Below are positions 1 through 5,406 of a DNA stretch of 5,406 nt, piece after piece; position 1 is the stretch's first letter, and each line of letters begins with the position of its first letter. Origin of the DNA: Zoogloeaceae bacterium (GTDB taxonomy: Bacteria > Pseudomonadota > Gammaproteobacteria > Burkholderiales > Rhodocyclaceae); NCBI GenBank assembly GCA_031281985.1, contig JAITEO010000232.1, positions 1 through 5,406 on the forward strand, written 5' to 3'. A model generated the notes under the pieces. It saw only the letters and a program-made list of their open reading frames with translations, had not been told where the DNA came from and did no database searches. Made by a program: the position numbers and the translations under genes.

Positions 1-2
1 AT

Positions 3-71
3 CGCAAGGCCGCTGAACAGGGGGATGCGTCTGCTCAAGACAAATTGCGCAAGAGGGGCATAAGCTGGTAA
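3..71 (+). CDS. Sel1-repeat protein, C-terminal end (partial)
   Basis: Frame 3 of the + strand is open from the left edge to a TAA at 69-71. Its 22 visible residues include RKAAEQGDASAQ and end in GISW. The pattern (aromatic)RKAAEQG-x-A-x-AQ-x-x-L is the core of a Sel1-like (TPR-type) helical repeat, and repeats of this kind often lie at the very C-terminus of such proteins. Sel1 proteins are alpha-solenoid scaffolds for protein-protein contacts and are often exported in proteobacteria. The start, any signal peptide and the number of repeats lie outside the window, so no role can be assigned. The match is short but close to the repeat consensus, and the stop codon falls where a last repeat would end. 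Confidence 0.65.
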   Translation, partial: RKAAEQGDASAQDKLRKRGISW

Positions 72-93
72 TGATGGTTTTTGGGAAGTGTTT

Positions 94-118
94 GCCGCGC
101 CGCCCGGAACGGCGTGGC
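94..118 (+). terminator. Hairpin after the Sel1-repeat gene, possible terminator
   Basis: GCCGCGCCG (94-102) can pair with CGGCGTGGC (110-118) across a 7-nt loop, giving a 9-bp G+C-rich stem with one G-U pair. It lies 22 nt past the Sel1 stop and before the next gene. No run of T follows on the + strand, so intrinsic termination is doubtful. It may only be a structured 3' end. Confidence 0.3.
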
Positions 119-202
119 GGGTTCTGGAACGATAAAGCAATCTGAACTGCCTGCCCATAAAAGAGATACGATCCTGCCGCTCGATCGTTTTTTTGCCAAC
201 CC

Positions 203-523
203 ATGAAACCTGATGATTTTTATCGCCGCCTGACGGCGCATCCTCGTTATGCCGCGCTTGCGGGCGAACGGCGCAGGCATGCGCGGCACTTTGCCGGGAT
301 GAGCCTGCTGGCGTTCGCGGGCTATCTGTTGCTGGCGAACGGCGCGGCAGATTGGCTGGCGCGGCCGGTATGGGCGGGGCTTTCCATAACCTGGCTGTGG
401 CTGTTGACCTTCTGGTGCGTGCTGTTCATCGTCACGCTGGTGGTTTGCGTCGCCCACGCGTTGCAGGAACTGGATGCCCGGCTCGCCGCCCTGATGGAAG
501 AGGTGCGCGATGCGCCCGGCTGA
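203..523 (+). CDS. DUF485-family small membrane protein (YjcH-like), partner of the symporter
   Basis: The product is 106 aa, the usual size for the DUF485/YjcH family, which is encoded just upstream of acetate-type symporters (yjcH-actP in E. coli). The family pattern is visible. A charged N-terminus includes YRRLTAHPRYAALAGERRR (residues 7-25). Two hydrophobic segments follow at about 29-47 and 63-85, and then an acidic and basic amphipathic tail with ALQELDARLAALMEE (86-100). The tail replaces the more typical YxxRANxxFDxL, so this is a diverged member. Its biochemical role is unknown; co-conservation suggests an accessory subunit of the transporter in the inner membrane. The ATG at 203 has no clear Shine-Dalgarno sequence but gives the expected family N-terminus. 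The gene overlaps the symporter by 14 nt, which implies translational coupling. Confidence 0.8.
   Translation: MKPDDFYRRLTAHPRYAALAGERRRHARHFAGMSLLAFAGYLLLANGAADWLARPVWAGLSITWLWLLTFWCVLFIVTLVVCVAHALQELDARLAALMEEVRDAPG
496..503 (+). promoter_or_regulatory. Ribosome binding site for the symporter
   Basis: GGAAGAGG lies 6 nt upstream of the ATG at 510, inside the end of the DUF485 gene. It supports the ATG at 510 as the symporter start and means both proteins are translated from one message. Confidence 0.6.
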
Positions 524-2165
524 TATCTTGAAGCACCTCGGCAGCGCCCTGGGCGGCGGCGTGACGTTCCTGGTCATGGGCATGGGCAGCAATCCCGTCT
601 GGGCGCAGGCGGCGGAAGGGGAAGTCATTCGTCATCCCGCCAGTCTCGCGGTCATCGCGGCGTTTTTCGTGGTGGCGTGCGTCGTGCTCGTTGGCGCGCG
701 CTGGGCGGTGGAGCGGGCGCACGTCCTTTTGTATGCCCACAGCGAAATCAGCGACCCAAAAGGCAGATGGCACGGACTTTCCCTGAGTGGCGCGCACCTT
801 TCCGCCGCCGCCTTGCTGGGATTGCCCGCGCTCATGCTGACGCCGGATGGCGGCGCGTTCCTCTGGATTGCCGGGTTGCTGGCGGGCTGGCCGCTGCTGG
901 CCTTGTTGCTGGCGGAGCGACTGCGCAACCTGGGGATGCTGACCTTTGCCGACACGCTCGTTTGGCGAGCGCCAAGCCACGCGCTGCGCGTGTTGGCGGC
1001 GGTCGGCACGCTGCTGGTGACGCTCCTGTACCTGAGCGCCCAAATCATCGGCGCGGGACAGGTTCTCGGCGCGCTGTTCGGCCTCGAATACTGGCTGGCG
1101 GTGCTGATTGCCGGTAGCCTGATGATGGCAACCGCGCTCTACTGCGGACGCATGGCGCTCACCTGGCTGGCCATCGTCAAGACGATGGCGCTCTTGCTGC
1201 TGCTCACGCTGCTGGCGGCGCTCGCCTTATGGACATTCGGCTTTTCGGCAGAGGGGACAGACGGCGCGCCTCCATTTGCCGCCGCCCTGTCCGCCGATTT
1301 CCTGGCGCGGCAAACGCCGCTGGATCAATGGTCGCTGGGATTGACGCTGGTCTTTGGCCTCATTGGCCTGCCGCATCTGCTGATGCGCTTTACCGCCGCC
1401 AGCGCCCAGAGCGCCCACGTCGCGCGTCAGGGCGGGCTTTGGGCAGGCACGTGGACGGGCGTTTTTTCCGGCCTGCTGCTGATCATCGGGCTGGGGGTGG
1501 CGCATTTGCCCGGCAAGGAAGCGGTCATGCAATTTCTTGCCCTGCGCGACAACAACAGCCTGGCATTGCTCTATCTGGCCGAATCCGTGGGCGGCGGCGC
1601 GCTCATGGGCGCGACGGCGGCGGTCGTCCTGATCGCCTTGTTGACCGTGGCGGTCAGCCTGGGGCACGCGGCGGCGGCGGCGGTCGCGCACGATGTGTAC
1701 GCCAGCGTGCTGCGCGGCGGACGAATCGGCGAAGCGCGCGAACTCAAGTTTGCCCACCTGGGAATCGTGCTGCTGTTCGCGCTTGCCATGCTGCTGGGCA
1801 TCGTCTGCGCCGGACAAAGCCTCGTCCTTCCCGTCGCGCTCGCCCTGGCGCTGGCGGCCTCCACGCACGCGCCCATGCTGCTGCTCTCCCTGTCCTGGAA
1901 GGGCTGCACCCGGCGCGGCGCGTTCATCGGCGGCGCGGGCGGCTTATTCAGCGCCCTCCTGCTGATTCTCTTCTCGCCGCCGATCTGGGTCACGCTCCTG
2001 GGACACGCGGTCGCGCCATTTCCCTACGCCTTGCCCACCCTCTTTTCCATGAGCTTTGCCCTGCTGCTCACCTGGGCATTTTCCCTGGCGGACAAAAGCG
2101 CCCGCGCAACACAGGAACGCGCCGACTGGCCCCGCCAACAAGCCCGCGCCGAAACCGGCATCTGA
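510..2165 (+). CDS. ActP-like sodium:solute symporter (SSS family)
   Basis: The product is 551 aa; E. coli ActP is about 549. It is an inner-membrane, many-helix secondary transporter of the solute:sodium symporter family, and the closest landmarks are those of cation/acetate symporters. A likely signal peptide ends near WAQA (31-34), as in ActP. Landmarks are GWPLLALLLAERLRNLG (126-142) followed by TFAD (145-148), GLPHLLMRF (286-294), DNNSLALLYLAESVGGG (347-363), HDVYASVL (394-401) and IWVTLLGH (492-499) then FPY (504-506). The hydrophobic C-terminal helix is followed by a short charged tail. In the TM2 motif, where ActP has GDYMSAASFLG, this protein reads GAHLSAAALLG (94-104), so the conserved Asp is Ala95. 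This Asp matches Asp55 of PutP, needed for Na+ coupling, so the coupling ion or substrate may differ. The overlapping DUF485 gene upstream supports the ActP-type assignment. The substrate is unproven: acetate or another short carboxylate is the first guess. Confidence 0.85.
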   Translation: MRPADILKHLGSALGGGVTFLVMGMGSNPVWAQAAEGEVIRHPASLAVIAAFFVVACVVLVGARWAVERAHVLLYAHSEISDPKGRWHGLSLSGAHLSAAALLGLPALMLTPDGGAFLWIAGLLAGWPLLALLLAERLRNLGMLTFADTLVWRAPSHALRVLAAVGTLLVTLLYLSAQIIGAGQVLGALFGLEYWLAVLIAGSLMMATALYCGRMALTWLAIVKTMALLLLLTLLAALALWTFGFSAEGTDGAPPFAAALSADFLARQTPLDQWSLGLTLVFGLIGLPHLLMRFTAASAQSAHVARQGGLWAGTWTGVFSGLLLIIGLGVAHLPGKEAVMQFLALRDNNSLALLYLAESVGGGALMGATAAVVLIALLTVAVSLGHAAAAAVAHDVYASVLRGGRIGEARELKFAHLGIVLLFALAMLLGIVCAGQSLVLPVALALALAASTHAPMLLLSLSWKGCTRRGAFIGGAGGLFSALLLILFSPPIWVTLLGHAVAPFPYALPTLFSMSFALLLTWAFSLADKSARATQERADWPRQQARAETGI

Positions 2166-2168
2166 AGA

Positions 2169-2201
2169 AACCCATCCAGAAACCGTCTCAAGCGATGGGT
2201 T
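2169..2201. terminator. Inverted repeat between convergent genes, possible two-way terminator
   Basis: AACCCATC (2169-2176) and GATGGGTT (2194-2201) form a perfect 8-bp stem with a 17-nt loop. It covers the 22-nt gap between the symporter stop (2165) and the antitoxin stop (2188) and runs into the last antitoxin codons. A T-rich stretch (TTTCTTC) follows the stem on the - strand only. It may end TA-operon transcripts and limit read-through from both sides, but there is no strong T-tract. Confidence 0.35.
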
Positions 2202-2487
2202 GCGGAACCATCTTGAAGCCCAGCGCGCGCGCCACCTTGAGCACCGTGGCAAAGCTGGGATTCCCCTCGCCGGAGAGCGCCTTGTAGAGCGTATCCCGAT
2301 GCAGCCCCGTTTCACGCGCCAGCGCCGTCATGCCGCGCGCGCGGGCGACTTCGCCAAAAGCCCTGGCGATAAAGACCGGGTCATCCCCGGCTTCCTCGAA
2401 ACACGCTTCGATAAAATGCTGCATATCGTCTTCGGTTTTCAGGTGCTCCTGAATATCCCAGCGGCGCGTCTTGATTTTTCCGTTCAT
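2188..2487 (-). CDS. Addiction-module antidote protein, HTH (HI1420-like antitoxin)
   Basis: The product is 99 aa, full length for this antitoxin family. The N-terminal half (about 1-42) matches the family start, with RRWDIQEHLKTEDDMQHFIEA (9-29) and then a short acidic stretch, EEAGDDP (31-37). The C-terminal half is a Cro/CI-type helix-turn-helix, with MTALARETGLHRDTLYKALS at 53-72 and NPSFATVLKVARALGFKM at 76-93. In this family the antitoxin follows its toxin, binds it, and usually represses the shared promoter through the HTH. The ATG at 2487 is well supported: GAGGAGGA lies about 7 nt upstream, and the restored toxin frame stops 3 nt before it. The frame is intact although the toxin frame is not, so it may persist as a lone regulator or an immunity gene. 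Confidence 0.88.
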   Translation of the reverse strand: MNGKIKTRRWDIQEHLKTEDDMQHFIEACFEEAGDDPVFIARAFGEVARARGMTALARETGLHRDTLYKALSGEGNPSFATVLKVARALGFKMVPQPIA

Positions 2488-2490
2488 CGT

Positions 2491-2797
2491 TCAATCCTCC
2501 TCGTCTTGCAGTTGCCGCGCCATCTCTTGCGCGGCCTTGATGTCACTTGCCTGCGTGGATTTGTCGCCCCCCGCCAGCAAATAGATAAATCGTCCGTCCG
2601 GTCTGTTTGAAATAGAGGCGATACCCCGGCCCGTAATGGATGCGCATCTCGCTGACCCCATTGCCGACCGGCTTCACATCCCCGAAGTTGCCTTGTTTCG
2701 CGCGAAAGATGCGCGCATTCACCCGCGATACCGCCTGCGAGTCGGTGAGCGCGGCAAGCCAAGCGTCGAATATTTCCGTGGTTTCAATCGTGTTCAT
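2491..2797 (-). pseudogene. RelE/HigB-type toxin (HI1419-like), frameshifted
   Basis: As read, the frame from the ATG at 2797 gives 84 aa and stops at 2543. Residues 1-72 are a good match to the HI1419-type RelE-superfamily toxin (an mRNA-cleaving fold): an N-terminal helical part, then FGDVKPVGNGVSEMRIHYG (38-56), PGYRLYF (57-63) and TIYL (69-72). The family continues LLxGGDKSTQ, but this frame reads FAGGGRQIHAGK and stops. Removing one A from the run at 2579-2581 (+ strand) restores IYLLLAGGDKSTQ and carries the frame to a TGA at 2491-2493, giving 101 aa, the normal length, 3 nt before the antitoxin ATG. The six-C run at 2567-2572 is a second possible site, but it gives a poorer fit (LFAGGGDK). 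The lost part includes the last strand and C-terminal helix, where RelE-type active-site residues lie, so the 84-aa product is probably inactive. A sequencing or assembly error cannot be excluded. Confidence 0.85.
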
Positions 2798-2804
2798 AGG
2801 ATAA

Positions 2805-2833
2805 ATTGTAGATCATTTTATACAACCATCCAA
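2805..2833 (-). promoter_or_regulatory. Putative promoter and operator of the toxin-antitoxin operon
   Basis: On the - strand, TTGGAT (2833-2828) and TACAAT (2810-2805) are 17 nt apart and could be -35 and -10 boxes. The -10 matches TATAAT at 5 of 6 positions; the -35 is weak. An inverted repeat, TTGTA (2806-2810) and TACAA (2821-2825) with a 10-nt spacer, overlaps the -10 and spacer. That is where an HTH antitoxin would be expected to bind to repress its own operon. The -10 ends 7 nt before the toxin ATG at 2797 and no Shine-Dalgarno is visible there, so the transcript may be leaderless or nearly so. Confidence 0.45.
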
Positions 2834-2853
2834 TTTCAAACCGATAAAAAGCA

Positions 2854-2863
2854 GGGTTTTACT
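2854..2863 (+). repeat. Left copy of 10-bp target-site duplication
   Basis: GGGTTTTACT abuts the left terminal inverted repeat of the element at 2864-3110. The identical ten bases abut its right end at 3111-3120. A perfect direct repeat exactly at both ends of an inverted-repeat element is the mark of transposition. Confidence 0.85.
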
Positions 2864-3110
2864 CAGGGCAATCGCATGAATACCTATATCATGACGCGCG
2901 AGCGTTTGCCATGCTGTTCCTCCCCTGACAAGGGGAGGAGAGGAGGGGTTTGCAGCGACAAAATCGGCTTTTTACAGGATTTGTCGCCGCAACCCCCCCT
3001 CAATCCCCCCTTGTCAGGGGGGAGGCAGGCAAACAGGCAGTTTCGCCCACACCATACGGCAGCTTCATCCCATCGCTTGCAAACCCAATGGCATTCATGC
3101 GATTGCCCTG
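2864..3110. mobile_element. MITE-like non-autonomous transposable element (247 bp)
   Basis: The ends are a 21-bp terminal inverted repeat: CAGGGCAATCGCATGAAT then ACC at 2864-2884, and its reverse complement at 3090-3110. They match at 20 of 21 positions (A/G difference at base 19). Perfect 10-bp direct repeats flank the element. I see no believable transposase fragment inside; short open frames crossing it show no known motif. It must therefore have been moved by a transposase encoded elsewhere, or be the internally deleted remnant of an insertion sequence. A 10-bp duplication is compatible with some IS4-type groups, but I cannot assign a family from the ends alone. It fills most of the 435-nt gap between the toxin-antitoxin promoter and rfbB. 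It starts 67 nt upstream of the toxin ATG and ends 122 nt upstream of the rfbB ATG, so it could influence either. Confidence 0.8.
2919..3025. repeat. Nested palindromic repeat inside the MITE-like element
   Basis: The left arm (2919-2965) and right arm (2978-3025) are imperfect inverted copies around a 12-nt centre. Reading each arm inward, they share CCTCCCC(CC)TGACAAGGGG, then GAGG(A/G)GGGGTT, then GC(A/G)GCGACAAA and TC. Each arm also folds on itself: CCTCCCCT-GACA-AGGGGAGG at 2919-2938 (8-bp stem) and CCCCCCT-TGTC-AGGGGGG at 3005-3022 (7-bp stem). The DNA could extrude as a cruciform, and a transcript from either strand would be highly structured. It lies between two diverging gene starts, so it is not simply a gene-end terminator. 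It resembles dispersed intergenic palindromes and may be a second element nested in the first. Confidence 0.75.
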
Positions 3111-3120
3111 GGGTTTTACT
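3111..3120 (+). repeat. Right copy of 10-bp target-site duplication
   Basis: GGGTTTTACT directly follows the right inverted repeat and is identical to 2854-2863. After it the native intergenic sequence resumes and leads to rfbB. Confidence 0.85.
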
Positions 3121-3232
3121 TTTTGCCGCCCCTTGAACGCCACTTGTGGCAAAATCCCCGCTCCTTGGGCAAGGCGCGTTTTGGCGCGGTTCATTCCATA
3201 TACAGGCACGGATAAAGCGGGACGATAGACGC
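3121..3232 (+). promoter_or_regulatory. Upstream region of rfbB-rfbD
   Basis: These 112 nt must carry any rfbB promoter not supplied by the MITE-like element. Visible items are a 12-bp palindrome, GCCACTTGTGGC (3139-3150), followed by AAAATCCCC, and a possible -10 box, TATACA (3199-3204), without a convincing -35. The only Shine-Dalgarno candidate is the weak GCGGGA (3218-3223), 9 nt before the ATG at 3233. No strong sigma-70 promoter is evident. Confidence 0.3.
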
Positions 3233-4300
3233 ATGATTCTGGTTACTGGCGGCGCGGGTTTCATTGGCGCGAATTTCATTCTCGACTGGCTGGCGGCTTC
3301 CGATGAGCCGGTGGTCAATCTGGACAAGCTCACCTATGCGGGCAATCTGGAAAACCTGGCCGCGCTTGCCCATGATGAGCGGCATATCTTTGTCGAAGGC
3401 GATATCGTCGACCGCGCCAAGGTCGATTTGCTGCTTGCCCGCCACAAACCCAGGGCGTTGGTGCATTTTGCGGCGGAAAGCCATGTCGACCGCTCCATTC
3501 GCGGCCCCGGCGAGTTCATCCGCACCAATGTCGAAGGCACGTTCGCGCTGCTGGAAGCGGCGCGCGCATACTGGTCGGGCTTGCCACAAACGGAAAAGGC
3601 TGCCTTTCGCTTTCACCACGTCAGCACGGACGAAGTCTACGGCAGCCTTGCGCCAGAGGCCGCGCCATTTACGGAAACGCATCCCTACGCGCCCAACAGC
3701 CCCTATTCCGCCAGCAAGGCGGCTTCCGACCATCTGGCGCGCGCCTGGTTCCATACCTACGGCCTGCCGGTGACGATCAGCAATTGCTCCAACAATTACG
3801 GCCCGTTCCATTTTCCGGAAAAGCTGATTCCGCTCGTCATTCTCAACGCGCTGGCCGGAAAGCCCCTGCCGGTTTATGGCGACGGTCTGCAGGTGCGCGA
3901 CTGGCTCTATGTCGGCGATCACTGCGCCGCCATCCGCCGCATCCTGGCGGCGGGAGTACCGGGTGAAACCTACAACGTGGGCGGCGGCAACGAAATGAGC
4001 AATCTTATGCTGATCCAGACAATCTGCGCCTTGCTCGATACGCTTGCGCCACGCGCCGACGGCCTCCCCTACGCGCGTCAGATCACCCATGTCGCCGACC
4101 GTCCTGGGCATGACCGCCGTTACGCAATCGACGCGCGCAAAATCGAACGGGAACTGGGCTGGAAGCCGCGGGAAACCCTTGCGAGCGGCATCGAAAAAAC
4201 CGTGCGCTGGTATCTGGAGCATGGCGATTGGGTGGCGCATGTACAAAGCGGCGCGTATCAAGAATGGATGACCCGGCATTATGGCGACGCCCGCGCGTGA
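3233..4300 (+). CDS. rfbB: dTDP-glucose 4,6-dehydratase
   Basis: The product is 355 aa, normal for RfbB/RmlB. This cytoplasmic extended short-chain dehydrogenase uses NAD+ to convert dTDP-glucose to dTDP-4-dehydro-6-deoxyglucose, the second step of dTDP-L-rhamnose synthesis. Visible motifs are the Rossmann nucleotide site TGGAGFIG (5-12), [14 protein letters not shown] (29-42) for the cofactor ribose, ESHVDRSI (82-89), catalytic STDEVYG (131-137, with Asp133 and Glu134), Y158-x3-K162 in [13 protein letters not shown] (184-191) with FPEKLIP (194-200), and the nucleotide-sugar site [15 protein letters not shown] (213-227). All key residues are present. The frame is open from 3146, but the ATG at 3233 puts the first beta strand (MILVTGG) at the N-terminus as in the family, so the 29 extra codons are rejected. 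The last 20 nt overlap rfbD, which implies coupled translation. Confidence 0.96.
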
Positions 4301-5201
4301 GCGTCCCATTCTGCTTACCGGCTGCAATGGGCAATTGGGATGCGTGTTGCGGCAAACGCTCGCGCCGCTGGGAACGGTGCTGGCTTTCGATCGCCAATCC
4401 CTCGATCTGGCCGACGCCGACGCCCTGCGCCGCCGGGTTGCCGAGTGCCGTCCCGGCGTCATCGTCAATGCCGCCGCCTATACCGCGGTAGACAAGGCCG
4501 AGACGGAAGCGGACATCGCCCATGCCGTCAATGCCGTCGCGCCCGGCGTCCTGGGCGAAGCCGCCGCCGCCATCGGCGCGCTGGTGGTGCATTACTCGAC
4601 CGACTATGTGTTCGACGGCACGGCAAAGGGCGCGTACCGGGAAGAAGACGCGCCGAATCCCCTCAACGTCTATGGCAAGAGCAAGCTGGCGGGCGAGCGC
4701 GCCCTACAGGCCAGCGGCGCGCAACACCTGATTTTTCGCACTTCCTGGGTCGTCGGCGCGCAGGGCGGCAATTTTGCCAAGACCATCCTGCGCCTGGCGG
4801 CGGAACGGGAAACCCTGAACGTCGTCGACGACCAATACGGCGCGCCCACCTCCGCCGCCCTGCTCGCCGAGACGACGGCGCGGATTCTACGCCGCTATTA
4901 CCGGCAGACGCGCAAGACGCAGGATTTCCCCTGCGGTCTCTACCACCTGACGGCGACGGGAGCAACCAGTTGGCACGCCTACGCCGCCCTCATCCTCGCC
5001 GAAGCGCAAAAAGCGGGCTGCGCGCTCAAACTGACGGCAAAGGGACTGACGCCCATCCCCAGCTCCGCCTACCCGCTCCCCGCCGCCCGCCCCGCCAATT
5101 CCCGACTGGACTGCACCCGCCTGCAACACACCTTCGACCTGCGCCTGCCCCCTTGGCAACAAGGCGTAACGCAAACACTGCAACAGATTTTTGAGCTATA
5201 A
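4281..5201 (+). CDS. rfbD: dTDP-4-dehydrorhamnose reductase
   Basis: The product is 306 aa, typical for RfbD/RmlD. It reduces dTDP-4-dehydro-L-rhamnose to dTDP-L-rhamnose with NAD(P)H, the last step of the pathway, in the cytoplasm. Motifs seen are TGCNGQLG (13-20), [10 protein letters not shown] (40-49), [12 protein letters not shown] (63-74), STDYVFDG (106-113), Y131-x3-K135 in YGKSK, RTSWVVG (153-159), DQYGAPTS (184-191) and the C-terminal substrate loop RPANSRLD (270-277). The catalytic Thr107/Tyr131/Lys135 set is complete. The ATG at 4281 lies inside the end of rfbB; no good Shine-Dalgarno is seen, so translation probably depends on ribosomes leaving rfbB. It differs from rfbB's usual partner by order only: rfbA and rfbC do not follow within the 205 nt that remain. 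Confidence 0.96.
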
Positions 5202-5210
5202 CGGTAAACG

Positions 5211-5226
5211 GAGGACAGAAGACAGA
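5211..5226 (+). repeat. 16-bp inverted repeat, left copy
   Basis: GAGGACAGAAGACAGA is the exact reverse complement of 5354-5369, which lies within the heptamer array. It starts 9 nt after the rfbD stop. The two copies enclose the terminator-like hairpin and the REP-like palindrome. Confidence 0.7.
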
Positions 5227-5228
5227 AT

Positions 5229-5243
5229 GGCCTTCGGCCTTTT
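5229..5243 (+). terminator. Short hairpin with T-tract after rfbD
   Basis: GGCC (5229-5232), loop TTC, GGCC (5236-5239), then TTTT (5240-5243) and ATT. The stem is only 4 bp but all G-C, and the T-tract is on the + strand 27 nt after the rfbD stop, where an operon terminator would lie. It would be a weak terminator at best. Confidence 0.4.
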
Positions 5244-5246
5244 ATT

Positions 5247-5270
5247 GCAGGAGCGCACTGCGTGCGCCCC
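5247..5270 (+). repeat. REP-like palindrome with GCAG head
   Basis: GCAG (5247-5250) is followed by an imperfect palindrome whose core is GCGCAC-TGC-GTGCGC (5253-5267), extended by an outer G-C pair. A GTAG-like tetranucleotide followed by a G+C-rich hairpin is the layout of REP sequences that are moved by RAYT (REP-associated TnpA-REP) enzymes in Pseudomonas and other proteobacteria. It is intergenic and close to a gene end, as REPs usually are. A single copy in this window cannot prove membership. Confidence 0.5.
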
Positions 5271-5292
5271 AGAACCTACGGAGCCGCACATC

Positions 5293-5406
5293 ATGCCCAA
5301 CACACCGAATACAGACCACAGCCCCCAAAGCGAGCCTGGCGAGCGCTCTGTCCTCTGTCTTCTGTCCTCTGTCCTCTGTCTCCTGCTCCTGAGCCTGAAT
5401 GTCGGG
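5293..5406 (+). CDS. Possible start of a membrane or exported protein (partial, doubtful)
   Basis: An ATG at 5293 opens a frame of 38 codons that is still open at the right edge. GGAG (5280-5283) lies 9 nt upstream as a Shine-Dalgarno sequence. The peptide begins polar (MPNTPNTDHSPQSEPGER) and becomes strongly hydrophobic (SVLCLLSSVLCLLLLSLN), like a signal anchor or leader. The hydrophobic part is produced by the heptamer array, so it may be a by-product of repeat DNA. The same frame can be extended upstream to an ATG at 5227, but that extension translates the hairpin and REP-like repeat. I recognise no family. Confidence 0.22.
   Translation, partial: MPNTPNTDHSPQSEPGERSVLCLLSSVLCLLLLSLNVG
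5346..5380 (+). repeat. Tandem heptamer array (5 units of CTCTGTC)
   Basis: Five head-to-tail 7-nt units occupy exactly 35 nt. Units 1, 2, 4 and 5 are CTCTGTC and unit 3 is TTCTGTC. The related block GGAGGACAGAAGACAGA just after rfbD is the same kind of repeat on the opposite strand. Arrays of this length can change copy number by slipped-strand pairing. Confidence 0.8.

Follow-up and report, generated by a model that had tools for sequence, protein, structure and literature searches.

A complete 247-bp non-autonomous element of the MITE kind, with ISAs1-family ends, lies in the intergenic DNA between a toxin-antitoxin pair and a set of sugar-nucleotide genes of a Zoogloeaceae bacterium. We consider it very probable (about 95%) that this element was inserted by an ISAs1 transposase acting in trans, via a 10-bp staggered cut. 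Directly observed are its inverted ends, its target duplication, an empty site in a related genome, further copies in the host and, within the genus, an insertion sequence that has these ends and a full-length ISAs1-type transposase frame. The insertion is a clean one with an empty site, and it names ISAs1 as the enzyme family that would move such a MITE. The window, meaning the whole 5,406-nucleotide stretch that was analysed, is contig 324 of MAG G000, an assembly of 1.78 Mb in 367 contigs that is 62.6% complete.

Structure of the element and its target duplication

The features of the window discussed below are:

2188..2487, minus strand: antitoxin gene, HI1420 family (TIGR02684, PF21716)
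2543..2797, minus strand: RelE/ParE-type toxin gene, HI1419 family (NCBIfam TIGR02683; no Pfam match)
2854..2863, plus strand: left copy of the target duplication, GGGTTTTACT (read from the sequence; single copy at the empty site of G002, locus L078)
2864..3110, plus strand: complete MITE, 247 bp (inverted ends; three further full-length copies in G000; absent from the orthologous G002 site)
2864..2884, plus strand: left terminal inverted repeat, CAGGGCAATCGCATGAATACC, whose first 18 bases equal the ends of the ISAs1-family elements L049, L050 and L055
2919..3025, plus strand: REP-doublet-like core (inverted repeat; also dispersed through the genome independently of the element)
3090..3110, minus strand: right terminal inverted repeat; 3086-3110 (25 bases) is identical to an end of L049 and to an end of L055
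3111..3120, plus strand: right copy of the target duplication, GGGTTTTACT (sequence; empty site)
3233..4300, plus strand: sugar-nucleotide dehydratase gene, rmlB/rfbB-like (gene name inferred; PF16363, PF01370)
4281..5201, plus strand: rmlD-like gene (PF04321)

A preliminary description of this DNA had proposed 21-bp inverted ends and a perfect 10-bp duplication at 2854..3120, and both are present at those positions, delimiting a complete element of 247 bp. The two arms, 205 nt apart, are complementary at 20 of their 21 positions. Given the base composition of the window, about 8e-4 inverted pairs of such ends would be expected within 3 kb, and about 1.4e-9 inverted pairs that also carry a perfect 10-base duplication, which bears out the earlier judgement that the combination is unlikely by chance. 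We reject a chance origin of ends and duplication together on this expected number, of the order of 1e-9.

The element is non-coding. A tblastn search with the transposase of L055, a same-genus insertion sequence introduced below, finds no transposase remnant in the 247 bp, in agreement with the preliminary description, and the listed open reading frames that overlap the element are mechanical and extend beyond it. At 247 bp and with no transposase gene, the element falls in the size range of about 70-300 bp that is given for MITEs in the relevant part of PMC3733652. No Rfam family reaches its threshold anywhere in the window.

An empty site in a sister genome

The 580 bases to the right of the element have a match in all 20 genomes of the genus, the host's own genome counted. 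G002 alone has a match that spans all of the non-coding DNA upstream of the dehydratase gene (90% over 579 of the 580 bases); in the remaining 18 genomes no alignment crosses the insertion point, and they are uninformative either way. At the G002 locus (L078), the match to the left flank covers its last 43 bases and ends at base 1500 (93%), and that to the right flank starts at base 1491 (91% over 290). The two matches overlap in exactly ten bases, which are a single GGGTTTTACT, and the 247-bp element has no match in this locus. L078 and the window therefore form a filled/empty pair, and the relative with one copy of the 10-mer that the preliminary description asked for exists. This particular insertion postdates the split from G002, unless it has been lost there.

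The family to which the element belongs, with its core, seems to be older than that split, since one-armed, two-armed and longer forms of the MITE are also found in G002. Among them, L065 is 163 bp long and has both arms around a single palindrome, and L243 is a longer copy that has the core and the right arm and lacks the left end. Between the toxin start and the remaining left flank, the G002 locus also holds about 160 bp rich in GC palindromes (L078:1294-1457), with no counterpart in the window. Since G002 lacks the MITE at this locus but has this palindrome-rich stretch, the inserts that this intergenic region acquired seem to differ between the two species.

Further copies in the host genome

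With the 247-bp element as query, 40 of 95 candidates in G000 were scored, giving at least 65 matches, several of which overlap at one place. Besides the window copy, full-length copies are present in C63 (92% identical), C279 (91%) and C31 (86%), together with several partial ones, so that the search for other copies of the ends in the genome yields three more complete elements. The 10-bp duplication is perfect at two of the four full copies, has one mismatch at a third and is missing at the fourth. The second perfect duplication belongs to the C31 copy (L004:1501-1765), which is flanked twice by GGGTTTGAAA; this copy is 265 bp long and has an 18-bp extra stretch similar to CCCTTTGCAGGGTGCAAT. 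The C63 copy (L002:1491-1757) is flanked by AGGGCAGGCT and AAGGCAGGCT, which differ by one mismatch. At the C279 copy (L003), nine of the ten flanking bases differ.

The preliminary description had called the insertion fairly recent. This stands to the extent that it arose after the lineage of G002 had split off (barring a clean loss there), but its divergence from the other full copies in G000 is already 8-14%.

As separate observations, the flanks of the C63 copy look, by eye, like the two halves of a rho-independent terminator hairpin, and a motif similar to the extra stretch of the C31 copy adjoins free copies of the core repeat in L010, L014 and L015.

Ends shared with ISAs1-family insertion sequences

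The ends recur widely among relatives. A 17-base end pattern, with at most one mismatch, is found in 53 of 199 genomes including the host's own, and 48 of these 53 belong to the same genus or family; the reversed control pattern occurs in none of the 199. Exact 21-base matches in named genomes number at least 119 stretches, and among the 80 listed they come chiefly from MAGs labelled Zoogloeaceae, Betaproteobacteria, Accumulibacter, Propionivibrio, Sterolibacterium and Rhodocyclaceae, most of which we take to belong to the order Rhodocyclales. Agreement of coordinates suggests that G012 is the MAG Zoogloeaceae bacterium Cc175_bin34 and G017 the MAG Betaproteobacteria bacterium Th196P3bin129; MAGs of this sort come from termite guts. 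Because these ends are found again in many related genomes, frequently together with 10-bp duplications, the 17-bp pattern can be used to call a family of short elements.

Some of these ends bound full-length insertion sequences. Converging pairs about 1.27 kb apart occur in G037 (seven pairs), in G063 and in G017, the last from the host's own genus. The transposases encoded by L049, L050 and L055 are 379-388 residues long and have PF13808 and PF01609; all three, being the three tested, score 381-406 bits with the ISAs1-family model NF033564, whose cut-off is 70. L055 is the 1273-bp element of G017 and has a full-length ISAs1-type transposase frame. The ends of the window element are identical to those of L049, L050 and L055 over 17-25 bases, so the full-length insertion sequence with the same ends that the preliminary description called for is found, once within the genus. 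The best match to the L055 transposase in a plasmid collection is 82% identical, from Hydrogenophilus thermoluteolus, and is annotated as ISAs1 family; the best match there that bears an IS name is ISPa60-like (69%). The ISAs1 family is described, in the portion of PMC11946415 that concerns it, as having 14-22-bp ends that start with CAGGG and a 10-bp duplication, and the window element has both.

Duplications were also counted across a larger set of elements. We considered 52 elements of 100-1500 bp with both ends within the loci examined, each end at no more than three mismatches in 17 and each taken as the nearest converging pair. A 10-bp duplication is perfect in 19 of them and present with at most one mismatch in 25, leaving 27 that lack one at this tolerance. 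Two have a duplication of 8 bp and one a duplication of 9 bp; lengths of 6, 7, 11 or 12 bp do not occur among the 52, and 24 have none of these lengths nor 10 bp. When the left flank of one element was paired with the right flank of another, none of 2652 swapped pairings gave a 10-bp duplication with up to one mismatch. Perfect 10-bp duplications occur on IS-length and short elements alike: among the ten IS-length elements (1089-1395 bp), five have one (L050, L166, L180, L203 and L217) and five, including L049 and the same-genus L055, have no duplication.

That the enzyme which would act on the MITE is encoded elsewhere in the genome is a weaker part of the preliminary description. Its kind, ISAs1, has been identified in relatives, but the host assembly, at 62.6% completeness, gives four partial matches to the L055 transposase and no intact one. 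The longest, 42% identical over 119 residues, lies in a frame truncated by the end of contig 233. Two short pieces lie in contig 158 (72% and 64%) and the fourth match is in contig 266. The contig 158 pieces adjoin a sequence resembling the ends (3 mismatches in 17), and look like the remnant of an insertion sequence of the same kind. Given this completeness and contigs that break at repeats, an intact transposase gene of G000 may have escaped the assembly. Across the genus, a match of some kind to the L055 transposase is present in 14 of 20 genomes, with a full-length match listed for G017 alone.

A REP-doublet-like interior

The core of the element consists of two GC-rich palindromes in inverted order, CCTCCCCTGACAAGGGGAGG at 2919-2938 and CCCCCCTTGTCAGGGGGG at 3005-3022, joined by a spacer. 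Taken alone, this core matches on at least some 30 further contigs of G000 (a hand count), and is more abundant there than the element with the mobile ends. Alignment of the core in 23 places from 21 loci comprised five MITE copies, one hybrid (L006) and 17 copies without MITE arms. Of the armless copies, six share a longer flank (L010-L013, L015 and L017) and the others differ by eye. In the hybrids, a MITE arm stands on one side and, by eye, the flank of a free repeat on the other; since such forms occur both in G000 (L006) and in G002 (L228), an assembly error is the less likely explanation for them.

As dispersed inverted pairs of GC-rich palindromes, the core copies have the arrangement of REP/BIME repeats, and their layout is that of REP dimers as presented in parts of PMC3733652; REP dimers within longer palindromic sequences are also on record (PMC3733652, section 7). 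A search for a Y1 (RAYT-type) transposase, PF01797, was negative in the one genome G000 at 62.6% completeness, with a control that detects the domain in 5 of 14 named genomes and with the proviso that genomes with REPs need not all hold one.

Same-ended short elements in other genomes are variable inside. Each of the 16 that were compared matches the window element at its ends only. Among the 41 elements under 600 bp and free of N (a subset of the 52 above), 6 keep transposase-coding remnants and are deletion derivatives. In 16 of the 41 there is a GC-rich hairpin with 7 or more perfect pairs, as compared with 32 of 820 shuffled sequences; each related copy is counted separately here, so that the 16 are not independent events, and the other 25 lack a hairpin by this measure. 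When the interior of a Propionivibrio element (L105) was searched in G199, 49 matches were returned, nearly all of the longer ones beginning within a few bases of the first base of the interior. Because they start next to the element end, these matches look like further copies of that MITE and not like free repeats.

Four longer same-ended elements of 409-568 bp were seen in other genomes (L061:950-1517, L227:802-1348, L147:1816-2379 and L127:2039-2447). Transposase remnants are kept in L127, L147, L227 and the inner part of L061, and for this reason all four look like deletion derivatives of an insertion sequence.

Origin and mobility of the element

A static intergenic palindrome of the REP/ERIC kind, spread by recombination or copying and transposon-like in appearance only, would account for a core that occurs alone in many places and for the one-armed hybrids of both species. 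It would leave unaccounted for the exact boundaries, the 10-bp duplication, the filled/empty pair, and the same ends on elements that encode a transposase; we hold this reading to be highly improbable, and for the unit as a whole the empty site in G002 leads us to reject it. For the core repeat by itself it is possible. Just as improbable is movement by a transposase of another family that recognises the same ends, such as an IS701- or IS1380-like one. The ISAs1 transposases do match the IS701 and IS1380 models, weakly and below the cut-off, but the elements with these ends encode ISAs1 transposases, 10-bp duplications are found on IS-length and short elements, and the printed ISAs1 description, as far as PMC11946415 gives it, fits.

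Many MITEs are internal-deletion derivatives of insertion sequences, and the palindromic interior might accordingly be decayed sequence of an ISAs1-family element. Derivatives with these very ends exist, as the 6 of 41 short elements with transposase-coding remnants attest, but this element retains no such remnant, and has in its interior a match to another dispersed repeat. Comparison with eight IS-length elements, three of them with a transposase shown, returns beyond the terminal 25 bp only 11-base words at an E of about 0.5, the level of chance, and with no above-chance match past the ends the window element is not a simple deletion derivative of these eight. We reject that origin with respect to the elements compared, on the missing remnant and the missing match, and regard descent by internal deletion in general as unlikely.

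We thus favour a non-autonomous MITE moved by an ISAs1 transposase, a reading that the several copies, the 10-bp duplications, the empty site and the same-ended insertion sequences all support, and that agrees with the preliminary description, neither of whose two refuting conditions is borne out. Counting against it are the C279 copy (L003), which has no duplication, a host assembly with partial transposase matches only, the five IS-length elements (of ten) and the 27 elements (of 52) that lack a 10-bp duplication, and the missing match to the eight IS-length elements past 25 bp. In this mechanism, an ancestral pair of IS ends may have come to flank one REP-like repeat, which would have made the whole a transposable unit. 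An ISAs1 transposase, encoded in this host or in DNA passing through, would act in trans to cut and join the MITE ends, and a 10-bp staggered cut at the target would give rise to the two copies of GGGTTTTACT.

The palindromic interiors raise the question of how REP-like repeats spread where no RAYT is seen. A tentative and rather doubtful answer would be that ISAs1-type MITEs of Rhodocyclales repeatedly capture and carry REP-like doublets, that a DDE transposase spreads these repeats, which elsewhere would need a RAYT, and that the many free copies and the one-armed hybrids are recombination escapees. The differing interiors and the hairpins in 16 of 41 short elements are the slender basis for this suggestion, but the interior searched in G199 occurs chiefly within the MITE.

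Relation to known elements

Mobile elements of this kind are known; what is additional here is the mosaic of ISAs1-type ends and a palindromic repeat in the interior. With ISAs1-family insertion sequences the element shares ends that start with CAGGG and the 10-bp target duplication, but it has no transposase gene, measures 247 bp against about 1.27 kb, and has an unrelated interior. With the bacterial MITEs NEMIS, RUP, Nezha and MITEPye1 it has in common that it is short, non-coding and intergenic, with inverted ends that match an insertion sequence and with a target duplication. NEMIS, RUP and Nezha are not known to belong to the ISAs1 family, but to other IS families. A mosaic element with an ISAs1-family insertion sequence was reportedly described by Szuplewska and Bartosik in 2009. 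MITEPye1 differs in its IS1182-type ends and 4-bp duplications, according to the pertinent part of PMC11578231. To REP dimers and BIMEs (GTAG and CGTC families) the core is alike in its two inverted GC-rich palindromes with a spacer and its dispersal in the genome; unlike REP systems with a RAYT, G000, 62.6% complete, has yielded no Y1 transposase.

A MITE with ISAs1 ends is not described in the consulted portions of seven open-licence papers (PMC3542288, PMC9208149, PMC3733652, PMC3606827, PMC11946415, PMC11578231 and PMC5756416), and a named relative may exist. Excerpts from two of these report three MITEs in Aeromonas (PMC5756416) and 147 complete or partial MITEs in Anabaena (PMC3542288), in neither case with the IS family given there. 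We found no literature on the insertion sequences of termite Rhodocyclaceae, and for MITEs of Accumulibacter a single paper came up, on Shinella flocs.

Genomic context

The element sits in a divergent stretch, between the toxin start at 2797 on the minus strand and the start of the sugar-nucleotide gene at 3233 on the plus strand. Family matches confirm the neighbours that had been named, a toxin-antitoxin pair (of HI1419/HI1420 type) and polysaccharide genes (here sugar-nucleotide genes). Within 2700-3300, one promoter-like site was found against 0.6 expected and no terminator-like site against 0.7 expected; both counts are at the level of chance, and an effect on the expression of the neighbours is therefore unsupported. 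Folded as single-stranded DNA, the element is predicted to be far stabler than shuffled sequences (z = -10), which makes an effect on transcripts that cross it possible.

Elsewhere in the window, positions 203-2165 hold a gene for a DUF485 protein followed by a sodium:solute symporter gene, a layout that we take to be the yjcH-actP acetate permease pair. After the rmlD-like gene, inverted copies of ACGGAGGACAGAAGACAGA lie at 5208-5226 and 5354-5379, about 130 nt apart, and a GAGGACAGAGGAC tract similar to ACGGAGGACAGAAGACAGA adjoins the core repeat in L027, which suggests that these sequences are yet another dispersed repeat.
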